Assembly: GCA_029624815.1 (NCBI GenBank)
Contig: JARSSH010000044.1
Location: 1-64,000, forward strand
Length of the DNA: 64,000 bases
From: Candidatus Competibacter sp.
GTDB taxonomy: Bacteria; Pseudomonadota; Gammaproteobacteria; Competibacterales; Competibacteraceae
Reading direction: 5' to 3'
The notes beneath the pieces were generated by a model, which made no database searches, was not told the DNA's origin, and saw only the letters and a list, made by a program, of their open reading frames with translations. Of this stretch, positions 1 through 64,000 are shown one piece after another; the stretch's first letter is position 1, and each line of letters opens with the position of its first letter. A program made the position numbers and the translations under genes.

Positions 1-15
1 ATGGAAAGCCTTTGA

Positions 16-525
16 AGCAATAACTGCTTAACAGATCGTAAACAGGCTCTAAGCCGCTCCGCCCCGCTGCACGACATCGGCAAGGTGGGCATCCCCGATG
101 CGGTTCTGCTGAAACCCGGCCCGCTCACTCCGGAGGAGTGGACGATCATGAAAACCCATGCCAAGTTGGGGAGCGACGCCATCGAGCGGGCGGAACAGGA
201 CGCCGAGCGGCCGGTGGCGTTTCTGACCCTGGCCAAGGAGATCACCCGCTGGCACCACGAAAAATGGGATGGCACCGGCTATCCGGACGGCCTGGCCGGC
301 GAGGCGATTCCCGTCGCCGCCCGCCTGATGGCCGTGGCCGACGTGTTTGACGCCATCATTTCCCCGCGGGTCTACAAGCCGCCGCTGCCCATGGAGCAGG
401 CGCGCGACATCATCGCCGCGGAGCGGGGCCGACATTTCGATCCGGACGTGGCCGAGGCCTTCCTGGCCGATTTCGATGGGTTCCGCGCCATCGCCCGCCG
501 TTATCGGGACTCGGTACCCGCGTAA
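16..525 (+). CDS. HD-GYP domain phosphodiesterase, 5'-truncated
   Basis: This is the C-terminal part of an HD-GYP domain, the family that hydrolyses cyclic di-GMP. The frame shows APLHDIGKVGIPD followed by HHEKWDGTGYP, so the HD pair and the GYP motif are present. The frame is open only from base 16 (TGA at 13-15), and the roughly 25 residues that normally precede the HD motif are not recognisable in bases 1-55. No ATG precedes the HD motif; the first in-frame start-like codon is GTG at 85, inside the domain. The gene is therefore either cut by the window edge together with a frameshift, or is a real 5'-truncated remnant. Sequence upstream of base 1 would decide. The HD-GYP call is firm; functionality is doubtful. 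Confidence 0.7.
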   Translation, partial: SNNCLTDRKQALSRSAPLHDIGKVGIPDAVLLKPGPLTPEEWTIMKTHAKLGSDAIERAEQDAERPVAFLTLAKEITRWHHEKWDGTGYPDGLAGEAIPVAARLMAVADVFDAIISPRVYKPPLPMEQARDIIAAERGRHFDPDVAEAFLADFDGFRAIARRYRDSVPA

Positions 526-537
526 TAGTAGGGACTC

Positions 538-623
538 TGAATCAATTGTGGTTGCGGCTCGCCGCGCCCTGACCCCGCGCTGACGCGCCCCCTCTCCTGG
601 CGGGAGAGAGGCTGGGGGTGAGG
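538..623. repeat. dispersed intergenic repeat with hairpin, copy 1
   Basis: About 86 bases beginning CTGAATCAATTGTGGTTGC and ending in a CCCTCTCC/GGGAGAGAGG hairpin followed by GGGGGTGAGGG. Nearly the same sequence recurs at 41225-41311, and the hairpin part recurs at about 37982-38017. It sits between the HD-GYP fragment and the hybrid kinase. It may act as a transcription-stopping or mRNA-end structure; this is inferred from its position only. Confidence 0.7.
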
Positions 624-700
624 GTTGTTTTTCAACCGCGTAACTCCCCAGCGACTCTACGGCACCGCCTCTGAACACACAGCACGATCAGACGCACCCC

Positions 701-3700
701 ATGCACACAGACGATCAGCCGCCCCCATCGCCGATTCCGTCCCATCGGTTTCGGGCGTTCCGCGTGGTTCTCGTCTACGCTGTCTTCGCCGCCCTGTGGA
801 TCCTGTTCTCCGACAAGGCCATGGAGTGGTGGCTGAATACTCCGAGTCAGATCATCCTGGCCAGCACCGTCAAGGGCTGGCTGTTCATCATCGTCACCTC
901 CCTGCTGCTGTACGGTTTGCTGCGGCGGCGTTGGCCCGACGACGACGCGATGGAGATCGCGAGGCCGCCGCGCGCTTCGCTGGTCCCTCTGGCGCTACTC
1001 GCGACCTTGATCGTCGCCCTCACCGCCGCCGCCATCGCCTACGCGGTGCGGGCGGAAAGGGACAAGCAGACCGCCCGCTTGCAGGCCATCGCCGATCTGA
1101 AGGCCCAACAGGTGGCGGACTGGTTCGACGAGCGTTTGAAAAATGCCCGCCTGATCGGCGCCAACAAGCCCATGGTCGATTTATATCGCCGCTGGCGGTC
1201 GGGCGACACCACCAGCCGTGACCACTTGGTCGATCACCTGAGCGACTTTTACAAACTGGGCCTCTTCGGGGCCATCGCGTTGCTGGACGAACAGGGCCGG
1301 ACCCTGTGGCAGGTCGGCGATACCCCCGCCGAGTGGGAGCCCGTCGTGCGCGAGGGCTTTGCGCGGGCCGCCCAGAGCGACGACGTCCGTTGGGTCGGAC
1401 CCTATCGGGACGCCGAGGGCCGCATCCATCTGGATTTCGTGGCGCCCCTGCCTGGGGTCGCGGGGCGGCAGTCGCGCCCCCTGGTGGTTCTGCACGCCGG
1501 AGGGAGCCTGTACTTGCCCGAGCGGCTCGGCGATTGGCCGGTGCCCAGCACCAGCGGCGAGGTGGTGCTGTTCCGACGCGACGGCGAGCGGATCGAATTC
1601 CTGAACGCCTTGAGGAAGATTCCCGACGCCGCCTTGCGGCTGCATCGATCGATCAACGACGAGTTCCTGCTCGCCGCGCAGTTGGCGCGCGGCGAAGTGG
1701 GGATCAGCCATTTCCTGCGGGGCAAGGATTACCAGGGGGACGCGGTTTTCGGCGTGGGGCGCAACATCCCCGGCACCGACTGGTATCTTCTGGCCAAGCT
1801 GGATCGGGCGGAGCTGTACGCCGAGACGGCCGAAAAGATCCTCTGGATTATTCTGGCCGGTGGTCTGGCCCTGTTCGTGTCGGTGGCCGGCCGGTATCTG
1901 GTGCGTCAGCGCCAGCAACTGGCCTTTGCCCAGGCCACGCAGCAGGCTCAGGTCAGGCAACTGCGCCTGGAGCAGGACATCGCCCGCGAGCGCGAGCAGC
2001 GTCTGACGCTCGCCAGCCGCTACGCCACCCTGATCGAGAAGGCGCTCGACATCGTTTTGTTGATCGACGCCGCCGGCCGCATCGTCGAGGCCAACGCGGC
2101 GGCCGTGGCCGCCTATGGCTGGAGCGTCGAGGAGCTGCGCGGCCTGAACATCCGCGACCTGTGTACTCCGGAAACCCTGGCCAAGCTGGAGCAGCATTGG
2201 CTGTCCACGACCGGTCAGGAAGGCGCGCTGTTCGAAAGCACGCACCGCCGCCGCGACGGCAGCCTGTTTCCGGTCGAAATCGGCGCCCGCGCCATCGAGA
2301 TCGACGGTCAGCGCTATCGTCAGGGTTTTATCCGCGACATCACCGCGCGCAAGCGCGCCGAGGAACTCTTGGCCCTCCAGGCGTGCCGCGCCGCGGTCCT
2401 GCTGGAATTGCCCAGGGCCGGGGAGGAGCTGGACGAGGTGGCGTTCATGCAGCGCGGTCTGGAGTTGACGGAGGATCTGACCGGCAGCCGGATCGCCTTC
2501 ATCCATTTCGTCAACGGTGACGAGGAGACCATCGAACTGGTGACCTGGTCGCGGCGCACCCTGCAATACTATTGCCACGCGGTCCACGACACGCACTATC
2601 CGGTCAGCCAGGCCGGCATCTGGGCGGACGCCCTGCGCCGGCGTCGGGCGGTGATCTTGAACGACTACGCCGTCTACCCCGACAAGCGCGGCCTGCCGGA
2701 AGGCCATGCCGAACTGAGCCGGGTGCTTTCCGTGCCGGTGATCGAGAACGGCAAGGTGGTCATGCTGGCCGGTGTGGGCAACAAGACCACCGATTACACC
2801 GAGCTGGATGTGGAGACCGTCCAGCTCATTTGCAACGAAATCTGGCGCATCGCGCAGCGTCGCCGCGGCGAGGCGCAACTGCGCAAGTTGGCCCAGGCGG
2901 TGGAGCAGAGTCCGGAATGCATCGTGATCACCGATCTGGAGGCCCGGATCGAGTATGTGAACGAGGCCTTTGCGCGCACCACCGGCTACAGCCGCGAAGA
3001 GACCATCGGCCAGAACCCGAAGCTCCTGCAATCCGGCAAGACCCCTAGCGATCGCTATGCCGCCCTGTGGCAGGCGCTAAGTCGCGGCCAGCCGTGGAAG
3101 GGCGAGTTCGTCAACCGGCGCAAGGACGGTGGCGAATACGTCGAATTCGCCATCATCACCCCCCTGCGCCAGCCGGACGGGCGCATCTCCCATTATGTGG
3201 CGGTCAAGGAGGATGTCACCGAGAAGAAGCGCATCGGCCAGGAGTTGGACCGCCACCGCCATCATCTGGAGGAGTTGGTGGCGGAACGCACCGCCGAACT
3301 GGAGCGGGCGCGCGTGCTCGCCGAGGCCGCCAACCGGGCCAAGAGCGCCTTTCTGGCCAACATGAGCCACGAAATCCGCACGCCGATGAACGCCATCGTT
3401 GGGTTGACCCACCTGTTGCGGCAGACGGCCGTGACGCCGGAGCAGGCCGCGCGTCTGGCGCGCATCGGCGACGCCGCCCGGCACCTGCTGTCGATTCTCA
3501 ACGACATTCTCGACCTGTCCAAGATCGAGGCCGGCAAGCTGGTTCTGGAACACACCGACTTTGCCTTGGGCACGGTGTTGGATCATGTGCGCTCGCTGAT
3601 CGCCGAGTCGGCCCGGGCCAAGGGGTTGAGCGTCACCGTGGATTACGACGATGTGCCGCGGTGGCTGCGCGGCGATCCAACCCGGCTGCGCCAAGCCTTA

Positions 3701-5119
3701 CTGAATTACGCCGGTAACGCGGTCAAGTTCACCGAGCGCGGTTCCATCGCCTTGCGCGCCCAGTTGCTGGGCGACGACGGCGCCAACCTCCAGGTGCGTT
3801 TCGAGGTACAGGACACCGGCGTCGGCATCGCGCCGGACATCCACACCCGACTGTTCGAAGCCTTCGCCCAGGCCGACGCCTCCACCACGCGCAAGCACGG
3901 CGGCACCGGCCTCGGGCTGGCGATCACCCAACGGCTGGCGCAACTGATGGGCGGCGAGGTGGGGGTGGAGAGCGAACCGGGTCGGGGCAGCACCTTTTGG
4001 TTTACCACGCGGCTGGGTCGAGGGCAGCCGATCTCGCCCGCCGTGGCCGAGGTGGTCGCGGGCGACGCCGGGATGGCCTTGCGCCGCCGTTGCGCCGGAG
4101 CGCGGCTGCTGCTGGCGGAGGATAACGCCATCAACCGGGAGGTGGCGCTGGAGCTGTTGCACGGGGTGGGGCTGACGGTGGACACGGCGGTGGATGGCCG
4201 GGACGCGGTGGCCAGGGCCGGCGCCCAGTCCTACGACCTGATTCTGATGGACGTGCAGATGCCGGAGCTGGACGGCCTGGCGGCCACTCGGGCGATTCGC
4301 GTTCAGGGCGATCCGGTCCATCCGCCGATTCTGGCGATGACCGCCAACGTGTTCGAGGAAGACCGCCAGGCCTGTCTGGCCGCCGGGATGAACGATTTCG
4401 TCGCCAAGCCGGTGGACCCGGAACGGCTGTTCGCCACGCTGCTGCGTTGGCTGCCGGCGCGGACGGGGGGCGAGCCGGCCGCTCCCTCCCCGTCATGGTC
4501 GGAATCCGATCCGGTGTCGCTGGCGCGTCTGAGCGCGATCCCCGGTCTGGAGACCGCCGCCGGTCTGAAAGCGCTGAACGGCAATGGGCCTCGTTATGCC
4601 GAGCTGTTGCGGCGCTACGCCATCGATCACGCCGACGACGCGGACCGGTTGCGCCAGGCGGTGGCCAGCGGCGATGTTCCGGAAGCCCGGCGGCTGGCGC
4701 ATTCGCTTAAAAGCGTATCCGGCACGCTGGGTGTGGCGGGAATCCAGCAGCTTGCCGCCGAGTTGGAAGCGGCGATCGCCGCCGGCGACGAACCGGCGCG
4801 GGTGGCGGCGCGGATTGATGCGGTGGCGGCGGAAATCGTCCCGCTGACCGGGAAGATTCTCGCCGTCCTGGCGGAGGACGCGGAGCCCGACCGGGCGCCC
4901 GAAGTGGACCGGGCCGTCCTGAGGCGGGCGCTCGCCGAACTGGAGCCGTTGCTGGCGGCGTCCAAGCTGCGCGCCAATCAGGTGTTCGCGGCCCATCGGG
5001 CGCTGTTCAAGGCCGCCTTCGGGCCGCTGGGGGCGGAGCTGGAGCGGCGGATCGAGCGCTTCGAATATCCCGAGGCGCTGGATATTCTGCGCGCTCTGCC
5101 CACCCTCCGGCGCGAATGA
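701..5119 (+). CDS. hybrid sensor histidine kinase (TM sensor, PAS, GAF, PAS, HisKA, HATPase, REC, Hpt)
   Basis: A 1472-residue membrane-bound hybrid kinase. Two hydrophobic segments near residues 20-65 and another at about 96-117 precede a roughly 260-residue extracytoplasmic sensor region, closed by a membrane segment at about 381-402. Then come a PAS domain (about 440-560), a GAF domain (about 580-720), a second PAS with PAC (about 735-850), a coiled coil, and the HisKA motif [14 protein letters not shown] with phospho-acceptor His890. The HATPase follows (N box NYAGNAVKF). A receiver domain has [10 protein letters not shown] with Asp1184, and a C-terminal Hpt domain has [10 protein letters not shown] with His1334. 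This gives a complete His-Asp-His relay, so the output must pass to a separate response regulator, none of which is adjacent. Its 3' end faces the PFK gene at 13 bases. Confidence 0.95.
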
Positions 5120-5132
5120 AGGCCAGCGAGGT

Positions 5133-7352
<2,220 letters not shown>

Positions 7353-7418
7353 GGAGTCGATTTTCCTTCGGCTGTTGGAAAGGGGTAGAGAGTTTAGCGC
7401 CGCCGCATCGCCGGCGGA

Positions 7419-8573
7419 TTACCGTAGCAGCGCCAGGAACATCCCGGCGGCCACCGCCGATCCGATCACGCCGGCCACGTTGGGGCCCATGGCCGCCATC
7501 AGCGGGTTGACCTCTCCATCGGTCTGCTCGGAAACGAACTTCTGCACCACCCGGGCCGACATCGGCACCGCCGATACGCCGGCCGCGCCGATACAGGGGT
7601 TGATGCGCCGGCCTTCCGGCAGGAACCGATTGAGCAGCTTGGCGAACAGGATACCCCCCGCCGTGCTACAGGCGAAAGCCACCGCGCCCAGCATCAGGAT
7701 GAACAAGGTTTGCGGGCTCAGGAAGGTATCGCCCTGCATGGTCGCGCCGACCGCCAGCCCGAGGAAAATGGTGACGATGTTGATCAGCGATCCGCCGGCC
7801 GCCGTGCTCAGCCGGTCGGTGACGCCGGATTCCCGCAACAGGTTGCCGAACATCAGCATGCCGATCAGCGGCGCGCTGGAGGGGATGGCCAGGGCGGTCA
7901 GTACGGTGATGAAGATCGGGAAAGCGATGACCGCCGTCTGCGATACCGGCCGAGCTTGGGGCATGTGGATGGCGCGCTCCTCGGGAGTGGTCAGCAGGCG
8001 CAGGATCGGCGGCTGGATCACCGGCACCAGCGCCATGTAGCTGTAAGCGGCCACCGCCACCGCGCCCAGCAGGTGCGGGGCGAGAATGGCGGTCAGGTAA
8101 ATGGAAGTCGGTCCGTCCGCCCCGCCGATGATGCCGATCGACGCCGCTTCCTCGGCCGTGAAACCGAACAGGTAGAAGGCGCCCAGCGCGGCGACGAAAA
8201 TGCCCAACTGGGCCGCCGCCCCGAGCAGCAGGGTGATCGGCCGGCTCAGCAGCGGCCGGAAGTCGGTCAGCGCGCCTACTCCCATGAAAATCACCGGCGG
8301 CAGCAACTGAGTCTTGATGCCCATGCCGTAGATCAGTTGCAGCAGGGGTACGGTTTGACCGGGTTCCGCGTGATAGCCGCTGGAGGCGCCGAGCATGGCC
8401 GCCGGCAGATTGGCCAGCAGCGCGCCAAAGCCGATGGGGATCAGCAGCAGCGGCTCGTAATTCTTCTTTACCGCCAGGTAGACCAGCAGCCCGGCGATTC
8501 CGAACATGACCAGGCTTTGCCAGGTCAGCCCGCGGAACCCGCTTTGGGCGATCAGTTCCGACAAGGTATCCAT
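7419..8573 (-). CDS. oadB: sodium-translocating decarboxylase beta subunit
   Basis: Multipass membrane protein of 384 residues matching the beta subunit of Na+-pumping biotin decarboxylases. It decarboxylates the carboxybiotin delivered by the alpha subunit and exports Na+. Visible landmarks are repeated hydrophobic segments, GIIGGADGPTSIYL in the middle, and GPNVAGVIGSAVAAG near the C terminus, both conserved in the family. The start lies one base after the alpha-subunit stop codon, so the two are almost certainly co-translated. Oxaloacetate is the most likely substrate because of the alpha subunit, but methylmalonyl-CoA and glutaconyl-CoA decarboxylases use the same type of beta subunit. 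Confidence 0.93.
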   Translation of the reverse strand: MDTLSELIAQSGFRGLTWQSLVMFGIAGLLVYLAVKKNYEPLLLIPIGFGALLANLPAAMLGASSGYHAEPGQTVPLLQLIYGMGIKTQLLPPVIFMGVGALTDFRPLLSRPITLLLGAAAQLGIFVAALGAFYLFGFTAEEAASIGIIGGADGPTSIYLTAILAPHLLGAVAVAAYSYMALVPVIQPPILRLLTTPEERAIHMPQARPVSQTAVIAFPIFITVLTALAIPSSAPLIGMLMFGNLLRESGVTDRLSTAAGGSLINIVTIFLGLAVGATMQGDTFLSPQTLFILMLGAVAFACSTAGGILFAKLLNRFLPEGRRINPCIGAAGVSAVPMSARVVQKFVSEQTDGEVNPLMAAMGPNVAGVIGSAVAAGMFLALLR

Positions 8574-8574
8574 G

Positions 8575-10521
8575 TTAGCCGCCGAGGGTCAGGATAGGCT
8601 TGCCGGCGAAGACCTCGCTGCCGAGTTCGGCGTTGATTTCCACCACCGTGCCGTCGCGGGGCGCGCGCACGTCGTGCTTGGCTTTCATGGCCTCGACGGC
8701 GGCCACGACCTGGCCCTTGCGCACCGCATCGCCCACTTTGACGTGGATGTCCACCAGTTCGACCTTGCCCTCGAACGGCGAGAACACCGGCGTGCGCTCC
8801 CCGGCGCTGGCCAGCGCCGGGCTTGGCGCGGCGGCGACGGGAGCGATGGCGGGAACAGGGGCCGCGCTCGCCGGACTCGCGCCCGCCGGCGGTTCGATGG
8901 TGATGCGGAAGGTGCGGGTCACGGCCCCTTCGACCACGGTGCATTGGGTGGTGACCGGTGCGCTGAAGGCGGGGGCGGCGGCGACCGGCGCGGGAGTGGG
9001 AGCCGCTGGAGCCGGGACGGGGGTGGGAGCCGCTGGGGCGGGAGGCGCCGCCTGGACCGGCGTCGGGATGGTTTCGGCGGCCGGCTTTTCCTTGCTTTTC
9101 AGCGGCAGGTTGATCTTGGCCTTGCCGCTCAACAGCCGGATGCCTTCGTTCAATTCCATGTTCCTGCCCGGCACGATGGCGGAGGCGACCAGGAAAATAT
9201 TTTCTTCGGTTGGCGGCAGCTTGCGCTCGCGCAGCGCCTCTTCGGCGGCGGCGATGCTGTCCGGGGCCTCTTCCAGCGGATCGCCGGCGAACGGCTCCAG
9301 CTTGAGCTGCTCGGCGGCGACCTGGATCACCGTGGGGTCCGGCGGTTCCGGCGTGCGGCCGAAGTAGCCGAGCACCGAGCGGCCGTAGCCGGCGTCGATT
9401 TTCTTCCAGCGGCCGTGCAGCACGTTGTTGAAGGCTTGCAGCCAGTATTGCTGGCTGCCGGGCGTCACGCTGGTCCAGGCCCCGCCGGCCCGCACCACTT
9501 CGGGAAACTCGGCCAGCACCTCGCCGTAGCGATGGAGAATGCCGGCTTCCGCCATCATGTGCACATTGGGGCCGATGGCGCCGCCCGGCATCGGGAAGTT
9601 GACCACTCGGGCGTCGGCCGACGTGGTGACCGGATTGAACGCATAATCCTTGAGTCCCTCGTCGAGCAGTTTTTCCAGCTCGTCCATCTTGCCGGCGTCG
9701 ATATCGAGCGAGTAGCCGGTGCCCTTGAGTGCGTGCCACATCGAACGCACGTCCGGTTGCGCGGTGCCGGAGGCCAGGGGTCGCACCGACAGGTCGATGC
9801 GGTCCACCCCGCCGGCGATGCCGGCCATGTAGCAGGCCACCGCCATCGACGCGGTGTCGTGGGTGTGCATGGACAGCGGCACTTCGTGCGGCAGGATTTT
9901 CTTCAGGCCCTTGGCGGTTTCGTAGCAGGTATGCGGGTCGGTGGTGCCGGAGGCGTCTTTCATGCACACCGAGTCGAAGTGGAGTCCCGCATCCAGCAGG
10001 CGCTTGATTATCCGGACATAGAATTCCGGGGTATGGACCCGATCGGATCGGTACGGCAGGCCCATCATCGCCACGCAGACCTGATGGCGCATCCCGGCGT
10101 CCACGATGGGTTTGCCGGTCTTGATCAAGTTGTCCACGTCGTTCATGAAATCGAAATTGCGGTCGATGGTGGTGCCGTGTTTTTTCATCAGCCGCGCCTG
10201 CATCTCCAGCGCCTTGAGTCGCTGCGTGGTCAGGGTGACGCCGGACACCGAGCGGGTGAGGATTTGCAGGTCGGCGTTCGGACCGACCGCCTCGCGCATC
10301 TGGTCCATGCAGGTGAACGGATCCTCGCCGGCATAAAAGTAGGGCGCCTGGTAGCGAGCGCCGCCGCCGAATTCGAAATGGCGCACGCCCATCGCGGCGG
10401 CGGCCTGCATGGCGGGCAGCACGTCCTTGACGCGCACCTTGCCGCCGAACACGCTTTGCAATCCATCGCGGAAGGCGGTCAGCATGACATGGATTTTTTT
10501 TGGGGTGGGTGCAAAGATCAT
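8575..10521 (-). CDS. oadA: oxaloacetate decarboxylase alpha subunit (carboxyltransferase plus biotin carrier)
   Basis: A 648-residue protein with an N-terminal carboxyltransferase TIM barrel, a PYC_OADA middle domain and a C-terminal biotinyl domain. Metal and active-site residues visible are Asp19 (in FRDGLQS), Lys188 in CMKDASG and His219/His221 in MHTHD. The biotin-accepting lysine is Lys613 in EAMKAKH, reached through a long Pro/Ala linker at about 495-530. It would move CO2 from oxaloacetate to biotin for the membrane beta subunit. The N-terminal motif is RDGLQS rather than the common RDAHQS, and the following residues also differ from classical OadA, so this belongs to a divergent branch. 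Pyruvate carboxylase subunit B is an alternative label, but the adjacent beta and gamma subunits argue for a decarboxylase. Confidence 0.88.
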   Translation of the reverse strand: MIFAPTPKKIHVMLTAFRDGLQSVFGGKVRVKDVLPAMQAAAAMGVRHFEFGGGARYQAPYFYAGEDPFTCMDQMREAVGPNADLQILTRSVSGVTLTTQRLKALEMQARLMKKHGTTIDRNFDFMNDVDNLIKTGKPIVDAGMRHQVCVAMMGLPYRSDRVHTPEFYVRIIKRLLDAGLHFDSVCMKDASGTTDPHTCYETAKGLKKILPHEVPLSMHTHDTASMAVACYMAGIAGGVDRIDLSVRPLASGTAQPDVRSMWHALKGTGYSLDIDAGKMDELEKLLDEGLKDYAFNPVTTSADARVVNFPMPGGAIGPNVHMMAEAGILHRYGEVLAEFPEVVRAGGAWTSVTPGSQQYWLQAFNNVLHGRWKKIDAGYGRSVLGYFGRTPEPPDPTVIQVAAEQLKLEPFAGDPLEEAPDSIAAAEEALRERKLPPTEENIFLVASAIVPGRNMELNEGIRLLSGKAKINLPLKSKEKPAAETIPTPVQAAPPAPAAPTPVPAPAAPTPAPVAAAPAFSAPVTTQCTVVEGAVTRTFRITIEPPAGASPASAAPVPAIAPVAAAPSPALASAGERTPVFSPFEGKVELVDIHVKVGDAVRKGQVVAAVEAMKAKHDVRAPRDGTVVEINAELGSEVFAGKPILTLGG

Positions 10522-10537
10522 GGTGGTTTCTCCGTGT

Positions 10538-10813
10538 TTAACGGATTTCTTCGATGTGGGTGACGCGCGCGCCGGGCGCGGCGGCGTTCGCGGCGGCGGC
10601 GATGGCGACCGCGACCGCCGTGTCGTCGGTTTCCGACCGCGGGGCGTCGGGCAGCGGCCGGCGAGGGATGCTCGTCGGCGGTTGCACGGCGGTTCCGGGG
10701 GGTTCCGGAAACAGTTCGATCAGCCCCCGCAGAGCGCCGGCCAGTGCCGCAAGCAGGCCGATCACCGCCACGAACGCGTTCAGGCAAATCAGAAAAAGAT
10801 TGGGTTCTTCCAT
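10538..10813 (-). CDS. oadG: decarboxylase gamma subunit-like small membrane protein
   Basis: A 91-residue protein starting MEEPNLFLICLNAF, with one transmembrane helix (about 6-30), a Pro-rich linker and the C-terminal pattern VAIAAAANAA ... THIEEIR. This is the layout of OadG, which anchors and helps assemble the decarboxylase complex. I chose the ATG at 10813 because AAGGA lies upstream and the helix begins at once; a longer frame to 10993 has no gamma-subunit character. The first gene of the oadGAB cluster, 16 bases before oadA. Confidence 0.78.
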   Translation of the reverse strand: MEEPNLFLICLNAFVAVIGLLAALAGALRGLIELFPEPPGTAVQPPTSIPRRPLPDAPRSETDDTAVAVAIAAAANAAAPGARVTHIEEIR

Positions 10814-11010
10814 AGGGCGATCCTTGACGCGATCATGCCGGGCGTAGTGGTCGAGACAGACGCAGTTGATAAGGAATTGTAGGAAAACCGTAACCGCGCT
10901 GCCCGAATGCGGGCAAAATCCCCTCGATCCGAATCGGCTCATTTGGAGTTTTTCGCGGTTGCCCGTCCTTCTTTCGGGATCGTCTGGATTCATTTTTGCG
11001 AGTATCGATC

Positions 11011-12852
11011 ATGGCTTACTACATAATACAAAACGAACCCCAATCCATCCCCACGCTGGTCGATGCCCTACAGAGTTGGACGGTCGATATTCTGAAAAAA
11101 CTGGCCGCGCTGGTGGGGGATGGCAAAAACCTGCCCACCCGCAAGGCGGATTTGATCGAATACATCCGCCGATACACCGAGGGCGAACGGCTTCAGACGC
11201 TCTGGAGCCGGCTCGATCCCGTGCAACAGGCAGCGGTGGCCGAAGTCGTGCACGGGCCGGATGCGCGTTTCAATGCCGGGCGCTTCGAGGCCAAGTACGG
11301 CCAGTCGCCGAACTGGGGCGAGAACCGGTTCTATAACAGCAACCCCTCGTTGTTGGGCGTATTTTTCCACGGCGGCATCATGCCGGATGACCTGCGTCGG
11401 CGCTGTAGATCCTTCGTGCCGAAACCCGAACCGGCGCGGCTGTCGCTTCAGGAGGAGATCCCCGGCGAGTGGGCGTTGACATACAAGGAATGGGATCAGG
11501 AAACCCGTCAGCAGAAGGTTTATCAGAATAGGGTTCCGATCGTCCGCTGTCCGACCGAACGGGGGGCCATGCACGATCTCAAGGCGGTGCTGCGCCTGAT
11601 CGACGCCGGCAAGCTGGCGGTCAGCGACAAGACCCACCAACCCGGCGCCGCCGCGCTCCGAACCCTGAGCGGGCTATTGCTCGGCGGCGATTTCTACGAC
11701 GACAGCGAATACGACCAATACGACAAGATCGGCCCGATCAAGCCGTTTGCCTGGCCGTTGCTGGTGCAGGCCGGCGGATTGGCCGCGCTGAGCGGCAAGA
11801 CGTTGCAACTCAGCAAAACCGGACAAAAGGCGCTCGGCGAACCGGTGGAGAAGACCATCGCGCAGATATGGCGGCGCTGGCAGAAAACCACCCTGATCGA
11901 CGAGTTGCGGCGCATTGACTGCATCAAGGGCCAGAACGGGAAGGGCAAGCGGGGATTGACCGCCGTCGCCGGTCGCCGCGCCGCCATCCACCAGGCGTTG
12001 CAACACTGTCCGCCCGGGCGGTGGATCGCGGTGAACGACCTGTTCCGCCAGATGCGGGCCACCGGGGCGGATTTCGAGGTGACCCGCGATCCCTGGAATC
12101 TTTATATTTGCGAACCGGGTTACGGTAATCTGGGTGAAAACCATCACGACTGGAAGATTTTGCAGGCCCGCTACGCGCTGTGTCTGCTGTTCGAATACGC
12201 CGCCACCCTGGGACTGCTGGATGTGGCTTATATCCCACCGCATGACGCACGTCTCGATTATCGCGACAACTGGGGTGCCGACGATCTGCCGTTCCTGAGT
12301 CGCTACGATGGGTTGCTGTATTTCCGCATCAATCCCTTGGGCGCCTATTGCCTGGGGTTGGCGGATCGCTACCAACCGGTCGCGCCGGAAGTATCCGCCA
12401 CGCCGGTATTGCGGGTGCTGCCGAATCTGGAGATCGTTGCCATCGGCGCGTCGCTGGAGCCGGCCGACGCCATGCTGCTGGACGGTTATGCGAGCAAGAC
12501 CTCGGACGCCGTATGGAAGCTGGATCAGGCTCGTTTGCTGGAAGCCTTGGAAGAGGGGCATGACATCGCGGTGCTGGCGGAGTTGCTGGTCTCACTGAGC
12601 GGCCAGCCCTTGCCGGAGACGGTGGAGCGCTTTCTGGAAGACATGACCCGCCGCGCCCGAAGCTTAACAACCACCGGAACCGCTCGGCTGGTCGAGTGCG
12701 CCGACGCGGTGCTGGCGACGCTGATCGCCAACGACAGCCGCACCAAGCCATTTTGTCTGCTGGCCGGCGAGCGGCATCTTGCGGTCGCCATCGAATCCGA
12801 GGCCCGTTTCCGCGGCGCGCTGCGCAAGCTCGGCTACAGTTTGCCCAAATGA
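11011..12852 (+). CDS. helicase-associated protein, partner of XPB (PF13625-like)
   Basis: A 613-residue protein directly upstream of the XPB helicase and overlapping it by ATGA, so the two are translationally coupled. The N-terminal part has an LPTRKADLIEYI stretch, like a SAP or winged-helix element. The remainder is a long helical protein, ending in a region with the XPB-N-terminal-like pattern (LPNLEIVAIGASLEPADAMLLD). Actinobacteria have an analogous pair, an XPB helicase next to a 'helicase-associated' protein, and I place this gene in that family from its context and C-terminal pattern. No nuclease motif was identified. A TTG at 10996 is an alternative start, but the ATG at 11011 is more plausible. 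Confidence 0.75.
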   Translation: MAYYIIQNEPQSIPTLVDALQSWTVDILKKLAALVGDGKNLPTRKADLIEYIRRYTEGERLQTLWSRLDPVQQAAVAEVVHGPDARFNAGRFEAKYGQSPNWGENRFYNSNPSLLGVFFHGGIMPDDLRRRCRSFVPKPEPARLSLQEEIPGEWALTYKEWDQETRQQKVYQNRVPIVRCPTERGAMHDLKAVLRLIDAGKLAVSDKTHQPGAAALRTLSGLLLGGDFYDDSEYDQYDKIGPIKPFAWPLLVQAGGLAALSGKTLQLSKTGQKALGEPVEKTIAQIWRRWQKTTLIDELRRIDCIKGQNGKGKRGLTAVAGRRAAIHQALQHCPPGRWIAVNDLFRQMRATGADFEVTRDPWNLYICEPGYGNLGENHHDWKILQARYALCLLFEYAATLGLLDVAYIPPHDARLDYRDNWGADDLPFLSRYDGLLYFRINPLGAYCLGLADRYQPVAPEVSATPVLRVLPNLEIVAIGASLEPADAMLLDGYASKTSDAVWKLDQARLLEALEEGHDIAVLAELLVSLSGQPLPETVERFLEDMTRRARSLTTTGTARLVECADAVLATLIANDSRTKPFCLLAGERHLAVAIESEARFRGALRKLGYSLPK

Positions 12853-14534
12853 GCGATTACTTTCCCGAGAATCCGCTGATCGTGCAGAGCGATCAGACCG
12901 TGCTGCTGGAAGTGCACTCGCCCCGCGCCGAAGCGGCTCGCGACGCCATCGCGCCCTTTGCCGAACTGATCAAGAGTCCGGAACACGTCCATACCTACCG
13001 GATCACCCCGCTGAGCATTTGGAATGCCCGGGCGACGGGGTTGAGCACCGAAGCAATGGTCGCCACCTTGCGCGAGTACGCCAAGTATTCGGTGCCCGAG
13101 GGTGTGGCTCAGGAGATCGAGGCGCTGGGCCGGCGCTACGGGCTGGCGGTGATCGAACGCGACGAAGCGGGACTAGGACTGGTATTGCGGGTCGCCGACC
13201 CGCCGCTGGCGGAATTGCTGGCCCGCGACCGCAAGGTGGCGCCGCTGCTGGGCGAGCGGCTGGCGGAGCGGGTGTTCCGCGTCCGTTTGGGGGTGCGCGG
13301 CCTGCTCAAACAGGCGCTGGTCGCCATCGGCTATCCGGCCGACGACCTGGCCGGTTACAACGAAGGGCAGGAATTGCCGCTGCGGCTGCGCGAACGGAGC
13401 GGCGGCGGCGAGCCGTTCACGGTTCGCGACTACCAGCGGGCGGCGGCGGCGGCTTTTCATCAGGACGGGCGGACGCAGGGTGGCAGCGGGGTCATTGTGC
13501 TGCCCTGCGGCGCCGGCAAGACCATCGTGGGCATGGCGGTGATGGCGCTGATTCAGGAAAACACCCTGATTTTGACCACCAGCCAGACTTCGATGGAACA
13601 GTGGCGGCGGGAGTTGCTGGACAAGACCGATCTGCCGGCGGATGCGGTCGCCGAGTACAGCAGCCAGCGCAAGAACACCGGGCCGGTGACACTGGCGACC
13701 TATCAGATGCTGACCTACCGGCCGAGTCAGGATGCCGAATTCGTCCATTTCGGTCTGTTCCACGCCCGGTCCTGGGGGCTGATCATCTACGACGAGGTGC
13801 ATCTGCTGCCGGCGCCGGTGTTTCGTATTACCGCCGAGCTGCAATCGCGCCGCCGATTGGGGCTGACCGCGACCCTGATTCGCGAGGATGGTCTGGAAAA
13901 GGACGTGTTCGCGCTAATCGGTCCCAAGCGCTACGACGTGCCGTGGCGCGAACTGGAAGGGCAGGGCTGGATCGCCGCCGCCGATTGCACCGAGATCCGC
14001 ATCGCCCAGACGCCGGAGCGGGATATGGAATACGCGCTGGCGCCGCGTCGCAATCAGTTCCGCATCGCGGCGGAGAATCCCCGCAAGCGGGCGGTGGTGG
14101 TGGACTTGCTGAAACAGGAAGCCGGGCACCGGATTTTGGTGATCGGCGAGTACATCGACCAGTTGCAGGATTTGGCGGCGGACACGGGTTTTCCACTGCT
14201 GACCGGCAAAACTCCGCAGTTGGAGCGGGAACGGTTGTATCAGGGTTTCCGCGAGCGGACGGTGCCGGGGTTGGTGCTGTCGCGGGTGGGCAATTTCGCG
14301 GTGGACCTGCCGGACGCGGATGTGCTGGTGCAGGTATCCGGCAGGTACGGTTCGCGTCAGGAAGAGGCGCAGCGCTTGGGGCGGGTGCTGCGGCCGAAGA
14401 AGGACGGCCGGCGGGCGCGGTTCTATACCCTGGTCAGCCTGCGCACCTGCGAGGAGGATTTTGCCCGCCACCGGCAACTGTTTCTGACCGAACAGGGCTA
14501 CAGCTATCGGATCGAGACCTGGGGGAAGGGCTGA
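12849..14534 (+). CDS. XPB/Rad25-type DNA helicase
   Basis: A 561-residue superfamily 2 helicase of the XPB type, predicted to unwind or translocate on DNA in repair. Residues 1-185 form the N-terminal domain. Walker A is PCGAGKT (219-225), motif II is DEVH (315-318) and motif III is LTAT. The diagnostic XPB RED motif is present at 345-347, and motif VI QRLGRVLRPK lies near the C terminus. No fused nuclease or iron-sulphur cluster is seen. The ATG at 12849 overlaps the stop of the partner gene. XPB is well known in eukaryotes, archaea and actinobacteria but is patchy in proteobacteria. Confidence 0.93.
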   Translation: MSDYFPENPLIVQSDQTVLLEVHSPRAEAARDAIAPFAELIKSPEHVHTYRITPLSIWNARATGLSTEAMVATLREYAKYSVPEGVAQEIEALGRRYGLAVIERDEAGLGLVLRVADPPLAELLARDRKVAPLLGERLAERVFRVRLGVRGLLKQALVAIGYPADDLAGYNEGQELPLRLRERSGGGEPFTVRDYQRAAAAAFHQDGRTQGGSGVIVLPCGAGKTIVGMAVMALIQENTLILTTSQTSMEQWRRELLDKTDLPADAVAEYSSQRKNTGPVTLATYQMLTYRPSQDAEFVHFGLFHARSWGLIIYDEVHLLPAPVFRITAELQSRRRLGLTATLIREDGLEKDVFALIGPKRYDVPWRELEGQGWIAAADCTEIRIAQTPERDMEYALAPRRNQFRIAAENPRKRAVVVDLLKQEAGHRILVIGEYIDQLQDLAADTGFPLLTGKTPQLERERLYQGFRERTVPGLVLSRVGNFAVDLPDADVLVQVSGRYGSRQEEAQRLGRVLRPKKDGRRARFYTLVSLRTCEEDFARHRQLFLTEQGYSYRIETWGKG

Positions 14535-14707
14535 GACGCCGTACAACACGCTCTCTCGATAGAGGCGAGAAGAGCATGGGATGAACGATGCCATGCAGGA
14601 TATTGGTGCGTGCGGCGCTGAAGTTCACGACGGCGGTCTTGGACCGTTTCCCGAAACCGCCACCGGTCGATGGCGGTTTCGCGCACCACCAACGCAGTCC
14701 GACTCAT

Positions 14708-14740
14708 GCAAAAAGGCCCCGTTCGACGGGGCCTTTTTGC
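14708..14740. terminator. bidirectional rho-independent terminator
   Basis: GGCCCCGT-TCG-ACGGGGCC forms an 8-bp GC-rich stem flanked by A5 on the left and T5 on the right. It can therefore stop transcription from both sides, namely the XPB gene on the plus strand and the transporter operon on the minus strand. Confidence 0.88.
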
Positions 14741-14768
14741 GTTGCGGGACGATGCGGCGGAAAGGGCG

Positions 14769-16106
14769 TCAGGCAACCTGCTCCAACGTCGGTTGCGGCT
14801 CGGCTTGCAACATCTCGATCCGCCGCGCCAGTTCTGCCTCGACCTTGGCCTGCACCATCTGCCGGAACAGATCCTTCAGCACCAGCGTCACCGCCGCGAT
14901 CGCCAGCAGGATGCCGGCCACGCCGAACGACAGGTTGAAGTCGCCAGTCGCGGCTTTCATCATTTCGGACGCACGCCCCAGCACGAAGCCGCCGACGCCC
15001 CAGGCCGTGAACAACAGGCCGTAGTTGGTGCCAAAATTCTTCATGCCCCACAGATCCTTGGTGATGGCCGGGAACAGCGCCAGATTGGTGCCGTAGTTGA
15101 AGCCGATCAACGTGGCCACCACCAGCAGCAGCGCGGCGCTGGGATGCTCGGCGCCCACCACTGGAACCGCGACGAACATCAGCACGGCTTGGAATCCCAG
15201 CATCAGCGACAGGGTCAGGGTGCGGCCGATGCGATCGGACAGAACGCCGGCGATGATGCGGCCGGCCGCGTTGCCCACCGCCAGAATGACCACCGCCAGG
15301 AACGCCAGTTCGCCCATGCTTTGCTTGGCCATGCCCGCCACGCTGCCGATGACCATCAGGCCGGCGCCGGCGCCGATGAAGTAGACGATCCACATGATGT
15401 AGAAGTTGGCGGATTTCAGAATCTGCCCGGGAGTGCAATCCTGGGATTGGACCGGCGCGGCGGTCTTGACGGCCGGATTCTTGGCGCCAGAGCCGCCGAA
15501 CAAATAGCCGGCGGGCGGATTGCTCAACAGCAGGGAAAAGAGGCTGACGATGATGGCGAATCCGACGCCAAGGATCATCATGGTCGATTGCAAGCCGCCG
15601 GTCTTCATCAGGTAGGTGGCCAGCGGGGCGATATACACCGACGCCAATCCGAATCCGGATACCACGATGCCGGCGATCAATCCGGTCTTGGCCGGCGGAA
15701 ACCATTTCAGAGCCGGAGGCGTGGCCGAGGAATAGCCAAATCCGAATCCCGTACCGGCCATGATTCCAAATCCCAGCACCCACAGCCAGTAATTGGTGGT
15801 CAGGGACAGTAGAATGAATCCGGCTCCCACCAGCAGGCCGCCGATCATGGCGGTAAAACGCGGTCCCACGCGATCTTGAAATTTGCCCGCCAGAATCATC
15901 GAAAAAGCAAAGGCCAGACAACAAACCGCATAGGGGTCGTTAATCGATGCTAAATCCCATTGGAATGCATTGGATCCTCCCTGCTTGATCGATTCGCCGA
16001 TGGCTCCCTTAAAAATACTCCAGGTATACAGAACCCCGAGGGCCAGATTGATGCCGGTTCCCGCCAATACCACGGACCAACCTTTTTGCTTGAGCGACAT
16101 TGCCAT
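14769..16106 (-). CDS. OFA-family MFS transporter (oxalate/formate antiporter family)
   Basis: A 445-residue major facilitator with about 12 membrane helices. The beginning (GTGINLALGVLYTWSIF) and the loop GTGFGFGYSSATPPALKWF are typical of the OFA family, which moves oxalate, formate or other small monocarboxylates. The C terminus is hydrophilic and Glu-rich. It lies 12 bases downstream of the orphan HisKA gene and should be read from the sigma-54 promoter at about 16691-16706. The substrate cannot be deduced; the Cache-type kinase upstream suggests a small organic acid. Confidence 0.9.
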   Translation of the reverse strand: MAMSLKQKGWSVVLAGTGINLALGVLYTWSIFKGAIGESIKQGGSNAFQWDLASINDPYAVCCLAFAFSMILAGKFQDRVGPRFTAMIGGLLVGAGFILLSLTTNYWLWVLGFGIMAGTGFGFGYSSATPPALKWFPPAKTGLIAGIVVSGFGLASVYIAPLATYLMKTGGLQSTMMILGVGFAIIVSLFSLLLSNPPAGYLFGGSGAKNPAVKTAAPVQSQDCTPGQILKSANFYIMWIVYFIGAGAGLMVIGSVAGMAKQSMGELAFLAVVILAVGNAAGRIIAGVLSDRIGRTLTLSLMLGFQAVLMFVAVPVVGAEHPSAALLLVVATLIGFNYGTNLALFPAITKDLWGMKNFGTNYGLLFTAWGVGGFVLGRASEMMKAATGDFNLSFGVAGILLAIAAVTLVLKDLFRQMVQAKVEAELARRIEMLQAEPQPTLEQVA

Positions 16107-16118
16107 GATTCGACCTCG

Positions 16119-16649
16119 TTAGATGCTTGTCTCGACTTGGGTGGTTGGATTGGGTGCGCCGCGCGCATCGCGGCCCGGCTTGACTGGAGTCGGCGCCAGG
16201 GCCTTGGATTCTTCTCTCTCAAACAGCCCGTCCATGGTTCGGGTAAGGCGCACCGTCTTTTCTTGAATGATTTGGAGAAAACGCCGCCGGATGTCGGGAT
16301 CGTCGGCAAGCCCGCCGAGTAGCAGCTCGGCCAGCGAGCGAATGCTGCTCAGCGGCCCGCATATCTCCCGATGCAGAATGGCGATCGCTTCGCGTTCGAA
16401 TTGCGAGGGAAACGGCGACCCGTCACCGGGCACGGGAGTCCGTTGCCCGTTGGCGGCGGGAAGGGTGGATGCCACGACGTTCGAACGGAAGCGATGCCCG
16501 CTCAATTCCTGGTATCTGGCGCAGCCCTCATAGCGCGAGCTGCAATGTCGGACGATGATTTCCACTTGATAGGGCGAAATATAACCAGCCCCCACATCGC
16601 AGGGGTTCAAGCCTTGCCCGTAGAAAGGGCAGACCCGCTGGCTGTTCAT
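16119..16649 (-). CDS. orphan HisKA-like protein with four-cysteine N terminus
   Basis: A 176-residue soluble protein. The N terminus has Cys7, Cys17, Cys36 and Cys43 in a compact CPFYGQGLNPCDVG ... GCARYQEL segment, which could bind a metal or act as a redox site. Residues about 85-150 resemble a HisKA dimerisation hairpin with AILHREICGPL, where His93 sits at the usual phospho-acceptor place. No HATPase domain follows, so it cannot autophosphorylate by itself. It may be a phosphotransfer or adaptor partner of the kinase at 18380-20335, or a decayed kinase. AGGAGT lies nine bases before the ATG. First gene of the transporter operon. Confidence 0.65.
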   Translation of the reverse strand: MNSQRVCPFYGQGLNPCDVGAGYISPYQVEIIVRHCSSRYEGCARYQELSGHRFRSNVVASTLPAANGQRTPVPGDGSPFPSQFEREAIAILHREICGPLSSIRSLAELLLGGLADDPDIRRRFLQIIQEKTVRLTRTMDGLFEREESKALAPTPVKPGRDARGAPNPTTQVETSI

Positions 16650-16690
16650 ATTCGCTTGACTCCTTATTCGTTAGCGTGCGTCCAAAGGAA

Positions 16691-16706
16691 AGCAAGCCGT
16701 GTGCCA
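16691..16706 (-). promoter_or_regulatory. sigma-54 promoter (-24/-12)
   Basis: On the minus strand the sequence reads TGGCACACGGCTTGCT. This is TGGCAC, five bases, TTGC, an exact match to the sigma-54 consensus. Transcription would begin near 16680, about 30 bases before the orphan HisKA gene. The sigma-54 activator gene ends 310 bases upstream on the same strand. A partial dyad, AAGCGCCATT-N7-AATGGCTT at 16864-16888, is a possible activator site. Otherwise 16707-17015 holds no gene I can support. Confidence 0.85.
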
Positions 16707-17015
16707 GCGGTTTTCGCCGGGCCGCCACAAACAATAAGTATCGATTTATGAAGCGCTTGGCGAATGGGGGGACGGCGGTAGGGAAGGGCGGGTTTTGCAG
16801 GCGTGCGAACCGGTCGTCGCCATGCGAGTGATCGGGCGCTTAAATTTCGTGGACGTTTTCGAGAAGCGCCATTGTTTCTTAATGGCTTGGCGGTGTGCGT
16901 GCGGGGGTTGGGGAGTTTTCGCGATCTTGCCCGGGACGGTTTGCCGAAACGCCAAAACCGGCTGGATCGCTCGGTCATTCGGCCGCGTTGCTTCGATATT
17001 CCGGTGTTTTTTTAT

Positions 17016-18383
17016 TCAGCGCAGACCGTATTTTTTGATCTTGCGGTAGATGGTGGCGACGTTCATACCGGCGTGCCGGGCGACGTCCTCGATGCTGCCG
17101 GCGGCGGCCTGAAGCAACTGGTTCAGATACTCGGTTTCGAAGACCGCCAGCGCTGCGGCGTAATCCAGTGCGCCGATGTCCCGAACCGATCCGGCGCCGC
17201 GGTCCGGCAGTTCGATGAGCTGGGCGAGCACTTCCGGCCCGATCCAGTCGCCGCCGTCGATGGCCATGGCGGCCTGCACCACGTTGCTGAGTTGGCGGAC
17301 GTTGCCCGGCCAGTCGTAATGCATCAGGATTTCCATTGCCGCGCGGGTGAAGCCCTTGACCTGGGTGTTGAAGCGCCGGTTTTGTTCCTGGACAAAATGA
17401 GCCGCCAGTAGGGGAATGTCGGAACGTCGTTGCCGCAGCGGCGGCAGGCGCAGGTGGACCACGTTGAGGCGGTAGTACAGATCCTCGCGGAATAAGCCCT
17501 CGCGCACCGCGGTCTGCAAATCCAGATTGGTGGCGGACAGCACCCGCACGTCCACCTGGATGGGGGTGGTGTCGCCCACGCGGTAGAATTCCTGCTCCTG
17601 CAAAAAACGCAGCAGGGTCTTCTGCACGTTCAGCGGCAGCGTGCCCACTTCGTCGAGAAACAGGGTGCCGCCGTCGGCGGTTTCGATCAGGCCCTTGTGA
17701 TCGCGGTCGGCCCCGGTGAAGGCCCCCTTGCGATGGCCGAACAGCTCGCTTTCCAGCAGCGCCTCGGGGATGGCTCCGCAGTTGATGGGAACGAACTTGC
17801 CGTCCCTGCGCCGGGAGTGCTGGCGAATGGCGTGGGCGATCAGTTCCTTGCCGGTGCCCGATTCCCCGCTGATTAGCACCGGGATATCGCGCGCGGCCAC
17901 CTTCCGCGCCGTTTCCAGCACGCTCAGCAACTGGGGTGCGTTGCCCACGATGAAACCCTGCCGGGTGGCCAGCTCCTCCTTAAGCTCGCGGTTTTCCTGG
18001 ATCAGCTCCTGTTGGCGCAGGGCGTTGCGCACCCGCGACAGCAGCTCTTCGGGTTCGAACGGCTTGGTCAGAATATCGTAGGCGCCCTGGCGCAGGGCCT
18101 GGATCGACAGATCCACCGTGGCATGCGCCGTGATCATGATCACCGGCAGGGCCGGATCCCGGGCCTTGACCTGTTGCAGTACCCCCAGGCCGTCCAGGTC
18201 GGCCATGCGGATATCGGTGATCACCAGGTCGTAGCGGCCCGGCGCGAATGCCGCCATCGCCTCCGGCGAGCGGGTGTGGGCCGAGACCGCGTAATTCTGG
18301 TCCGCCAGAATGATCTCGACCATCCGGCACATGGCCGCGTCGTCATCCACCACCAGGATGCGCTTGCGGTCGTGGGCGGTCAT
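17016..18383 (-). CDS. sigma-54-dependent response regulator (NtrC family)
   Basis: A 455-residue NtrC-type activator. A receiver domain (1-120) has the phosphorylated Asp57 in DLVITDIRM. The AAA+ domain has Walker A GESGTGKE (173-180), the sigma-54 contact GAFTGA (220-225) and Walker B GTLFLDEVG. The C-terminal Fis-type helix-turn-helix is VARHAGMNVATIYRKI. I took the ATG at 18383 because it overlaps the kinase stop as ATGA and begins the receiver fold directly. The likely target is the sigma-54 promoter just downstream. Confidence 0.95.
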   Translation of the reverse strand: MTAHDRKRILVVDDDAAMCRMVEIILADQNYAVSAHTRSPEAMAAFAPGRYDLVITDIRMADLDGLGVLQQVKARDPALPVIMITAHATVDLSIQALRQGAYDILTKPFEPEELLSRVRNALRQQELIQENRELKEELATRQGFIVGNAPQLLSVLETARKVAARDIPVLISGESGTGKELIAHAIRQHSRRRDGKFVPINCGAIPEALLESELFGHRKGAFTGADRDHKGLIETADGGTLFLDEVGTLPLNVQKTLLRFLQEQEFYRVGDTTPIQVDVRVLSATNLDLQTAVREGLFREDLYYRLNVVHLRLPPLRQRRSDIPLLAAHFVQEQNRRFNTQVKGFTRAAMEILMHYDWPGNVRQLSNVVQAAMAIDGGDWIGPEVLAQLIELPDRGAGSVRDIGALDYAAALAVFETEYLNQLLQAAAGSIEDVARHAGMNVATIYRKIKKYGLR

Positions 18384-20335
18384 GCCGGCTCCCGCCTGAT
18401 GGGCAGGCGAACGGTGACGCCGGTGCCTTGACCCGGCGCGCTGGCGATGTCGATCCGGCCGCCGTGCTGGTCCACGATGGTTTTGGCGATCGCCAGCCCC
18501 AGGCCGGTGCCCCGGGTCTTGGTGGTGAAGAACGGCTCGAAGATTTTCTCCAGATTGTCCGGCGCGATGCCACAACCCGAGTCCTGAAAGGTCAGTTGCA
18601 GCCAGCCGTCCTCGCCCATCCCGGTGCCGACCGTCAACCGGCCGCCCTCGGGCATGGCGGCTCCGGCGTTGAGCATCAGGTTCATGGCGACCTGGCGGAT
18701 CTGATCGCCGTCCACCTGGATGCGCGGCAAGTCGGGATCGAAGGCGGTGACGATGTCGGCGGCGTGCATGTCGGTATGGTGGGCGGCGAAATCCACGATC
18801 CGGTCAAGCAGGGCGTTGAGGTCGGTTTCTTCCAGCGCCGGTTTCGGCACCCGGGCATAGCTCAGCAGATCCTGCACGATATGTTTGCAGCGCTTGCTCT
18901 CGCGCCGGATCTCCTGAACGTATTTAAGAGCGGGATCCTGGGGATCCAGCTTGCTTTCCAGGTGGGCGGCATAGCCCAGAATGACGCCCAGGGGATTGTT
19001 GATCTCGTGCGCGACTTCCGCCGACAGCACCCCGAGGGACGCCATCTTGTTGCGCTGGGCGAGATTGGCTTCCAGGGCCTTGTTCTGGCGCAGCGCGTCG
19101 GTCATCCGGTTGAAGTCGGCGGCCAGTTCGCCCAGCTCGTCGTTGCTCGTGACCGGTAGCCGGGTATCCAGCCGGCCCTGGCGGACCTGCCGCACGCCCG
19201 CCATGAGACGCTGGATCGGGTCGGTCAGGAGTTTGGAGACCCACAAGACCAGAAGCACCGCCAGCACGCCCGCGACCAGGGTCAGGAAGCCCATGCTGGA
19301 TAGAATGCGTTTTTCGATCGCGGTGGCCGGCTGGTAAAACTCGTCCTCGTAGGCGCCGACCGCGACGATCCAATCCCATGGAGCAAAATATCGATAGCGC
19401 ACGATTTTCATGCGCGGGGCCGGGTCGTTTTCGTTCCGCCAGGGATAGCGGATCCAGCCGTTCTGGCGCGCGCACATTTCCTGGATGAAGTAATGGCCGT
19501 TCCGATCCCGCGCGTCGTAGATGTTGCGGCCCTGCTGGAAGGGGTGCATTTTCAGTTCGCCACGGCGAGTCATGGCGTAAATATAACCGGTGGAGCCGAC
19601 CGGTTTGCTCAGGATATTGCGCTGGAGCTCCCGCAGCGCTTGCCGCTCGAAGTCCACGTCTTCGTAGGTTTCGTCCAGATAGCCGCCGGCGGCGATGATC
19701 CAGTCCCAGGCGGGAAAATACAGATAGGCCACCACCTTGTTCCGGGGGCGGCGCTCTCCCAGGATCTCGTTGCGCCAGGGATAGACGATGTAAAGAACCT
19801 CGCCCGGCTTGGCGGCGACCGCCGTTTCGCAGATCTCCTGGATAAAGTGGCGGCCGGTGTCGTCTTGCGCGCCGTAGACGTTTTGGCCTTCCTGGGCGAT
19901 ATGGATCGTCAGTTCGCCCTTCGAGGTCATGGCGTAGAGATAGCCGGTTTCGCCCACGCTAATGTTCTTGAAGGCTTTCCGTGCTTCCTGTTGAGCCGCT
20001 TCCAGGGAATGCTGGCCGTTCGCGTACTGTTCGTGCTGGACCGCCACCAGGTTGTAGGCGAATCGCGCCAGGGTGGCCAGATCCCGATAGACGACCCGAC
20101 GCTTGTCTTCCTTATAGACCTCGAACTGCTGGTGGTGGGCGTTGAGCAAATCCAGGGTGAACTGAGAGAGGTGTTCGAGATCGGCTCGGACGGCCTGGGT
20201 GATGCCTTCGCGGGCTTGCTGCATGGCCACGTAGCCGACGACGGCGCCCACGCCCAGCACCGGCAGCACCACCAGTGGTAGCACCGCCGCCAGCAGTTTG
20301 CCGCGAATCTTCAGATCGCGCGGGAAGTGCGGCAT
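18380..20335 (-). CDS. Cache-domain sensor histidine kinase
   Basis: A 651-residue kinase with an N-terminal membrane helix (about 12-35) and two repeated periplasmic single-Cache modules. Each repeat has GY(L/I)YAMT ... G(R/H)YFIQE or HFIQE, at about 130-200 and 260-330. A second membrane helix at about 355-378, a HAMP domain, HisKA (EVAHEINNPLG with His443) and an HATPase domain ([24 protein letters not shown]) follow. Cache modules usually bind small organic acids or amino acids outside the cytoplasmic membrane. It overlaps the regulator gene, so the two form a pair. The ATG at 20335 gives a normal membrane anchor; upstream in-frame sequence to 20563 is not convincing as protein. Confidence 0.92.
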   Translation of the reverse strand: MPHFPRDLKIRGKLLAAVLPLVVLPVLGVGAVVGYVAMQQAREGITQAVRADLEHLSQFTLDLLNAHHQQFEVYKEDKRRVVYRDLATLARFAYNLVAVQHEQYANGQHSLEAAQQEARKAFKNISVGETGYLYAMTSKGELTIHIAQEGQNVYGAQDDTGRHFIQEICETAVAAKPGEVLYIVYPWRNEILGERRPRNKVVAYLYFPAWDWIIAAGGYLDETYEDVDFERQALRELQRNILSKPVGSTGYIYAMTRRGELKMHPFQQGRNIYDARDRNGHYFIQEMCARQNGWIRYPWRNENDPAPRMKIVRYRYFAPWDWIVAVGAYEDEFYQPATAIEKRILSSMGFLTLVAGVLAVLLVLWVSKLLTDPIQRLMAGVRQVRQGRLDTRLPVTSNDELGELAADFNRMTDALRQNKALEANLAQRNKMASLGVLSAEVAHEINNPLGVILGYAAHLESKLDPQDPALKYVQEIRRESKRCKHIVQDLLSYARVPKPALEETDLNALLDRIVDFAAHHTDMHAADIVTAFDPDLPRIQVDGDQIRQVAMNLMLNAGAAMPEGGRLTVGTGMGEDGWLQLTFQDSGCGIAPDNLEKIFEPFFTTKTRGTGLGLAIAKTIVDQHGGRIDIASAPGQGTGVTVRLPIRREPA

Positions 20336-20600
20336 GTCGATCTCCAACTTGCCGGCGGCGGGCCGGCGCGGAGGGAAAAAGGCCGTGGGCAAATGGCCAT
20401 GTGGTCGGTCGAGTAATGTGCTGGCGGGAGTCTGTCGGAATGTGGCGGTCGATTGTACCGAAGGCCAAGCGGCCGTCCGCAAACGTGCATCGTTCAATTG
20501 TAGTCGTGGTTTGTCCGAGCCGTCCGCCGCTTGCCTGGACCGGTTCGGCCGGAGGAAAATCATTGTTCGGGCATGCCGCGCCAGGTTGGGAGAAGTGTAA

Positions 20601-21518
20601 GTGAATTCCGGACGTTATTCCTTTCATACGCTCGATGTGTTTACCCGCCGGCGCTTCGGCGGCAATCCGCTGGCGGTGCTGCCCGATGCGCGCGGCCTGT
20701 CCGCGAAAAGGATGCAGGCCATCGCCCGTGAGTTCAATCTATCGGAAACGGTGTTCGTGCTGCCGCCCGACCAGCCGGATCGTCATGCGTGTCGCCTGCG
20801 GATCTTTACCCCGCTGGCGGAACTGCCCTTCGCCGGACATCCCACCGTCGGAGCCGCTTGGCTGCTGGCCGCCATCGGTCGCATTCCGCTGAGCGATGGC
20901 GTGGCTTCGGTCTGGTTCGAGGAAGGCGTGGGGCCGGTAAGGGTTCGGGTGGAGGCCGAACAGGGCCGGCCGGCCTTCGTGCGTCTGACCGCCGCGCAAG
21001 CGCCGGCGCGGGGACCGGAGCCGCCAGGGCCAGCGTTCCTGGCCGAGATCCTCTCGCTGGCGCCGGAAGAAATTCGTCAGGACGACTGGATGCCGGAAAG
21101 CTGGTCCTGCGGCGTGCCGTTTGTGTGCGTGCCGCTGCGGGATCGCGAGGCGCTGCGGCGGGCGCGACCGCGATTGGATCGCTGGGAGTCGGTACTGGCG
21201 GGATTCTGGGCGCCGCAGGTGTACCTCTTCGCTCGCGACCGGACCGATCCGGCCAGCCTACACGCCCGCATGTTCGCCCCCGCCCTCGGAGTGGCCGAAG
21301 ATCCGGCGACCGGCGCGGCGGCGGTGGCGCTGGCCGGTTATCTGGCCAGCCGCTCGGAGCATCGGGAGGGAACGCTGGGCTGGACCGTTTTCCAGGGCGA
21401 GGACATGGACCGGCCCAGCGAACTGCGGGTGGAAGCGGAGCTGGCGGCGGGCCGGGTTGCTGCCGCGCATGTCGGCGGCGCGGCCGTATCGGTGAGCGAA
21501 GGGTGGCTTGTGGATTGA
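20601..21518 (+). CDS. PhzF-family isomerase
   Basis: A 305-residue member of the PhzF / diaminopimelate-epimerase-like fold. The family motif [14 protein letters not shown] starts the protein, FNLSETVF carries the catalytic Glu49, and [11 protein letters not shown] and [12 protein letters not shown] are conserved. The start is GTG with AGGAGAAG-like sequence (GGGAGAAG) just upstream. No phenazine genes are nearby, so it is one of the common stand-alone PhzF proteins of unknown substrate. Confidence 0.92.
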
Positions 21519-21588
21519 ATGATGCCTGTCGCCCGCGCCCCGGCCCGCCAATCCGGGGTTGACGGGACGATTGCGATTAGACCGAGGG

Positions 21589-22186
<598 letters not shown>

Positions 22187-22326
22187 GACATGCTGAATTC
22201 TCCTCAGTGATCCATCGCCAGGCGAACCGAGAGCCTGTACGGGAACTCTCGTTCCCTGATTGCAAAGGGCTTGGAGCGAAAGTGGTTTTTCACCTGACTT
22301 GAGGCTCCGAGGCCGTACGAAAAGAT

Positions 22327-22384
22327 GGATCGAACCGCGCCCCCGAGGGGATTGTCGGGGGTCATGTGGGGCGCGGCCCGATCC
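22327..22384. terminator. long stem-loop downstream of pckG
   Basis: GGATCG-aa-CCGCGCCCC at 22327-22343 pairs with GGGGCGCGG-cc-CGATCC at 22368-22384 (15 of 17 pairs), with a smaller hairpin inside. It starts 16 bases after the pckG stop on the minus strand. There is no T-run, so it is either a structured mRNA end or a weak terminator. Bases 22187-22326 hold nothing recognisable. Confidence 0.55.
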
Positions 22385-22399
22385 AAAGCTGGAAAGCGC

Positions 22400-24256
22400 T
22401 CAGGCGGCTTCGTGCGCCAATTCCCACTTGTCGGGCGAGCGCCACAGCCGGGAGCGCAGCAGTTCGCGTTCGAAAATGAATTCCTTGGGCAGACGGTCGA
22501 AGAACAGATCGAATTGCTCCTCGTGGGCATGCGCCTCGGACGTGCCCGCTTGGCGGCCGACGGACATCAGGTCGTAGAAGGTGTCGCTTGAGTATTCCAA
22601 ACCCTTCCATTCAATGTCTTCGTGGCGCGGCATCCAGCCGATCGGGCTTTCAACGGCATAGCCACGGCCGTGAACCCGGTCAACGATCCACTTCAGGACG
22701 CGCATGTTGTCGCCGAAGCCCGGCCACAGGAATTTGCCGTTGTCGTCCTTGCGGAACCAGTTGACGCGGAAGATGCGCGGCGGATTGGGCACCCGGCGAC
22801 CCACGTTCAGCCAGTGGCTGAAATAATCGGCCATGTTGTAGCCGCAGAAGGGCAGCATCGCCATCGGATCGCGACGCATCGCCGCCTGGCCAATGGCCGC
22901 CGCTGTCCCCTCGGAACCCATGGTGGCGGCCAGATAGACGCCATGGCTCCAGTTGAAGGCTTGGAATACCAATGGCATGTCCTTGCTCATCCGCCCGCCG
23001 AAGACGAACGCGCTGATGGGCACGCCGGCTGGGTTTTCCCATTCGGGATCGATGCTTGGGATTTGGCTGGCCGGCGCGGTGAAGCGGGCATTGGGATGCG
23101 CCGCGGGCCGCCCGCAATCGGGCGTCCAGTCCTCACCCTTCCAGTCGATGGCATGTGCCGGTGGCGGGCCGTCCATACCCTCCCACCAGACATCGCCGTC
23201 GTCGGTCAACGCGGCGTTGGTGACAATGCAGTTGCGGTTGATGCTCAGCATTGCATTGGGGTTGGACGCCATGTTGGTGCCGGGGGCCACGCCGAAAATG
23301 CCGGCTTCGGGATTGATCGCGCGCAAGCTGCCGTCCGGGCCTTTCTTGATCCAGGCGATGTCGTCGCCGACGGTGGTGACTTTCCAGCCTTCGAAGCCTT
23401 TGGGCGGAACCAGCATCGCCAGGTTGGTCTTGCCGCAGGCGCTGGGCATGGCGCCGCCAAGGTAGGTTTTCTCACCCTGCGGCGATTCGATTCCCATGAT
23501 CAGCATATGCTCGGCGAGCCAACCTTCATCGCGCGCCATCACCGAGGCAATGCGCAGCGCGAGACACTTTTTACCGAGCAGGGCGTTGCCGCCATAGCCT
23601 GAACCGTAGGACCAAATCTCATAGGTTTCCGGGTAATGGACGATGTACTTGCGCTTGATGTCGGCCTCGCACGGCCACGGTACGTCTTTATGGCCCAGTG
23701 CCAGCGGCGCGCCCACCGAGTGCACGCACGGGATGAAGAAACCGTCCTCGCCCAGCACGTCCAATACCGCCCGGCCCATCCGGGTCATGATGCCCATGTT
23801 GACCACGACATAGGGGCTGTCGCTGATTTCGATGCCGATCTTGGCGATGGGCGAACCGAGCGGACCCATGCTGAACGGGATGACATACATGGTGCGGCCA
23901 CGCATGCAGCCGTCGAACAGACCGTTCAGCGTGGCGCGCATCTCGGCCGGCGGCGCCCAATTGTTGGTCGGGCCAGCGTCTTCCTTGTTGATCGAGCAAA
24001 TGAAGGTGCGGTCTTCCACCCGGCCGACATCGGAGGGGTGCGAGCGCGCTAGATAGGAGTTGGGGCGCTTGTCCGGATTGAGGCGGATAAAGGTGCCGCC
24101 ATCGACCATCAGTTGGCATAGCCGGTCGTATTCGGCTTGCGAGCCATCGCACCAGACAACCTGCTCCGGCTTGCATAGTCCAGCTATCTCGTCAACCCAG
24201 GCGAGCAGTTTTCGGTTGTTGGTGGGGGCGCCGGCGGTGTTCGGTGTGTTGCTCAT
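22400..24256 (-). CDS. pckG: phosphoenolpyruvate carboxykinase (GTP)
   Basis: A 618-residue GTP-type PEP carboxykinase, interconverting oxaloacetate and PEP in gluconeogenesis or anaplerosis. The nucleotide loop is [13 protein letters not shown] with the hyper-reactive Cys274 typical of the GTP class. [23 protein letters not shown] and the kinase-2 region [10 protein letters not shown] are conserved, and length is normal. It is transcribed away from the MarR gene across a 275-base region that contains a palindromic operator, suggesting MarR control. Confidence 0.97.
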
Positions 24257-24413
24257 GATGTTCCTCGTTGTACGGTGATGGTGGTCGGGTTGCCGCGTGC
24301 GTCGCCAATTCCATGCCGGCCTGTCTTGCCAAGCCGCCAGGATGTTTTCGACGCTGGGGAAATCTTTTAGTTAGTCTAATTACTATAATCAATCTTACTA
24401 GATTGAAGATTAC

Positions 24414-24429
24414 AGTAAGCAAGCTTACT
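24414..24429. promoter_or_regulatory. palindromic operator between pckG and the MarR gene
   Basis: AGTAAGC-AA-GCTTACT is a perfect 16-base palindrome. Its centre, AGCAAGCT, resembles the SlyA-type MarR site TTAGCAAGCTAA. It lies in an AT-rich stretch (24366-24435) with further partial repeats of CTTACTA/TAGT, unlike the GC-rich surroundings. Position between two divergent genes suggests it controls both. Confidence 0.65.
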
Positions 24430-24531
24430 ATTCAAGTGAAAGTTTTTGGGGGATTCGGAAACTCATGCATTGGAATTTGGTTTATGCTAATGCCGAAGCG
24501 TCGTTTTAGTATCTAAAATGGGACGATTGGT

Positions 24532-25035
24532 ATGATCATCCAAGATTCTTCCCGAGGTCCCGGATTCCTCCTGACCGACTCGGCGCACTTGCTGCGCAAG
24601 CTGATTGACCGCCGTCTGCAACCGTTGGGTCTGTCCCGTGCCCAGTGGTCGATTCTGGCGATCCTGTTCGATCACGATGGCCTCAGTCAGTCGCAGATAT
24701 CCGACGAACTCGAAATCGAGAAATCGACCACCGGCCGGTTGATCGATCAGGTCGAAAAAAGCGGATGGATCGAGCGTCGCCCAATTCCTGGCGACCGGCG
24801 CTTGTGGGGTATTCATTTGAGCGATCAGGCGCGGCGTCTGATCGCCGAGGTTGAGAGCGTCATTTTGAGTACCCGCACGGAAATGTTACGCGGCTTATCC
24901 GCCGAGCAGCAGCAACATTTATCCGAAATGTTGCAGATGGTGAAATTAAACTTGTCCGCCGCTCTTGAGTTTCATCAGGCACGGCCTCACGCCCACAGAC
25001 TCGAAGACGCTAAACGGGGCGAAAAAGTCGAATAG
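24532..25035 (+). CDS. MarR-family transcriptional regulator
   Basis: A 167-residue winged-helix regulator. LGLSRAQWSILAILFDHDGLSQSQI and the recognition-helix region LEIEKSTTGRLIDQVEKSGWI are followed by the wing RRPIPGDRRLWGI, with the DxR motif of MarR proteins. MarR dimers often repress divergent genes and let go on binding a small acid. The nearby operator and divergent pckG make PEP carboxykinase the obvious candidate target, though auto-regulation alone is also possible. Confidence 0.92.
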   Translation: MIIQDSSRGPGFLLTDSAHLLRKLIDRRLQPLGLSRAQWSILAILFDHDGLSQSQISDELEIEKSTTGRLIDQVEKSGWIERRPIPGDRRLWGIHLSDQARRLIAEVESVILSTRTEMLRGLSAEQQQHLSEMLQMVKLNLSAALEFHQARPHAHRLEDAKRGEKVE

Positions 25036-25060
25036 GGATCAGCGGTTTCCGCTGATCCCC
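25035..25060. terminator. hairpin between convergent genes
   Basis: GGGATCAGCGG-TTT-CCGCTGATCCC is a perfect 11-bp stem with a three-base loop immediately after the MarR stop and 38 bases from the end of the Ccr gene. It lacks a T-run but is placed to stop both convergent transcripts. Confidence 0.65.
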
Positions 25061-25097
25061 CACGTAATGAATCGATAACCGGCAACGATCGTCGAGT

Positions 25098-26849
25098 TCA
25101 CGCCCCGATCAATTTCCGGACCACGTCGGTCATGGAAATGACGCCGGTGGGCTGGTGGTTCTCGGTGACCACCAGGCGGTGCATGCGCCGACCGGTCATC
25201 AGGCTGACCGCCTCGCTGAGCAGCATGTCGGCGTCGCAGGTGGCGCAACCGGGGGTCATGACGTTCTTGGCCAGCAGCGCGCGCGCTTCCTCTGGTGTCC
25301 GACCCTGGCGGGCCAGCACCAGATCGGTCTGCGACACCACGCCGGTGGCCTGGCCGCCGTCCATCACCACCACCGCGTGGATTTCCTGGTCGATCATCAG
25401 TTTCGCCACCTGGGCGACGCTGTCGTCCGGTCCGCAGGCGATGATGCCGCGATGCATCAGATCCTTGACCCGGGCGCCGTCGTCGCTGATGGCGATGGCC
25501 TCGGCCTGGGCCACGCTGGGCAGCGGTTCGGACATCGGGTAGGGGTGCGGGGTGGTGTGGATATCGCCCTGGGGCAGGGTCGGATGCGGGATCGCCACCG
25601 GCGGCGGGCCGCTGGCGCCCTGACCGAACGCGGTCGCGCCGACCAGCACCGCCATGTTGCCGTGCGGGTGCTTGTTTTCGTACATCAGTTGATGGGCGAC
25701 CGGGATTTCCTGGTAGGTGAAGGCCCGCGACAGGCAGGGATCGAGCAGGCCGCGCAGGGCCAGTGCGTTCATTTGGTTGGATTGCTCGGTGTTGGCGAAG
25801 TGCGAGCCTTGCAGGCGTTTTTGCCGCATCCACAGGTAGCGCAGATCGACGGTGGCGTTGTAGCCGGTGGTGCCGGCGCAGACCACCACCATGCCGCCGG
25901 TGTCGCAGACGAAGATGGAGGTGGGGATGGTGGTTTCGCCGGGGTGCTCAAACACGAGGTTGGGGGCGCGCTTTTCGCCCAGCACCTCCCAGATCCTGGC
26001 CCCGAAGGCGCGCACGCCCTTCATCCATTTGGCGTAGCCGACGTTGTCCTTCCAGTGCGGCAACATGCCCCAGTGGTCGAAGTCGTTGCGGTTGATGCAG
26101 CCCTTGGCGCCGAGCTTCATGCAGTAGTCGAATTTGTCCTCGCCGGAGACCATGGCGATCGACGTGGCGCCGGCCGCCTTGGCGATCTGAATAGCCATGG
26201 AGCCCAAGCCGCCCGCCCCGCCCCAGATCAGGGCGACGTCGCCTTTCTTGATGGCGTTGGCGCCCCAGCCGTGCAGCATCCGCCAGGCGGTGGCCGCGAC
26301 CAGGGTGTAGGCGGCCGCTTCTTCCCAGGTCATGTGCTTGGGTTTGGGCATGCATTGCTGGGCCTGCACCTTGGTGAATTGGGCGAAGCTGCCCCAGTTG
26401 GTTTCGTAGCCCCAGATGCGGAAGGTGGGCGAGTACATGGGGTCGCCGCCGCTTTTGACCCAGTCGCAGTTCCGGCTGTATTGACCGCAGTGCATCACCA
26501 CTTCGTCGCCCACCTGGACGTTGGTGACGTCCTTGCCGACCTGGTAGACGATGCCCGAGGCGTCGCTGCCGCCAATGTGAAAGTCTTCCTTTTCGCCGGC
26601 CTTGTTGCGCGCGCCGATGACGTTGACCGGGATACCCAGCCCGGCCCAGACGTTGTTGTAGTTGATCCCGGCCGCCATGACGTAGACCAGCACTTCGTCG
26701 GCGGCAATCGGGGGGATGTCCACCACTTCCTGTTGAAACGCTTCCATCGGCGTCCCGAAACGTTCCGGGCGAATCAGCCAGGCATGCATCTTGGCGGGCA
26801 CCGCGCCCAGCGGCGGTTGGTCGGCGATGTCATACAGTTCTTTGGTCAT
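25098..26849 (-). CDS. ccr: crotonyl-CoA carboxylase/reductase fused to a CBS-domain pair
   Basis: A 583-residue protein. Residues 1 to about 435 are a crotonyl-CoA carboxylase/reductase of the zinc-free medium-chain dehydrogenase type, the NADPH-dependent CO2-fixing step of the ethylmalonyl-CoA pathway. Landmarks are [28 protein letters not shown], the NADPH loop [13 protein letters not shown] and GSHFANTEQ with the His known to matter in carboxylation. After a Pro/His-rich linker, residues 461-583 form two CBS motifs ([18 protein letters not shown] and NVMTP ... [10 protein letters not shown]). CBS pairs often bind adenine nucleotides, so allosteric control is plausible. The fusion is unusual. 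It is 43 bases below the carbonic anhydrase gene on the same strand. Confidence 0.93.
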
Positions 26850-26892
26850 TTTCTCGTTCTCTGTTGGTTGCGTGTGAGTTTTCGGGTTGAGT

Positions 26893-27555
26893 TCATTGCA
26901 GCGCGTAGCGCGACCGCACGCCGGCTATCGCCAGCGCGATGGCGTCATCGAGTTCCGCGCCGTCCTCGATGGACGTTTGAAGGTCTTTCAGGCGACCATC
27001 CGCCAGCCCGTAAATCCAGCCGTGCAACATCAAGGATTGTCCCCGTTTCCAGGCGTCACCCACCAGGGTGGTGCGGGCGACGTTGCGCACCTGTTCGATG
27101 ACGTTCAACTCGCACAGTGCCCGCCAGCGCGCCTCGTTGTCCGGCAGGGCGGCGAGCAAATTCGCGTGCCGGTCGCGCACGTCCTGAATGTGGCGCAGCC
27201 AGTTGTCGATCAGTCCGAAGGATGCCCCTTCGAAGGCCGCCTTGACGCCGCCGCAGCCGTAGTGACCGCATACGATGATGTGCTGGACCTTGAGCACCTC
27301 GATGGCGTATTGCATCACCGACAGGCAATTGAGATCGGTATGCACCACCACGTTGGCCACGTTGCGGTGAACGAAGATTTCGCCCGGCTTCAGGCCGGTG
27401 ATCTGATTGGCGGGCACGCGGCTATCCGAGCAGCCGATCCACAGATAGGCGGGAGTTTGTATTGCCGCCAGCCCGGCGAAAAACCGGGGATCGACGGCCG
27501 TCATCTCCTCGGCCCAGCGGGCGTTGGCGGCGAACAGTTCCGGCAGGTATTTCAT
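26893..27555 (-). CDS. can: beta-class carbonic anhydrase
   Basis: A 220-residue beta carbonic anhydrase interconverting CO2 and bicarbonate. The zinc ligands are Cys42, His98 and Cys101 with the Asp44-Arg46 dyad ([17 protein letters not shown]), at the same numbering as the E. coli enzyme. ATG at 27555 gives the normal start [16 protein letters not shown]. Lying between the HPF gene (34 bases) and the Ccr-CBS gene (43 bases), it probably feeds CO2 to the carboxylase. Confidence 0.95.
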
Positions 27556-27589
27556 CGAATTTCTCCGAAGCCGCGCGGAGCGGCCAGCA

Positions 27590-27961
27590 TCAGATTGAGT
27601 GTGGCGGTAGGATGTTTGTGTCTTCGGCGTCGACCGCAAGGGGCGGGCCATGACGATGGTCGCGCAGTCGTTCCAACTGGCGCGCCACCGCGCGGCCGGC
27701 GCGGTCGACGGCCCGGTCGATGGCGACGTAGATATCGTCTTCGGTATCCTCGATGACGATGTCCTGCACGCCGGGAAAATCGATTTGGATCAGGCAGCGT
27801 TTGTTCTTGCCCATGCGGGGACCGCTCTGACTGGAAAGGCGGACCGAGATCTGGCGCAGGTGGTCGTCGGCCCAACCGAGCGCGAATCGCAGGTGTCGTT
27901 CGGTGTGCTCGCGCAAGCGGTCGGTCAGCTCAAAACCTCTGGCCCGGATGTTGATCTTCAT
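27590..27961 (-). CDS. ribosome hibernation factor, HPF/RaiA family (short form)
   Basis: A 123-residue protein of the HPF/RaiA family that binds the 30S decoding region and silences ribosomes under stress. Seen are MKINIRARGFELTDRLREHTERHL, an LIQIDFPGVQDIVIEDT strand pair and a basic helix DDIYVAIDRAVDRAGRAVARQL. No long-form C-terminal dimerisation domain is present. It is the first gene of the apparent HPF-carbonic anhydrase-Ccr operon and is divergent from the NhaR-like gene. Confidence 0.85.
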   Translation of the reverse strand: MKINIRARGFELTDRLREHTERHLRFALGWADDHLRQISVRLSSQSGPRMGKNKRCLIQIDFPGVQDIVIEDTEDDIYVAIDRAVDRAGRAVARQLERLRDHRHGPPLAVDAEDTNILPPHSI

Positions 27962-28075
27962 GAAGCCGCTCCTTAATCGAGTTGAAAACACCATGAAGTG
28001 TAAGGGTAGGGAAAATAGCCAACAATCCGAATAATATTGAACAATCATTCGATTTATTCGATGTATTGGAGTCTT

Positions 28076-28990
28076 ATGGCCAGTCTCAACTTCAAGCACC
28101 TGCGTTATTTCTGGATGGTCGCCAAGGCGGGCGGCATCGCCGGCGCCAGTAAGCAATTGCACCTGACGCCGCAATCCATCAGCGGCCAATTGAACGAATT
28201 GGAAGCCAGTCTTGGCGTCGAGCTGTTGCGCCGCGTCGGACGTGGTCTGGAATTGACCGAGATGGGGCGGCGCGTTTTCAGCTACGCGGACGAAATCTTC
28301 GCGCTCGGCAACGAACTGCTGGAAGTCGCCCTCGACCGGACGGCGCGCAAAAGCCTGCCGTTTCGGGTCGGCATCGCCGATTCGGTGCCGAAGTCGGTGG
28401 CGTACCGCGTGGTCGAGCCGGCGCTGCGCATCGCCGAACCGGTACGGCTGATCTGTCGGGAGGGCCGGCTGGCGCCGTTGCTGGCGGAGATGGCCGTTCA
28501 TCATCTCGATTTGGTGATCGCCGACCGGCCCATGCCCACCAATCTGAACGTCCGGGGCTACAGCCACTTTCTCGGGGAAAGCGATTTGACGGTGTTCGCC
28601 ACGCCGAGTCTGACGCGGTCACTGGCGGGGACGTTTCCCGCGCTGCTCGACAAGGCGCCGTTCCTGCTGCCGGGCGAGGATGTCGCCACGCGACCCAAAC
28701 TGATTCAATGGTTCGAGGCCCAGCATCTGTACCCGCGCATCGTCGGCGAATTCGACGACAGCGCCCTGCTCAAGGCGTTCGGTCAGGCCGGCGCCGGTTT
28801 GTTTGTGGCGCCCACGGCGATTTCCGGCTACGTGTGCCGGCAATACGCGGTTCAAGCGGTCGGTCGCATCGATTCGGTGACCGAGCAGCTCTACGCCATC
28901 ACCACCGAGCGCCGGCTGCTGCATCCGGCCATCGTCGCGGTCGTTCAGGCCACGCAGCGCGAGTTTTTCGGAAAACCACAAGCGACTTGA
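28076..28990 (+). CDS. nhaR: LysR-family regulator, NhaR-like
   Basis: A 304-residue LysR regulator. The DNA-binding head LRYFWMVAKAGGIAGASKQL and HLTPQSISGQLNELEASLG is the NhaR variant, which differs from most LysR proteins. The effector domain from about residue 90 has VGIADSVPKSVAYRVVEPAL. NhaR proteins answer to Na+ and activate Na+/H+ antiporters, but no antiporter gene is here. ATG 28076 with TTGGAG upstream is preferred over 28037. The 114-base gap to HPF is AT-rich and must hold both promoters. Confidence 0.85.
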   Translation: MASLNFKHLRYFWMVAKAGGIAGASKQLHLTPQSISGQLNELEASLGVELLRRVGRGLELTEMGRRVFSYADEIFALGNELLEVALDRTARKSLPFRVGIADSVPKSVAYRVVEPALRIAEPVRLICREGRLAPLLAEMAVHHLDLVIADRPMPTNLNVRGYSHFLGESDLTVFATPSLTRSLAGTFPALLDKAPFLLPGEDVATRPKLIQWFEAQHLYPRIVGEFDDSALLKAFGQAGAGLFVAPTAISGYVCRQYAVQAVGRIDSVTEQLYAITTERRLLHPAIVAVVQATQREFFGKPQAT

Positions 28991-29083
28991 TCGGCATTGG
29001 ATTTTTCTGGAACGACCGTGTCGTCTCCTTGCGCTTGACCGGTTTGCTACAATGATTCAACCCACGCATCCACACCGCGCGCC

Positions 29084-30088
29084 ATGGCAATAAGATCCGC
29101 TTCCGACGGCGACCGGCGTATCGCGACCTCTCCGAGCGCCGAGCCCTCCCGCGTCATTCCCCTGGACCTGGACGACTACCGGTCGCTGGTTCGCTTGGAC
29201 GAACCGTTCGTCGCGCCTCCTCCCGTCCCGGCGGCGGCGGACCGGCGGGCCGCTCTGGTGGATGAACTCCTGACCTACCTGCAAGCCGAACGCGGCGAGA
29301 CCGGCGGCGGGAATAGGTCGTCCCGCGACGAGAAGCGGCGCTGGCTGCGCGCCCTGCTGACCGTGCGCGGACCCGACCCGTTGCCGGACTGGGTTCATGA
29401 TCGACTGGATCGGCTCCTGCGGCGCGAGGTTCTCGATAGAGGGGTGACGGATATCGCGAATCTGCCGCGCCTTCCTCGGAATTGGCTTGGCGCCGACCGT
29501 GATGCCGCGACCACCGCTATCCTGTGGCGAGGAGATATCGCCACCTTGAACGCCGACGCGATCGTCAACGCGGCCAATGCGCAAATGCTGGGTTGTTTCC
29601 AGCCTTTTCACGGTTGCATCGACAACGCCATCCACTCGGCGGCCGGTCCCCGCGTCCGCGAGGATTGCGACAAGATCATGCGGCGTCAGGGCGGCGCCGA
29701 GGGGACGGGCTGGGCCAAGGTGACGCGCGCCTACAATCTGCCGTCCCGATACATCCTGCACACGGTCGGTCCCATTGTCGCGCCGGACCGGTTGCGACCC
29801 GAACACGAACGGTGGCTGGCCGCCTGCTACCGGTCGTGTCTGGATCTGGCCAGCCGGGTGCGGGACATTCGCTCGGTCGCCTTCTGCGCTATTTCGACCG
29901 GCGTGTTCGGTTTCCCGCGCGAACCGGCGGCGCGGGTCGCGTTGCGCGCCATCAGCGGCTGGCTGGACGATCATCCCGGCGCGCTCGATTCGATCGTCCT
30001 GAACGTGTTCAGCCAAGACGATTTCCAAATCTACCAACGCCTGCTGCGGGGCGAGGGAACGGAGGAAACCCATGTTCGACCACCATGA
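29084..30088 (+). CDS. zinc-containing macrodomain protein-ADP-ribose hydrolase
   Basis: A 334-residue protein with a helical N-terminal domain (about 1-135) and a C-terminal macrodomain. The macrodomain reads DIATLNADAIVNAANAQMLG, then CFQPFHGCIDNAIH, where Cys171, His176 and Cys178 are the zinc-site residues of the class partnered with SirTM sirtuins. GVFGFP lies near the end of the fold. This class removes ADP-ribose from modified proteins. Its 3' end overlaps the sirtuin gene by 17 bases, so the two are one functional unit. Confidence 0.9.
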   Translation: MAIRSASDGDRRIATSPSAEPSRVIPLDLDDYRSLVRLDEPFVAPPPVPAAADRRAALVDELLTYLQAERGETGGGNRSSRDEKRRWLRALLTVRGPDPLPDWVHDRLDRLLRREVLDRGVTDIANLPRLPRNWLGADRDAATTAILWRGDIATLNADAIVNAANAQMLGCFQPFHGCIDNAIHSAAGPRVREDCDKIMRRQGGAEGTGWAKVTRAYNLPSRYILHTVGPIVAPDRLRPEHERWLAACYRSCLDLASRVRDIRSVAFCAISTGVFGFPREPAARVALRAISGWLDDHPGALDSIVLNVFSQDDFQIYQRLLRGEGTEETHVRPP

Positions 30089-30950
30089 CATCCAGCGTTG
30101 TCGCGATCTGCTGCGCCAGGCCAACGCCGTGCTGATCGGCGCCGGCGCCGGTCTGGCCGTCGAGGCCGGCATCGATTATATGGACACGAAATCGTTCGCC
30201 CGGGATTTTCCCGGCATGGTGAAACTCGGTTTCCGTCGGCGGGCCGAGTTGATGGGCTATTCGGACTGGAGCCCCGAACTGAAATGGGGCTATCTGGCGG
30301 CCAACGTGAATCAGGTGCGGTTCCAGGCGTCGCCACACCCGGTCTATGCCCGGCTGTTGGATCTGGTGCGGGAAAAGGAGTATTTCGTCGTCACCTCCAA
30401 CGTGGATGGGTTGTTTACCAAGAACGGTTTTGCCGAAGACCGGCTGTTTACGCCGCAGGGCGACTACGCGCTCATGCAGTGTCAAACGCCCTGTTCGAAC
30501 GCCGTCTGGCCGAGTTGGCCGGCGATCGAACGCATCCTGCCGAAGATCGACCCGGCAACCCAGGTGGTGACGGATTCCAGCGTTCTCCCTTACTGTCCCA
30601 ACTGCGGCGAGGACGTGATCATGAACGTGCGCGGTGGTCGCTGGTTTATCGAGGATCCTTACCGGGAGCAGGCCGAGCGCCTTGACCGATGGCTGGATAA
30701 CAGCCATGACCGGGATTTGCTGGTTCTGGAAATCGGCGCCGGTTTTAACACGCCCAGCGTCATCCGTTGGCCGATGGAGCGCATCGTGCACGCCCATCCT
30801 CGCGCCCATCTCATCCGGGTGAACCTGCAATATCCGCAAGTGCCCCGGGAAATCGCCGGCAAGTCGGTCATGTTGCAAGGTTCCGCCATGGGCGCGGTCA
30901 CGGCGATCTGGAAAGAGATGGGACTGGAAAAATTCAGTGCGCTAGCATGA
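30072..30950 (+). CDS. class-M sirtuin (SirTM), protein ADP-ribosyltransferase
   Basis: A 292-residue Sir2-fold protein. NAD-binding GAGAGLAVEAGIDY begins at residue 23, and TSNVD (108-112) replaces the TQNID of deacylase sirtuins. PQGDYALMQC (128-137) replaces the usual catalytic His region. Four cysteines (137, 141, 175, 178) can bind zinc. These changes mark the SirTM class, shown in some bacteria and fungi to ADP-ribosylate a lipoylated GcvH-like protein, with the linked macrodomain reversing it. Here no GcvH-L or lipoate ligase gene is adjacent, so the target is unknown. Confidence 0.9.
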   Translation: MFDHHDIQRCRDLLRQANAVLIGAGAGLAVEAGIDYMDTKSFARDFPGMVKLGFRRRAELMGYSDWSPELKWGYLAANVNQVRFQASPHPVYARLLDLVREKEYFVVTSNVDGLFTKNGFAEDRLFTPQGDYALMQCQTPCSNAVWPSWPAIERILPKIDPATQVVTDSSVLPYCPNCGEDVIMNVRGGRWFIEDPYREQAERLDRWLDNSHDRDLLVLEIGAGFNTPSVIRWPMERIVHAHPRAHLIRVNLQYPQVPREIAGKSVMLQGSAMGAVTAIWKEMGLEKFSALA

Positions 30951-31016
30951 GATGATGTGGCGAGGCTTTTTTGGAAGTCCTCGTTTTTCCACCATCCCGA
31001 CTCCCTCAGGCGACCC

Positions 31017-31850
31017 ATGGCCCATCCACTCAACCTGCTGGTCATCGATCTCGAAACCCGCCCCGATACCGCGATTCTGCCGGAGGACCGCGATCCCGAA
31101 GCATTCCCCAAGCCGATCCAGCATGAAATCGTGACCTTGGGGTTTCTGCTGGCGCGCATCGAGCGGGACGGCGAATACGAACGCTACAGCATGCGCAAAC
31201 TGGGCGCGGCCAGCCTCGCCGAACGCGGCGAGCGGGAGATTCTGGCCGGGTTCTGGCAACTGATCGACAAGCAGCGGCCCCGTCTGGTGACCTGGAACGG
31301 CCGGAGCTTCGACGCCGCCGTGCTCAAGCAGCGCTCCCTGATTCACGGGCTGGCCGCCTACAACTGGCATCGCACCGATCCCCGCTTCGGCTACGACTAC
31401 CGCTACGAATCCAACTGGCATTGCGACCTGATGGATGCGTTGAGCGACTTCGGCGCTTCGCCGCGGCTGGGTTTGGATGAAGCGGCCCGCGCCCTGGGCC
31501 TGCCGGGCAAATGGAACGGTTGTGGCGCGGCGGTGGCGGAGCAGGCCGCCACTGGCGATTACGCCGCCATCAATCGTTATTGCGAGGGCGACGTGCTCAA
31601 CACCTATGTCCTTTACCTGCGCTGGGCCTGCCTCGGCACCCGGCTCAGCGCGCGGAGTCACAACGCCAGTGTGCAACACCTGCTGGATTATCTGGAGGCG
31701 AACCGCGAGCAACAGCCGCATTGGGGCGAGTTCGCCGACCGCTGGCGGGCCAGCGACCGGCCGTGCCCGCTGTTTGTAAGCGAGCCGCTCGATGGGCCGG
31801 GGCCGCAGTTGCCGGAATCGCACCTGAGAAGCGAGGATGTGATGCCGTGA
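31017..31850 (+). CDS. predicted 3'-5' exonuclease, PolB-like
   Basis: A 277-residue DnaQ/PolB-type exonuclease. Exo I is VIDLETRP (Asp11, Glu13), Exo II is LVTWNGRSFDAAVL, and Exo III is the RYCEGDVLNTYVLYLRW segment with a conserved Asp. It matches the 'predicted 3'-5' exonuclease of the PolB family' that stands alone without a polymerase. The ATG at 31017 begins the fold directly. It follows the sirtuin by 66 bases and could share its transcript. It is the last core gene before the cassette region. Confidence 0.85.
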   Translation: MAHPLNLLVIDLETRPDTAILPEDRDPEAFPKPIQHEIVTLGFLLARIERDGEYERYSMRKLGAASLAERGEREILAGFWQLIDKQRPRLVTWNGRSFDAAVLKQRSLIHGLAAYNWHRTDPRFGYDYRYESNWHCDLMDALSDFGASPRLGLDEAARALGLPGKWNGCGAAVAEQAATGDYAAINRYCEGDVLNTYVLYLRWACLGTRLSARSHNASVQHLLDYLEANREQQPHWGEFADRWRASDRPCPLFVSEPLDGPGPQLPESHLRSEDVMP

Positions 31851-31971
31851 CTTCGCGTCACTACCACCGAAAATGAGATTTGGATCGCCATCTTTAGAAG
31901 CCGTCTTGAGAAAAGTCATTTTATTGTAAGTTTTCAATAAAGTTCTGGAAAAAACCTCAAAGATCGGTTAT

Positions 31972-32040
31972 GCAGCGTCGCTGCGGCGCCACGGACGCAT
32001 AACGAGTTGATGCGTCAGTGGCGTCGGTCAACGACGCTGC
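31972..32040. repeat. large stem-loop at the edge of the cassette region
   Basis: GCAGCGTCG (31972-31980) pairs with CGACGCTGC (32032-32040). Inside, GGCGCCACGGACGCAT pairs with ATGCGTCAGTGGCGTC with two mismatches around an AACGAGTTG loop. The whole 69-base block folds on itself. It could be an attC-type site or a transcript-end structure for the exonuclease gene. Bases 31851-31971 hold nothing recognisable. Confidence 0.6.
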
Positions 32041-32103
32041 CCAAACGATGGTCAGGCATGGTCAGATTTTCATGAACAGTCAACTGGCTGTGGTGCATGG
32101 ACG

Positions 32104-32190
32104 AGCTAATAGGCGCTGGAGCGTACACCGCCACGCGGCGCTATGCGCCCCGCGCCAGCGCGGGGTGACGCTCAGCTTGATTCGTTAGAG
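32104..32190 (+). repeat. attC-like site 1
   Basis: An 87-base imperfect palindrome starting GAGCTAAT and ending TGATTCGTTAGAG, close to the GTTRRRY right end of integron attC sites. The inner part contains CGCGCCAGCGCGGGG hairpin sequence. Its right end, GGGTGACGCTCAGC...GTTAG, resembles the right end of the site before HicA (32570-32606). A small reading frame begins three bases later, as in gene cassettes. Confidence 0.6.
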
Positions 32191-32193
32191 CGC

Positions 32194-32325
32194 ATGGCCA
32201 CTCTTGTCCATCAACTTGAGAAAGCAGACAGGTTAGCCGCCGTTACTCAGAGCGTCGGCTTTGCCTTATGGCAACTGCAGGAGCTGGAGGGCGCTGCTGC
32301 TGAGTATTCGGTGGTGAAGACATAG
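32194..32325 (+). pseudogene. truncated cassette gene, unknown function
   Basis: A 43-residue frame starting ATG right after attC-like site 1: MATLVHQLEKADRLAAVTQS, then GFALWQLQELEG. It looks like the N terminus of a longer soluble helical protein. The last residues, YSVVKT, come from reading into an unrelated fragment in another frame, because HNH endonuclease sequence begins at about 32308. I do not recognise the family with certainty. Confidence 0.5.
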
Positions 32326-32381
32326 TGGCAAATGCTATTGCTCTGTGTCCAAACTGTCATCGGGAGGCCCACTATGGCTAA
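32304..32381 (+). pseudogene. 3' remnant of an HNH endonuclease gene
   Basis: In a second frame the bases encode GGEDIVANAIALCPNCHRE followed by AHYG and a stop. This is the C-terminal zinc-ribbon end of HNH endonucleases, with the CPNCH motif. The 5' part is missing and is replaced by the unrelated frame described for 32194-32325. The stop codon TAA lies in the left end of attC-like site 2, as expected for a cassette gene. Confidence 0.75.
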
Positions 32382-32471
32382 CCCTTCGGTCAACTGGACC
32401 GCCTGCAAGCTGCGCTTGCAGGTTCCCTCCGCCCTTCGGGCTCCGGCGGTCGGTTACCTCAAACGTTCATC
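32376..32471 (+). repeat. attC-like site 2
   Basis: Starts GGCTAACCCTTCGGTCAACT and ends GGTTACCTCAAACGTTCATC. AACTGGACCGCC on the left pairs with GGCGGTCGGTT on the right, with nested hairpins (CTGCAAG...CTTGCAG and GCCCTTCGGGC) between. The right end GTTCATC departs from GTTRRRY, so the site may be decayed. The next 90 bases hold no gene. Confidence 0.65.
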
Positions 32472-32539
32472 GGCGCTTCGCGGCGACTGCGTCGTCCTAT
32501 CTTCGCGGCCCCACCGCCCACCACGAGCCGAGAAACGCC

Positions 32540-32606
32540 CACCTTCCTCAGCCGGGCGCCGGCTCCGCTCCGGGCGGGATGACGCTCAACTCGCGCCCCG
32601 TTAGGC
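32540..32606 (+). repeat. attC-like site 3 (right end clear)
   Basis: Ends with a consensus right core GTTAGGC at 32600-32606, preceded by GGGATGACGCTCAACTCGCGCCCC, which parallels site 1. The left boundary is uncertain. The HicA toxin gene starts 22 bases later. Confidence 0.6.
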
Positions 32607-32627
32607 GTTTACCAGGAAGTAGCAGAC

Positions 32628-32825
32628 TTGCCTCCGAAAATCAGAGAACTCATACAAGAACTTGAAAACGCAGGCTTCAAGAATCGAGGAGGCAAAGGTA
32701 GTCATCGGAATTTTGTGCATCCAAATGTTGCCAAACCTGTCGTGATATCCGGCAAAACCGGCAATGATGCTCAACGCTACCAAATCAAAGCCGTAAAGAA
32801 GGCTATCGAGGAATCGAAGAAATGA
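32628..32825 (+). CDS. hicA: HicA-type mRNA interferase toxin
   Basis: A 65-residue double-stranded-RNA-binding-like HicA toxin: IRELIQELENAGF followed by GGKGSHRNFVHP, which carries the catalytic His, and an IKAVKKAIEE helix. The start is TTG with AGGAAG nine bases upstream. The stop overlaps the antitoxin start (ATGA), so the pair is coupled. Located as a cassette between attC-like sites. Confidence 0.88.
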   Translation: MPPKIRELIQELENAGFKNRGGKGSHRNFVHPNVAKPVVISGKTGNDAQRYQIKAVKKAIEESKK

Positions 32826-33061
32826 AAGAGAGCGCACGCTACGCGAAAATTGTTGAGTGGTCGGATGAAGATCAATGTTATATCGGTAGTTGCCCTGGAC
32901 TCATCTACGGTGGATGTCATGGTAATGATGAGCAACGGGTTTTTGCCGAATTGTGCGAGATCGTCGATGAAGCTATCGAACTGTATAAGCAGGATGGGAA
33001 ACTATTACCACCTTCCACATCCGGCAAGGACTACGCAAATAAAATGCTGGATATTGCCTAA
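32822..33061 (+). CDS. hicB: HicB-type antitoxin
   Basis: A 79-residue partner of HicA. ARYAKIVEWSDEDQCYIGSCPGL is the degenerate RNase-H-like fold of HicB antitoxins, and CEIVDEAIELYKQDGKLLPP is the following helix. A C-terminal DNA-binding domain is very short or missing. The TAA stop lies inside the left core of the next attC site, as in integron cassettes. Confidence 0.85.
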   Translation: MKESARYAKIVEWSDEDQCYIGSCPGLIYGGCHGNDEQRVFAELCEIVDEAIELYKQDGKLLPPSTSGKDYANKMLDIA

Positions 33062-33230
33062 CCGACGCTTGCACCGAAGGCCGCTAATACCAAATACTTC
33101 TTGAATTCTTCATTATGCGCAGGTCGATACAAAATAATATATAATAAAAACAATATGTTGTCATTAAAGTAACTGCTGGTTTTTAGAAGTGTTTGGTATA
33201 ACGCAGCCCCAGTGAAGCGAGGCGTTAGGC
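33056..33230 (+). repeat. attC site 4, split by an inserted element
   Basis: The left core GCCTAAC (33056-33062) and right core GTTAGGC (33224-33230) are exact complements. The arms CGACGCTTGCAC and GTGAAGCGAGGC pair with each other. Between the arms lies the 113-base element 33087-33199. Removing the element leaves a site of about 62 bases, a usual attC size. Confidence 0.8.
33087..33199. mobile_element. MITE-like inverted-repeat element 2
   Basis: A 113-base AT-rich element with inverted ends ATACCAAATACTTCT and AGAAGTGTTTGGTAT (14 of 15 match). No coding capacity. It is inserted in the loop of attC site 4 next to a TA. The ATACCAA ends resemble those of element 1 at 22037-22186, though the interiors differ. 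Confidence 0.75.
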
Positions 33231-33271
33231 AATAGAACATTTCTACAACTTCGTAATGCTGAGAAATAGTG

Positions 33272-33469
33272 ATGCGATACAAAGTGGTTTTGGAAGAATC
33301 TGACGAAGGGTTGGCTGTTTCAGTTCCAGGACTTCCAGGTTGCTATTCCCAGGGAGCTACCGAACAGGAGGCTTTGGAAAATATCGCCGTTGCCATCCAA
33401 GAATACCTTGAGGTCGTCGCAGAGCTAAATCGCGACAAAGTGGTACGCGAAGTCGAAGTTGAGGTTTAG
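33272..33469 (+). CDS. hicB: HicB-family antitoxin, second pair
   Basis: A 65-residue HicB-like protein: YKVVLEESDEGLAVSVPGLP and GCYSQGATEQEALENIAVAI are the family hallmarks. Starts at ATG 33272 (GTG 33269 is possible). It precedes its toxin, the reverse of the first pair. There is no DNA-binding extension. Confidence 0.85.
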   Translation: MRYKVVLEESDEGLAVSVPGLPGCYSQGATEQEALENIAVAIQEYLEVVAELNRDKVVREVEVEV

Positions 33470-33471
33470 TT

Positions 33472-33684
33472 GTGCCCAAGCTGGCCGGCATCAACCACCT
33501 TGATGCGGTGCGCGCATTGGAGAAAGTGGGTTTCCGAATTGCGCGCCAAGGCAAGCATATTGTCATGACGGATGGGAATCGAGTCATAACGATTCCGCGC
33601 CACAATCCAGTCAATGCAATTACAATGGGCAACATTGTACGGGATGTGGGATTGACCAATGAAGAGTTTCGTAACTTACTGTGA
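33472..33684 (+). CDS. hicA: HicA-family toxin, second pair
   Basis: A 70-residue HicA protein: DAVRALEKVGFRIARQGKHI with the catalytic His, then ITIPRHNPVNAITMGNIVRD. The start is GTG two bases after the antitoxin stop. It differs clearly in sequence from the first HicA, so the two pairs are separate acquisitions. The stop is six bases before attC site 5. Confidence 0.85.
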   Translation: MPKLAGINHLDAVRALEKVGFRIARQGKHIVMTDGNRVITIPRHNPVNAITMGNIVRDVGLTNEEFRNLL

Positions 33685-33690
33685 GGCTTA

Positions 33691-33748
33691 GCCTAACTGG
33701 GCATTGCGCCGGAGCGACTACGCCGCCCGGTGAATTGGATCGTTGGGC
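33691..33748 (+). repeat. attC site 5
   Basis: GCCTAAC at the left and GTTGGGC at the right fit RYYYAAC/GTTRRRY and are complementary except for one base. The 58-base interior has GCGCCGG and CCGCCCGG arms. This is the most compact attC candidate in the window. Confidence 0.75.
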
Positions 33749-33768
33749 ATGAACTTGGAAAGGCACAG

Positions 33769-34317
33769 ATGACCAAGAAACACCGCCATCTGAGTGCCGC
33801 GCTTGGAATAGGCGCAATAGCGGCATCGCTCTTCGTCTACGTCGCTTGGATACTGATTACAGGCGAGGCTAAAGAATCCCTCTCTGGAAGTGGAATCCAG
33901 AATAGATTTTCAACAACATACACTTACGGCCATACCATCCCTTACAAACTTTACACCCGTAAAGACGATCCCGGTGTTTATTGGATGGTTGTAGGGCTCT
34001 TTGGATTTTTCGGAGTGCTCACTGCCGTTGTGGCTGTCTTCGAGTACCGTTCATATCTGGTTCACAGGGATTATCGAAGAGGCGAGAACCCCAGCGCTGA
34101 CCTATTGGCGAGAATCGACCATGCGTGCAGGCTTCATCCGGAGGAGCGCGAGACGCTCCTGCGCGCAAGGGCGGCGGTGGTTGATCTGAAAGACGCTGAC
34201 GTTGAGATTGCCCTTGAGCACTTTCTTGACAAGGCTCTGGGGGCTCGCGACCGGGAAGCAGCCTTGAAGGATATCCGGAACTTGGCGAAGGCCCTGGATA
34301 GAATCGGTAAATATTGA
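33769..34317 (+). CDS. small membrane protein, unknown function (cassette gene)
   Basis: A 182-residue protein with a membrane helix at about 8-30 and another at about 72-95, separated by a short outside loop rich in Ser, Thr and Tyr. A charged, helical cytoplasmic C-terminal domain of about 80 residues follows. ATG 33769 has GGAAAGG upstream; an in-frame GTG at 33730 would place translation inside attC site 5. I do not recognise the family. Position between two attC-like sites marks it as a cassette gene. Confidence 0.65.
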   Translation: MTKKHRHLSAALGIGAIAASLFVYVAWILITGEAKESLSGSGIQNRFSTTYTYGHTIPYKLYTRKDDPGVYWMVVGLFGFFGVLTAVVAVFEYRSYLVHRDYRRGENPSADLLARIDHACRLHPEERETLLRARAAVVDLKDADVEIALEHFLDKALGARDREAALKDIRNLAKALDRIGKY

Positions 34318-34347
34318 CTTATACCGCGAACCTTGACGAGATCAAAT

Positions 34348-34410
34348 GCCCAACAAGGCGTTCCACGGACGGCTATTCCGCTACGCTTCTAGCCACCGGT
34401 GAACTTGGTC
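34348..34410 (+). repeat. attC-like site 6
   Basis: Starts GCCCAACAAGGCGTTCCACG, a very typical attC left end. ACAAG-TTC-AC-GGCTA on the left pairs with TAGCC-GTGAA-CTTG on the right. The right core is degenerate (CTTGGTC at 34404-34410, or CTTAGGG a little later), which may mark the worn end of the cassette array. Confidence 0.65.
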
Positions 34411-34422
34411 GCTGGCGCTTAG

Positions 34423-34809
34423 GGATCGAGACTCAGTAACGGTCAGACCACATCGCTCAAGCAAAAGCTTCGGAACGCGATCGATAGCGCGAGCCGGGGT
34501 AATGCCACTGCCGCCGCTGGCCAGATCACTGTTTTCATCGATGCGGTCGAGGCCCAGAGGGGGAAGAAAATCGATCTAGCCACAGCCGAGCAATTGATCG
34601 GCGAAGCGAACAAAGTCCTGGTGGCGTTGTCGCGCCTCCGATCTCCATGGCTTATTTCATCTCGAACCCTCTTCCATGGTTGGGAGAGGATTTTTTCATG
34701 GGTGAATGCCTTGGTTCGAACAGCGCGGCATCGGACGACTTTCCCGCCCGGTGATTTCCTGCCAACATTTCGGCTGATACCCTTCCATTCTCGTGGTTTG
34801 TCCCCATGA
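34423..34809 (+). pseudogene. FIMAH-domain C-terminal remnant
   Basis: Bases 34441-34640 encode SLKQKLRNAIDSASRGNATA, then QITVFIDAVEAQRGKKIDLA and EQLIGEANKVLVAL. This matches the pattern of the FIMAH domain found at the C terminus of secreted bacterial proteins. The frame is open from 34423 but has no start codon, and the body of the protein is missing. The frame runs on to 34809 in sequence without clear homology. It is probably an old gene cut off by the cassette region. Confidence 0.6.
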
Positions 34810-34863
34810 CTCGTTTCTGAACTCCTCTCAGGTTGCAGGGGAGGAGCGTTTGAAGGAGCCACC

Positions 34864-36111
34864 ATGAACGAATTGTCTTCCGTGCCGAATGTCGCCGTCG
34901 ACGAGCGTCGGGAAAGCATCCCCCCGCCCATCATCATCAATACCGCGCCACCGGCGCCACCGGCCTGGCGGCGTTCCCGCTTCTGGCTCGGCCTGCTGCT
35001 CGGTCTGATGCTGGCTTGGGGCGGTCCCTACCTGTGGCGCCCGGCGCCAATGCTCGATACGGCGCCGGTTCATCCCGATCGGACCGAGGTGGTTGCCCCG
35101 ATCAAGCGTCAGGTGCCGGCCAAGGTTGCCTTGGCCTACCAAAATCGGAACGGCGAACTGGTGCGCGTGCTGGCCGACGCCGGACAATATTCCGCGTTCG
35201 TGCGCGCCCACGCCGCGAGTTTGGAACAGAGCCGCCAGCAACTGCGCCAACAGGCGCAAGCGCGGTTCGAAGCCGGCATGGATGCGATTTTTCAGGATCC
35301 GCGCCAGCGTGTACCGGTGTTCGCCGACTGGTACTACGGCTACGGCACCAATTATCAACTGCTGTGGGAAGCACTGACTTCCGCCGTCCGCCACCTCGGC
35401 GATGGAGATGTAAAGGAACGGGTCGCCGCCGATCTGGAGCGGGTGCTGCAACAGCACTACGAGTTGCTGGTGCTCAAGCCGGAAATCACCGATCCTCGCC
35501 TGCAACAGCTTTATCGCGATACCCTGGAGCAGGCGCGGCAATCCTATCTGGAGGTGTTGGCCACCATGCAGGCGGAGTTTCAGGTCTTCGTCGCCCGCCA
35601 CACCACCCACCTCGATCCCGGTCAGCCGCCGGCGGCCGAACTGCGCCTGGACTGGCCGGCGCAGTTGCACAAGGTCCGCATCGCCTCGGATGCCAATTCC
35701 ACCTTGGGGGCGTTTCGGGGGATCACCTTGACCACGCTGGGCGCGGCGGCTGGCAAAGTGCTGGGCGGCCAGGTCGGCGCGGCCATCGCCGCCCGGCTCA
35801 GCCTGCCCTTCGTCGAACGAGCGCTGCTGCTGGTCACCGGCGGCGCGGCTGGCGGAACTGGCGGCAGTCTGGGCGGGCCGCTTGGGGCGGCGGCAGGGGT
35901 GGTGATCGGCGCGGGCGCCGGTTTGGCGGTGGACTGGTTGATTCAGGAAGGCATCGAACTGCTGGCGCGGGACAACTTCGAAGCCGAGATTCAAGCCGCG
36001 CTGGCCAGCACCCAGCGGGAGTGGCAAGGGAAACTGCTGCCGCCTCTGCTGGGCGCGGTGGATGCCTGGGTGGACGACACCATCCAGCTTCTGCCCCAGT
36101 TCAAGCCGTAA
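34864..36111 (+). CDS. membrane-anchored protein of unknown function
   Basis: A 415-residue protein. A Pro-rich start is followed by one membrane helix (about 38-58). Residues 85-260 are a long, charged, mostly helical region (QQLRQQAQARFEAG, LERVLQQHYELLVL). From about 275 to 365 there is a Gly/Ala-rich hydrophobic stretch with glycine-zipper spacing (GGAAGGTGGSLGGPLGAAAG), then a short amphipathic tail. GAAGGAG precedes the ATG. I do not recognise a family. The architecture suggests an envelope protein that inserts a Gly-rich segment into a membrane. The thermonuclease gene follows directly. Confidence 0.7.
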   Translation: MNELSSVPNVAVDERRESIPPPIIINTAPPAPPAWRRSRFWLGLLLGLMLAWGGPYLWRPAPMLDTAPVHPDRTEVVAPIKRQVPAKVALAYQNRNGELVRVLADAGQYSAFVRAHAASLEQSRQQLRQQAQARFEAGMDAIFQDPRQRVPVFADWYYGYGTNYQLLWEALTSAVRHLGDGDVKERVAADLERVLQQHYELLVLKPEITDPRLQQLYRDTLEQARQSYLEVLATMQAEFQVFVARHTTHLDPGQPPAAELRLDWPAQLHKVRIASDANSTLGAFRGITLTTLGAAAGKVLGGQVGAAIAARLSLPFVERALLLVTGGAAGGTGGSLGGPLGAAAGVVIGAGAGLAVDWLIQEGIELLARDNFEAEIQAALASTQREWQGKLLPPLLGAVDAWVDDTIQLLPQFKP

Positions 36112-36115
36112 GCGT

Positions 36116-36763
36116 TTGGCCGGGAACTGGCGAAAGAGCCTGCTTCTTGCGGGTCTACTGTGGCCGCTGGCGGTCCACGCCGCCGAGTTCGGCGGCCGGG
36201 TGGTGGCCATCGGCGACGGCGATACCCTGACCGTGCAAACCGGCGATAACCGGCGGGTCCGGGTGCGACTGGCGGGGATCGACGCGCCGGAGCACGATCA
36301 ACCCTACGGTGCGGCGGCCACCCGCTCGCTGACGGCGCTGGCGCTCAATCGGATCGTGCGGGTGCGGAGAGTGGCCGAGGACGACTACGGCCGCGTGGTC
36401 GGCGCGGTGGTCGCGGACGGCCGGGATCTCGACGCCGAACAGATCCGACGCGGGATGGCGTGGGTGTACCGTCGTTATGCCCGATCGCGGCGTCTGTACG
36501 CGCTGGAGGCGGAGGCGAAGCAGGCCCGGCGCGGTCTGTGGGCCGACCCGAATCCGATCCCGCCGTGGGACTGGCGGCATGGCGGGAAAAGCTCGACGCC
36601 GTCGCCGTCGCCGTCGCCGTCGGCCTCCTTCCAGTGCGGGGCGAAACGCACTTGCCGGGAAATGGTCTCCTGCGAGGAGGCGCGCTTCTATCTTGATCGC
36701 TGTGGCGTAAAGCGCCTGGATAGCGACAAGGATGGAACGCCATGCGAGGCGCTCTGCCGGTAA
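36116..36763 (+). CDS. secreted thermonuclease-like (SNase) protein with excalibur domain
   Basis: A signal peptide (MAGNWRKSLLLAGLLWPLAVHA) precedes a staphylococcal-nuclease fold: VVAIGDGDTLTV, RVRLAGIDAPEHDQPYG (Arg51, Asp56, Glu59) and DDYGRVVG with the second catalytic Arg. A short Ser-Pro repeat linker leads to a C-terminal excalibur Ca2+-binding motif, DSDKDGTPCE, with four other cysteines. A secreted Ca2+-dependent nuclease is the likely role. The start is uncertain: the in-frame ATG at 36062 overlaps the previous gene by 50 bases and gives a poor signal peptide, so TTG 36116 is preferred. Confidence 0.85.
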   Translation: MAGNWRKSLLLAGLLWPLAVHAAEFGGRVVAIGDGDTLTVQTGDNRRVRVRLAGIDAPEHDQPYGAAATRSLTALALNRIVRVRRVAEDDYGRVVGAVVADGRDLDAEQIRRGMAWVYRRYARSRRLYALEAEAKQARRGLWADPNPIPPWDWRHGGKSSTPSPSPSPSASFQCGAKRTCREMVSCEEARFYLDRCGVKRLDSDKDGTPCEALCR

Positions 36764-36865
36764 GGCACGTTATCCGCCATTCGATGGTCATAGTGCGGGA
36801 AGGTCCGCTGTGGCGATGAAGCGGCCCGATCGTTCCGCTACAACATTACCCGGTGAACCCGACCA

Positions 36866-37966
36866 ATGCGTCTGTTTCCTCAACTCGGTATCGTGGTTCT
36901 GCTGGCCGCGCTGATAGCCGGTGGCGGGTACTGGACCGTCAGAGGCGAGCGCGGTGGCGAGGCCCGAAGCGTGCGCCAGGGCGGACCGGCGGTGGTCGAA
37001 ACCGCCCCCGCGCGCCTCGGCGCGGTGACCGAAACCGTCGCGGCGGTCGGCACCGCCCGCGCCGTCGGTTCCGTCAAGATCGTGCCCAGCACGGCGGGTC
37101 GGATCACCCACATCGCTTTTCGGGCTGGGCAGCGGGTCCAGGCCGGCGCGACGCTGGTCGAATTGGACAGCGACAGCGAACGAGCGGCGGTGCGCGAAGC
37201 CGAAAGCGAGCTGGCGAACTTGCGCCTGCAAGTACGACGGGCCGATTCGCTGCGCGCCCAACGGCTGGTGTCGGCGGCCGATCTGGACGACCTGCGCGCC
37301 AAACTCGGCATGGCCGAGGCCCGTTTGGAAGCCGCGCGCAGCCGGTTGCAAAAACGGACGATCCGAGCCCCCTTCGCCGGCGTGGTGGGGCTGCGCAACG
37401 TCAATCTCGGCGCGTATGTCGATACCGATGCCACGCTGACCACGCTCGACGATCTGGACACCATCGAACTGGAATTCAAGGTGCCGGAGCGCTATTTCGC
37501 CACGGTCGAGCCCGGGCAAACGGTCAGCGCTTCCAGCACGGCCTTTCCGGGCCGAACCTTCGCCGGCGCGGTGCGCGAGGTGGATACCCGCATCGATCCG
37601 GTGAGCCGCGCCTTCCGAGTGCGGGCCGAATTACCCAACCCCGACGCCCTGTTGCCGGACGGTCTGTTCATGGCGGTCCGATTAACGGTCGCCGAGCGCG
37701 ACCGCGCGGTGCTGGTGCCCGAGGAAGCGGTGATCAGCGAGGGGGATCGCAGCTACGTCCATGTGGTGGCGAACGGTATCGCGACCCGAACCGCGATCGT
37801 TACCGGGCAACGGCACGATGCCGCGATCGAGGTGTTGGCCGGATTGATGCCGGGCGTCGAGGTGGTGACCAAGGGCCATCAGGCGCTGCGCGAACGCTCG
37901 CCGGTCCGGTCGGTGGACCAGGGCGCGAAGACCGCCGCCGCCATGGCTTCCGGCGGTAAAGACTGA
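36866..37966 (+). CDS. RND efflux periplasmic adaptor
   Basis: A 366-residue membrane-fusion protein. N-terminal anchor (about 5-25), lipoyl halves GRITHIAFRAGQRVQAG and LQKRTIRAPFAGVVGLRNV around a short helical hairpin, a beta-barrel domain (FKVPERYFATVEPGQTV), and a membrane-proximal domain (VLVPEEAVISEGD). It links the permease at 38027 to an outer-membrane channel, which is not encoded here. The substrate is not predictable. Confidence 0.92.
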   Translation: MRLFPQLGIVVLLAALIAGGGYWTVRGERGGEARSVRQGGPAVVETAPARLGAVTETVAAVGTARAVGSVKIVPSTAGRITHIAFRAGQRVQAGATLVELDSDSERAAVREAESELANLRLQVRRADSLRAQRLVSAADLDDLRAKLGMAEARLEAARSRLQKRTIRAPFAGVVGLRNVNLGAYVDTDATLTTLDDLDTIELEFKVPERYFATVEPGQTVSASSTAFPGRTFAGAVREVDTRIDPVSRAFRVRAELPNPDALLPDGLFMAVRLTVAERDRAVLVPEEAVISEGDRSYVHVVANGIATRTAIVTGQRHDAAIEVLAGLMPGVEVVTKGHQALRERSPVRSVDQGAKTAAAMASGGKD

Positions 37967-37981
37967 GAGACCGCGCGAGCC

Positions 37982-38017
37982 CCCCTCTCCTTGCGGGAGA
38001 GGGGTTGGGAGTGAGGA
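37982..38017 (+). repeat. hairpin repeat between the RND genes, copy 2 (short)
   Basis: CCCCTCTCC-TTGC-GGGAGAGGGG then TTGGGAGTGAGG. It matches the hairpin half of the repeats at 538-623 and 41225-41311. Being inside the operon, it may lower or process the downstream message. The GAGGAAG at its end serves as the ribosome binding site of the permease. Confidence 0.7.
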
Positions 38018-38026
38018 AGCGCCATC

Positions 38027-41000
38027 TTGTTTCTGTCCGATCTGTTCATTCAACGACCGGTGTTCGCCATCGTCGTCAGCCTGCTGATCGTGGTCGGCGG
38101 GGTCATGGCCGTGCGCGATTTGCCGGTGCGCGAACTGCCGGACGTCGATGCCTCGGTGGTGACCGTCACCACCACTTACACCGGCGCGGCGCCGGCCATC
38201 GTCGATACCGAGATCACCGAGGTCATCGAGGGCGCGGTGGCCCGGATCGACGGCGTCAAGCGCATCGAGTCCGGTTCCAGCGAAGGGGTGGGTCAAACCC
38301 GGATCGCCTTTACCGCTGATCGGGACATCGACAGCGCCGCCGCCGACGTGCGCGAGGCGGTGGGTTCGGTAAGCAACCGCTTGCCGGAAGAGGCCGACGA
38401 GCCGCGCGTGGTCAAGGCCGACAGCGACAGCCAGCCGGTGATGCGAGTCTCCCTGAGCAGCGACCGCCTGTCCGCCGAGGAGCTGACCGATCTGGCCGAG
38501 CGGGTGGTGGTGGATCGGTTGACCACGGTGTCCGGGGTGGGGGAGGTGACCGTGAGCGGCGCCCGCCGCCGCGCCATCCGGGTCTGGCTGGACAACGAAG
38601 CGTTGGCGGCGCGCGGTCTGACCGTCGGCGACGTCGAGACCGCCTTGCGCCGGGCCAATGTGGAACTGCCTTCCGGCCGGCTGGAATCCAACAGCCGACA
38701 ACTGGCGGTGCGGGTCGATAGCCGGCTGAAAACCATCGAGGAATTCCGCGACCTCGCCATCGTCCAGCGCGACGGTTACCCGATCCGGCTGTTCGAACTG
38801 GCCGCGGTGGAGCCGGGGGTGGAGGACGATCGTTCCCTGGTGCGCACCAACGGCGAGAACTCGGTCACCTTGCAGGTTATCCGCCAGTCCAGGGCCAATA
38901 CCCTGGCGGTGTCGGCGGGTGTGCGGGCCGAACTGGAACGCATCCGCCCGCAACTGCCGGACGGGGTGCGGATGATCGTCGCCACCGACGACGCCCTGTT
39001 CGTCCAGGCCAGCATCGACGAGGTCGTGGTGACGCTTTTGATCGCGGTGGGCGTGGTGGTGTTGGTTATCTTCGCCTTCCTCTATTCGCTACGGGCCACC
39101 CTGATTCCGGCCTTGACCATCCCGGTTTCGATCATCGGCGCCTTCATGCTGCTGGCGGCGCTGGGGTTCTCGATCAATCTGTTGACCCTGCTGGCCCTGA
39201 TCCTGGCCATTGGCCTCGTGGTGGACGACGCCATCGTGGTGCTGGAAAACGCCCAGCGGCGGGTGGATCGCGGCGAGCCGCCGCTGGTCGCGGCCTATCG
39301 CGGCACCCGTCAGGTGACCTTTGCGGTGCTGGCCACCAGCGCGGTGCTGGTGGCGGTCTATGTGCCGCTGTCGCTGCTCGGCGGCGAGATCGGCAAGCTG
39401 TTTCGGGAATTCGGGTTGGTGCTGGCGGCGGCGGTGGCGATTTCCACCTTCGTGGCGCTGTCGCTGACTCCCATGCTGTGCGCGCAACTACTGGGGCGCG
39501 GCGCTTCGCCCAATCGTTTCATGCGGGGGGCGGAACGCGCCTTCGCCGCTTTGGAGCGCGGCTATCGAACCGCCCTGAACGGCGCGCTGGCGATGCCGCT
39601 GGCGGTGCTGGGTATCGCCGCGCTGCTGAGCGGCGCCGCGCTGCTGTTGTATCGCAATCTGCCCCAGGAGTTGGTCCCCAGCGAAGATCGCGGAGTGTTT
39701 TTCATCTCGGTCAAGGCGCCCGAAGGCGCGACGCTGGCCTTCACCGATGCCGGGGTGCGCAAGATCGAGCAGGCGTTGCAACCCTTGTTCGCGCGCGGCG
39801 AGGCGTGGCGGCTGGTGGCGGTGGTCGGCCGGGGCGACAGCAACCGGGCGTTCGTGGTGGTCGGCCTCACCGACTGGAGCCAGCGCGAACGCGGTCAGCA
39901 GGCCATCGTCGATGCGCTGCGCGGCGACTTGCGCGAGATTCCCGACCTGCGGGCCATTCCGATCAGCCGTTCCAGCCTGGGGCGCGGCGCCAGTTCGCAA
40001 GCGGTGCAACTGGTGATCGGCGGGCCGGATTACCCGACCGTGGTGGCCTGGAGCGAAGCGATCATGGCCCGCGCCCGCGACCATCCGGGGCTGACCTCCA
40101 TCGATAGCGATTATCAGGCCAGCCAGCCCACCCTGCGGGTCGAGATTAACCGCGCCCTGGCCGACGAACTGGGCATCCCGGTCGAACGCATCGCCGCCAC
40201 CTTGCAGACCTTGTTGGCCTCGCGGGAGGTGACCACCTACATCGACCGAGGGCGTGAGTACGGCGTGCTGCTGCAAGCACGGGCCGCCGACCGGCGCCAA
40301 CCCGGCGATCTGCAAGGGATTTTCGTGCGCGCCGAACGAACCGGCGAACTGGCGCCGCTCGGCGCGGTGATCGATGCGCGCGAGACCGCCTCGGCGCTGG
40401 CCCTGCGCCGCTTCGACCGTCTGCCGGCGGTCACGGTCGATGCCTCATTGGTCGGCGACTACGATCTTGGCCGGGCCGTCGCCGATCTCCAGCGGATGGC
40501 CGCCGCAACCCTGCCGGTGGAGGCGCGCGTGTCCTTCACCGGGGCGGCCGAATCGTTCCTGGAAACTTCCGGCGGTTTGTATTTCACCTTCGGGTTGGCG
40601 CTCCTGGTGGTGTTCCTGGTGTTGGCCGCCCAGTTCGAGAGCTTCGTTCATCCGTTCGTCATCCTGCTGACCGTGCCGATTGGCGTCACTGGGGCATTGC
40701 TGGCGTTGTGGCTGACCGGCCAGTCGATCAATCTGTACAGCCAGATCGGTTGCGTGCTGCTGATCGGTCTGATGGCCAAGAACGGCATTCTGATCGTGGA
40801 ATTCGCCAACCAGATGCGAGCAGCCGGGTTGGACATACGAGCCGCCGTGCTGGCTGGCGCCAGCCAGCGGCTGCGGCCGATTCTGATGACCGTGCTGTCC
40901 ACGGTGCTGGGGGCGCTGCCGCTGGCGCTGGCGGCCGGCGCCGGCGCCGAAAGCCGGATCGCCATCGGCGTGGTGGTGATCGGCGGGTTGCTGCTATCCA

Positions 41001-41146
41001 CGGCATTGACCCTGTTCCTGACCCCGGTGCTGTACGATCTGTTGGCGCGCTTTACCCAGCCGGTCAATGCCATCGAACGGCGGTTGACGGCGCAATTGCG
41101 CGGCGAAGCGTCCACCGTGCCGCCCGCGAACGGCCCGCCAGGATGA
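38027..41146 (+). CDS. RND-family efflux permease
   Basis: A 1039-residue inner-membrane proton antiporter with the usual 12 helices and two large periplasmic loops. It starts MFLSDLFIQRPVFAIVVSLL, keeps the proton-relay motif IGLVVDDAIVVLEN in TM4, and ends with the paired TM10-12 block (LIGLMAKNGILIVEFAN). The start is TTG at 38027 with GAGGAAG eight bases upstream. Together with the adaptor it forms the HAE1-like pump type; substrate unknown. Confidence 0.95.
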   Translation: MFLSDLFIQRPVFAIVVSLLIVVGGVMAVRDLPVRELPDVDASVVTVTTTYTGAAPAIVDTEITEVIEGAVARIDGVKRIESGSSEGVGQTRIAFTADRDIDSAAADVREAVGSVSNRLPEEADEPRVVKADSDSQPVMRVSLSSDRLSAEELTDLAERVVVDRLTTVSGVGEVTVSGARRRAIRVWLDNEALAARGLTVGDVETALRRANVELPSGRLESNSRQLAVRVDSRLKTIEEFRDLAIVQRDGYPIRLFELAAVEPGVEDDRSLVRTNGENSVTLQVIRQSRANTLAVSAGVRAELERIRPQLPDGVRMIVATDDALFVQASIDEVVVTLLIAVGVVVLVIFAFLYSLRATLIPALTIPVSIIGAFMLLAALGFSINLLTLLALILAIGLVVDDAIVVLENAQRRVDRGEPPLVAAYRGTRQVTFAVLATSAVLVAVYVPLSLLGGEIGKLFREFGLVLAAAVAISTFVALSLTPMLCAQLLGRGASPNRFMRGAERAFAALERGYRTALNGALAMPLAVLGIAALLSGAALLLYRNLPQELVPSEDRGVFFISVKAPEGATLAFTDAGVRKIEQALQPLFARGEAWRLVAVVGRGDSNRAFVVVGLTDWSQRERGQQAIVDALRGDLREIPDLRAIPISRSSLGRGASSQAVQLVIGGPDYPTVVAWSEAIMARARDHPGLTSIDSDYQASQPTLRVEINRALADELGIPVERIAATLQTLLASREVTTYIDRGREYGVLLQARAADRRQPGDLQGIFVRAERTGELAPLGAVIDARETASALALRRFDRLPAVTVDASLVGDYDLGRAVADLQRMAAATLPVEARVSFTGAAESFLETSGGLYFTFGLALLVVFLVLAAQFESFVHPFVILLTVPIGVTGALLALWLTGQSINLYSQIGCVLLIGLMAKNGILIVEFANQMRAAGLDIRAAVLAGASQRLRPILMTVLSTVLGALPLALAAGAGAESRIAIGVVVIGGLLLSTALTLFLTPVLYDLLARFTQPVNAIERRLTAQLRGEASTVPPANGPPG

Positions 41147-41224
41147 TTGCGCAAGCGGGTTTGGGCCGCCGACCGGCGGCGCTAGCGGGGGGAATGACGC
41201 AAATGACTCGTTATATAACAATCC

Positions 41225-41311
41225 TGAATCCATTGTGGTTGCTTGCCCGCCGCGCCTTCACCCCGCACGGACGCGCTCCCCTCTCCCAGCGGGAGAGAGG
41301 TCGGGGGTGAG
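41225..41311. repeat. dispersed intergenic repeat with hairpin, copy 3
   Basis: CTGAATCCATTGTGGTTGC ... CCCCTCTCCCAGCGGGAGAGAGG ... GGGGGTGAGGG, about 85% identical by eye to 538-623 over the full length. It fills most of the 333-base gap between the RND permease and DUF2062 genes; no gene is seen in that gap. Confidence 0.75.
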
Positions 41312-41479
41312 GGAGTTTGAATCATCCGGGCGTCCACAATCCGGATAGGATGGCTATAAATAAAGGGTTTGCGTGGCGGCCGTTAGCGTATAATCGCCCG
41401 CCGGCCGGAATTTTTTGCAGCGTCCGAAAATTGTCCTCTTCGCCGACGTGCGCGCCCTGGTTGAATTTTCATCGCTCCC

Positions 41480-42001
41480 ATGAAACTGTTTTTGCAGCGT
41501 TACCTGCCCGATCCGCAGCACTTGCGCACGCACAGGAAGCTCCGTTTCCTCGGGGAATTGCTCCACGATCCCCGTCTGTGGCATTTCAGCCGCCGCCCCA
41601 CCGTGCGCGGGCTGGCGGCCGGCATGTTTTTCGCCTTTGTCCCCTTCCCCTGGCAGATGCTACTGGCCGCCACCGCCGCTGCCTGGTTGCGGTTTAACCT
41701 GCCGGTGGCGGTGGCGATGGTGTGGATCACCAATCCACTGACCATGCCCCCCATCTTTTACCTCACCTACCGGCTTGGCGCCTGGTTGTTGGGGAAACCA
41801 CCACAGGACTGGACGTTCGAGCTTTCGCTGCAGTGGCTGTTGCAACAAGCCGGCGCCATCGGCCTACCGTTGCTAGTCGGCTCGCTGGTCGTGGGCGTGG
41901 TGGCGGGGACTCTTACTTTCTGCACTGCCCACCTGTTCTGGCGCTGGTATATCATCAACAAATTTCGCCGCCGTCGGCGCGTCGCGACCTGCTCCGGCTG
42001 A
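41480..42001 (+). CDS. DUF2062 membrane protein
   Basis: A 173-residue protein with PTVRGLAAGMFFAFVPFPWQ and VWITNPLTMPPIFYLTYRLG, the two conserved blocks of DUF2062, and about three membrane helices. The function of this family is not known. The start ATG 41480 follows a TCATCGCTCCC leader without a strong ribosome binding site. Confidence 0.88.
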   Translation: MKLFLQRYLPDPQHLRTHRKLRFLGELLHDPRLWHFSRRPTVRGLAAGMFFAFVPFPWQMLLAATAAAWLRFNLPVAVAMVWITNPLTMPPIFYLTYRLGAWLLGKPPQDWTFELSLQWLLQQAGAIGLPLLVGSLVVGVVAGTLTFCTAHLFWRWYIINKFRRRRRVATCSG

Positions 42002-42096
42002 GATTTTGGGCCGAGCGGGACGCCCCGCCGCGGCGATCTCGTCCGGGGAGATCCGCGCTCGCCGCGCGCCTCCCCAACCAAGGTATCGTTTCGCGC

Positions 42097-43884
42097 ATGT
42101 CATCCTCCATCACCCAATTCGAACAACTGGCGCTTTCCCCTCCGCTGCTGCAAAGACTGCAAGAACTCGGCTATGAAGCCCCTTCGCCGATTCAGGCGGC
42201 CACCATCCCTCACCTGCTGGACGGCCACGACTTGTTGGGCCAGGCGCAGACCGGCACCGGAAAAACCGCCGCGTTCGCACTGCCTGTGTTGCAAAAGCTG
42301 GATCTGTCCGAGCGACGGCCACAGGCGTTGGTGTTAACGCCCACTCGCGAACTGGCCATTCAGGTCGCCGAAGCCTTCCAAGGGTACGCCCACCATCTCC
42401 CCGGTTTTCATGTGCTGCCCATCTACGGCGGCCAGAGCATGAGCAATCAACTGCGCCAGCTCAGACGCGGAGTGCATGTGGTGGTCGGTACGCCGGGCCG
42501 CGTCATGGATCACCTGCGGCGGGAGAGCCTGGCGCTGGAAGGCTTGCGCACCCTGGTGCTGGACGAGGGCGATGAGATGCTGCGGATGGGCTTCATCGAG
42601 GATGTGGAGTGGATCCTCGAACACACGCCACCGCAACGGCAGATTGCCCTGTTCTCGGCCACCATGCCCGAGCCGATCCGCCGGGTGGCGCACCGCCATC
42701 TGCGCGATCCTCGGGAAGTGAAGATTCAAACCCGCACCGCCACCGTGACCTCGGTTCGGCAGCGCTACTGGCAGGTCAGCGGCTTGCACAAGCTCGACGC
42801 CCTGACCCGCATCCTGGAGGTGGAGGATGTGGACGCGGTGCTGGTGTTCGTGCGCACCAAGGTCGCCGCCACCGAGCTGGCGGAGCGGCTGGAAGCGCGC
42901 GGCCACGCCAGCGCCGCCCTGCAGGGCGACATGAGCCAGGCGCTGCGCGAGCGCACCATCGAACAGCTCAGAAACAACGGCCTCGACATCGTCGTGGCCA
43001 CCGATGTGGCGGCGCGTGGGCTCGACGTGCCGCGCATCAGCCACGTCATCAATTACGACATTCCCTACGATACCGAGGCCTACATTCACCGCATCGGTCG
43101 GACCGGCCGCGCCGGCCGTCCGGGCAACGCCATTCTCTTCGTCGCGCCGCGCGAGATGCGTATGCTGCGGGCCATCGAAAAGGCCACCCGCCAGCCCATC
43201 GAACCGATGCCGCTGCCGACCCGGCAAGCGATCGCGGCCCACCGCCTGGCCCAGTTCAAGCAGCAGATTCTGGATGTGCTCTCCGCGGAAGATCTGGATT
43301 TTTTCCACGGCGTGGTCGCTCAGATGGAAAAGGAACAGGAGATCAGCCCGAGCGACATCGCCGCGGCCTTAACCTATCTGGCTCAGCGCGACCGGCCGTT
43401 GCGGGTCGAGGAAACCGCCGATCCGGCGGAGGCCGCCAACGCCCGCGCCCGGCCCGCGCCGGACACGCCGGCGAAATCCGACAGGCCGCGCAAGCGCTCG
43501 CGGGACATCGCCGATGCCGATCTGGTGCGCTACCGGCTCGAAGTCGGCCACCAGCACGGCGCGACCCCGCAGAATATCGTCGGCGCCATCGCCAACGAGG
43601 CGGGAATCGAAAGCCGCTATATCGGCCGTATCCAGATCCACGACGACTACAGCACCGTGGATCTGCCCGACGGCATGCCCGCCGAGATCTTCCAGCATCT
43701 CAGGAAAGTCCGGGTGCGGCAGTCTATGTTGAACATCAGCCGCCTCGATTCATCCGAGCCGGAACGGAGACGGCCGGCTTCCCGGACGTCGGGTTCCCAG
43801 GAAAAGCCGTTTAGAGAAAGCCAAGACAAAATACCCGAGCGCAAAGTCGGAAAAAGAAGCCCCGACCACCACCAGAATTCGTGA
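42097..43884 (+). CDS. deaD: DEAD-box RNA helicase, CsdA/DeaD type, with DEGD motif II
   Basis: A 595-residue RNA helicase with motifs AQTGTGKT, PTRELA, GTPGRV, SAT, ARGLDVPRI and HRIGRTGRAG in order. A DbpA-type RNA-binding domain near the C terminus (VRYRLEVGHQHG ... IVGAIANEAG) makes it CsdA/DeaD-like, acting in ribosome assembly or mRNA turnover. Motif II reads LVLDEGDEML, so the Ala of DEAD is Gly. The first ATG of the fold is 42097. A longer frame upstream overlaps the DUF2062 gene and is not protein-like. Confidence 0.95.
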   Translation: MSSSITQFEQLALSPPLLQRLQELGYEAPSPIQAATIPHLLDGHDLLGQAQTGTGKTAAFALPVLQKLDLSERRPQALVLTPTRELAIQVAEAFQGYAHHLPGFHVLPIYGGQSMSNQLRQLRRGVHVVVGTPGRVMDHLRRESLALEGLRTLVLDEGDEMLRMGFIEDVEWILEHTPPQRQIALFSATMPEPIRRVAHRHLRDPREVKIQTRTATVTSVRQRYWQVSGLHKLDALTRILEVEDVDAVLVFVRTKVAATELAERLEARGHASAALQGDMSQALRERTIEQLRNNGLDIVVATDVAARGLDVPRISHVINYDIPYDTEAYIHRIGRTGRAGRPGNAILFVAPREMRMLRAIEKATRQPIEPMPLPTRQAIAAHRLAQFKQQILDVLSAEDLDFFHGVVAQMEKEQEISPSDIAAALTYLAQRDRPLRVEETADPAEAANARARPAPDTPAKSDRPRKRSRDIADADLVRYRLEVGHQHGATPQNIVGAIANEAGIESRYIGRIQIHDDYSTVDLPDGMPAEIFQHLRKVRVRQSMLNISRLDSSEPERRRPASRTSGSQEKPFRESQDKIPERKVGKRSPDHHQNS

Positions 43885-43914
43885 AACGGTTCAAAACCGC
43901 GGGAGGATGCAATC

Positions 43915-44538
43915 ATGTTCATGGTTTACGGGTTTCCCAATTCCCGTTCCAGCCGGGTGGTCTGGGCGCTGGAAGAAGCGGGTGCGGAGTACGAATGCGT
44001 GCATGTCGATCTCAAGGCCGGCGCCGGCTGGCGGCCCGAGTATTTGGCGCTCAACGCCGGAGGCAAGGTGCCCGCTCTGGTCGATGGTGAATTCGTGCTG
44101 ACCGAGTCGGGCGCGATTTGCACCTACATCGGCGATCGGTTTCCGACCGCGGGGCTGACGCCGCCGGTCGGCGGCCGGGAGCGCGCTCGTTACAACCAGT
44201 GGTGCTACTTTGTCATGAGCGAGCTGGAGCAGCCGCTTTGGACCATCGGCAAGCACACCTTCGCATTGCCCGAGCGCCGCCGGGCCCCGGCGGTGCTGGA
44301 TACCGCGCGCTGGGAATTTTCAGTGGCGGCCAAGGTATTGGCCGAAGGGCTCGGCCGACGCGAGTTCATCGTTGGCGACCGCTTTACCGCCGCCGACATT
44401 CTGGTCGCGCACACGCTGGGCTGGGCGCAAGCTTTCAATCTGCCGCTGGAGCACGACAATTTGGAGTTTTACGCCGCGCGCTTGCTGGCGCGTCCGGCCT
44501 GGGTGCGGGCACGGGAGCGGGAACAGGCCGAGGTCTAG
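43915..44538 (+). CDS. glutathione S-transferase family protein
   Basis: A 207-residue two-domain GST. The thioredoxin-like half has YGFPNSRSSRVVWALEEAGA with the active Ser near residue 11 and NAGGKVPALVDGEFVLTESGAI (cis-Pro and the glutathione-binding ES pair). The helical half has FTAADILVAHTLGWA, the N-capping box. It lies 30 bases after the helicase gene and converges on the channel gene. Substrate unknown. Confidence 0.92.
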   Translation: MFMVYGFPNSRSSRVVWALEEAGAEYECVHVDLKAGAGWRPEYLALNAGGKVPALVDGEFVLTESGAICTYIGDRFPTAGLTPPVGGRERARYNQWCYFVMSELEQPLWTIGKHTFALPERRRAPAVLDTARWEFSVAAKVLAEGLGRREFIVGDRFTAADILVAHTLGWAQAFNLPLEHDNLEFYAARLLARPAWVRAREREQAEV

Positions 44539-44577
44539 GGCCGAATCGCGCTCCCAAAGGGCAAGGCGAACCGCGAA

Positions 44578-46350
44578 TCACGGCGATCGAGCGATGGCGC
44601 GGTTTGTTTTCGTTCCGCCGCTGGATTGCGCCGGGCCGCCGTGGAGTCTGGCCAGCCGTTCCCAAACCCAGCCACCGGGAATCTCGCGACCCCGTAGTAC
44701 ATAATCGAGCGCGTTCTCGTTGTTCAGGGTGAGTTCGAGCGCGCCGCACGCCACGGCCCGACCGACAAACAGCAACTGATCGCCAGCTTGAATCGCGGTG
44801 TGGCGATGCGGCAGCATCGCCGCGGAGCCATCCTCCCGCTTCAGATAGAGCACCCGGCAGGCCAATTCCCGAGAACGGTCGTGCGGGTCGCGCAGCAGGT
44901 CGCCCAACGCCGCTTCGCGATGGCTCTGCGTCAGCCAGTTCAGCAGCGCCGGGGACTGGCCAGCATCCACGCGCACACTCCATACGGTTGGCGCTTGCCA
45001 GCCGAAGCGTTCGGTCAACTGGTCCAGCAAGGTGCTGGCCCAGGATTCGCCGCGCTGCTTGATCTGCCACAGAAAGGGCGCCAGCAGCGGCGTGGTGAGA
45101 ATCGCCAGACATTCCCGAGCGATGATTTTACTCGGCACGACGGTGAAATCGGATTCGAACGCATCGAACAGCGCCTGATTGGCTTGCAGGTTCTGCCGCA
45201 GCACCACGAACAGTTCGGGATTTAGTTCCCGCGCCGTGACCACGATCGACAGATTGCTCATGTCCTCGCAGGTGCAGGCGGCGATGCCCACGGCGTTCCG
45301 AACGCCGGCTTCCAACAGGGCGGGCACGCCGGTGCCGTCGCCGCGCACCCAGTGTCGTTGCGCGTCGTCCGGGGGCGGATCGTGGTCGATGATGGTTACC
45401 GGCACGCCTTCCTGTTCCAAAGCCGACACCATGGCTTTCCCGAAACGCCCGTAGCCGCACAGCAGCCAGTGGCCGCGCGGCGGGTCGCGGTGCGGGACGA
45501 CCGGCGTGCCGGGCACGCCGGTCAGCCATTCCAGCAGGTGGTAGGCCGCCGGCGCGTTGAGGGCCAGCGCCAGGTAGCGGCCGAACTTGTCGAAGGGGTT
45601 GATGATGTGGCGGGTACCGAAGGAGGCCATGTTGGTGGCGGTTTCGGCGGTTTCGGCACGGCACAGCGCCGGCAATTCGGGCGCTAGCAGGCGGGTGGCG
45701 ATCGCGATGGCCAGATTGGCGTTATCGTCGTTGGTCAGGGCGATGACGCCCAGGCAGCAGCGGTGGGTCAGTCCCGCCAGTTTCAGGATTTCCGGCTGCC
45801 GGGCGTCGGCCGCCAGCGCCGGAATATCGGCGGAGTGGCCGTGCAAATCGAGTTGGCTGACCCGCGCCTCGTCGACCTCCACCACCACCGCCCGCATCCC
45901 CAGCTGGTCGAGCGCGCGGCAAATCAGTTGCCCGGTTTCGCCGTAGCCGCACACCAGATAGAACGGTTCCCGCAGGCGCCGCACGACCCGATTGAAGCGC
46001 TGCACGCGCACGGCGTTCTGGAAGTTCCTGTCTTGCAACAGCGCCAGCAGGGCGCCGATCGAATACGCCCAGCCAATCACCGACAGGTAGATGCAGAGGA
46101 TGATCCACAGCCGCTGCGATTCCGAAAAGGCGTTGGGAATTTCTCCGAAACCGATAGTGGTGGCGGTGTAACTGATGAAATAGAAGGCGTGAAAAAAACT
46201 CATCCGGGTCGGCTGGCCTTCGGCGTCGATGCCGGGGATCAGCGTCAGCCCCAGCACCGAGACCGCATAGATCAGGATGAGCGTGATCAGCGGCGCCCGC
46301 ATCCGCCGCAGCGCCAGAAAAAAAGTGCTTTCCTGGACGTCCGGGTTCAT
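44578..46350 (-). CDS. potassium-channel-like protein with two RCK/TrkA-N domains
   Basis: A 590-residue two-helix channel protein. TM1 is at about 20-39, a pore loop has the filter TTIGFGE (64-70), and TM2 is at about 78-105. Two NAD-binding regulator domains follow (VCGYGETGQLICRAL and LLCGYGRFGKAMVSAL), and a TrkA-C domain (RHTAIQAGDQLLFVG) ends the regular part. Tandem RCK domains in one chain are like BK/Kch-type gating rings. The start ATG overlaps the stop of the small membrane gene upstream (ATGA), so the two proteins are made together. Confidence 0.88.
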   Translation of the reverse strand: MNPDVQESTFFLALRRMRAPLITLILIYAVSVLGLTLIPGIDAEGQPTRMSFFHAFYFISYTATTIGFGEIPNAFSESQRLWIILCIYLSVIGWAYSIGALLALLQDRNFQNAVRVQRFNRVVRRLREPFYLVCGYGETGQLICRALDQLGMRAVVVEVDEARVSQLDLHGHSADIPALAADARQPEILKLAGLTHRCCLGVIALTNDDNANLAIAIATRLLAPELPALCRAETAETATNMASFGTRHIINPFDKFGRYLALALNAPAAYHLLEWLTGVPGTPVVPHRDPPRGHWLLCGYGRFGKAMVSALEQEGVPVTIIDHDPPPDDAQRHWVRGDGTGVPALLEAGVRNAVGIAACTCEDMSNLSIVVTARELNPELFVVLRQNLQANQALFDAFESDFTVVPSKIIARECLAILTTPLLAPFLWQIKQRGESWASTLLDQLTERFGWQAPTVWSVRVDAGQSPALLNWLTQSHREAALGDLLRDPHDRSRELACRVLYLKREDGSAAMLPHRHTAIQAGDQLLFVGRAVACGALELTLNNENALDYVLRGREIPGGWVWERLARLHGGPAQSSGGTKTNRAIARSP

Positions 46351-46730
46351 CGTTTCTGCATGATGGTTTCGGCGATCAGGATCACCATCGACACGACATT
46401 GGCGAATAGCGCGCCGCCGGAGAGCGAGACCACCTTGGCGGTCGTTTCCGGGGTCAGGCCGGCGCCAACCACCTGGGTGCCGTAGCTCCACACCAGCGCC
46501 GCCGCGATCAATTGCAGGTCCGCCACCAGGCTGGTGGACAGATGAATCGCGCCGATGTGGGTTCGGTCGCCGAACTTGAGCACCGTGGCGATCAGATTGA
46601 CCACGATGGCGGCGAATAGCTCGTACACATCGTGATGGACGGGATTGTCGATGTCGCCGACGAAGAAGCCGAAATTCAGCGTGGCGGCGAGGACGATGAA
46701 GAAACCGAAGATGACTTTTTCGAGGTTCAC
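46347..46730 (-). CDS. small multi-helix membrane protein (DUF6394-like)
   Basis: A 127-residue protein with four hydrophobic segments: LEKVIFGFFIVLAATLNFGF, ELFAAIVVNLIATVL, LVADLQLIAAALVWSY and GGALFANVVSMVILIAE. It is coupled to the K+-channel-like gene by ATGA, suggesting an accessory subunit. GTG 46730 fits the first helix; an in-frame ATG at 46772 is possible. The domain label is from memory of proteins in the same arrangement and is tentative. Confidence 0.75.
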   Translation of the reverse strand: MNLEKVIFGFFIVLAATLNFGFFVGDIDNPVHHDVYELFAAIVVNLIATVLKFGDRTHIGAIHLSTSLVADLQLIAAALVWSYGTQVVGAGLTPETTAKVVSLSGGALFANVVSMVILIAETIMQKR

Positions 46731-46858
46731 GGCGGCGGCGCTTCCAGGGACCGGGATTCTTTGGGGTGCCAAGGCTGCTCATTACGGCGACGGTCAATAT
46801 AATACGGGCGGCGGCCTCGACCAATCTTTCCGCAACCCCGTCGCAACCCAGGAGCCTC

Positions 46859-47542
46859 ATGAAACTGCTTGCCCTCGATACCTCGACCGACGCTTGCTCC
46901 GCCGCCGTGTGGATGGACGGGGTCGCGCGCGAGCGCTACGAACTGGCGCCGCGCCGTCACGCCGCCCTGATTCTGCCGATGATCGAGGCGGTGCTGGCGG
47001 AGGTCGGTCTGAGGCCGACGCAACTGGACGCCATTGCGTTCGGGCGTGGGCCGGGCGCGTTCACCGGCGTGCGGATCGCGGCCGGCATCGCCCAGGGCAT
47101 CGCTTTCGCCGCCGATCTGCCGGTCGCGCCGATCTCGACGCTGGCGGCGTTGGCGCTGGGCGTGGGACGGGAGATCGGGCACTCGCGCCTTGCGGTGGCG
47201 TTGGACGCCCGCATGGGCGAGGTTTATTGGGGAACCTACGCCGTTACCGCCGACGCCGCCGAGTTGCTGGGCGAAGAACGGGTGTGCGCGCCGGCGGCCG
47301 TGACCGCGCCGGCCGGGGGCGACTGGTTCGGGGCGGGTGGCGGCTGGCGAGTCCACGCGGCGGTTTTGTCCCGGCAATTGCCGGTGCGCGGTTGTTTGGA
47401 GGAGCGCTATCCCCGAGCCGCCGACGTGGCGCGGCTGGCGGTCGTTCCGCGCCAACGCGCCGATTGGGTGTCTCCCGACTGGGCGCTGCCGGTCTACCTG
47501 CGCAACGAAGTGGTGGACAAACGGGCCGCCGGTTCCCGTTAG
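46859..47542 (+). CDS. tsaB: tRNA threonylcarbamoyladenosine biosynthesis protein TsaB
   Basis: A 227-residue TsaB, the non-catalytic partner of TsaD in making t6A37 in ANN-decoding tRNAs. ALDTSTDACSAAVW begins the ASKHA fold and AFGRGPGAFTGVRI is the family signature. AGGAGC lies just before the ATG. It is divergent from the membrane gene at 46347. Confidence 0.95.
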   Translation: MKLLALDTSTDACSAAVWMDGVARERYELAPRRHAALILPMIEAVLAEVGLRPTQLDAIAFGRGPGAFTGVRIAAGIAQGIAFAADLPVAPISTLAALALGVGREIGHSRLAVALDARMGEVYWGTYAVTADAAELLGEERVCAPAAVTAPAGGDWFGAGGGWRVHAAVLSRQLPVRGCLEERYPRAADVARLAVVPRQRADWVSPDWALPVYLRNEVVDKRAAGSR

Positions 47543-47591
47543 AAATTTTATCGGTTGGAAAGCACGCCGCTGTTGATTAGCATAGGGCGAG

Positions 47592-47613
47592 AACCGCGAG
47601 CGGCCTCGCGGTT
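47592..47613 (+). terminator. hairpin between tsaB and rsd
   Basis: AACCGCGAG-CGGC-CTCGCGGTT is a perfect 9-bp stem 50 bases after the tsaB stop. There is no immediate T-run. It is a likely transcript-end structure for tsaB. Confidence 0.55.
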
Positions 47614-47665
47614 GGATAAGTTCTAAAAAATAAACGGAACAGACCCACCATCGTGAGGATGCCAC

Positions 47666-48139
47666 ATGAACGCCGCGACCATCGTCGATCCGCTCCACAG
47701 CAAGGCGTTGCCGGATCTGGTGAGCAAGCTGCTGGTGGCTCGCCAGCAAAGTCTGGTGTTGTACAACAAGCTGGCGGCGCTAAAACCGTTCACGCTGGCC
47801 GAGCCGGTTCGGCACCTACTGCGACAGTTCCGCCAGTCGCTGATCGACTACCTGGCGCTGGGGCCATTCGAGGTCTATCAGGCGCTGGAAGAGCAACCGC
47901 TGGACTCGCCTTTTGGTCCCGCCCGCGATCTGGCCCGGCAGCTTTATGCGTCCATCGCCAGCACCACTCAGGTGGCGCTGGCCTTTCACGACCGCTACGG
48001 CGGCACGCCGCCCGCCGCGGATCTGGCCGGACTGGGGGACGATCTGTCGCGTTTGGGCGAGAATCTGGCCGAACGCATTGAGCTGGAGGATCGGATCGTT
48101 GCCGCGATTTGCCGCGTTGGCGCCACGCTGACGGCCTGA
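47666..48139 (+). CDS. rsd: Rsd/AlgQ-family anti-sigma70 protein
   Basis: A 157-residue all-helical protein matching Rsd/AlgQ by pattern: SKLLVARQQSLVLYNKLAALKP, LLRQFRQSLIDYLALGPFEVYQ and ERIELEDRIVAAI near the end. Rsd binds sigma70 in stationary phase and frees core polymerase for other sigma factors. The divergent sequence makes the call less than certain. Its 3' end converges on the diguanylate cyclase gene (16 bases). Confidence 0.82.
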   Translation: MNAATIVDPLHSKALPDLVSKLLVARQQSLVLYNKLAALKPFTLAEPVRHLLRQFRQSLIDYLALGPFEVYQALEEQPLDSPFGPARDLARQLYASIASTTQVALAFHDRYGGTPPAADLAGLGDDLSRLGENLAERIELEDRIVAAICRVGATLTA

Positions 48140-48155
48140 GCGGGCACGGCGCGGG

Positions 48156-49835
48156 CTATTGCGGTTCGAGTGGCGGCGCGCCGAAATCGGCCCGGTTGCG
48201 CCCCGCCTGCTTGGCCCGATACATCGCGGCGTCGGCGGCATCCAGCAGTAATTGAGTGTCGCCGCCATCGCGTGGAAACACGGCGAACCCGATGCTGGCG
48301 CCGACCTGGAACACCGCGTCCTGCCAGTGGATCGGCTGCGACACGGCATTCAGAACGGTATCGGCGATCCGCCGCCACCCTTCCGGATGGCGCTGGTCGG
48401 GCAGGAGCAGCACGAATTCGTCGCCGCCGTAACGGGCTACCGTGTCGCTCTCGCGCACGCATCGGCACAGCCGGTTGGCGATTTCCCGCAATACCGCATC
48501 GCCGGCTTCGTGGCCCACGGAATCGTTGATGGGTTTGAACCGATCCAGATCGACGAACGCGATGGCGAAACGGGTGTGTTGGCGGGTGGCGATGAGGAGG
48601 ATTCGCTCCAGGCGATCCAGCAACAGCGCCCGGTTCGGCAGGCCGGTCAGGCGATCGTGAAAGGCCAGGTGCTCCAGGCGCAGTTTCTGGGCATTCTGTT
48701 CGGTGATGTCCACGCCGACCACGACGATGCGACCGCCGGCGCCCTCGCCGATCCGCAGGGCTTCGAACTGATAGGTTTGTTCCGGCCCGGCGGCGCTCGG
48801 AAACCCGGCCTGGGTGGTCGCGTGACCGGCGCGATGGGCTTGGTGGAATAGCGTCCGCAGCGGGTGGTCGGGCGACGCCAGCGCGGGCAGGGATGACCAG
48901 AGTCGTCCGATCAGCGGGGTTCCGGGGCTGCCGATCAGCGCGCCGGTGGCATGATTGGCGAGCAGAATGACCCCCGCGCCGTCGAGGACGCAGACGAAGC
49001 CGGGAATGGATCGCACCAGCGCCAGGGTCAAGTCGTGTTCCCGCACCAGTTCCTGATTGCGCTGGCCCAAATCCCGGGTCCGTTCGGCAACCCGCCGTTC
49101 CAGATCGGCGTTGACGGCGGTGATCAGGGCATGACTTTCGCTCACCTCGCGCAGTAGCTGGTTGAAGCCCTGTTGCAGGGTAGCGATTTCGGCGATTTCC
49201 ACCGGACCCAGGTCGATTTGTCGTTGTTGGTTCGACGCGGCGAGCCGGCCTACTTGCTCCGAAAAACGGGTCAGCGGTTTCACCACCAGTATCCGCGCCA
49301 ATCCGGCCAACATCACTCCCAGGAACAGCAGTTGCGCGAGGGTGGACAAGCCAACCGACAGGGCAGTGCCTTTCAGATGGGCGAGCGCCTTGGCTTCGCT
49401 TGAAGCGATGCGCAGGGTGCCGAGCGTCTCCAGTTGTCCATCTTCGAAGCGGTGGTACAAGGTTTGGCGCACCGTGAGGTCTGGCGGGGGCGTCCCGGTT
49501 TCCGCCGCGCGGTGGGTGGCGCCGATGCGACCATGCGGATCGGCGATTTCCACCATCGTGACCAGTTCGTGTTCGCCGATGCCGGCGGCCAGCGAGTTCA
49601 GAAGCTCTTGCTGATAGTCCCACAGGGCGGAAGCGGCGCCGGGGGCGAAAGTGCTCGCCAGCGAGTTCAGGGAATCAACGATGTTCTGCCGGATGTAGCG
49701 GTATTCAAAATACAACTGAATGCCGGTGATCCCGACGGCGAACGCCAGATACCACGCCATCGCCTTGCGTAGCAGGACGCGCGCCAGAGGATGGGAGGTT
49801 TTCACCGCGTCGGGTCCGAACAGGCGATCCGGCAT
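48156..49835 (-). CDS. membrane diguanylate cyclase (sensor, HAMP, PAS, GGDEF)
   Basis: A 559-residue protein. TM1 is at about 22-42 and a periplasmic sensor of about 120 residues follows. TM2 at about 165-187, a HAMP region, a coiled coil, a PAS domain and a C-terminal GGDEF domain complete it. RYGGDEFVLLL is intact, and RESD five residues before it is a normal product-inhibition I-site. It should make cyclic di-GMP and be feedback-inhibited. ATG 49835 is chosen; GTG 49805 is also possible. A degraded solute-binding-like fragment lies immediately upstream. Confidence 0.92.
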   Translation of the reverse strand: MPDRLFGPDAVKTSHPLARVLLRKAMAWYLAFAVGITGIQLYFEYRYIRQNIVDSLNSLASTFAPGAASALWDYQQELLNSLAAGIGEHELVTMVEIADPHGRIGATHRAAETGTPPPDLTVRQTLYHRFEDGQLETLGTLRIASSEAKALAHLKGTALSVGLSTLAQLLFLGVMLAGLARILVVKPLTRFSEQVGRLAASNQQRQIDLGPVEIAEIATLQQGFNQLLREVSESHALITAVNADLERRVAERTRDLGQRNQELVREHDLTLALVRSIPGFVCVLDGAGVILLANHATGALIGSPGTPLIGRLWSSLPALASPDHPLRTLFHQAHRAGHATTQAGFPSAAGPEQTYQFEALRIGEGAGGRIVVVGVDITEQNAQKLRLEHLAFHDRLTGLPNRALLLDRLERILLIATRQHTRFAIAFVDLDRFKPINDSVGHEAGDAVLREIANRLCRCVRESDTVARYGGDEFVLLLPDQRHPEGWRRIADTVLNAVSQPIHWQDAVFQVGASIGFAVFPRDGGDTQLLLDAADAAMYRAKQAGRNRADFGAPPLEPQ

Positions 49836-50101
49836 TCGTCCGGTTCCCGCGCTTCGATGATCGGCCGGATGCCGATCGGGGATTTCCGGGTTTGCGGCGC
49901 GCGGACCAGGGACGGGCGGCCAACCGCGAGGCTTTGGCCATCGAGCGGACCCTGGATGATCGCGGGGGGAGGAAAATCGAGGGTGCGCCAAACGATGACC
50001 GGTTTTCCCTGGGCCAACATCGGCGCGGCGACCGCCGACAGGAGCGGAGGGCCGAATAGTGCCGGGATGCGGCGATGCGGTTGAATCCCGGCGCGACGAT
50101 T
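49802..50101 (-). pseudogene. possible remnant of a periplasmic solute-binding gene
   Basis: In one minus-strand frame the bases encode a signal-peptide-like stretch (PALFGPPLLSAVAAPMLAQG), then VIVWRTLDFPPPAIIQGPLDGQ. The last part resembles the start of solute-binding proteins that carry DFPPFFI-x-GP-x-GQG. After that the frame loses resemblance and ends within the start of the cyclase gene. No ATG was found for the whole frame. Such binding proteins are often encoded beside membrane cyclases, so a decayed partner is plausible. The remainder of 49836-50200 holds nothing else I can support. Confidence 0.35.
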
Positions 50102-50200
50102 TATGGCGATTCCCTCCCTTGTGGCACTGTAACTATATTAGTGTATTTATTAGGGTATTTGCATGACCTCAATGCCGGTTTTCCGATGGCGGGGCCTGCG

Positions 50201-51082
50201 TCAATACCCGCGCAGCCATTCGGGCCGCAGCCGCGTCCTGCCAGCCAGCGCCTGTTGCAGTTGCGCCAGCAACCGCTCGCGATCCCGGGACAGCGTCCCG
50301 GCCAGCGCCAGGGCGTTGGAGGCGTGGTTGGAGCGGAACACCAGCGGTTTTGGCGGGTTCAAGCGTTCGAGCAGCCGGGTCTGTTCCATCAGCAGCGCCC
50401 GGTCGTCCTGCTCCTGGAAGGTCTCGCGGAACTTGCGGTGAAATTCCTCGTGGATCGAGGGATCGATCATCAATTGCAGGGTGGACAGGTAATCCAGCTC
50501 CACCTGGTTGACCAGATCGGCGGTGGCGTCGATATGCTCCCGCCAGTACGCTTGCCCGCCCAGCCCGAGAATCATCGTCGCCGACAGAATGAATCCCGCC
50601 TGTTTGGCCTTGGTCAGCCCGGTGATCATCGTCTCCGGCGTCGCGCCCTTGGTGATCCGCTTGAGCAGATCGGCCGAGCCGGTTTCGATGCCGTAATACA
50701 GCAGCGTCAGCCCGCCCTCCCGCAGTTGCGCCAGCTCCTCCGCCGATTTTTTCAACAGGTTGGCCGGCAGGGCGTAGCTGGACACCCGTTCCAGCCCAGG
50801 AAAGGCGGCATGCAGGGATTCCAGAAGGGTCAGCAGATGGGCGGTTGGCGCGGCCAGGGCGTCGCCGTCGGCCAGGAATACCCGCCGCGTGTCGGAATAG
50901 CGCCGCGCCACGGCCCGAATGTCGGCGTTGACCGCGTCCAGCGGCCGGATGGCGAAAGCCTTGGTCCGGTACATCGAGCAGAAGCTGCACCGGTTGAAGC
51001 TGCAACCCAACGTGGCTTGCAGGATGAAGCTGGTGGCTTCGGAGGGTGGCCGCCAGAGCGGCATGTCGTAGTCGATCGGCAT
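50201..51082 (-). CDS. radical SAM protein
   Basis: A 293-residue radical SAM enzyme. The cluster motif is LGCSFNRCSFCSMY (C-x4-C-x2-C, a spacing seen in one B12-independent branch), followed by FLADGDALAAP and GLTLLYYGIETGSADLL, typical barrel strands. C-terminal residues form a helical tail with FRSNHASNALALAGTL, conserved in this branch. The substrate is unknown. It stands alone, with the AT-rich island upstream. Confidence 0.88.
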   Translation of the reverse strand: MPIDYDMPLWRPPSEATSFILQATLGCSFNRCSFCSMYRTKAFAIRPLDAVNADIRAVARRYSDTRRVFLADGDALAAPTAHLLTLLESLHAAFPGLERVSSYALPANLLKKSAEELAQLREGGLTLLYYGIETGSADLLKRITKGATPETMITGLTKAKQAGFILSATMILGLGGQAYWREHIDATADLVNQVELDYLSTLQLMIDPSIHEEFHRKFRETFQEQDDRALLMEQTRLLERLNPPKPLVFRSNHASNALALAGTLSRDRERLLAQLQQALAGRTRLRPEWLRGY

Positions 51083-51317
51083 AGGGTGGCCTCTTCGGAT
51101 GCGCCGCGTCCGTCGGCAATTGGCTTACCATCGATTCGTTGCGCGTTATGTCGCTCGTGGGCAATGAAATCCGACTGGTTTGGAAGCCGCCTCGACGGAA
51201 GACTGTGGATGGCGATAAGTTTCGTGCAAAGTACTCCTTGACTGCTATTTCTTGCTAAAGAGCACTGCCTTATTCAACTGCCTAATACTCAAAGGTCATT
51301 ATACTTGGCGGTGACGA

Positions 51318-52112
51318 TCACTGAGATTTTTCGTTCCGGTGATTGTCAAGTTCATCCAGATATTTATTGATGATCTGATCGAGCCTCCCACTATTTTTCA
51401 GCTTTTGAAGTCCGTCATCGAATTTTTTAACGACATCTGGATGTATGGATTTCTTACTGAACATTGTATGAATTGGTCCTGATATTACCGCAAAGGAACT
51501 GTTAACGATCTCATTTGATAGATTCATATTTTCTAGCTGAGAAATTCCAGAATATGGATCCATAAATAGACCTTGAATCCTTCCGTAACGAAGTTTGTTA
51601 ATGTTGCTTTTATCGTCTTTCACTTCTTCAACCAGCTTTTTGAATTTTGGATTTTTCATTGCTTCATTAAACTGTTTTCCATAGAAATATCCTGTCACTA
51701 TCCCAAAGGTTAAATTTTTTTCAATAAGATCATCGAGTTTTGTTATTTTGTATTTGCCGCTATCGTCTTTTCTAACGAAAAATGCATATGATTCATTCCT
51801 ATAAGGTATAGAGAAATAGGCGTATTTTTCTCTGTCCGGCGATTTTGAAGCACCCATTGCCGCATCCATGTTGCCGTATTCGATGGATACCATGAGTCTT
51901 TGCCATGCAATTCTCATGAAATCTGCCTTGCATCCGGCTTCCTCCAACGCGGCTCTAACGATTTCAAGATCGAGGCCCGCAAAATTACCGTTGCTGTCTT
52001 TGAATTGATAAGGCTCCCATGGTTCCCATCCTACCCTTATTCTGCACTCGGAATATGCGTGAGTAGTTAGGGTAAGTATGGAAATCGCAATTACATATAA
52101 AAATTTTTTCAC
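51318..52112 (-). CDS. periplasmic solute-binding protein, family 3
   Basis: A 264-residue exported protein with signal peptide MKKFLYVIAISILTLTTHAYS and an SBP_bac_3 fold: WEPWEPYQFKDSNGNFAGLD, EIVRAALEEAG, MDAAMGASKSPDREKYAYFS. Family 3 proteins bind amino acids or similar solutes for ABC importers, but no permease or ATPase is adjacent. Base composition is AT-rich, with much AAA/TTT, unlike every neighbour, which points to recent transfer. It could also act as a sensor input rather than a transporter part. Confidence 0.88.
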   Translation of the reverse strand: MKKFLYVIAISILTLTTHAYSECRIRVGWEPWEPYQFKDSNGNFAGLDLEIVRAALEEAGCKADFMRIAWQRLMVSIEYGNMDAAMGASKSPDREKYAYFSIPYRNESYAFFVRKDDSGKYKITKLDDLIEKNLTFGIVTGYFYGKQFNEAMKNPKFKKLVEEVKDDKSNINKLRYGRIQGLFMDPYSGISQLENMNLSNEIVNSSFAVISGPIHTMFSKKSIHPDVVKKFDDGLQKLKNSGRLDQIINKYLDELDNHRNEKSQ

Positions 52113-52333
52113 GTTGAAACTCCTTAATCAAATAATATCGTGAGACGGACCCCTTGTCTGGACAATTTCAGCCGAATTTAAGGTGGATCGTGTGTGTTAA
52201 GCGACAGGGTTGCCACCTGTCGGCATAAACATCGGCCAGTGTTCGATAGTCTATAGCGACTCTCAAATTTCGTACAGTTCATTAAGGTAGTACTCTGCAA
52301 GGGTAAAACCGCAAGACGAGGCGGAAACGAGCG

Positions 52334-52471
52334 ATGCGGAGGAAAGCGTTCAGTGCGGAGTTGAAAGCGGGGGTGGCGCTGGAAGCGCTGGCCGGCTGCT
52401 AGACGGCCGACGAAATTGCGGGTGCCCTACGAGAGATCCATCCCCGCCCTACGCGCTACGGGGTGCGGCAT
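52334..52471 (+). pseudogene. IS3-family transposase OrfA remnant
   Basis: The frame MRRKAFSAELKAGVALEALA-GC, stop, TADEIAGAL is the N terminus of an IS3-type OrfA (usual form: RKRYSAEFKAKVALEAL), interrupted by a TAG and ended by a TGA. No OrfB is present. The stretch 52140-52333 upstream, starting near CGTGAGACGGACCCC, may include the IS end but has no gene. Bases 52472-52604 show no clear homology. The element is dead. Confidence 0.7.
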
Positions 52472-52604
52472 CGGTGATGCCCGCCGATACGATTACGATT
52501 GGCCGACCCTGGCGGGTGCGTCTGAAGATGCGCGAGGTCCGCCAGCGTAGCGATGCGGCGAAAGTCAGCTATACGCCGACCCAACTGATCGAGCGCGTCT
52601 GACC

Positions 52605-53441
52605 CTACACCGGACAAGCCAGAACGATGGCCTGGTTGGCGGGGAAAATGGTCGGATAATCGGCCTTGACGGCGGCGAACAGCTTGTCGAGACGAGCCTT
52701 GACCTTGAGCGGACCATTGAGACCGCCGCGCTCGTTGGCGGCGGCATGGAACTGCACTTCGGGAGAGTCGCGCTCGTCGTGAATCTTGCAGAAGATCAGC
52801 TTGAGCAGTTCCCAGAAGGCTTCCGGTTTCTGTAGGCCCTGGTTGCCGGCGATGTAGTTATGGCAGCGGCGGAAGGCGAACAATAACGCATCCGATGAGG
52901 CGGCTTTCAGTTGATCGAAGCGCGGGCGCTCCGCGTCCTCGTCGCTCTGCCCGTAGCTGGGTAGATCGGGGATTTCCTCGTAGGCGATCTGACCGTCCTT
53001 GACGACCTTGTGGTAGCAGTAGCGCTCCAGGCCGTTGGTCCACATGCCATAGACCGCGTTCGGACAGACGGAAAGGTAGCTGTGCAGTTGGCCGACGCCT
53101 TCCTTGCGATCGCTGGCCTTCACGGTCTGTGCCTTGCACTCAACCACGACGTAACTGTTTTCCTGCGCGTGGTCGGCGTCCGCCGCGAACGCCACCAAAT
53201 CGGCGCGCGGCTTGCGGCTACCGACGCGCAAAACGAACTCCACCGCAATATCCTGTTTCGGGTAGCCGTATTCGCGGACCAGCGACTTGGCGATTTCCTG
53301 CCGGACGTACTCTTCCGGTGTTTCCTCGCGCTGGGTTTGGCCGTCGATGAAATCCAGCACCTTACCTTGCTGGACAATGACGGCGGCTGGACTGGGGGAT
53401 GCGGGTTGATGGGTCATCGGTTTTTGTTGTTGTCGGCCCAT
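52605..53441 (-). pseudogene. type I-like restriction/methylase gene, truncated after the HsdR_N domain
   Basis: The 278 residues are the N-terminal nuclease-type domain seen in large restriction-methylase proteins: FIDGQTQREETPEEYVRQEI, KPRADLV and VVVECKAQ (PD-(D/E)xK core), GVGQLHSYLSVCPN, MWTNGLERYCY, and RRCHNYIAGNQGLQKPEAFW. The adenine methyltransferase part that normally follows is gone. Homology stops at KADYPTIFPANQAI, and a stop comes six residues later, next to the IS3 remnant. The domain could fold alone, but as a restriction enzyme it is broken. ATG 53417 is an alternative start. Confidence 0.82.
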
Positions 53442-53738
53442 CCCGGAGGCGGGGTTTTCGAGGGATGGCCATCCAATTTCTCTGGATTGATTCTAGTGGA
53501 CCCTCAGGTTGAGAATCAAACTATGTGACCGCTTACAATCAATAACACTGAGCATGCTGATTGCCGCTTGAGCAGGTGGTTATTGGTGAATTTTGTCGCA
53601 TTCGGCGGCCGGCTGGCGGTCCGTTTTTCCGCGATAATCGTTTACAATCCCTGCCGCGACCGCTGGTTCCTTTAGGGGTGCGGTTAATTTAACATTATAA
53701 TTTATAAAGCGGATTTTCACTTTTTGTCGAGGCGGCGC

Positions 53739-54179
53739 ATGGCGCGAATCAAATTGGATCTGCCGGCGGATTTTCCGTTTGCCACCGAGCTGCGGGTGCG
53801 GGTCACCGATGTCAATTACGCCGGGCATGTCGGCAACGATGCCTTGCTGGGTTTGTTGCAGGAAGCGCGGGCGCGGTTCCTGGCGCAATACGGACTGGGC
53901 GAACTGGAGATTTTCGGCCTCGGCCTGGTCGTGGCCGACAGCGTCGTCCTCTATAAATCCGAGGCGTTTCCCGGCGAGCGGCTGAGCATCGCGGTGACGG
54001 TGGCCGACTTCAATAAGTATGGCTGCGATTTCGTTTACCGGGTGACCGAGCAGGCCAGCGGGCGCGAAGTGGCGCGAGCCAAGACCGGCATCGTGTTTTT
54101 CGATTACCAAAAACGCGCGGTCCAACCCGTGCCGCAAGCGTTCCTCGATCTGTTCCCAAACGATGCCGCCGTCACTTAA
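53739..54179 (+). CDS. acyl-CoA thioesterase, hot-dog fold
   Basis: A 146-residue 4HBT-type thioesterase: LRVRVTDVNYAGHVGNDALL is the active-site helix region and FNKYGCDFVYRVTEQASG the long strand. GAGG precedes the ATG at 53739; a TTG at 53724 is possible. It overlaps the first GTPase gene by 17 bases, so it belongs to that operon. The acyl substrate is unknown; a role in lipid turnover at the membrane would fit its partners. Confidence 0.85.
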   Translation: MARIKLDLPADFPFATELRVRVTDVNYAGHVGNDALLGLLQEARARFLAQYGLGELEIFGLGLVVADSVVLYKSEAFPGERLSIAVTVADFNKYGCDFVYRVTEQASGREVARAKTGIVFFDYQKRAVQPVPQAFLDLFPNDAAVT

Positions 54180-55704
54180 ACCGTCGCTGTCGCCGGCCGC
54201 CCGGGCCTGGCTGCCGGTCCGCCTGCTGCTGGCCGTGGGCGCTAGCGTGGGCGTCGCCGTGCTGCTGGTGCTGGTGCTGTACATCACCGATCTCGGATTG
54301 TCGGTGTGGGATCGCCTGCAGCGGGCCCCGACCACGTTCTGGGTGATTTACCTGCTGGTGCTGAGCCTGTTGGGCATGGGCGGAGCCTACCTGGTCTGGC
54401 GCGTGTTGCGCTGGGGCCAGCCGGCCGGCAAATCCCGCCCGGCCACGCCCGCCAAGCCGCCGGACGAAAAGACCCTGATCGAGGAACTGGACAAGCGCGG
54501 CGCCGCCGGCGTACCGGTGGACGCCATCCGCGGCGAGTTGGAAGAATTGCAACGGCGGCGGGCGGCGGGCGAGATCGTCGTGGCGGTGTTCGGCGAGATC
54601 AGCACCGGTAAGTCTTCGATGATCCGCGCCTTGCTGCCGGGCACCGACATTGCGGTCGACGTGTGCGGCGGCACCACCCGGGAAGTCACTCATTACACTT
54701 GGACCAGCCCGGCCGGGGATCGGCTGATTCTGGCCGATCTGCCGGGATTGAACGAGGCGGACGGCACGCTGGACCGGGCCGCCCGCGACGAAGCGCTGCG
54801 CGCCCATGTGGTGATCTACGTCTGCGAGGGCGATCTAACCCGCGATCAGTATCAGGCGTTGCGGACGCTGGTGGATCTGGGCAGCCCGGTGATCTTGGCG
54901 CTCAACAAGATCGATCGCTTGATCGGCGGAGAACTGGAACTGGTGCGCGAACGCCTGGGCGAGCGGGTGGGCGAGGAGGTGGAAGTGGCGCCGGTGCAAT
55001 GCGGCGGCGTCGAGGAAGTCACTCGCATCTATCACGACGGTCGCGAGGAAACCACCCTGCGCGAGCGCAAGCCGCGGGTCGACGATCTGCGCCGCGCCTT
55101 GCAGCGCTATCTCGACACCGATCCGCAAGTTTTGGACGGCTTGCGCGATACCGCGGTGTTCGTGCTGGTCCAGCGGAAATTGGATGAGGCGGTCGCCCAA
55201 TACCGGCGCGAACGGGCCGGGGAGATCGTCCAGGGTTATACCCGCAAGGCGGTGTTCGGCGCGCTGGCGGCGGTCGGACCGGGGACCGACGTACTGATCC
55301 AGGGCTATCTGGGCATTCATTTGCTCAAGGAACTGTGCGCGTTGTACGAAGTGCCGGTGCGCGAGGTCGATATGCAACGCTTCCTGGATCTGGCCGGCAA
55401 TCAGATAAAACGCAGTCTCAACCTGTTGCTGGCGCTGGTCGGCAACGTGTTCAAGGCGTTTCCGGGGATGGGTACGGTGGTGGGTGGCATGCTGCACGCC
55501 GTGGTCTATGGGTTGATATTCGAAAGCCTGGGGAAGGCGGTGGCCCGCTCCCTGGAAAGCCGTGGCGACCTGGTGAGCGGACCCACCTTGCGGATGTTCG
55601 AGGATGACTTGAGTGAAAATCTGGAAGCGCGTGCAAAGCGTTTACTCCAACTGGCTTGGACGCGACAGCGAGGCGATGAAGGTGCTGGAACCGCAACCGG
55701 CTAG
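54163..55704 (+). CDS. membrane GTPase with two N-terminal helices (DUF697-like C terminus)
   Basis: A 513-residue protein. Two membrane helices (about 20-43 and 62-85), a short linker, then an Era/dynamin-like G domain: P-loop GEISTGKSS (144-152), switch II DLPGLNE, and NKID for guanine. A C-terminal helical hydrophobic region with AAVGPGTDVLIQGYLGIHLL resembles DUF697. It overlaps the thioesterase by 17 bases and the second GTPase by 92 bases. Confidence 0.85.
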   Translation: MPPSLKPSLSPAARAWLPVRLLLAVGASVGVAVLLVLVLYITDLGLSVWDRLQRAPTTFWVIYLLVLSLLGMGGAYLVWRVLRWGQPAGKSRPATPAKPPDEKTLIEELDKRGAAGVPVDAIRGELEELQRRRAAGEIVVAVFGEISTGKSSMIRALLPGTDIAVDVCGGTTREVTHYTWTSPAGDRLILADLPGLNEADGTLDRAARDEALRAHVVIYVCEGDLTRDQYQALRTLVDLGSPVILALNKIDRLIGGELELVRERLGERVGEEVEVAPVQCGGVEEVTRIYHDGREETTLRERKPRVDDLRRALQRYLDTDPQVLDGLRDTAVFVLVQRKLDEAVAQYRRERAGEIVQGYTRKAVFGALAAVGPGTDVLIQGYLGIHLLKELCALYEVPVREVDMQRFLDLAGNQIKRSLNLLLALVGNVFKAFPGMGTVVGGMLHAVVYGLIFESLGKAVARSLESRGDLVSGPTLRMFEDDLSENLEARAKRLLQLAWTRQRGDEGAGTATG

Positions 55705-56983
55705 CGGCGACGGGCATCTGGCCCTGGCCCGCGAGAGCCTGCGCGAACTGCTGGACGATCAGCGGGTGCCGCCGCCGGTGCGCGCGGCGCTGGCGGAGGA
55801 GTACCGGCAACTGCAACTGTTGCTGGAAAAGATCGAACAGGGCCACATCCATATCGCCGTGTTCGGCCGGGTCAGCGTCGGCAAGTCGGCGTTGCTCAAC
55901 GCCCTGTTGGGCGAGACGCGGTTTTCGACCAGCCCACTGCACGGCGAAACCACCCGCGCCGCTCACGCCCGCTGGCAGGAATACGACGCGGGCGGGGTAT
56001 TCCTGATCGACACGCCCGGCATCAACGAGGTGTCCGGCGAAGCCCGCGAGCAGCTCGCCCACGACGTGGCGAGCCGCAGCGACCTGGTGATGTTCGTGGT
56101 GGACGGCGATATCACCGACACCGAACTGAAGGCGCTGCGGCAGGTGAAGGGCGCGGCCCAGCGGCTGGTGCTGGTGCTGAACAAGATCGACCGCTATACC
56201 CCGACCGATCGCGAGCTGTTGCTGGACACGCTGCGTCGGCGCAGCGCGGGGCTGATCCAGCCGCGGGACATTCTGACCGTCGCCGCCCAGCCGGCCGAGC
56301 GCATCGTGATTCTGGTGGACGCCGAGGGCAACGAGACCGAGACCCGCCGCCGGCCGCCGACCGACGTGAGCGTGTTGCGCGAGCGAATCTGGGACATCCT
56401 CAAGGCCGAGGGAAAGACCATGGCGGCGCTCAACGCCGGCCTGTTCGCCGGTCGCTTCTCCGACCGCTTGAGCCGCGAGATCGTCGCCATCCGCCGCGAC
56501 CTGGCCGACAAGGTGGTGCGCAAATATTGTCTCGCCAAGGGCGTGGCGGTGGCGCTGAACCCCATTCCGGTCGCCGACATTCTGGCGGCGGTCGCCACCG
56601 ACGCGGCGATGGTCGTGCATCTCGGCCGGGTTTACGGCCTACCGATCAACCGGGCCGAGGCGGGCGCGCTGCTCAAGACCATTTTTACCCAATTGGTATT
56701 CCTGATGGGCACGGTCTGGGTCATGAACCTGGTGGCGGCGGCGCTGAAGGGCATCAGCCTGGGGCTGTCGACGGTGGTGACCGCCGGGGCGCAGGGCGCG
56801 GTGGCCTGGTACGGCACCTACGTGGTCGGTCGAGCGGCCGAGCAGTATTTCGCGCAGGGCAAATCATGGGGCGAGGGCGGACCGAAGCGGGTGGTGCAGG
56901 ATATCCTTGACAGTCTGGATCGCGAATCGCTGCTGGCGCAGGCCCGCGACGACATCCTGGCGCGCTTGAAGCCGCTCTTTTGA
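55613..56983 (+). CDS. second membrane-associated GTPase (DUF697-like)
   Basis: A 456-residue protein with P-loop GRVSVGKSALL, switch II DTPGINEVSG, NKID, and a C-terminal hydrophobic part (AVALNPIPVADILAAVATDA; FLMGTVWVMNLVAAALKGI) like DUF697. It has no N-terminal membrane helix, unlike its upstream partner. Start GTG 55613 has GAGG about nine bases upstream but lies 92 bases inside the previous gene; ATG 55676 is the alternative. A pair of unlike GTPases coded in overlap suggests a hetero-oligomer. Confidence 0.85.
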   Translation: MKIWKRVQSVYSNWLGRDSEAMKVLEPQPASGDGHLALARESLRELLDDQRVPPPVRAALAEEYRQLQLLLEKIEQGHIHIAVFGRVSVGKSALLNALLGETRFSTSPLHGETTRAAHARWQEYDAGGVFLIDTPGINEVSGEAREQLAHDVASRSDLVMFVVDGDITDTELKALRQVKGAAQRLVLVLNKIDRYTPTDRELLLDTLRRRSAGLIQPRDILTVAAQPAERIVILVDAEGNETETRRRPPTDVSVLRERIWDILKAEGKTMAALNAGLFAGRFSDRLSREIVAIRRDLADKVVRKYCLAKGVAVALNPIPVADILAAVATDAAMVVHLGRVYGLPINRAEAGALLKTIFTQLVFLMGTVWVMNLVAAALKGISLGLSTVVTAGAQGAVAWYGTYVVGRAAEQYFAQGKSWGEGGPKRVVQDILDSLDRESLLAQARDDILARLKPLF

Positions 56984-57032
56984 GTTCGACCGCAAGGGAG
57001 GAGCCCGCGGTCAAGTGACTGTCCCGTTGCGC

Positions 57033-57611
57033 TTAAAACGCCGCCGCCAGTTCGCGCGCTTCGGCCAGCATGGCGTGTCGTTCGGCCGGCGAGACGGTCG
57101 GCACCTGGTAGAACGCCCGATGGGTGACGGTGCGAACGCCGCAGGCTTCCAAAACGCCCTCGGCCATCGGCCGCACCAGCAATTCGTGCCAGCGCAGGCG
57201 TTGGTAGGTGGCCTCGTCGCCGCCCAATGTGTTGATGATCAAGGCTTTCTCATGCGTCAATAAACCCTGCATACCCGCTTCGGTGAAGTCGAAAGCGAAT
57301 TTGCGCACGAATACCCGATCAATCCAGCCCTTGAGAATAGCGGGCGGGCCAAACCACCAGATCGGATAAATAAAAACCAACCCTTGCGCCCAGCGAATGG
57401 CTGCCTGTTCTTCGCGAATGTCGCTCGGTAGGTCGCCGCGCCAGTTGCGGATCAGATCCTCGCCGTCCAGCACCGAGCGAAACCGTAGCTGATACAGATC
57501 GCGAAGGCAGGTGGCGTGTCCCCGTTCGCAGAGTTCGGCATCGATCGTTTCCAGAAGGGCCCGATTGAAGCTGCGCGGGTTGGGGTGGGCGTAAACCAGC
57601 AGGATGTTCAT
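57033..57611 (-). CDS. NAD(P)H oxidoreductase, flavodoxin-like fold
   Basis: A 192-residue flavoprotein of the quinone reductase/KefF family: ILLVYAHPNPRSFNRALLET binds FMN/FAD phosphate and FIYPIWWFGPPAILKGWIDR is the family hallmark. It likely reduces quinones with two electrons. It is 14 bases below the FAH-family gene on the same strand. Confidence 0.92.
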   Translation of the reverse strand: MNILLVYAHPNPRSFNRALLETIDAELCERGHATCLRDLYQLRFRSVLDGEDLIRNWRGDLPSDIREEQAAIRWAQGLVFIYPIWWFGPPAILKGWIDRVFVRKFAFDFTEAGMQGLLTHEKALIINTLGGDEATYQRLRWHELLVRPMAEGVLEACGVRTVTHRAFYQVPTVSPAERHAMLAEARELAAAF

Positions 57612-57625
57612 GTTCGAAGCATGGC

Positions 57626-58285
57626 TCAGGCCACCCGCGCTCTGAAATCGTGACCGGCCAGGCTGAGCGTCAACGCATCGCCGGGGGCGAGCGGGCCAAC
57701 GCCGGATGGCGTGCCGGTCAACACCACATCGCCCGGTTGCAGGGTAAAGTGGGTGGAGATGTAGGCCATCAGTTCGAAAATACCGACCATCATCTGGCGG
57801 GTATTGCCCTGCTGACGCAACTCGCCGTTGACCCGCAGCGTTAGCTCGGTCGCCTGCGGTTCGGGTAGCGCCTCGGGTTGCAGGAACGGCGACAGCGGGC
57901 AGGCGCCATCGAAAGCTTTGGCGGTTTCCCAGGGGTGGCCTTTCTTTTTCAAGTCGTTTTGCAGATCGCGCAGGGTCAGATCCAGGGCGATGCCGTAACC
58001 GGCCACGGCCGCGCGGGCGTCGTCGGCGCCGGCGTTTCGCAGCTCCCGGCCCACCAGCACCGCCAGTTCCACCTCGTGATGGCATTCGCCCCGTCCCGTC
58101 GGCAACCGGATCGCTTCATCCAGGCCGGCCAGCGCGGTGGCCGGCTTCATGAACAGGATGGGCGTTTCCGGCACCGCGTTATTGAGTTCGCGGATGTGGT
58201 CGAGATAGTTGCGGCCGATGCAGACCACCTTGCCGATCGGCAGCGCCAGCGGGCTGCCATCCAGATAGCGGTGTTGGTAAGCCAA
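57626..58285 (-). CDS. fumarylacetoacetate hydrolase-family protein
   Basis: A 219-residue FAH-fold protein. CIGRNYLDHIREL, the metal-binding HHEVELAVLVG (Glu residues of the FAH site) and GTPSGVGPLAPGD are conserved. Short family members act as acylpyruvate hydrolases or oxaloacetate decarboxylases; the second is attractive in a window rich in oxaloacetate enzymes but is not shown. The start is TTG with GGGAAGA upstream. Confidence 0.9.
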   Translation of the reverse strand: MAYQHRYLDGSPLALPIGKVVCIGRNYLDHIRELNNAVPETPILFMKPATALAGLDEAIRLPTGRGECHHEVELAVLVGRELRNAGADDARAAVAGYGIALDLTLRDLQNDLKKKGHPWETAKAFDGACPLSPFLQPEALPEPQATELTLRVNGELRQQGNTRQMMVGIFELMAYISTHFTLQPGDVVLTGTPSGVGPLAPGDALTLSLAGHDFRARVA

Positions 58286-58357
58286 GCGCGTCTTCCCAGG
58301 TGAGTGGTGGGAAAAGTATTGTCGGGTAAGGTCGTCGAGGCCGCAACGGCGGACGCG

Positions 58358-58387
58358 ATAAAAAAGCGCCAGCCCGGAGGCTGGCGA
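58358..58387 (-). terminator. rho-independent terminator of the alpha-E/ATP-grasp operon
   Basis: On the minus strand CGCCAGCC-TCCG-GGCTGGCG is followed by T6, 45 bases after the alpha-E stop codon. A textbook terminator. Confidence 0.88.
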
Positions 58388-58431
58388 AGTGGATGTTCCG
58401 CGACCGGGCGAAGCCGGCCGGAACTTGCAAG

Positions 58432-59430
58432 TCAGGCGAAATAGGTGGTGACGATCCGATCGTGCAGTTGGCCCAGACCGATCTGCAATTCATCGATGAA
58501 ATCGTGCAGGCCCTCGTGGGCCAGCTCCGGCACCGTCGCCGCGTCCAACCGTTGCCGAAGGGCGGCGGTACTGGCGAGCAGTACGTCGCTCTTGGGCAGT
58601 TCCCGCAGGCAGATTTCCATCTGCGTCAGGCAACAGGCCACGGCGCGCGGGAAATATTCGTTTTGCAGCAGGAACTTGAGCACGTCTGGACCGCCGACCC
58701 GCAAGCGTATCTGCTGGCGGTACATCTGGTAGGCGCTCAGTGATTTCAACACACTCATCCATTGAATGTTTTCGAAGGGGTCTTGCTCCTGCCGTTCGGA
58801 CGTGGCGGTCTGAGACTGGCCGGTCCCGGCCGAGTCCTGCTCCTGTCGCGATTCCCCGGCCGCCGGTTGTCCGGCGCGTGGCAGCAGGTTGGCCGAGCGC
58901 ACGTCCAGAATGCGGGTGGTCATGTCGGCCCGTTCCAGGTAGCGCCCCAGCCGGACGAAATCGTAGGCGGCGGTGCGGCTCATGGCTCCGGACAGCATGC
59001 CGTTGATCTGTTGCGCGCCATGGATGACCCGGCGCAGGAACTCAAAGCGGCCGCGCCGGGTGGGGACGTGATCGCGAGCATAAATATACAGGCCGTTGAC
59101 CTGTTCCCAGACCTCTTGCGGCACGGTGTCGCGGGTGGTGCGCAGATTCTCGCGGGCGGCGGCCAGGCTGGAAATGATCGAACTGGGATGGTCGCGGTCG
59201 CCGATCAGGAACTTGACCACGTTGGTTTCGTCGGCCAACCGGTTCGGATCCTTCTCGAAGAACAGTTTCTCGGCGCCGACGATGAAAATCAGCGGCAGCC
59301 AGCCGAAGGTGGTGTTGCGCGGCAGGTCCAGCAGCAGGTTGCTGTTGACGTTGATGATGCGAGCGGTGTCTTCGGCCCGTTCGATTTGACGGGCCATCCA
59401 GTAGATGTTTTGGGCGACGCGTGACAGCAT
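58432..59430 (-). CDS. alpha-E domain protein
   Basis: A 332-residue all-helical protein: MLSRVAQNIYWMARQIERAE and LGRYLERADMTTRILDV are the paired alpha-E motifs. A low-complexity Gln/Ser/Glu insert lies at about 200-225. Alpha-E proteins are found with circularly permuted ATP-grasp ligases and transglutaminases in a predicted peptide-forming system. It begins one base after the ATP-grasp stop codon. Confidence 0.93.
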   Translation of the reverse strand: MLSRVAQNIYWMARQIERAEDTARIINVNSNLLLDLPRNTTFGWLPLIFIVGAEKLFFEKDPNRLADETNVVKFLIGDRDHPSSIISSLAAARENLRTTRDTVPQEVWEQVNGLYIYARDHVPTRRGRFEFLRRVIHGAQQINGMLSGAMSRTAAYDFVRLGRYLERADMTTRILDVRSANLLPRAGQPAAGESRQEQDSAGTGQSQTATSERQEQDPFENIQWMSVLKSLSAYQMYRQQIRLRVGGPDVLKFLLQNEYFPRAVACCLTQMEICLRELPKSDVLLASTAALRQRLDAATVPELAHEGLHDFIDELQIGLGQLHDRIVTTYFA

Positions 59431-59431
59431 G

Positions 59432-60883
59432 TTAGAAGCCCTCGGTATCGACGATCCAGGTGTCCTTGCTGCCACCCCCCTGCGAGGAGTTGACCACCAG
59501 CGAGCCTTTTCTGAGGGCGACCCGGGTCAGGCCGCCGGTGGTCACGTAGGTGGTGGGACCGGACAGGATGAACGGTCGCAGATCCACATGGCGGGGTTCC
59601 ATCTGGTCGTCGCACAGGGTCGGCGAGGTGGAGATCGACAGGGTGGGCTGGGCCATGTAGTTGCGCGGATCCTTCTGAATCAGTTCGGCGAAGCGCTTGC
59701 GCTCGCCGGAAGTGGCGTGCGGCCCGACCATCATGCCATAGCCGCCCGATTCGTTGGCGGGTTTGACCACCAGTTTGTCCAGGTTGGCCAGTACGTACTC
59801 CCGATCCTTCTCGCGCATGCACAGGTAGGATGGCACGTTGGCGATCAGGGGATCCTGGTCGAGATAGTATTTGATAATGTCGGGAACGAAGGTGTACACG
59901 ACCTTGTCGTCGGCCACGCCGGCGCCCGGCGCGTTGGCCAGCGCCACGTTGCCCTTGCGCCAGGCCCGCATCAGGCCCTTGACGCCCAAGGCCGAGTCCG
60001 GCCGAAATGCTTCGGGATCGAGAAACAGATCGTCGACTCGCCGGTAGATCACGTCCACTCGCTCCAGCCCCTCGATGGTGCGCATGTAGAGGCACTCGTC
60101 GTCGCCGATCTCCAGGTCGCCGCCCTCCACCAGCTCCACGCCCATCTGTTGGGCCAGGTAGGAATGTTCGAAATAGGCCGAGTTGTAGATGCCGGGAGTG
60201 AGCACCACCACGGTGGGGTTGTCGCCGGGGCGCGGCGATAGCGAGGCCAGCATGTCGTACAGCCGTGGGGCGTAGTCGTCCACCGGCTGGATGCGCTGGT
60301 ACTCGAACAGTTCCGGGAATACCCGTTTGGTGACCACCCGGTTTTCCAGCATGTAGGACACGCCGGAGGGAACCCGCAGGTTGTCTTCCAGCACGTAGAC
60401 CGTGCCGTCCTTGTCGCGCACCAGATCCGAGCCGCAGATATGCGCCCAGACGCCGTGACGCGGGTTGACTCCCACGCACTGCGGCCGAAAGTTGACCGAC
60501 TGCGCCAACACCTCGGCCGGAAACACGCCGTCCTTGATGATCTTCTGCTCGTGATAAAGATCGTCGATGAACAGGTTGAGCGCCTGCACCCGTTGTTTCA
60601 GGCCGGCTTCGGTGCGATCCCATTCGTGTTTCGGGATGATGCGCGGCACGATGTCGAACGGCCAGGCCCGGTCGATGCTGCCGCCCTCGGTGTAGACGGT
60701 GAAGGTGATGCCCATGACCAGGATGGCCAGCTCGGCCGCGGTCTTGCGCTCGCGCAGATCCTCGTCGCTCAGCGAGGCCAGATATTCGCACAGCGTCCTC
60801 GCCGCCGGTCGCGGCCCGGATGCGCTGTCGATGAGTTCGTCGTAGGCGTCTGTCGCGGCATAGCTTTGCCATTCGATTGTCAT
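59432..60883 (-). CDS. circularly permuted ATP-grasp type 2 protein
   Basis: A 483-residue ligase-like protein: VYTEGGSIDRAWPFDIVPRI, GVWAHICGSDLVRD, VLEDNLRVPSGVSYMLENR, YGMMVGPHA and the late glycine-rich loop SSQGGGSKDTW. The permuted ATP-grasp fold predicts ATP-dependent bond formation between a carboxylate and an amine. It is followed by the alpha-E gene at one base. Its leader has a perfect 13-bp inverted repeat covering the ribosome binding site. Confidence 0.93.
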   Translation of the reverse strand: MTIEWQSYAATDAYDELIDSASGPRPAARTLCEYLASLSDEDLRERKTAAELAILVMGITFTVYTEGGSIDRAWPFDIVPRIIPKHEWDRTEAGLKQRVQALNLFIDDLYHEQKIIKDGVFPAEVLAQSVNFRPQCVGVNPRHGVWAHICGSDLVRDKDGTVYVLEDNLRVPSGVSYMLENRVVTKRVFPELFEYQRIQPVDDYAPRLYDMLASLSPRPGDNPTVVVLTPGIYNSAYFEHSYLAQQMGVELVEGGDLEIGDDECLYMRTIEGLERVDVIYRRVDDLFLDPEAFRPDSALGVKGLMRAWRKGNVALANAPGAGVADDKVVYTFVPDIIKYYLDQDPLIANVPSYLCMREKDREYVLANLDKLVVKPANESGGYGMMVGPHATSGERKRFAELIQKDPRNYMAQPTLSISTSPTLCDDQMEPRHVDLRPFILSGPTTYVTTGGLTRVALRKGSLVVNSSQGGGSKDTWIVDTEGF

Positions 60884-60971
60884 TTATCGTTTCCTTGCGG
60901 TTGGCAGGTTCGGTCGCCGTTGCGCGTGAGTGGAGCAAAATCCAGGCCAGCTAAGGATAAGGAAACGATAA
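60884..60971 (-). promoter_or_regulatory. inverted repeat able to mask the ATP-grasp ribosome binding site
   Basis: TTATCGTTTCCTT at 60884-60896 is the exact complement of AAGGAAACGATAA at 60959-60971. On the minus-strand mRNA the proximal copy reads AAGGAAACGATAA directly before the ATG and contains the Shine-Dalgarno AAGGAAA. Pairing with the distal copy 62 bases upstream would hide it. The other bases of the 350-base divergent gap (60972-61233) hold no gene. Confidence 0.65.
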
Positions 60972-61233
60972 GCGCGACCGGCCCGCCGGCGCGGCAAAAA
61001 AATCCAGTGGCGGCTTTCGATGGCGCGCGAGGCATGGCCGACGGTGACGAGCGATATGGCCGGCCTGGATGCACGGTAATGGCGCATGAAACGCCGCCTT
61101 GCACTGATCGGGTGCAACATGGTGAATTATAAACAAACTTTTCCAGTTCACCGCCGCGCCGCCGGCATTGGCCAAGCCGAGTTGTTCCCGCATAATGCGC
61201 GCCACGATTGCAGCCGACTGTGAAGGATAGGCC

Positions 61234-64000
61234 ATGGCCATACGCGTAGCACTCCACCACCATACCTCGTATCAATTCGATCGCCCCGTCGGGGTATCGC
61301 CGCATGTGATCCGCCTGCGCCCGGCGTCGCATACGCGCACCCCGATCCATGCCTACTCGCTCAGGATCGAGCCAGCCCAGCACTTCATCAACTGGATGCA
61401 GGATCCATTCGGCAATTTCCAAGCCCGCCTGGTGTTTCCGGAGAAGATCCGGGAACTGAGTCTGACCGTCGATCTGGTGGCCGAGATGACGGTCATCAAT
61501 CCCTTCGATTTCTTTGTCGAAAGCTACGCCGAGAAATATCCCTTTGCCTACGAACCCACCCTGTGCCGGGAGTTGACGCCCTATCTGGAGACCCAGGAAA
61601 ACGGCCCGTTGCTGAACGCCTGGCTGGATGGCGTCGACCGAGAATCGGGAACGATCGTCGATTTCCTGGTCGATCTCAACCGGCGGCTGGGCCAGGACAT
61701 CGGCTATCTCATTCGCATGGAATCGGGGGTGCAGACCTGTGAGGAGACGCTGAGCAAGCGTAGTGGTTCCTGCCGCGATTCGGCTTGGCTGCTGGTGCAA
61801 ATCCTGCGGCATCTGGGATTGGCGGCGCGCTTCGTTTCCGGCTACCTGATTCAATTGACCGCCGATCTCAAGTCCTTGGACGGACCTTCCGGTCCAGAGG
61901 CCGACTTCACCGACTTGCACGCGTGGGCCGAGGTGTTCGTGCCGGGCGCCGGCTGGATCGGATTGGACCCGACCTCCGGCCTGTTCGCCGGCGAAGGTCA
62001 CATCCCATTGGCCTGCACGCCGACCCCGCCCAGCGCCGCGCCGGTCAGCGGCTATACCGATCGATGCGAAACGGCGTTCGTTTTCGACATGAACGTGACG
62101 CGCATTCACGAGGATCCGCGCGTCACCAAACCCTACACCGAGGAGCAGTGGCGGACCATCGAGGCCTTGGGCCACGACGTGGACGCGAAATTGCGCGCCA
62201 ACGACGTGCGGCTGACCATGGGCGGCGAACCGACCTTTGTCTCCATCGACGACATGGATGGCGCGGAATGGACCACCGCCGCCATCGGTCCCACCAAACG
62301 CAAGCTGGCCGGACGGTTGCTGAAGAAACTGCGCGATCGCTTCGCGCCCAACGGGTTCCCGCACTACAGCCAAGGTAAATGGTATCCGGGCGAATCCTTG
62401 CCGCGCTGGGCGCTGTCCTGCTACTGGCGCAGCGACGACCTGCCCTTGTGGCACGACCCGCGCTGGATCGCCGACGACGAGACGCCGCAAGGGTTCGGCC
62501 CGGAACAAGCGCTGACCTTCGCGCGGGAACTGGCCCGGCGCTTGGGCGTGAACGCCGAGCGCCTGATTCCCGGTTACGAGGACGTGTATTACTACCTGTG
62601 GAAGGAACGCACGTTGCCGATCAACGTCGATCCCTTGAAGTACGACCTGAAGGACGACGAGGAGCGGCGGCGGCTGGCGATCCTGCTGGAGCGGGGTCTG
62701 AACGCCACGACCGGTTACGCGCTGCCGATTCGTTGGCACGAGACGCCGGATGGCGGGCGATGGATGAGCGGGTCGTGGGCGCTGCGCCGCGAACATCTGT
62801 ACCTCATTCCCGGCGACTCGCCGATGGGCTACCGGCTGCCGCTGGCGGCCTTGCCCTGGGTCGGAGAGACCGGCCCCGAAGTGCCTCATCCGCAATCGCT
62901 GTTCGAGTTCCGCGCCGCGCTGGGCGATGTCCACGGCGAGGTGATGCGCCGCTATAGCGAATTCCTGAGAGGTGGAACGAGCGAATTCCTGAGGGGTGGA
63001 ACGGAAACCGCGCGCGGCGATTTCCAGGAACAACCGGCCGCGACGGCGGATACCCAAGCCGTGATCCACACCGCCTTGTGCGTGGAGCCGCGTGAAGGTC
63101 ACCTCTACGTTTTCATGCCGCCGCTGGGGCAATTGGAGCATTATCTGGATCTGCTGGCTTGCGTCGAGCAAACCGCCGCCGATCTGGCAATGCCGGTGTT
63201 GGTCGAGGGCTACGCCCCGCCGTCCGACTGGCGGCTGCGCAAGTTCGCCGTCACGCCCGATCCCGGCGTGATCGAGGTCAATATCCATCCCGCCGGCGAC
63301 TGGGACGAACTGAAGCGCAACATCGAAGGCTTGTACGAAGATGCGCGCCAATCTCGGCTCGGCACCGAGAAATTCATGCTGGACGGACGGCACACCGGCA
63401 CCGGCGGCGGCAACCACGTCACCCTGGGCGGCGCCACGCCGAGTGACAGCCCGTTTCTGCGCCGGCCCGATCTGCTGCGCAGCTTGCTCACCTACTGGCA
63501 GCATCATCCCAGCCTGTCCTATCTGTTCTCCGGGCTATTCATTGGGCCGACCAGCCAAGCGCCGCGGGTGGACGAGGCGCGCAACGACAGCTTGTACGAA
63601 CTGGAAATCGCCTTCCGGGAGATGCCGACCGGCAAAGTGCCGCAACCCTGGCTGGTGGACCGGCTATTGCGCAATCTATTGGTGGATCTGAGCGGCAACA
63701 CCCACCGCGCCGAGTTCTGCATCGACAAGTTGTATTCGCCGGATTCCGCCACCGGGCGACTGGGCCTGGTGGAGATGCGCGCTTTCGAAATGCCGCCGCA
63801 TGCCCGGATGAGCTTGATGCAGATGCTGCTGTTGCGCGGCTTGGTGGCGCGGTTCTGGGAACAACCCTATGCGGGTCGGGAGCTGGTGCGCTGGGGGACG
63901 CAAATCCATGATCGCTTCATGTTGCCGCACTATGTCTGGGAAGACTTCAAGGATGTGACGGACGACATGAGCCGGGCGGGCTTTCCCTTCGAGCGCGACT
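61234..64000 (+). CDS. transglutaminase-DUF2126 fusion protein (3' end outside the window)
   Basis: 922 residues are visible. The N-terminal transglutaminase has ALHHHTSYQFDRPVGVSPH, and the catalytic triad is Cys180 in SGSCRDSAWLL, His229 in DLHAWAEVF and Asp245 in LDPTSG. From about residue 330 a DUF2126 domain follows (LTMGGEPTFVSIDDMDGAEW, GTGGGNHVTLGGATP). A 24-base tandem duplication (62956-63003) gives SEFLRGGT twice in a loop. Divergent from the ATP-grasp/alpha-E operon, it is the third part of that predicted system. Ends are incomplete. Confidence 0.93.
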   Translation, partial: MAIRVALHHHTSYQFDRPVGVSPHVIRLRPASHTRTPIHAYSLRIEPAQHFINWMQDPFGNFQARLVFPEKIRELSLTVDLVAEMTVINPFDFFVESYAEKYPFAYEPTLCRELTPYLETQENGPLLNAWLDGVDRESGTIVDFLVDLNRRLGQDIGYLIRMESGVQTCEETLSKRSGSCRDSAWLLVQILRHLGLAARFVSGYLIQLTADLKSLDGPSGPEADFTDLHAWAEVFVPGAGWIGLDPTSGLFAGEGHIPLACTPTPPSAAPVSGYTDRCETAFVFDMNVTRIHEDPRVTKPYTEEQWRTIEALGHDVDAKLRANDVRLTMGGEPTFVSIDDMDGAEWTTAAIGPTKRKLAGRLLKKLRDRFAPNGFPHYSQGKWYPGESLPRWALSCYWRSDDLPLWHDPRWIADDETPQGFGPEQALTFARELARRLGVNAERLIPGYEDVYYYLWKERTLPINVDPLKYDLKDDEERRRLAILLERGLNATTGYALPIRWHETPDGGRWMSGSWALRREHLYLIPGDSPMGYRLPLAALPWVGETGPEVPHPQSLFEFRAALGDVHGEVMRRYSEFLRGGTSEFLRGGTETARGDFQEQPAATADTQAVIHTALCVEPREGHLYVFMPPLGQLEHYLDLLACVEQTAADLAMPVLVEGYAPPSDWRLRKFAVTPDPGVIEVNIHPAGDWDELKRNIEGLYEDARQSRLGTEKFMLDGRHTGTGGGNHVTLGGATPSDSPFLRRPDLLRSLLTYWQHHPSLSYLFSGLFIGPTSQAPRVDEARNDSLYELEIAFREMPTGKVPQPWLVDRLLRNLLVDLSGNTHRAEFCIDKLYSPDSATGRLGLVEMRAFEMPPHARMSLMQMLLLRGLVARFWEQPYAGRELVRWGTQIHDRFMLPHYVWEDFKDVTDDMSRAGFPFERD

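Follow-up and report, generated by a model that had tools for sequence, protein, structure and literature searches.

The window, as the whole 64,000-nucleotide stretch of Candidatus Competibacter DNA analysed here is called, contains a gene for a zinc macrodomain (Zn-macro) protein and an overlapping gene for a class-M sirtuin (SirTM). We consider it likely that these two genes constitute a minimal SirTM/Zn-macro module with a promoter of its own, a two-enzyme switch for a target protein whose gene lies at another site in the genome. SirTM is known to add, and Zn-macro to remove, ADP-ribose on GcvH-L (PMC4518038, PMC11490716). In the Competibacter pair, for which both activities are predicted from characterized relatives, SirTM would take ADP-ribose from NAD+ and attach it to a (probably acidic) side chain of a protein encoded elsewhere, and the zinc macrodomain would remove it again from the modified protein. 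Given the published activities of such enzymes, the most probable mechanism is therefore that an unlinked protein is switched by reversible mono-ADP-ribosylation.

The macrodomain and sirtuin genes

The features of the locus are listed in Table 1. The closest relatives of the source genome were Ca. Competibacter phosphatis and Competibacteraceae MAGs, and five pair-bearing Competibacteraceae loci were compared: the window, L015, L016 and L017 from Competibacter, and L018 from a sister genus. The first-pass annotation had placed a 17-base overlap (30072–30088) between the two reading frames and an exonuclease gene 66 bases after the SirTM stop codon; both placements were correct, with the ATG of the exonuclease gene at 31017. 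The length of the overlap was not conserved, being 8 bases in L015 and replaced by a short gap in L018. Compared with four relatives, dN/dS was 0.16–0.24 for the macrodomain gene and 0.11–0.20 for the SirTM gene, and all three genes including the exonuclease gene were under purifying selection (dN/dS 0.10–0.24); the pattern is therefore not one of chance ORFs.

Table 1. Coordinates of the pair and its surroundings in the window.
Feature	Position	Strand	Evidence or remark
Zn-macrodomain protein (predicted protein-ADP-ribose hydrolase), 334 aa	29084..30088	+	NF003163, PF01661, 8RSI, motifs, dN/dS
Class-M sirtuin (SirTM), 292 aa, predicted protein mono-ADP-ribosyltransferase	30072..30950	+	8RSN, 5A3A, residues, tree, dN/dS
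Predicted 3'-5' exonuclease, PF10108 (DNA_pol_B_exo2)	31017..31850	+	179.9 bits; neighbour, judged outside the system
LysR-type regulator, NhaR type	28037..28990	+	NF008284 over cut-off; neighbour of the pair
Conserved upstream block, probable own promoter of the pair	29003..29083	+	Holds extended -10-like element

Neither an Rfam scan nor a tRNA scan gave a match in the window. Elsewhere in the window, a crotonyl-CoA-reductase-like zinc/NADP dehydrogenase with two C-terminal CBS domains is encoded at 25098–26849 (minus strand) and would, provided that the frame is correct, be an unusual regulatory fusion. The minus strand also encodes, at 7419–10521, a carboxylase that has PYC_OADA and biotinyl domains, resembles the oxaloacetate decarboxylase alpha subunit and is followed by a membrane beta-like subunit. 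A conserved protein of 415 aa with no Pfam match is encoded at 34864–36111, and lies downstream of the exonuclease in three loci.

The macrodomain protein scored 294.7 bits against NCBIfam NF003163 (protein-ADP-ribose hydrolase; cut-off 272) and matched PF01661 (7e-35). Its best solved relative was MorMacro from M. oralis (8RSI, E 2.4e-63), and it also matched the zinc macrodomains of S. aureus, S. pyogenes and Fusarium. The Cx4HxC Zn-loop, a motif defined as in PMC11490716, corresponds to C171/H176/C178 and was invariant in the five Competibacteraceae macrodomains; the NAAN motif comprises residues 162–165. The protein consists of an N-terminal extension and the macrodomain, and its N-terminal (3-alpha-bundle) region aligned to MorMacro residues 10–76. 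At the bundle positions of SauMacro Arg42 and Asn46, Arg was kept (R89) and Asn was exchanged for Thr (Thr93), which was also found at this position in the Streptomyces and Vibrio macrodomains. Asn46 of SauMacro has been reported to stabilize the Zn-loop, and fungal Foc1Mfs1, the structure of which is without zinc, has Cys there (PMC11490716). Because Thr93 replaces the Zn-loop-stabilizing Asn, it is uncertain whether the protein retains zinc and, with it, hydrolase activity.

A motif at the N-terminus, LxLxDYxxLIxLxEPF (encoded within 29084–29260 of the window), was common to the Zn-macros of Competibacter, Streptomyces and Niallia and was missing from the other homologues in the alignment; no solved structure matched the segment convincingly. 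The macrodomain tree grouped the Competibacter proteins with those of Streptomyces (support 96/91) and placed the extended-operon enzymes inside a Bacillota/Treponema group, away from the Competibacter/Streptomyces side.

Among solved structures, the SirTM protein matched Foc1Mfs1 (8RSN, E 7e-53) and SpySirTM (5A3A, E 1.5e-26). It carries the class-M QG in place of HG (PQGDY, Q129), and N110 and R187 were kept; these three residues were invariant across the five Competibacteraceae homologues. Mutation of their equivalents in SpySirTM (N118, Q137 and R192) dramatically lowers transfer (PMC4518038). The zinc cysteines are C137/C141/C175/C178. The sirtuin tree placed the protein with class M, apart from the HG-type sirtuins (100/100). 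An overlapping or adjacent Zn-macro gene accompanied the SirTM gene in all five Competibacteraceae loci and in the relatives from Streptomyces, Vibrio and Niallia.

Boundaries and distribution of the pair

The macrodomain/SirTM pair was the only feature shared by the five related loci, whose upstream contexts are of three kinds, and the linkage of the pair to every neighbour was shown to be dispensable. In comparisons of loci that differ in their upstream genes, the last 80 bp before the macrodomain start were similar to those of L015 and L017 (z about 10) but the stretch at 80–160 bp was not (z about 3, or less), and similarity ended approximately 80–90 bp before the start. At 29045–29053 the conserved block carries TGCTACAAT, an extended -10-like element, and TGnTAnAAT was present in all five loci. 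The mechanical sigma-70 promoter scan did not score this element, so that the promoter which the pair probably has at the conserved block is proposed from conservation. The NhaR-type LysR gene was considered as a dedicated regulator and rejected, because it adjoins the pair in only two of the five loci (the window and L016) and is absent in L015, L017 and L018.

The pair was found in 5 of 39 genomes of the family. Other sirtuins of the family (30–36% identity) were rejected as class M, being HG-type. For the class 369 genomes were sampled and for the phylum 398, and matches at E up to 1e-25 were read; those other than the window's own were not class M and were HG wherever the motif was resolved, and none lay within about 1.5 kb of a macrodomain gene. 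Plasmid records contained seven pairs without lipoyl genes outside Competibacteraceae, belonging to Streptomyces, Vibrio, Niallia, Enterococcus casseliflavus, Subdoligranulum, Roseburia and Treponema. The SirTM proteins of Streptomyces and Vibrio showed 45 and 43% identity to that of the window, and the gene order was reversed (SirTM/macrodomain) in Niallia, Treponema and Subdoligranulum. The search of viral contigs gave no relative, and a 5.5 kb record with the label of a Staphylococcus aureus phage gave a single, remote match; on these grounds a phage origin of the pair was rejected.

Plasmid pLPE-58K of Lactiplantibacillus pentosus (L093:4842-7014) encodes two tandem SirTM-like proteins with no macrodomain gene nearby, the second of which is fused to a Cupin_5 (DUF985) domain. 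Because the catalytic position of the first is Q but the zinc cysteines are missing from it, this tandem may be a divergent SirTM-cupin system.

Lipoyl genes and candidate targets

The earlier statement that no gcvH-L or lplA2 lies near the pair held for the window and for the whole source assembly (3.63 Mb, 70 contigs, completeness 99.97%). Neither gcvH-L nor lplA was found within the window, in which the sole GCV_H-like match (8620–8754) was the biotinyl domain of the PYC_OADA carboxylase and no lipoyl carrier. The GCV_H search of the genome gave one full-length match, the canonical GcvH in a gcvT-gcvH-gcvPA operon, and the LplA-B_cat search gave one match, LipB, with a LipA-like frame adjoining. 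Searches with GcvH-L and LplA2 of Aerococcus tenax as queries returned the same GcvH and LipB genes and nothing better; as a positive control, the same tools showed the full OYE/LLM/GcvH-L/macro/SirTM/LplA operon in A. tenax. A GcvH-L/LplA2 locus elsewhere in the genome, for which the first-pass annotation had advised a search, can be excluded within the limits of this assembly. Since neither gene is present anywhere in the near-complete genome, the target is not an operon-encoded GcvH-L. The earlier reading was supported in part: the missing lipoyl genes are real, yet the arrangement is already known, and a special nucleic-acid variant was not supported. We infer that the target of the pair is unlinked and is not a GcvH-L.

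By analogy, the pair probably serves redox or electrophile stress. Among lipoyl-free pairs, an Rrf2 regulator and an NAD(P)H-binding protein were encoded beside those of Niallia, Enterococcus and Treponema, flavodoxin-fold reductases beside those of Niallia and Vibrio, and a nitroreductase beside that of Roseburia. These neighbours are a lead and not a result, because they come from a handful of loci with no background count. In the Competibacter loci no redox gene adjoined the pair, so that the stress role is drawn from distant relatives and from published work on extended-operon and fungal enzymes. More tentatively, the Competibacter/Streptomyces/Vibrio type of pair might modify a new, non-lipoylated class of target, giving environmental bacteria a reversible ADP-ribosylation signal linked to redox or electrophile stress and distinct from the GcvH-L system of pathogens; we regard this as possible and on balance doubtful. 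The type is marked by Thr at the Zn-loop-stabilizing position, and by LxLxDYxxLIxLxEPF in Competibacter, Streptomyces and Niallia.

Action of the pair on an unlinked conventional lipoylated protein, either canonical GcvH or the lipoyl domain of an E2, in the manner of a split extended operon, is unlikely. The genome would offer the substrates, as its gcv operon is complete and it also encodes LipB/LipA and E2-like frames with lipoyl domains. However, minimal-operon and fungal Zn-macros were inactive on GcvH-L, leaving it modified, and active on Glu/Asp-linked ADP-ribose of PARP1, and complexes of macro with canonical GcvH were predicted poorly (PMC11490716). The arginine and lysine residues that form the modelled GcvH-L interface (SpyMacro R172/K175/R183, SauMacro R175/R176; PMC11490716) were not kept at the aligned positions of the Competibacter macrodomain, but it has other arginines nearby, so that the charge argument points neither way. 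Among the 39 family genomes GcvH copy number was not correlated with the pair, GcvH being present with or without it.

A toxin-antitoxin or defence module, in which SirTM would hit an essential component and the macrodomain would be the antidote, as DarG is for DarT, is marginally less probable still. A compact two-gene unit with the macrodomain first and an apparent promoter of its own would suit such a module, as would the patchy occurrence in the family and the several plasmid-borne relatives. The pair had no PADLOC match, on which basis its identity as a known defence system was rejected; the reversed gene order in three genera speaks against a toxin-antitoxin module, and toxicity of a characterized SirTM has not been reported in the SirTM literature cited here. 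The two-enzyme switch on an unlinked protein remains the preferred reading.

The first-pass annotation had also proposed a link to nucleic acid processing through the exonuclease, and a survey of neighbourhoods for this gene. In the window, L015 and L017, and so in all of the four pair-bearing Competibacter genomes except L016, the pair and the exonuclease gene were immediate neighbours despite differing flanks on both sides, and the gap to SirTM in L015 was 66 bases, as in the window. This adjacency is read as shared descent in one genus. In L016, two antisense genes, for a PAS-domain protein and a polyketide-cyclase-like protein on the strand opposite to the pair, occupy the 1.4 kb (4198–5598) between SirTM and the exonuclease; in the sister-genus genome G029, the pair and a neighbouring gene for a KdpD-like sensor kinase are on contig 64, and the exonuclease is on contig 32. 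The exonuclease gene was present in 32 of the 39 Competibacteraceae genomes, including 24 of the 25 good ones, and only 5 of these 32 hold the pair; none of the exonuclease loci examined in pair-lacking genomes had the window's neighbours within 1.5 kb. Outside Competibacteraceae, no exonuclease was found within 5–6 kb of the pairs of eight genera (Streptomyces, Vibrio, Niallia, Enterococcus, Roseburia, Subdoligranulum, Treponema and Aerococcus). The survey therefore showed the exonuclease beside the pair in the three Competibacter loci and never near pairs outside the genus, and the proposed nucleic acid link did not survive it. That the exonuclease is the ADP-ribosylated target or an effector, in a three-gene variant operon for nucleic acid processing, is very improbable, and as a required functional partner this family-wide gene, which mostly occurs without the pair, is refuted by synteny. 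A tempting wrong lead is thereby removed, and the redox-linked neighbours are better candidates.

Relation to known SirTM/Zn-macro systems

Pairs without GcvH-L and LplA2, termed minimal operons, were published in 2015 and 2024, with Methanobrevibacter oralis as an example (PMC4518038, PMC11490716). Their targets were reported as unknown, and the substrate of pairs lacking GcvH-L was stated to be an open question (PMC11490716). Lipoyl-free pairs have been described mainly from pathogens (PMC11490716), and the present pair is from an uncultured, non-pathogenic wastewater gammaproteobacterium. The known arrangement is thus extended to Competibacter, and strains of Streptomyces, Vibrio and Niallia carry relatives of the pair on plasmids.

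The extended operon of Staphylococcus and Streptococcus (GcvH-L, Zn-macro, SirTM, LplA2, OYE and LLM; PMC4518038) shares with Competibacter the two enzymes and their catalytic residues, as well as adjacent and sometimes overlapping Zn-macro and SirTM genes. It has GcvH-L and LplA2 in the operon, whereas the Competibacter pair adjoins none of GcvH-L, LplA2, OYE and LLM, and the genome is without GcvH-L and LplA. The fungal fusion Mfs1 (Foc1Mfs1, 8RSN) provided the best solved SirTM match, and the same two activities are expected of it and of the pair; in contrast to the single chain of Mfs1, the Competibacter enzymes are two proteins. The minimal operon of M. oralis (MorMacro; 8RSI/8RSJ/8RSK) likewise has its Zn-macro and SirTM genes side by side and neither gcvH-L nor lplA2, and its macrodomain is the closest solved one and has the same Zn-loop. 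It is archaeal, whereas the Competibacter pair is gammaproteobacterial, and MorMacro falls on the opposite side of the macrodomain tree from the Competibacter/Streptomyces group. Compared to MorMacro, the Competibacter macrodomain has an extra N-terminal segment of about 55 aa, and Thr93 stands where Asn is conserved in the 3-alpha bundle. As a Zn-macro/SirTM pair standing alone, the Competibacter pair belongs with the minimal operons.
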